From assembly GCA_016200125.1 (NCBI GenBank), contig JACQFK010000067.1:1-12142 (forward strand): a stretch of DNA of 12,142 nucleotides. Reading direction: 5' to 3'. Source of the DNA: Planctomycetota bacterium. GTDB lineage: Bacteria > Planctomycetota > MHYJ01 > JACPRB01. Every line of letters starts with the position of its first letter. The stretch's first letter is position 1. A program made the position numbers and the translations under genes. Below the pieces are notes generated by a model. The model worked only from the letters and a program-made list of their open reading frames with translations, did not search any database and had not been told where the DNA came from. Positions 1-12,142 of this stretch are shown in pieces.

Positions 1-477
1 CCCCAGGGGGACGGCCAGCACCCCGGCGATCTCCTCGTACGACGGGAAGCGGCTGAAATGGCGGAGCAGGACCGTCAGGCGCAGCGCCTCGGGCAGCGAC
101 TCCAGCGCCTTCCACACCCAGTCCTTGAGCGCCAGCCGCTCGAGATGAGCTTCGGGATCATCCAGCAGGGCGACGGGATCCGACCCGGGCGGCCGGGCGT
201 CGAGCGAGAGCGGGCGCGACTCCCGGAGGTACATCCGGCAGACATTCCGGACGATCGCGTCGAGCCAGGCCTGGAGCGCGCCGGGATCGGCGAGGGTGTC
301 CAGCTTGCGGAGCGCGATCAGGAACGTGTCGTGGACCGCATCCTCGGCCTGCGCGCCGTAGCCGAGCATGCGAAGGGCCGTGGCGAGGAGGCGAGGACGC
401 TGCCGCTCCAGGAGCAGGCCGAAGCTGGCCGTGTCGCCGGCGTGGGCCGCGTGAAGCAGTTCGGCGTCGGGGCTCAC
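1..477 (-). CDS. ECF-type RNA polymerase sigma factor, C-terminus beyond window edge
   Basis: About 159 residues are visible and the frame is still open at the left edge. Region 2 covers roughly residues 5-85, with the acidic AEDAVHDTFLIAL helix that contacts core polymerase and the DAIVRNVCRMYLRE segment expected to read the -10 element. Region 4 begins near residue 118 (ALESLPEALRLTVLLRH, then SYEEIAGVLAVPLG, a helix-turn-helix start). Region 3 is absent, as usual for ECF (group 4) sigma factors. The start is a GTG at 475-477; no ATG, GTG or TTG lies between it and the in-frame stop of the upstream gene (511-513), and no strong ribosome binding site is visible. It lies 33 bp downstream of the DUF1801 gene on the same strand. 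No anti-sigma gene is visible; it could lie to the left, outside the window. The family call is firm; the regulon is unknown. Confidence 0.88.
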   Translation of the reverse strand, partial: MSPDAELLHAAHAGDTASFGLLLERQRPRLLATALRMLGYGAQAEDAVHDTFLIALRKLDTLADPGALQAWLDAIVRNVCRMYLRESRPLSLDARPPGSDPVALLDDPEAHLERLALKDWVWKALESLPEALRLTVLLRHFSRFPSYEEIAGVLAVPLG

Positions 478-496
478 GATTCCGGATTTTAGAACG

Positions 497-512
497 GATC
501 GCCCGGGCGATC
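497..512. promoter_or_regulatory. Perfect 16-bp palindrome between DUF1801 and sigma genes
   Basis: GATCGCCCGGGCGATC is its own reverse complement. It overlaps the stop codon of the DUF1801 gene and sits about 20 bp before the GTG start of the ECF sigma gene. It could be an operator, or an RNA hairpin between the two cistrons. No T-tract follows on the minus strand, so it is not a typical intrinsic terminator. In GC-rich DNA a short GC palindrome can arise by chance. Confidence 0.3.
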
Positions 513-882
513 AAGCGGACTCGTTCAGGGCGGCCGCCTGCTTGACGAAGGCCTTGAGGGCCGTCGCGGGGATCTCCTCCGGCGACGTGAACTTCAGGCC
601 GCGCATCGTCCTGCCCGAGCCCTGGAGGAGCTTCCGCGGGTCCTTCAGACGGACTCCCTGATGGAAGAAAAGGCCGACGTGCCGCTTCGCCCCCATGAGG
701 CCGCAGACCATCCCGTTCTTCAAGTAGCAGGGCATGCCCCACTTGAGCTCGGCCTTCAAGCCGGGCACCGCGGAGAGGATGAGCGCGTGGAGTTTCCGGG
801 CGGTTTCGCGCAGCCCGGCCGGCTGCCGGCCGAACCAGGGATCGACCGGCTTGCCCAGGTCGGAACGGACGTCCTTGACCAT
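511..882 (-). CDS. DUF1801 family protein (YdhG-like)
   Basis: This is a 123-residue protein without signal peptide or membrane segment, so probably cytoplasmic. It matches the DUF1801/YdhG pattern: an N-terminal helix carrying RETARKLHALILSAVPGLKAELKWGMPCY, then a beta-sheet part (KNGMVCGLMGAKRHVGLFFHQGVRL) and a C-terminal segment ending in helices (EEIPATALKAFVKQAAAL). The fold resembles frataxin and some members have been suggested to handle iron, but no reaction is established. Start is ATG at 880-882; the ribosome binding site is weak. The gene begins just beyond the intrinsic terminator of the peroxidase gene, so it needs its own promoter or read-through. It precedes the ECF sigma gene by 33 bp and the two may be cotranscribed. 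The length is typical of the family. Confidence 0.82.
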   Translation of the reverse strand: MVKDVRSDLGKPVDPWFGRQPAGLRETARKLHALILSAVPGLKAELKWGMPCYLKNGMVCGLMGAKRHVGLFFHQGVRLKDPRKLLQGSGRTMRGLKFTSPEEIPATALKAFVKQAAALNESA

Positions 883-895
883 CGCGCGTGAATAG

Positions 896-929
896 AAAAA
901 CCCCGCGCGGAAGCTCGTTCCGCGCGGGG
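896..929 (-). terminator. Rho-independent terminator of the peroxidase gene
   Basis: A perfect 12-bp inverted repeat (901-912 with 918-929, arm CCCCGCGCGGAA, 5-nt loop) is followed on the minus strand by five T residues (900-896). It starts 7 bp after the peroxidase stop codon. Stem, loop and T-tract all fit an intrinsic terminator acting on the minus strand. Confidence 0.92.
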
Positions 930-936
930 TATCGGG

Positions 937-1509
937 TTACTTTTTCAGCGCCGCGTCGATGTCGGCGCGCAGGGTCGCGTCCTCGGGCTTCACTCCGCCC
1001 TTGTAGAACTTCACGACCTTGCCGTCCTTGCCGACCAGGTACTTGCAGAAGTTCCAGCTCGGAGTCTCCTTGGATTGGGCGATGAGGTTGGCGTAGACCG
1101 GACAGGCCTCTTTGCCCTTGACGGGGACCTTGTCGAACATCGGGAAGGTCACCTTGTATTTGCTCGTGCAGAACTGGTGGATTTCGGCGGCGCTGCCGGG
1201 TTCCTGGTTGCCGAAATCATTGGAGGGGAAGCCGAGAATCGCGAATCCCTTGTCCTTCAGCTCCTCGTACATTTTCTCCAGACCGGAGTATTGAGGAGTC
1301 TGCCCTCACTGGCTGGCGAGGTTGACGACGAGAGTCACCTTCCCGGCGAAGTCCTTGAGGTCGACCTCCGCGCCTTCGAGGGATTTGGCCTTCAGCTTGT
1401 AGAGCGAATCAGCGGGCAAGACGGGCTCCTTTTTCTTCTTGTCCTGGGCGCCGGCCGGGAGGGCCAGGGCGACCGACAGGGCCGCAACCGACAGCCATAG
1501 ACGTCGCAT
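937..1509 (-). CDS. Secreted glutathione peroxidase, selenoprotein with in-frame UGA as Sec68
   Basis: The 190-residue thioredoxin-fold peroxidase is read through one in-frame TGA (1306-1308). Before it comes LVVNLASQ and after it GQTPQYSGLEKMYEELKDKGFAILGFP, so the TGA falls exactly where glutathione peroxidases have their catalytic Sec or Cys. The frame is otherwise intact, ending in TAA at 937-939. Trp152-Asn153 (SWNF) are the usual catalytic partners. The Gln of the tetrad is Asp98 in FPSNDFG, a departure seen at that motif. Cys114 (HQFCTSKY) sits where thioredoxin-dependent family members carry the resolving Cys. Residues 1-22 (MRRLWLSVAALSVALALPAGAQ) form a Sec signal peptide followed by a DKKKK linker, so the enzyme should act in the periplasm or outside, reducing hydrogen peroxide or lipid hydroperoxides. 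It has its own promoter, a strong ribosome binding site and a terminator, so it is a single-gene unit. An annotation pipeline would probably split it into two pieces or call it a pseudogene. The alternative is a nonsense mutation, which is unlikely at this exact codon. Confidence 0.9.
1276..1288 (-). promoter_or_regulatory. Candidate bacterial SECIS hairpin downstream of the Sec UGA
   Basis: On the coding (minus) strand CTCC, loop GGTCT and GGAG form a 4-bp stem with a 5-nt loop beginning with GG. The loop starts 22 nt after the UGA. Bacterial SECIS elements are known to be short hairpins within the coding region soon after the UGA, with a G at the start of the apical loop, so position and loop fit. 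The stem is short, and competing pairings exist, for example CAGAC just after the UGA with GTCTG, or TGAGG with CCTCA. The call is therefore tentative. Confidence 0.45.
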
Positions 1510-1515
1510 GGGGTT

Positions 1516-1521
1516 CCTCCT
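1516..1521 (-). promoter_or_regulatory. Strong ribosome binding site of the peroxidase gene
   Basis: On the minus strand AGGAGG lies 6 nt before the ATG at 1507-1509. It fixes the start so that the Sec signal peptide is included. Confidence 0.85.
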
Positions 1522-1528
1522 GAGAGTT

Positions 1529-1557
1529 CATATACCCTTACACGCCGAGGAGGTCAA
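1529..1557 (-). promoter_or_regulatory. Sigma70-type promoter of the peroxidase gene
   Basis: On the minus strand TTGACC (1557-1552) and TATATG (1534-1529) are separated by 17 bp, close to the TTGACA/TATAAT consensus with optimal spacing. Transcription would start near 1522, giving a very short leader that holds the ribosome binding site. The region is AT-richer than its surroundings. Confidence 0.7.
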
Positions 1558-1619
1558 CACTTCAGCAAATCCGCCGCACGCGTAACACCCTCCTGCCGGC
1601 GCGCCATACCCTTCTGCAC

Positions 1620-3299
1620 ATGCGAGCCCTGCACCTGTTGCTCCTGCTGGGGGCGGCGGCGGGACCCCAGGATCCGCCGTCCTTCGACGCCGGATTCCGC
1701 GAACTGGCCGACACCAGCATCGGCGGCTGGAACCGGCGCCTCGGCCCCGATCACACGGCGGCTCCCGCCGGCGAGCGGAAGAAGCCGCCCCTCCTCTACC
1801 AGCCGACGTCGAAGCCCTGCCCCTTCGCCCGCAACAACGGAGGCATGACCTACGAGATCGGCGGACCGCCCGTGAAGGAGGCCGGCGACTTCAGCAGCAC
1901 CCAGGCTCAGGTCCTGTACGCGACGGAGGGCGGCGCCGGCGTCGACCGCGTCCTCCTCCTCGACATGCAGAACAAGTGCTTCAGCGAGAAGCCGGAGCCC
2001 CCCTGGTGGGGCGGATTCCGGCCCGAACCGGCAACGGCGGAGTGGCGCAAGAAGGGGGCGGCGCCCGGCGGCCCGGTGGGGATCGCCCGCGGCCTCGGCA
2101 CCTGGTCCAACCACGCGATCCTCGTCTTCCGGAACGGGCTCGTGGCCACCGCGGGCACCGCCACCTCGCAAGGGACCCACCCGGTCCTCCAGCTCCCGCC
2201 CGAGAAAGTCCCCACCGCGATGACCGTGACCCCGCGCAACGAGATGGCGCTCGTCACCGTGATCGACACGAAGCTGAGAAAGGCCCAGCTCGCCGTCCTC
2301 GCCCTGGAGAGCTTCGCCCCGAACTTCGCCCACGACTGGCATGACCGCTATCCGCTCCTGCCCAGCGTTGCGAGCTTCTCCGATATCAAGCTCCTCGGCT
2401 TCGTCGATCTGCCGATCCTGTTCCCCTCGGCCGTCAGCGGATCGGGGAACGAGACCGGCGGCTGGCTCCACGGCGTGAACGGCCAGAACGCCCTGCCCAA
2501 GGACCTGGACCTGAACAAGCCGGAGGTCCGCGCGTCGTTCGTGAAGGGATCGAACGACCGCTGGGTCAGCACGGGCGGCAGCGCGGTGGTGATCTCGCGC
2601 GCCGAGGGCAAGGCGGTCTTCATCGATCTTCAGCCCCTCTTCTCCGGGATCAAGCAGGCCTATTTCGGGCCCGACTTCGCGAAGACGCGCGACCTCGGGC
2701 CCAAACCGAAGCAGTGGCCCTTCACGTTCGAGACGGAGCCCGCCTTGAAGCCCGCGGTCGTCGCGACGGTGGAGGTCCCGAAGCCCGTCAGCGTGCTGGT
2801 CCGCGCCACCGGGGGCGAGAACGCCCGCGCCTACATCGGCTGCCAGGAGGGCGAGATCGTGTCGTTCAGGTTCGGGGCCGAAGTCCGCGAAGCTTCCCGG
2901 CTTGCGGTCGGCAGGAATCCCGTCTGGATGGCGTCCAAGGGGCTTGCCGGCGGGGCGGACTTCGGGTTCATCGTCGTCAGCCGCGGCGACCGGGCGCTCC
3001 AGTGGGTCAGGTTCACCAAGGACCAGGGATCGATCGTGCGGGAGCTGCGGGACGAGCGCCTGATCGATCCCGTCTCCGCGGAGATCGCGGACACCCACGG
3101 GATCGAGACCCAGATCGTGACGGTGGCCGATTTCAAGGGGCGGAAGATCATCAACTACCGCTGCAGCCCCGTGGTGTTCGCGACCAACGGCGGCGCGAAG
3201 TTCGGCTGCGGCCCCAAGGGCGACGACGAGTTCGAGTGCGGCGGCGTCATGACCTTCCCGGGGAGCCCCCTCGCCGTCTGCGGCAGCAACGTGAACTGA
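1620..3299 (+). CDS. Secreted protein of unknown function, possibly beta-propeller-like
   Basis: I do not recognise this 559-residue protein. It begins with a short hydrophobic signal peptide (MRALHLLLLLGAAAG, then PQDPP), which supports the ATG at 1620, although no Shine-Dalgarno site precedes it. The body has many short beta-strand-like stretches of the kind seen in propeller blades: TAMTVTPRNEMALVTVID near residues 199-216, GGSAVVISRAEGKAVFIDL near 320-338, then ARAYIGCQEGEIVSF and FGFIVVSRGDRALQWVRF further on. There are three early-to-middle Cys (SKPCPF, QNKCFS, IGCQEG) and four near the C-terminus (YRCSP, FGCGP, FECGG, AVCGS), suggesting disulfides outside the cytoplasm. No catalytic motif is evident. 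It is followed two bases later by the large double palindrome. A binding or structural role is possible, but the function is not known. Confidence 0.8.
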   Translation: MRALHLLLLLGAAAGPQDPPSFDAGFRELADTSIGGWNRRLGPDHTAAPAGERKKPPLLYQPTSKPCPFARNNGGMTYEIGGPPVKEAGDFSSTQAQVLYATEGGAGVDRVLLLDMQNKCFSEKPEPPWWGGFRPEPATAEWRKKGAAPGGPVGIARGLGTWSNHAILVFRNGLVATAGTATSQGTHPVLQLPPEKVPTAMTVTPRNEMALVTVIDTKLRKAQLAVLALESFAPNFAHDWHDRYPLLPSVASFSDIKLLGFVDLPILFPSAVSGSGNETGGWLHGVNGQNALPKDLDLNKPEVRASFVKGSNDRWVSTGGSAVVISRAEGKAVFIDLQPLFSGIKQAYFGPDFAKTRDLGPKPKQWPFTFETEPALKPAVVATVEVPKPVSVLVRATGGENARAYIGCQEGEIVSFRFGAEVREASRLAVGRNPVWMASKGLAGGADFGFIVVSRGDRALQWVRFTKDQGSIVRELRDERLIDPVSAEIADTHGIETQIVTVADFKGRKIINYRCSPVVFATNGGAKFGCGPKGDDEFECGGVMTFPGSPLAVCGSNVN

Positions 3300-3300
3300 A

Positions 3301-3366
3301 CCTGTCACAAAACAAACTGGTTGTTTCGTGACATGCCACAAAACAACCAGTTTGTTTTGTGACAGG
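3301..3366. repeat. 66-bp near-perfect inverted repeat made of two abutting 31-bp palindromes
   Basis: The outer arms 3301-3326 and 3341-3366 are perfect 26-bp reverse complements, and inside them GTG (3328-3330) can pair with CAC (3337-3339). The block also divides into two 31-bp imperfect palindromes, 3303-3333 and 3334-3364. Each carries arms of the type TGTCACAAAACAA facing TTGTTTTGTGACA, and each is the reverse complement of the other at 29 of 31 positions. The block is AT-rich within GC-rich DNA. It begins one base after the TGA stop of the upstream gene, and the -35 box of a candidate SGNH promoter lies in the second palindrome. Explanations are a double operator for a dimeric repressor or activator, or a REPIN-like mobile palindrome. 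No T-tract follows outside the stem, so a standard terminator is less likely. Confidence 0.93.
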
Positions 3367-3385
3367 ATGCACGAATCGCTATAGC
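3357..3385 (+). promoter_or_regulatory. Candidate promoter of the SGNH hydrolase gene
   Basis: TTGTGA (3357-3362) and TATAGC (3380-3385) are separated by 17 bp. The -35 hexamer is part of the right arm of the double palindrome, so a protein bound there would be expected to affect polymerase. Transcription would start near 3392, leaving a leader of about 60 nt before the ATG at 3456. Confidence 0.45.
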
Positions 3386-3455
3386 TTCCCCCTCCCGTCC
3401 GGTATTCTCGTATCCATATCCAGGAGCGGGTGCGCACCTTCATCGAGGACCTGCC

Positions 3456-4649
3456 ATGATCCGATGCTCCGCCGCCCTGCTCCTCTGCTCCGCCCTCCTC
3501 TACGCCCAGGAAGCCGGCGGGACCCTGGTTAGCTCGATGGACGACCTCAACATCACGAACCCCAAGGAGAAGGGGCGGGCCGAATCCGTCGAGGGCAAGG
3601 TCGGCAAGGCGGTGAAGTTCACCTATGACGACAAGTGCAAGAACGCGTTCTGCATCACGCGGATCCGGGCGACGCCCGAGTGGGACAAGGCGGCCGGGTT
3701 CTCGTTCTGGCTCAAAGGCGACGGCTCAAAGCACTTCGGCGCCCTCCAGCTCATCTGGAACGAGGACTACGCGGCGCGCTACGACTACGCGTTCCCGCTC
3801 GACAAGACCGAGTGGAGGAAGATCGTCGTGGCCTGGCGGGACCTCGTCCCGGTGCTGCCGACCGGAAAGTTCCTGGATCCGAAGTCGGGCAACGCGCCTT
3901 CCAAGCTGGGCTCCTTCTGGTTCGGCAAATGGTGGTACTGGCGCGACGAGGCGGCCCACTCGTACACGATCGACGAGATCCGCCTCGAGCCTTCGATCGC
4001 CCCGGATGCGGGCGACTACGCGCCCAAGGGAAACCCCCTGGAGCGCATCCAGGCGAAGGTCAAGGCCGGAAAGCCGGTGACGATCGTCACGATGGGCGAC
4101 TCGCTCACGGACTACAGCCACTGGGCCAACCGGCAGGTCAACTGGCCGACGCTCCTGACCCAGAAGCTCAAGGAAAAGCACAAGGTCGAGGCGAAAATCG
4201 TCAACCCCGCGATCGGCGGCACCCAGCTCCGACAGGGCCTGATCCACATCCCGCTCTGGCTGGCGGAGGCGCCCGAGCCCGATCTCGTCACGGTCTGCTA
4301 CGGCGGCAACGATTGGGAGGCGGGCATGCGCGGCGAGACCTTCCGCGAGACGGTCCGGGAGACCATCGACCGCGTTCGCCGCGCGACCCGGGGGAAGGCC
4401 GACGTGCTCTTCCTGACGACCGTCCCCTCGGTGGAGGCCTGGACGACGAGGGCGGAGCTGTCGGAGGCCGTCCGCGCGGCGGCCGCCGAGCGCAAGGCCG
4501 GCCTCGGCGACGCGGAGAAGGCGTTTCACGCCGCGGGCGGCGACAAGAAGGAGAGCCTCTTCTGCAGCGACAAGGTGCACCTCGGGCCCGTCGGCCACGA
4601 GCTCTTCGCGGCGACCGTGCTGTCGGCCATCGAAGGCGGCGGAAAATAG
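3456..4649 (+). CDS. Secreted SGNH/GDSL hydrolase with N-terminal jelly-roll-like domain
   Basis: This 397-residue protein has a Sec signal peptide (MIRCSAALLLCSALLYAQ). Residues about 20-185 form a beta-rich domain with many Trp and Tyr (FSFWLKGDGSKHFGALQLIW, KLGSFWFGKWWYW, YTIDEIRLEP), resembling CBM11/CIA30-type galactose-binding folds. Residues about 205-397 form the SGNH domain. Block I is GDSLTD with nucleophile Ser216, block II the Gly in AIGGTQ, block III GGND (283-286, Asn285), and block V DKVHLG with Asp372 and His375. All catalytic blocks are present. The family hydrolyses esters, often acetyl groups on polysaccharides or lipids; the substrate here is unknown, but an exported carbohydrate esterase is reasonable. 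A GAGG ribosome binding site lies about 9 nt before the ATG. A candidate promoter upstream overlaps the double palindrome. Confidence 0.9.
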   Translation: MIRCSAALLLCSALLYAQEAGGTLVSSMDDLNITNPKEKGRAESVEGKVGKAVKFTYDDKCKNAFCITRIRATPEWDKAAGFSFWLKGDGSKHFGALQLIWNEDYAARYDYAFPLDKTEWRKIVVAWRDLVPVLPTGKFLDPKSGNAPSKLGSFWFGKWWYWRDEAAHSYTIDEIRLEPSIAPDAGDYAPKGNPLERIQAKVKAGKPVTIVTMGDSLTDYSHWANRQVNWPTLLTQKLKEKHKVEAKIVNPAIGGTQLRQGLIHIPLWLAEAPEPDLVTVCYGGNDWEAGMRGETFRETVRETIDRVRRATRGKADVLFLTTVPSVEAWTTRAELSEAVRAAAAERKAGLGDAEKAFHAAGGDKKESLFCSDKVHLGPVGHELFAATVLSAIEGGGK

Positions 4650-4682
4650 TCGCGGAATCGTGCTTCTCCCGCGACCGCTTTC

Positions 4683-4688
4683 TATGAT
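4683..4688 (+). promoter_or_regulatory. Possible -10 element ahead of the aminopeptidase gene
   Basis: TATGAT lies about 31 bp before the preferred GTG start at 4720. No convincing -35 hexamer is found 16-18 bp upstream, so the promoter assignment is weak. The aminopeptidase could instead be transcribed with the SGNH gene 70 bp upstream, since no terminator separates them. Confidence 0.3.
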
Positions 4689-4719
4689 GGTCACCGTAAC
4701 CAGACCAGGGGGAGCCTCC

Positions 4720-7278
4720 GTGACTGAATCGAACGAATTCCGCCTTCCGTCGGCCGTCGCGCCCCGGACCTACCGTCTCGCCCTCGAGCCCGACCTTGAG
4801 TCGCTCACCTTCAAGGGCGAGGTGGCGATCGATCTCGACGTGAAGAACCCCACGCGCGAGATCGTGCTTCATGCCGCGAATCTCGACGTCGCGTCGGCGC
4901 GGCTGGGCGGAGAGACTCTCGAGCTTCGTCCCGAGCCGGCCCGCGACCGGCTGGCGCTCGTCGCCGCAAAGCCGCTGGCGGCCGGCCTGGCGACCGTGAC
5001 GCTGGCCTTCTCCGGAAAGCTCAGCGAGGAGATGCGGGGCTTCTACCGCAGCAGCTACACGCGCCCGGACGGATCGAAGGGGGTCCTCGCCACGACGCAG
5101 TTCGAGGCCACGAGCGCGCGGCGCTGCTTCCCCTGTTTCGACGAGCCGGCCCTCAAAGCCGTCTTCGAGGTCACGATGATCGTGCCGAAGGGCCTCCAGG
5201 GGGTCTCGAACATGCCCCCCGCGTCCGAGGAGGCGCTCGGGGACGGCCGCCGCCGGGTCCGCTTCGCGCCCTCGCCGGTCATGTCCACCTATCTCCTCGC
5301 CTTCGCCGTCGGGGAATTCGATTCGATCGACGGGAAGACGGAGGACGGCATGCCCGTCCGCGTCTTCACGACGCCCGGACGCGCGGAGCTCGGACGCTTC
5401 GCGCTGGAGACGGCGATCCGCGGGCTCAAGTTCTTCGGCGACTACTACGGCATCCCCTACCGGAAGGCGCTCCCGAAGCTCGACCTGCTGGCCATCCCCG
5501 ATTTCGAGTACGGCGCGATGGAGAACTGGGGCGCGATCACGTTCCGCGAGACCGCGATCTTCGTCGACCCGAAGCGCTCGTCGATCCCCCAGCGGCGCCG
5601 CGTGGCGGAGGTGGTGCTCCACGAGCTCGCCCACCAGTGGTTCGGCAACCTGGTGACGCCCGAGTGGTGGAGCTACCTCTGGCTCAACGAGAGCTTCGCG
5701 ACGTTCATGGCCTACAAGGCGTCGAACGCGCTCTTCCCCGAGTGGAACATCTTCGAGGAGTACCTGGCGCAGATCACCTCCGCCGGCAAGTCGCTCGACA
5801 GCCTCCGCAGCTCCCACCCGGTCGAGGTGATCGTGCGCGACCCCAACGAGGTCGACCAGATCTTCGACGCGATCTCCTACAACAAGGGCGGCTCGGTCCT
5901 GCGGATGCTGGAGCGTTCGGTCGGCGAGGACGCCTTCCGCCGCGGCATCCGGCGCTTCCTCGAAAGCCGGGCCTACGCGTGCGCGACCACGGACGACCTG
6001 TGGTCGGCGCTGGGCGAGGCGACGGGCGCCGACGTGGGAAGCATGATGAACGGCTGGACGCGGACGACCGGGCTCCCCGCCCTGCTCGTGGAGCGCCAGT
6101 GCGGCCGCCTCAGGCTGAGGCAGGAGCGCTTCCTCCTCGACCGCGATCCCGCGAAGCCCGCCGAGGACCCGGCGCTCTGGGAGATTCCGCTCCCGACGGT
6201 CGACGGCGCCGGCCGCTCGTCGGTGCTCCGCCTCTCCGGGCGGGAGACGACCGTTGACGCGCCCGCGGCGGACTGGATCAAGGTGAACGCCGGCCAGGCG
6301 GGCTTCTATCTCACCCACTACGACGACGCCGGCTGGCGCGCGCTCGCGAAGGCCGTGGAAGCGCTCGCCCTCGGGGCCATGGACCGCTACGGCCTCCAGG
6401 AGGACGCCTACTCCCTGATGCGCGCGGGATACCTGTCGGTTCCCGGCTATCTCCGGCTCGCGGGAGCCTTCTCCCGCGAGGAGAACCACTACGTCTGGGC
6501 CGGAGTGGCCGACGGCATCGCCGCCCTGACGGAGATCTTCACGGGCGATCCGGACGTCCCGCGGCTCGAGGAGTGGGGACGGAAGCTGGTGATGCCGACG
6601 CTGCAGAAGGTCGGCTGTGACGAGAAGGCGGAGGATCCCAACGAGCGGCTCCTGCTGCGGGCGACGTTGATGGGCGCGGCCCTGCGCTTCGGAGATCCCG
6701 AGGCGGTCGAACAGGTCCGGACCCGCTTCGAGGCGGCGCGGAAGAACCTCTCGGCGCTGCCGCCGAACACCCGGTCGGTGATCCTCAGCGGAGCGGCGCG
6801 GAACGGCGACGCGGCCGTGTTCGACGCCCTCACGGAGCTGCACGAGAAGGCGGACCTGCCCGAGGTGAAGGTCCAGCTCCTGCGGGCGCTGGGGGCCTTC
6901 CGCCTCGAGCCGCTGCTTCGCCGCGCGGTCGCCTACGCGCTTTCCGACAAGGTCCGCCGCCAGGACGCGATGGCGGTGTTCGGGTCGATCCCGATCGAGA
7001 TGAAGCCCGTCGGCTGGAAGCTGCTCCAGGAGCACTGGCCTGTGCTCGACGAGCGCTACGGCAAGTCGGGCCTGATCGGCCACTTCATCGCGGCGGCGGC
7101 CGGGGGCATCCCGAGCGAGGAGCACGCCGCGCAGGTGGAGCGGTTCTTCAAGGAACACCCCGTCCCCTACGCGAGCGAGAAGATCAAGCAGACGCTCGAG
7201 GGGATCCGCGCCCGGGCGGGCTTCCGCGCCCGGAACCGCCGGGGGCTCGCCGACTTCTTCGCCGCTCCCGGGCCCTGA
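4720..7278 (+). CDS. M1 family zinc aminopeptidase (puromycin-sensitive aminopeptidase type)
   Basis: The 852-residue enzyme cleaves N-terminal amino acids from peptides. The N-terminal beta-saddle domain starts at once (FRLPSAVAPRTYRLALEPDLE). The catalytic domain holds the exopeptidase motif GAMEN (265-269), the zinc motif HELAH (301-305, with Glu302 as general base), the third zinc ligand Glu324 in LNESFATF, and the transition-state Tyr387 in ISYNKGG. From about residue 519 (WIKVNAGQAGFYL) an ERAP1-like helical C-terminal domain follows. All catalytic residues are present and the length is normal. There is no signal peptide, so it is probably cytoplasmic and involved in peptide turnover. 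I chose the GTG at 4720 because a GGGGGAG ribosome binding site lies 5 nt before it and the encoded TESNEFRLPS start fits the family. An in-frame ATG at 4660 would add 20 unlikely residues. Confidence 0.95.
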   Translation: MTESNEFRLPSAVAPRTYRLALEPDLESLTFKGEVAIDLDVKNPTREIVLHAANLDVASARLGGETLELRPEPARDRLALVAAKPLAAGLATVTLAFSGKLSEEMRGFYRSSYTRPDGSKGVLATTQFEATSARRCFPCFDEPALKAVFEVTMIVPKGLQGVSNMPPASEEALGDGRRRVRFAPSPVMSTYLLAFAVGEFDSIDGKTEDGMPVRVFTTPGRAELGRFALETAIRGLKFFGDYYGIPYRKALPKLDLLAIPDFEYGAMENWGAITFRETAIFVDPKRSSIPQRRRVAEVVLHELAHQWFGNLVTPEWWSYLWLNESFATFMAYKASNALFPEWNIFEEYLAQITSAGKSLDSLRSSHPVEVIVRDPNEVDQIFDAISYNKGGSVLRMLERSVGEDAFRRGIRRFLESRAYACATTDDLWSALGEATGADVGSMMNGWTRTTGLPALLVERQCGRLRLRQERFLLDRDPAKPAEDPALWEIPLPTVDGAGRSSVLRLSGRETTVDAPAADWIKVNAGQAGFYLTHYDDAGWRALAKAVEALALGAMDRYGLQEDAYSLMRAGYLSVPGYLRLAGAFSREENHYVWAGVADGIAALTEIFTGDPDVPRLEEWGRKLVMPTLQKVGCDEKAEDPNERLLLRATLMGAALRFGDPEAVEQVRTRFEAARKNLSALPPNTRSVILSGAARNGDAAVFDALTELHEKADLPEVKVQLLRALGAFRLEPLLRRAVAYALSDKVRRQDAMAVFGSIPIEMKPVGWKLLQEHWPVLDERYGKSGLIGHFIAAAAGGIPSEEHAAQVERFFKEHPVPYASEKIKQTLEGIRARAGFRARNRRGLADFFAAPGP

Positions 7279-7364
7279 GTTCAATTTTCTAGATTCCGGT
7301 CGGCCGTTTGATAGACTTGCACTTCCCGCCGCACCCGTGCGCGGGCCGTTCGATGTTCTTCACA

Positions 7365-7373
7365 GGGAGGAGG
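7365..7373 (+). promoter_or_regulatory. Ribosome binding site deciding the beta-helix protein start
   Basis: GGGAGGAGG lies 5 nt before the ATG at 7379. It supports this start over the in-frame ATG-type codon 42 bp upstream at 7337, which has no such site and would put charged residues ahead of the signal peptide. Confidence 0.8.
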
Positions 7374-7378
7374 CACCC

Positions 7379-10300
7379 ATGACCATCCGCAGAATCACTA
7401 TCTTCGCGCTCCTGGTGCTGGCGTCCACGGCGGCCTCCGCGGCGCCCCTCCGGGCCCGCGAGTGGTTCGTCCGCGCCGGCTCCGAGGGCGGCGACGGCTC
7501 CCAGGCCAAGCCCTTCGCCGACCCCTGGATGCCTCTCGAGAAGTGCGAAGCCGGCGACGTCATCCACATCGCCGCGGGCAAATACTACGGCAAGCTCAAC
7601 CAGGCGGTCTGGAAGATCCCCTTCGACAACGTCCAGCTCATCGGCGGCTACGACCAGGACTTCAAGACGCGCGATCCCTGGACCAACCGCACGGAGCTGA
7701 AGTGGGACGAGAAGTCCAAGAACTGGCCCAACGCGGCCCGCCTGAGCGGCAACGGCACCGCCGGCTGCGTCGTCGACGGCATCGTCATCGACATGAAGGA
7801 CTCCTCCAGCTACACGGACGAGGCCAAGACCGGCCGGCGGGACAAGCCGATGCAGGGCGAGAACGCCATCGACTTCAACCGGCCGGCGACCGTGCGCAAC
7901 TGCGTGATCATCAATCCGGACGGCTACGCCATCAACGTCCCGGCCGGTTCCACCGTCGAGAACAACCTGGTCGTCAACGCCCTGATCTTCGGCGTGGCGA
8001 TCTACACGGGCGGCGACGCGCCGGCCCTGATCCGGAACAACACGCTCCTCTTCGGCTGGGGCTTCAAGGTGCCCGGCAAGGGCGCCTACGACGGGGCCCT
8101 CATCAAGGTCAACGGCCCGGTGAACATCACCAACAACCTCATCGCCCACAGCGACAGCAACTCGATCTATCAGACCATCAAGACCGAGAAGGTGTCGCTC
8201 ACCAAGAACGTCTTCTTCGCGAACATGTTCTCGAACCTGAAATGCTACGTCGACAACAAGGACATCCCCATCGACGACAAGAACATGGGCGACCTCGAGG
8301 AGCTCGGCCTCAAGGCCTTCGAAGGCAACGAGGTGATGAATCCCGGGCTGGACCTCGACCCCGCCTGGCTGGACCTGTATTCGAAGCGGACGGCCTACCA
8401 GCCCGGCAAGGTCACGATGGACGACATGAACAACCTCCGCAAGCTGATGGGCCTGCCGGTCATCGCCAAGGGCGGCACCCCGGCCCTCGGCGTCGCTCCG
8501 GCCTACGACCTGGACAAGGCCATCGCCCTCATGACCCCCAAGAACGACAAGTGCAAGGCGGGCGCGCGGAAGATCAAGCTGGAGTCCAGGATCACGGGAG
8601 GCTCCGGCGCCGCGGGCCCGGCCAAGGAATACGCGAAGGCCGAGCTGGCCGACTTCATCCAGGCCCCCGCCGCGCTGAACGGCAAGGCCGTGGAGATGCT
8701 CGTCGGCATGGGCGAGGTCGCCAACCTCGGCCCGGCCCCCGCCAGCTACGCCAAGGACAAGATCACCGCCTACAAGCTCTGGGACAAGGAGGGCAGCGGG
8801 AAGTGGACCACCGGCTTCATGATGAAGGGGACGACCCCGGAGCGCATCTGTCAGGACGGCCACATGTCCTACCGGGGCGGCGGGAAGCCGGAGACGCTCT
8901 ACGTCGTCAAGGGCATCGCCTACGAGTCCACGGGCTTCCCCAAGCACGCCTTCTTCATCGAGTCGATGGAGAAGTATGACCCCTCGACCGCGCCCGCGGC
9001 CGCCCGCCCCAAGGGCCGCGACTGGTTCATCGTCATGGGCGCCGCCGGCGGCGACGGGACGAAGGAGAAGCCCTTCAAGGATCCCTGGCAGGCCCTCGAG
9101 AAATGCGAGAGCGGAGACTCGATCCACGTGGCCGAAGGCGAGTACTACGGCAAGCTCAAGATCGGCATCTGGAAGATCGACACGACCTACATCAGCCTGA
9201 TCGGCGGCTACAACAAGGAGTTCACGGAGCGCAACCCCTGGACCCACCCGACCCTGCTCTTCTGCCCCCCCGAGTACAAAGGGACGATGCGCGGCGGGTA
9301 CCAGATCGACGGCGAGGCCGACCACACCGGCACGGTGATCGACGGCTTCGTCTTCGACAAGCGGACCAACAACAAGTACCAGGCCAACGGCGACATCGAC
9401 CGCGACCGCTCCGACGCCCGCGAGCACATCTCGCTCGCCTACCCCGGGGTGGTCATCCGCAACAACGTGTTCCTGAACGGCAATGGCGGCGCCCTGCGGA
9501 TCTGCAACGGCGCGACGATCGAGAACAACATCTTCATCAACCACATGACGAAGACGATCAACCAGACCAACGGGTTCACGCCGACCCCCTCCATCATCCG
9601 CAACAACACCCTGATGTTCTCCTGGGAGCTCAAGTTCGGCGTGGGCCAGGGCCGGAACGGCCACCTGATCTACTTCTGGTCGGACTGCCGGTCCATCGTC
9701 GACAACAACATCATCGAGTTCGCCGACAACGACGGCGTCGTGCTCTCCCTCGATCCGGCCGAGATCGTCTTCACGAACAACGTCTTCTCGCACAACCTCT
9801 GGTCGCACGTGAGAAGGTCCGCGACGCCCAACCTGGTGGTTGACGGGTCGAATTTCAAGCAACTCGGGGATCTCGGCTTCAAGAAGGCCGAGGGAAACCT
9901 GATCCTCCCCGAAGGGTCGGGCTGCCCGGTGGACGAGAAGTTCTTCAACGCCTACCTGAGCCGCACGGCTTACGTGCCGGGCAAAGTCACGATGGACGAA
10001 TGGAACCAGCTGCGCGAGATGCTCGGCCAGCCGGTGCTGGCCACCGGGGGCAAGGCCCCCGAGGGCTTCATGCCCCTCTATCCCTGGAAGAGCGCGATCA
10101 ACCTGTTCCCCAAGAACCCCAAGTGCAAGGCCGGCGCCCGGCAGGTCCCCCTGCCCGTGAAGTTCGAGGGCATCGAGCGCAAGGAGGAGATCTTCGAGTA
10201 CGCGGAATCCAGCTGGGACGCCGCAAAGACCCGCGAGAGCTGGGAGAAGCTGGACAAGAAGCGCGTCTCGCTGAAGGTCACGGTACGTCCCCCGGACAAT

Positions 10301-10543
10301 CAGTACCAGCTTGACGACATCACGAAGGAGACCTACCAGGCCTTCAAGGTGCAGGGGCCCGAAGGGATCGACAGCGGCGGCCTCCCGATGTTCTGCTACG
10401 TCAAGAAGGGCACCCGCCACGAACGGGTCATGAGGAACGCGAAGGACTTCGGGAACGGGAAGCCCGAGGAGACCTACATCATCAAGGGCATCGCCCGTCA
10501 GAACCGCACCATGGTCGTGGAAGTGATCGAGCGGGCGGACTAG
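7379..10543 (+). CDS. Exported tandem-duplicated right-handed beta-helix protein (DUF1565-like)
   Basis: This 1054-residue protein has a Sec signal peptide (MTIRRITIFALLVLASTAASA). It then contains two copies of a unit of about 520 residues, starting at Arg27 (REWFVRAG) and Arg547 (RDWFIVMG). Each unit has four parts: a DUF1565-like entry (GGDGS..KPF.DPW..LEKCE.GD.IH.A.G.YYGKL, then LIGGY); a parallel beta-helix with repeated N-N turns such as VENNLVVN, LIRNNTLLF, ITNNLIA and IIRNNTLMF; a conserved linker (TAYVPGKVTMD, then KCKAGAR); and a final beta-rich module of about 110 residues ending in ETLYVVKGIAYES or EETYIIKGIARQN. Beta-helix proteins of this kind bind or cleave polysaccharides, but I see no lyase or hydrolase active site, so binding or surface structure is as likely. 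The gene has a strong ribosome binding site and its own terminator. The copies are well diverged, so the duplication is not recent. Confidence 0.88.
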   Translation: MTIRRITIFALLVLASTAASAAPLRAREWFVRAGSEGGDGSQAKPFADPWMPLEKCEAGDVIHIAAGKYYGKLNQAVWKIPFDNVQLIGGYDQDFKTRDPWTNRTELKWDEKSKNWPNAARLSGNGTAGCVVDGIVIDMKDSSSYTDEAKTGRRDKPMQGENAIDFNRPATVRNCVIINPDGYAINVPAGSTVENNLVVNALIFGVAIYTGGDAPALIRNNTLLFGWGFKVPGKGAYDGALIKVNGPVNITNNLIAHSDSNSIYQTIKTEKVSLTKNVFFANMFSNLKCYVDNKDIPIDDKNMGDLEELGLKAFEGNEVMNPGLDLDPAWLDLYSKRTAYQPGKVTMDDMNNLRKLMGLPVIAKGGTPALGVAPAYDLDKAIALMTPKNDKCKAGARKIKLESRITGGSGAAGPAKEYAKAELADFIQAPAALNGKAVEMLVGMGEVANLGPAPASYAKDKITAYKLWDKEGSGKWTTGFMMKGTTPERICQDGHMSYRGGGKPETLYVVKGIAYESTGFPKHAFFIESMEKYDPSTAPAAARPKGRDWFIVMGAAGGDGTKEKPFKDPWQALEKCESGDSIHVAEGEYYGKLKIGIWKIDTTYISLIGGYNKEFTERNPWTHPTLLFCPPEYKGTMRGGYQIDGEADHTGTVIDGFVFDKRTNNKYQANGDIDRDRSDAREHISLAYPGVVIRNNVFLNGNGGALRICNGATIENNIFINHMTKTINQTNGFTPTPSIIRNNTLMFSWELKFGVGQGRNGHLIYFWSDCRSIVDNNIIEFADNDGVVLSLDPAEIVFTNNVFSHNLWSHVRRSATPNLVVDGSNFKQLGDLGFKKAEGNLILPEGSGCPVDEKFFNAYLSRTAYVPGKVTMDEWNQLREMLGQPVLATGGKAPEGFMPLYPWKSAINLFPKNPKCKAGARQVPLPVKFEGIERKEEIFEYAESSWDAAKTRESWEKLDKKRVSLKVTVRPPDNQYQLDDITKETYQAFKVQGPEGIDSGGLPMFCYVKKGTRHERVMRNAKDFGNGKPEETYIIKGIARQNRTMVVEVIERAD

Positions 10544-10559
10544 TCAACCCAGAATCCGG

Positions 10560-10599
10560 AACGGCCGCAGGGGGGCGGCCCCCTGCGGCCGTTTTCATT
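10560..10599 (+). terminator. Rho-independent terminator after the beta-helix gene
   Basis: A perfect 13-bp GC stem (10562-10574 with 10579-10591, arm CGGCCGCAGGGGG, loop GCGG) is extended by two A-T pairs and followed by TTTT, then CATTT. It lies 17 bp after the stop codon. It also sits between two convergent genes, but on the minus strand it is followed only by TTCCGG, so it mainly serves the plus strand. Confidence 0.88.
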
Positions 10600-11055
10600 T
10601 CAGGAGGCCCGGGCGAGTCCTTCGACCGGGTCAACCGTGGCCTCCACTTCGACGGGCGTCTTGAGCGCGTTGGAGACGATGCAGTACTTCTTCGCGGTCT
10701 CAATCAGCCGCCGCGCCTCGTCCAGCCGCGACGCCGGCGCGAAGATCGCAATCCGGAGGGTGATGCGCGTGAACCGGATCCCCTCCCGGGTCTTCTCCAG
10801 GAGCCCATCCGCCCGGCTCCGGTAGCCGCCGATCTCCAGGCCTGCCTTTTTCGCCAGAGCCTGGTAGGTCGTCATCAGGCAGAGGTTGGCCGCGGAGAGG
10901 AGCAGATGCTCCGGGCTCCACCAGCCCGGCTCGCCGTCGAACTCCGGCGGAGGGCCTCCGACGAGGACGGGGCGCGATCCCGATGAGAGCGCCGCGCGGG
11001 AGCCGCCCTCCCAGGACAGCGTCGCCTCATAGCGGTGGGGAAAAGGCTGGGTCAT
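10600..11055 (-). CDS. OsmC family protein (thiol peroxidase-like)
   Basis: This 151-residue cytoplasmic protein fits the OsmC/Ohr family. The beta-strand start (HRYEATLSWEGGSRAALSSG) is followed by SPEHLLLSAANLCLMTTYQALAKKAG with the peroxidatic Cys59. The second conserved Cys, Cys125, lies in AKKYCIVSNAL. The Cys pair is the one used by the family to reduce organic hydroperoxides with thiol donors. The sequence looks more like the general OsmC/YhfA branch than Ohr. A frame extending further upstream exists, but the ATG at 11053-11055 has an AGGAG site about 8 nt upstream and gives the normal family length. The AGGAG overlaps the stop codon of the DUF302 gene, and the genes are 11 bp apart, so they form an operon and may be translationally coupled. 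Confidence 0.9.
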   Translation of the reverse strand: MTQPFPHRYEATLSWEGGSRAALSSGSRPVLVGGPPPEFDGEPGWWSPEHLLLSAANLCLMTTYQALAKKAGLEIGGYRSRADGLLEKTREGIRFTRITLRIAIFAPASRLDEARRLIETAKKYCIVSNALKTPVEVEATVDPVEGLARAS

Positions 11056-11066
11056 GGTTCGTTCTC

Positions 11067-11537
11067 CTAACGGGCGGCCTCGTTCATGATCCCGACGATC
11101 GTCTCCTCCACCTCGCCCGCCGCCTTCTGGAGCTCCGGGGTGCCGAAGAGGTCGACCAGCTTCCCGGGCCGGATCGTCGACAGCCGGGTCTTCCCGTCCT
11201 TTCCCCGGTAGGCGGAGATCCGGCAGGGCAGCGCGGTGGAGATCTCGGGGGAGGCCTCGAGGACCTGCTTCGCCTTCTGGGGATTGCAGACTTCGAAGAT
11301 GAGGCATTCGCCGGCGTATTCGACGCCCTTCTCCTTCATCTTCTCCTTGAGGTCGATCACCGACAGGACCCCGAACTTGCGGGCCGCGCAGGCCTTCGGG
11401 AGATCCTCCCGGAGCCGGGCCAGGGTCTTCTCCGTTTCGACGGTATAGAGCATGGCGTTTTCTCCGACGGGACGCTGGGGGGGGCGGTCCTGCGCCGACA
11501 GCGCCGCCGCCAGAACGATCAGGATGCGAGTCTGCAT
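11067..11537 (-). CDS. Exported DUF302 family protein
   Basis: The 156-residue protein starts with a signal peptide (MQTRILIVLAAALSAQ). It then shows the DUF302 layout: a leading strand and helix (YTVETEKTLARLREDLPKACAARKFGVLSVIDLKEKMKEKG), a strand-turn-helix (CLIFEVCNPQKAKQVLEASPEISTALPCRISAYR), and a C-terminal helix (ELQKAAGEVEETIVGIMNEAAR). DUF302 proteins are small alpha-beta proteins of unknown biochemistry, often found near redox or sulfur genes. Four Cys are visible (KACAA, ECLIF, EVCNP, LPCRI), of possible interest for redox or metal binding. A GGGAGG ribosome binding site (11548-11543) lies 5 nt before the ATG at 11535-11537; a longer open frame upstream lacks support. It is the first gene of the pair with OsmC. 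Confidence 0.83.
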   Translation of the reverse strand: MQTRILIVLAAALSAQDRPPQRPVGENAMLYTVETEKTLARLREDLPKACAARKFGVLSVIDLKEKMKEKGVEYAGECLIFEVCNPQKAKQVLEASPEISTALPCRISAYRGKDGKTRLSTIRPGKLVDLFGTPELQKAAGEVEETIVGIMNEAAR

Positions 11538-11585
11538 GAGGACCTCCCTTGTCCGTCTGTTCCATTGATCCGGCAATCCGCCGGA

Positions 11586-11632
11586 GTTACAGGGATTCGG
11601 TATTCCGTCCCGACCCCCGGAAAGCCTGTAAC
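11586..11632. repeat. Separated inverted repeat in the divergent promoter region
   Basis: GTTACAGG (11586-11593) and CCTGTAAC (11625-11632) are perfect 8-bp inverted copies 31 bp apart, located between the divergent DUF302 and ECF sigma genes. They could be two half-sites of a regulator that loops or binds on the same helix face. With arms this short, chance cannot be excluded. I found no convincing promoter hexamers for the DUF302 side here. Confidence 0.35.
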
Positions 11633-11657
11633 CCGGCGCCCCTCCACGGATCACGGC

Positions 11658-11686
11658 TTGCGCCGTCTGCGCTTCCGCCGTAGAGT
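11658..11686 (+). promoter_or_regulatory. Candidate promoter of the right-hand ECF sigma gene
   Basis: TTGCGC (11658-11663) and TAGAGT (11681-11686) are spaced by 17 bp, a partial match to the sigma70 consensus. The predicted start near 11693 lies within a perfect 14-bp palindrome, TGGGAAGCTTCCCA (11686-11699), which may be an operator. Confidence 0.4.
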
Positions 11687-11699
11687 GGGAAGCTTCCCA
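11686..11699. promoter_or_regulatory. Perfect 14-bp palindrome before the ECF sigma start
   Basis: TGGGAAGCTTCCCA equals its reverse complement. It begins at the end of the candidate -10 and runs up to the AAGGAG ribosome binding site, a place where a bound repressor could block initiation or an RNA hairpin could mask the ribosome binding site. Confidence 0.35.
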
Positions 11700-11708
11700 A
11701 GGAGAGCG

Positions 11709-12142
11709 ATGGCCGGACAGCCCGACGAAGACGCCGATCTGGTGAGGCAGGCGAAAGCCGGGGAGTATGCGGCCTTCGAAGCCCTGGTGTCGAAGTACGA
11801 ACGCCCGATCTACACCCTCGCCCGGCGCATCGCCGGACGCGCCGAGGACGCCGAGGACGTGGTCCAGGAGACCTTCGCCAGCGTGGTGGAACACCTAGCG
11901 GACTTCCGCGGGGAAGCGGCCTTCCACACCTGGCTCTCGCGGATCGCGACGAACCACGCCTTGAAGGTCCTCCGCAAGCGGCGGGGGCTTCCGACCGTCC
12001 CTCTCGACGAGAACGGCAGCGCCGGCGGCCCCGCGCTTCCCCGGCCGGAATTCATCGCTCCCTGGGCGAAAGATCCGCTGGAGGCGGGCAAGGACCCGTC
12101 GGTCCGGGTCATGATCGACCAGGCCCTGGCCGAGCTGGACGA
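11709..12142 (+). CDS. ECF-type RNA polymerase sigma factor, C-terminus beyond window edge
   Basis: The first 144 codons are in the window and the frame stays open to the edge. Region 2 covers about residues 10-90: DLVRQAKAGEYAAFEALVSKY, the core-binding AEDAEDVVQETFASV, then FHTWLSRIATNHALKVLRKRRG, which contacts the -10 element. A linker with Pro and Gly follows, and region 4 begins with VRVMIDQALAELD. It is a standard group 4 sigma factor, different from the one at the left edge. Start is ATG at 11709 with AAGGAG 4 nt upstream. It is divergent from the DUF302-OsmC pair, sharing 171 bp of intergenic DNA, so it could regulate that pair. Its own control may involve an anti-sigma factor encoded to the right, which is not seen. 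Confidence 0.92.
   Translation, partial: MAGQPDEDADLVRQAKAGEYAAFEALVSKYERPIYTLARRIAGRAEDAEDVVQETFASVVEHLADFRGEAAFHTWLSRIATNHALKVLRKRRGLPTVPLDENGSAGGPALPRPEFIAPWAKDPLEAGKDPSVRVMIDQALAELD

Follow-up and report, generated by a model that had tools for sequence, protein, structure and literature searches.

A predicted exported selenocysteine glutathione peroxidase of Planctomycetota, encoded across an in-frame UGA

The question which this locus raises is whether a glutathione peroxidase (GPx) gene that is interrupted by a single stop codon, at the point where the catalytic residue should be encoded, is a broken gene or instead the gene for a selenoprotein, i.e., one carrying selenocysteine (Sec), and, if the latter, whether that protein leaves the cytoplasm. 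By ‘window’ we mean here the whole 12,142-nt stretch of planctomycete DNA that was analysed.

The GPx frame and its single stop

The frame occupies positions 937..1509 of the minus strand, that is, 190 codons which run from an ATG at 1509-1507 to a TAA at 939-937. Its sole internal stop is a TGA, codon 68 (1306..1308, minus strand). An AGGAGG, likely the ribosome binding site, is read from the sequence 6 nt 5' of the ATG (1516..1521, minus strand). Found 3' of the stop codon is a hairpin resembling an intrinsic terminator (900..930, minus strand; 13 pairs and then a T run), though by count, i.e., one such hairpin versus a shuffle mean of 1.1, this is not above chance. The plus-strand reading of 937-1509 yields no GPx by eye.

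With the TGA read through, residues 36-142 match the profile PF00255 (GSHPx; E=2.8e-37), a match which spans profile positions 1-107 of 108 at 127 bits versus a cut-off of 27, and it is in the GPx family that sequence comparison places the protein. All 120 of the full-length homologues considered, taken as the best 120 of 7035 matches, have Cys at the column to which codon 68 aligns. The original prediction, that the only stop of this frame falls at the catalytic Sec/Cys codon, with LVVNLASQ before it and GQTPQY after, thus holds, both strings being exact. Seen separately within the family are a homologue with Arg at the catalytic Cys position (P0206; NTASERG) and a Cys GPx with two adjacent stops after WNF (L154, in genome G115).

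Gln102, Trp152 and Asn153 are invariant across 36 aligned rows, and Gln, Trp and Asn are what we take to be the partners of the catalytic residue in the GPx catalytic tetrad. Cys114 (EIHQFC; codon at 1168..1170, minus strand) is a candidate resolving Cys, a role which we presume by way of thioredoxin-type GPx, with the FC motif in the helix after QEPG. That motif is present in 19 of 22 C-terminal pieces of split genes (below) and in 117 of the 120 listed Cys relatives, and by this mark the window's GPx would be of the thioredoxin (2-Cys) type. Present as well, as U-G-Q-T, is the UxxT motif, which the available text of PMC13188914 gives for bacterial GPx-like selenoproteins.

The remainder of the window has features of its own. 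At 10600-11894 of the minus strand, an OsmC-like ORF overlaps one of DUF302 type that is read in a different frame, and as the OsmC domain lies at residues 216-308 of the listed ORF, the true start of that ORF is probably further in. On the plus strand, at 7337-10543, is a 1068-aa beta-helix protein, its two halves alike by eye, next to the genes of a GDSL-type hydrolase and an M1 peptidase.

A hairpin beyond the UGA, and the genes of Sec insertion

Lying wholly 3' of the UGA is a predicted bacterial SECIS hairpin (1258..1302, minus strand), with a minimum free energy (MFE) of -15.2 kcal/mol over 51 nt counted from the UGA. Its upper stem, CUCC/GGAG, and apical loop, GGUCU, are at 1276..1288 of the minus strand (loop 1284-1280), 21 nt after the UGA. 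Bacterial SECIS elements, as delimited in the available text of PMC13188914, have loops of 3-9 nt, upper stems of 4-16 bp, a G within the first two loop positions, a distance of 16-37 nt from the UGA and an MFE of -7.5 or lower, limits within which the window's hairpin fits (5 nt, 4 bp, GG, 21 nt and -15.2 kcal/mol, respectively); eukaryotic SECIS elements, per the same text, sit in the 3'-UTR. The Escherichia coli fdhF element has the identical GGTCT, starting at nt 19 versus nt 22 in the window.

Shuffling of the single sequence gives z-scores which are not significant, that is, -1.33 for the 51-nt fold, with 23 of 200 shuffles equally stable, and -0.06 for a 71-nt cut, while a 38-nt cut adopts another fold. 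The case for a SECIS is therefore built on comparison with relatives. Rfam gave nothing at gathering score, the only match over 1100-1500 being a weak one to the L31-leader model (E 1.4), and none was relevant.

One genome per species was scanned with a degenerate pattern that was built on the catalytic codon and required TGA there, yielding at least 120 loci, 119 of them credible. The other match (L045), with 8 residues between its TGA and the stop before it, is not a GPx and was left out of all counts. With T fixed at nt 26 and G barred at nt 25 by the scan pattern, and with nt 19-24 and 27 onward free, GGTCT is found at nt 22-26 in 97 of 119 TGA stretches, a set which counts the window and takes identical sequences once, versus 2 of 28 Cys genes. 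These Cys genes come from the top loci of the Planctomycetota search alone, and were held to the same T-W-Y (Tyr/Phe codon) at nt 16-18 as the pattern. An upper stem of at least four pairs is found in 108 of these 119 TGA stretches versus none of the 28 Cys genes. Stems are shorter than 4 bp in 11 of the 119 rows, with 8 of those being 1 bp; in the planctomycete TGA-GPx L010, no register that was tested gave a stem beyond 1 bp.

Where the stem changes, it does so in a coupled manner. Of the 102 hexaloop rows, 94 have G-C at pair 19-28 and 8 have A-T, with the residues coded at the hexaloop stem being Ala-Arg in 93 and Thr-Cys in 8, among all 119 rows. Nine rows are instead of the window's pentaloop type, with pair 19-29 being T-A in seven, G-C in one (L181) and unpaired in one (L010). 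It is RNA structure that best explains these coupled changes, seen as they are among related rows whose events are not independent. Ser-Glu at the stem-coding codons, as possessed by the window, is found in 7 of the 119 Sec rows, the window being one of the 7, versus 0 of the 28 Cys rows.

In 17 TGA-GPx genomes, selA and selB are over cut-off in all 17 and selD in 14, with tRNA-Sec at 64 bits or more in 15. Corresponding counts for 14 Cys-GPx planctomycete genomes are 12, 12 and 13, with strong tRNA-Sec in 13, and for control genomes, over cut-off, 1/14, 2/14, 2/14 and, for tRNA-Sec, 5/14. As Sec genes are about as common in Cys-GPx relatives, the machinery does not separate Sec from Cys forms. 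SelD in those genomes is itself probably a selenoprotein, because one in-frame TGA is present in 25 of 27 selD matches over cut-off. A total of 392 planctomycete genomes were searched, none from the window's own clade, and the M1 peptidase of the window points to G172 (70%) and G291 (69%, partial) as the nearest of these. G172 possesses selB along with selA, the latter as two contig-end pieces, and G291 possesses selB, selA not being found there; across the class of these two genomes selA is seen in 18 of 23 and selB in 15 of 23. At E 1e-10, no GPx was matched in either of these two genomes.

Split genes and the exchange of Sec and Cys

The 67-aa piece 5' of the UGA, used in a search which admitted lengths of about 37-117 aa only, matched 56 proteins among 57 candidates, one of them the window's own. 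The other 55 ‘stubs’, of 58-75 aa and read as protein, end in NLASQ (50), NLASK (3) or NLASR (2), such that in 55 of 55, all from other public sequence clusters, the end is the residue just before codon 68. For the 111-aa piece 3' of the UGA, the top 20 matches are likewise pieces, of 109-111 aa and with 74-86% identity, and these rank above P0002 (75%), the Cys relative that comes first among full-length proteins, in a listing of the best 120 of 3368 matches. Ten stub/piece pairs, each made up of entries whose contigs are equal in length, display 68-89% identity to the window before the UGA and 75-86% after, and P0002 75% before the catalytic column and 76% after. With the identities of the ten pairs similar on both sides, conservation of the frame is about equal before and after the UGA.

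In databases the two parts are kept under separate names, with 67-aa entries called ‘hypothetical protein’ (e.g., P0135, VNM14_24440, Planctomycetota bacterium) or ‘cytochrome oxidase Cu insertion factor’ and with separate 110-aa entries carrying the name ‘glutathione peroxidase’. The expectation that annotation would truncate such a gene is thus borne out for the window's clade. Less expected is that a whole clade with predicted export is stored as split genes, such that what would be a set of selenoproteins is found in public databases as paired, broken ORFs.

The TGA-GPx loci of the scan, at least 119, are from Acidimicrobiia, Gammaproteobacteria, Myxococcota, ‘Deltaproteobacteria’ and others, including Planctomycetota (9, by record title), Acidobacteria (2), Chloroflexi (1) and Clostridium (1); viral contigs gave 0 matches to the TGA pattern. 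Sec-GPx is common in bacteria, that is, commoner than was implied by the original prediction, which had bacterial GPxs as mostly Cys enzymes. Export is a minority trait among the 119 matches listed, with a signal-peptide-like start in 9, i.e., 7 of 9 Planctomycetota and 2 of 2 Acidobacteria. A tenth such flag, for L026, came from reading upstream of that gene's own likely start, and was dropped by eye. Two planctomycete loci, L066 and L090, are in genomes (G005 and G008) with a second GPx-like match, also with one in-frame TGA, at 31% and 36% to the window.

A 72-row tree was built with the catalytic residue masked and trait-linked neighbour residues left in, from rows including 10 of the 55 stubs, their Sec state inferred from the split, and 29 Cys homologues out of the 120 listed; left out were 15 rows (13 Sec) that were long or distant. 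Here the window belongs to a clade of 11 rows, all Sec (97/89), which contains nested groups of 10 rows (100/96) and 7 rows (98/98). An 87-row tree has the window's Sec clade (SH-aLRT 91) inside a 43-row set (96) along with 32 Cys enzymes. The predicted placement of the window is, that is, in an all-Sec clade nested among exported Cys enzymes. That the 17 Sec rows in the 72-row tree, a group named after a first tree was seen, arose only once is rejected (p-AU 0.0006), and the starred branches of that tree force at least five Sec/Cys changes. Both Cys and an in-frame TGA are found among relatives at the column of codon 68, the exchange that the original prediction had proposed to look for. Rooting is by midpoint, and the direction may be Cys to Sec or instead repeated Sec loss.

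Residues linked to the trait differ as well between the two forms, with NLAS in 55 of 55 Sec stubs versus NVAS in 118 of the 120 listed Cys relatives, and FPCN in 20 of 22 C-terminal pieces versus FPSN in all 120 of those relatives, the window having FPSN. Tandem Cys GPx pairs, their matched stretches about 120-200 bp apart, are found in genomes G237, G276 and G059 (L133, L134 and L135), with one copy in each grouping with the exported clade. A TAG in the exported-type copy of L133 was considered as a UAG-Sec codon and rejected, for it lies upstream, in DY*GKV, and the catalytic column is Cys; this TAG, in an otherwise intact Cys GPx, is error or decay.

One scenario, which we hold tentatively and view as possible rather than probable, is that an exported peroxidase lineage of Planctomycetota replaced Cys by Sec a single time and diversified thereafter, the SECIS having constrained part of what is encoded (YSGLE) and an active-site neighbour having changed (NLAS), so that Sec made in the cytoplasm is regularly used outside of it. 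If true, this would be a natural Cys-to-Sec gain in an extracytoplasmic antioxidant enzyme. These Sec and Cys relatives are useful for asking about the direction of Sec-Cys exchange, and, as the same exported enzyme in two forms among close relatives, for asking what it is that Sec buys outside of the cytoplasm.

Export, rival readings and known systems

Residues 1-21 (1447..1509, minus strand) are signal-peptide-like, by hydropathy and the AxA rule, with AGA before Q, the window's start reading MRRLWLSVAALSVALALPAGA and then QD. In the predicted structure, residues 1-25 have pLDDT below 50. A hydrophobic N-terminal segment is found in the window, in 55 of 55 stubs and in 119 of 120 listed Cys relatives, and an AxA-type site before Q, E or D in 54 of 55 and 106 of 120, respectively. 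The predicted secretion of the enzyme accordingly has behind it a conserved signal-peptide-like start, as called by a sequence heuristic. Tat signals carry S or T, then RRx, and then a hydrophobic residue. This strict motif is found in 0 of 55 stubs, with the expression used also letting N precede RR; RR within the first 12 residues is seen in 40 of 55 and the looser RRx-hydrophobic form in 33 of 55, the window having MRRLWL. As the strict motif is absent from all 55 stubs, the general secretory route is our first guess for the window's GPx.

That the enzyme is a Sec GPx which is not released, with its N-terminus a membrane anchor or its true start further in, strikes us as improbable. The heuristic nature of the export call would allow for it, and three TGA-GPxs of related genomes (L010, L031 and L136) start near the domain without a hydrophobic segment, but segment and AxA-type site are kept among stubs and Cys relatives as just described, and the AGGAGG stands before the window's own ATG. 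Very improbable, in turn, is that we are dealing with a pseudogene or with a sequencing or assembly error, that is, with a Cys codon mutated or miscalled to TGA and a 67-aa remnant. The window is one assembled contig, seen at assembly level only, TGC or TGT becomes TGA with a single base change, and Cys relatives exist at 74-75% identity. Against such an accident, however, the other stubs all stop at the same residue, the window clusters with Sec rows and not with its nearest Cys rows, SECIS loop and stem are present, with Ser-Glu stem codons that the Cys rows lack, and a frame of 190 codons, preceded by a likely ribosome binding site, contains but one internal stop.

One in-frame TGA by itself does not discriminate between Sec and a reassignment of TGA in the host, e.g., to Trp, by which an altered genetic code would hold the frame open. 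Neighbouring frames nevertheless end in TGA (DUF1801, 1620-3299, M1 peptidase, OsmC ORF), with the M1 Pfam domains reaching residue 851 of 872, and Trp is at the catalytic column in 0 of 120 listed homologues; an altered code also leaves the stem-loop unexplained. Given those TGA stops, and no Trp at the column, this explanation is rejected as scarcely conceivable.

We consider it very likely, by contrast with these rivals, that the window's gene encodes an exported Sec GPx of thioredoxin type, made by SelB-dependent readthrough of UGA 68. The assignment of Sec to position 68 draws on the SECIS hairpin, on the exchange of Sec and Cys among relatives, on conservation of the protein beyond the TGA and on the Sec genes of related genomes. 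What sequence comparison shows is the family, the Sec column, the SECIS, the clade and the conservation of the readthrough frame; insertion of Sec, export with its route, substrate and reductant are the inferred part. SelB, on the GGUCU-loop hairpin just after the UGA, would deliver Sec-tRNA-Sec to UGA 68, with the ribosome then continuing to the TAA, for 190 aa, rather than ending at 67 aa. The signal peptide would take the resulting Sec GPx out of the cytoplasm, and there Sec68, with Gln102, Trp152 and Asn153, would reduce hydroperoxides. The selenenic acid so formed would probably be resolved by Cys114, and recycling probably would be by an exported thioredoxin-like protein.

GPx-like selenoproteins with UxxT stand already in bacterial catalogues (PMC13188914, PMC9312934), and the GPx row of a table opens with a count of 1 in PMC1794560 (2006) and with a count of 40, for ocean samples, in PMC2398784. 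For planctomycetes, selenoproteins along with full Sec gene sets are reported in PMC4807772, whose supplementary selenoprotein table (two planctomycetes) may already hold a planctomycete Sec-GPx. No paper on an exported bacterial Sec-GPx was among the matches listed from open-licence literature, and ‘signal peptide’, ‘secreted’ and ‘periplasm’ are absent from PMC13188914.

Of known systems, WP_010957027.1 (PMC13188914) and Treponema denticola Gpx (PMC1794560) are like the window's GPx in having PF00255, UxxT and an in-frame UGA with a downstream SECIS; the window has in addition a signal-peptide-like N-terminus, a subject on which the available passages concerning those two are silent. Mammalian GPX4/GPX7 and poplar GPX5 structures are at 31-40% identity to the window's GPx. 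Much closer, at up to 75% identity, are P0002 and kin, i.e., exported-type Cys GPxs of Planctomycetota and metagenomes, which share with the window its length, signal-peptide-like start, candidate resolving Cys and most active-site surroundings, but which differ in having Cys at the catalytic column and NVAS where the window has NLAS (118/120); the 28 Cys loci read are without the SECIS stem. Seven planctomycete genes (L004, L056, L066, L068, L072, L090 and L093) combine, as does the window's, a signal-peptide-like N-terminus with a catalytic TGA, but with a different hairpin, CCTGC-AGTT-GCAGG by eye, whereas two exported-type TGA-GPxs of Acidobacteria (L105 and L120) share the window's CTCC-GGTCT-GGAG. 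Those exported-type TGA-GPxs that were put in the tree are on branches other than the window's.
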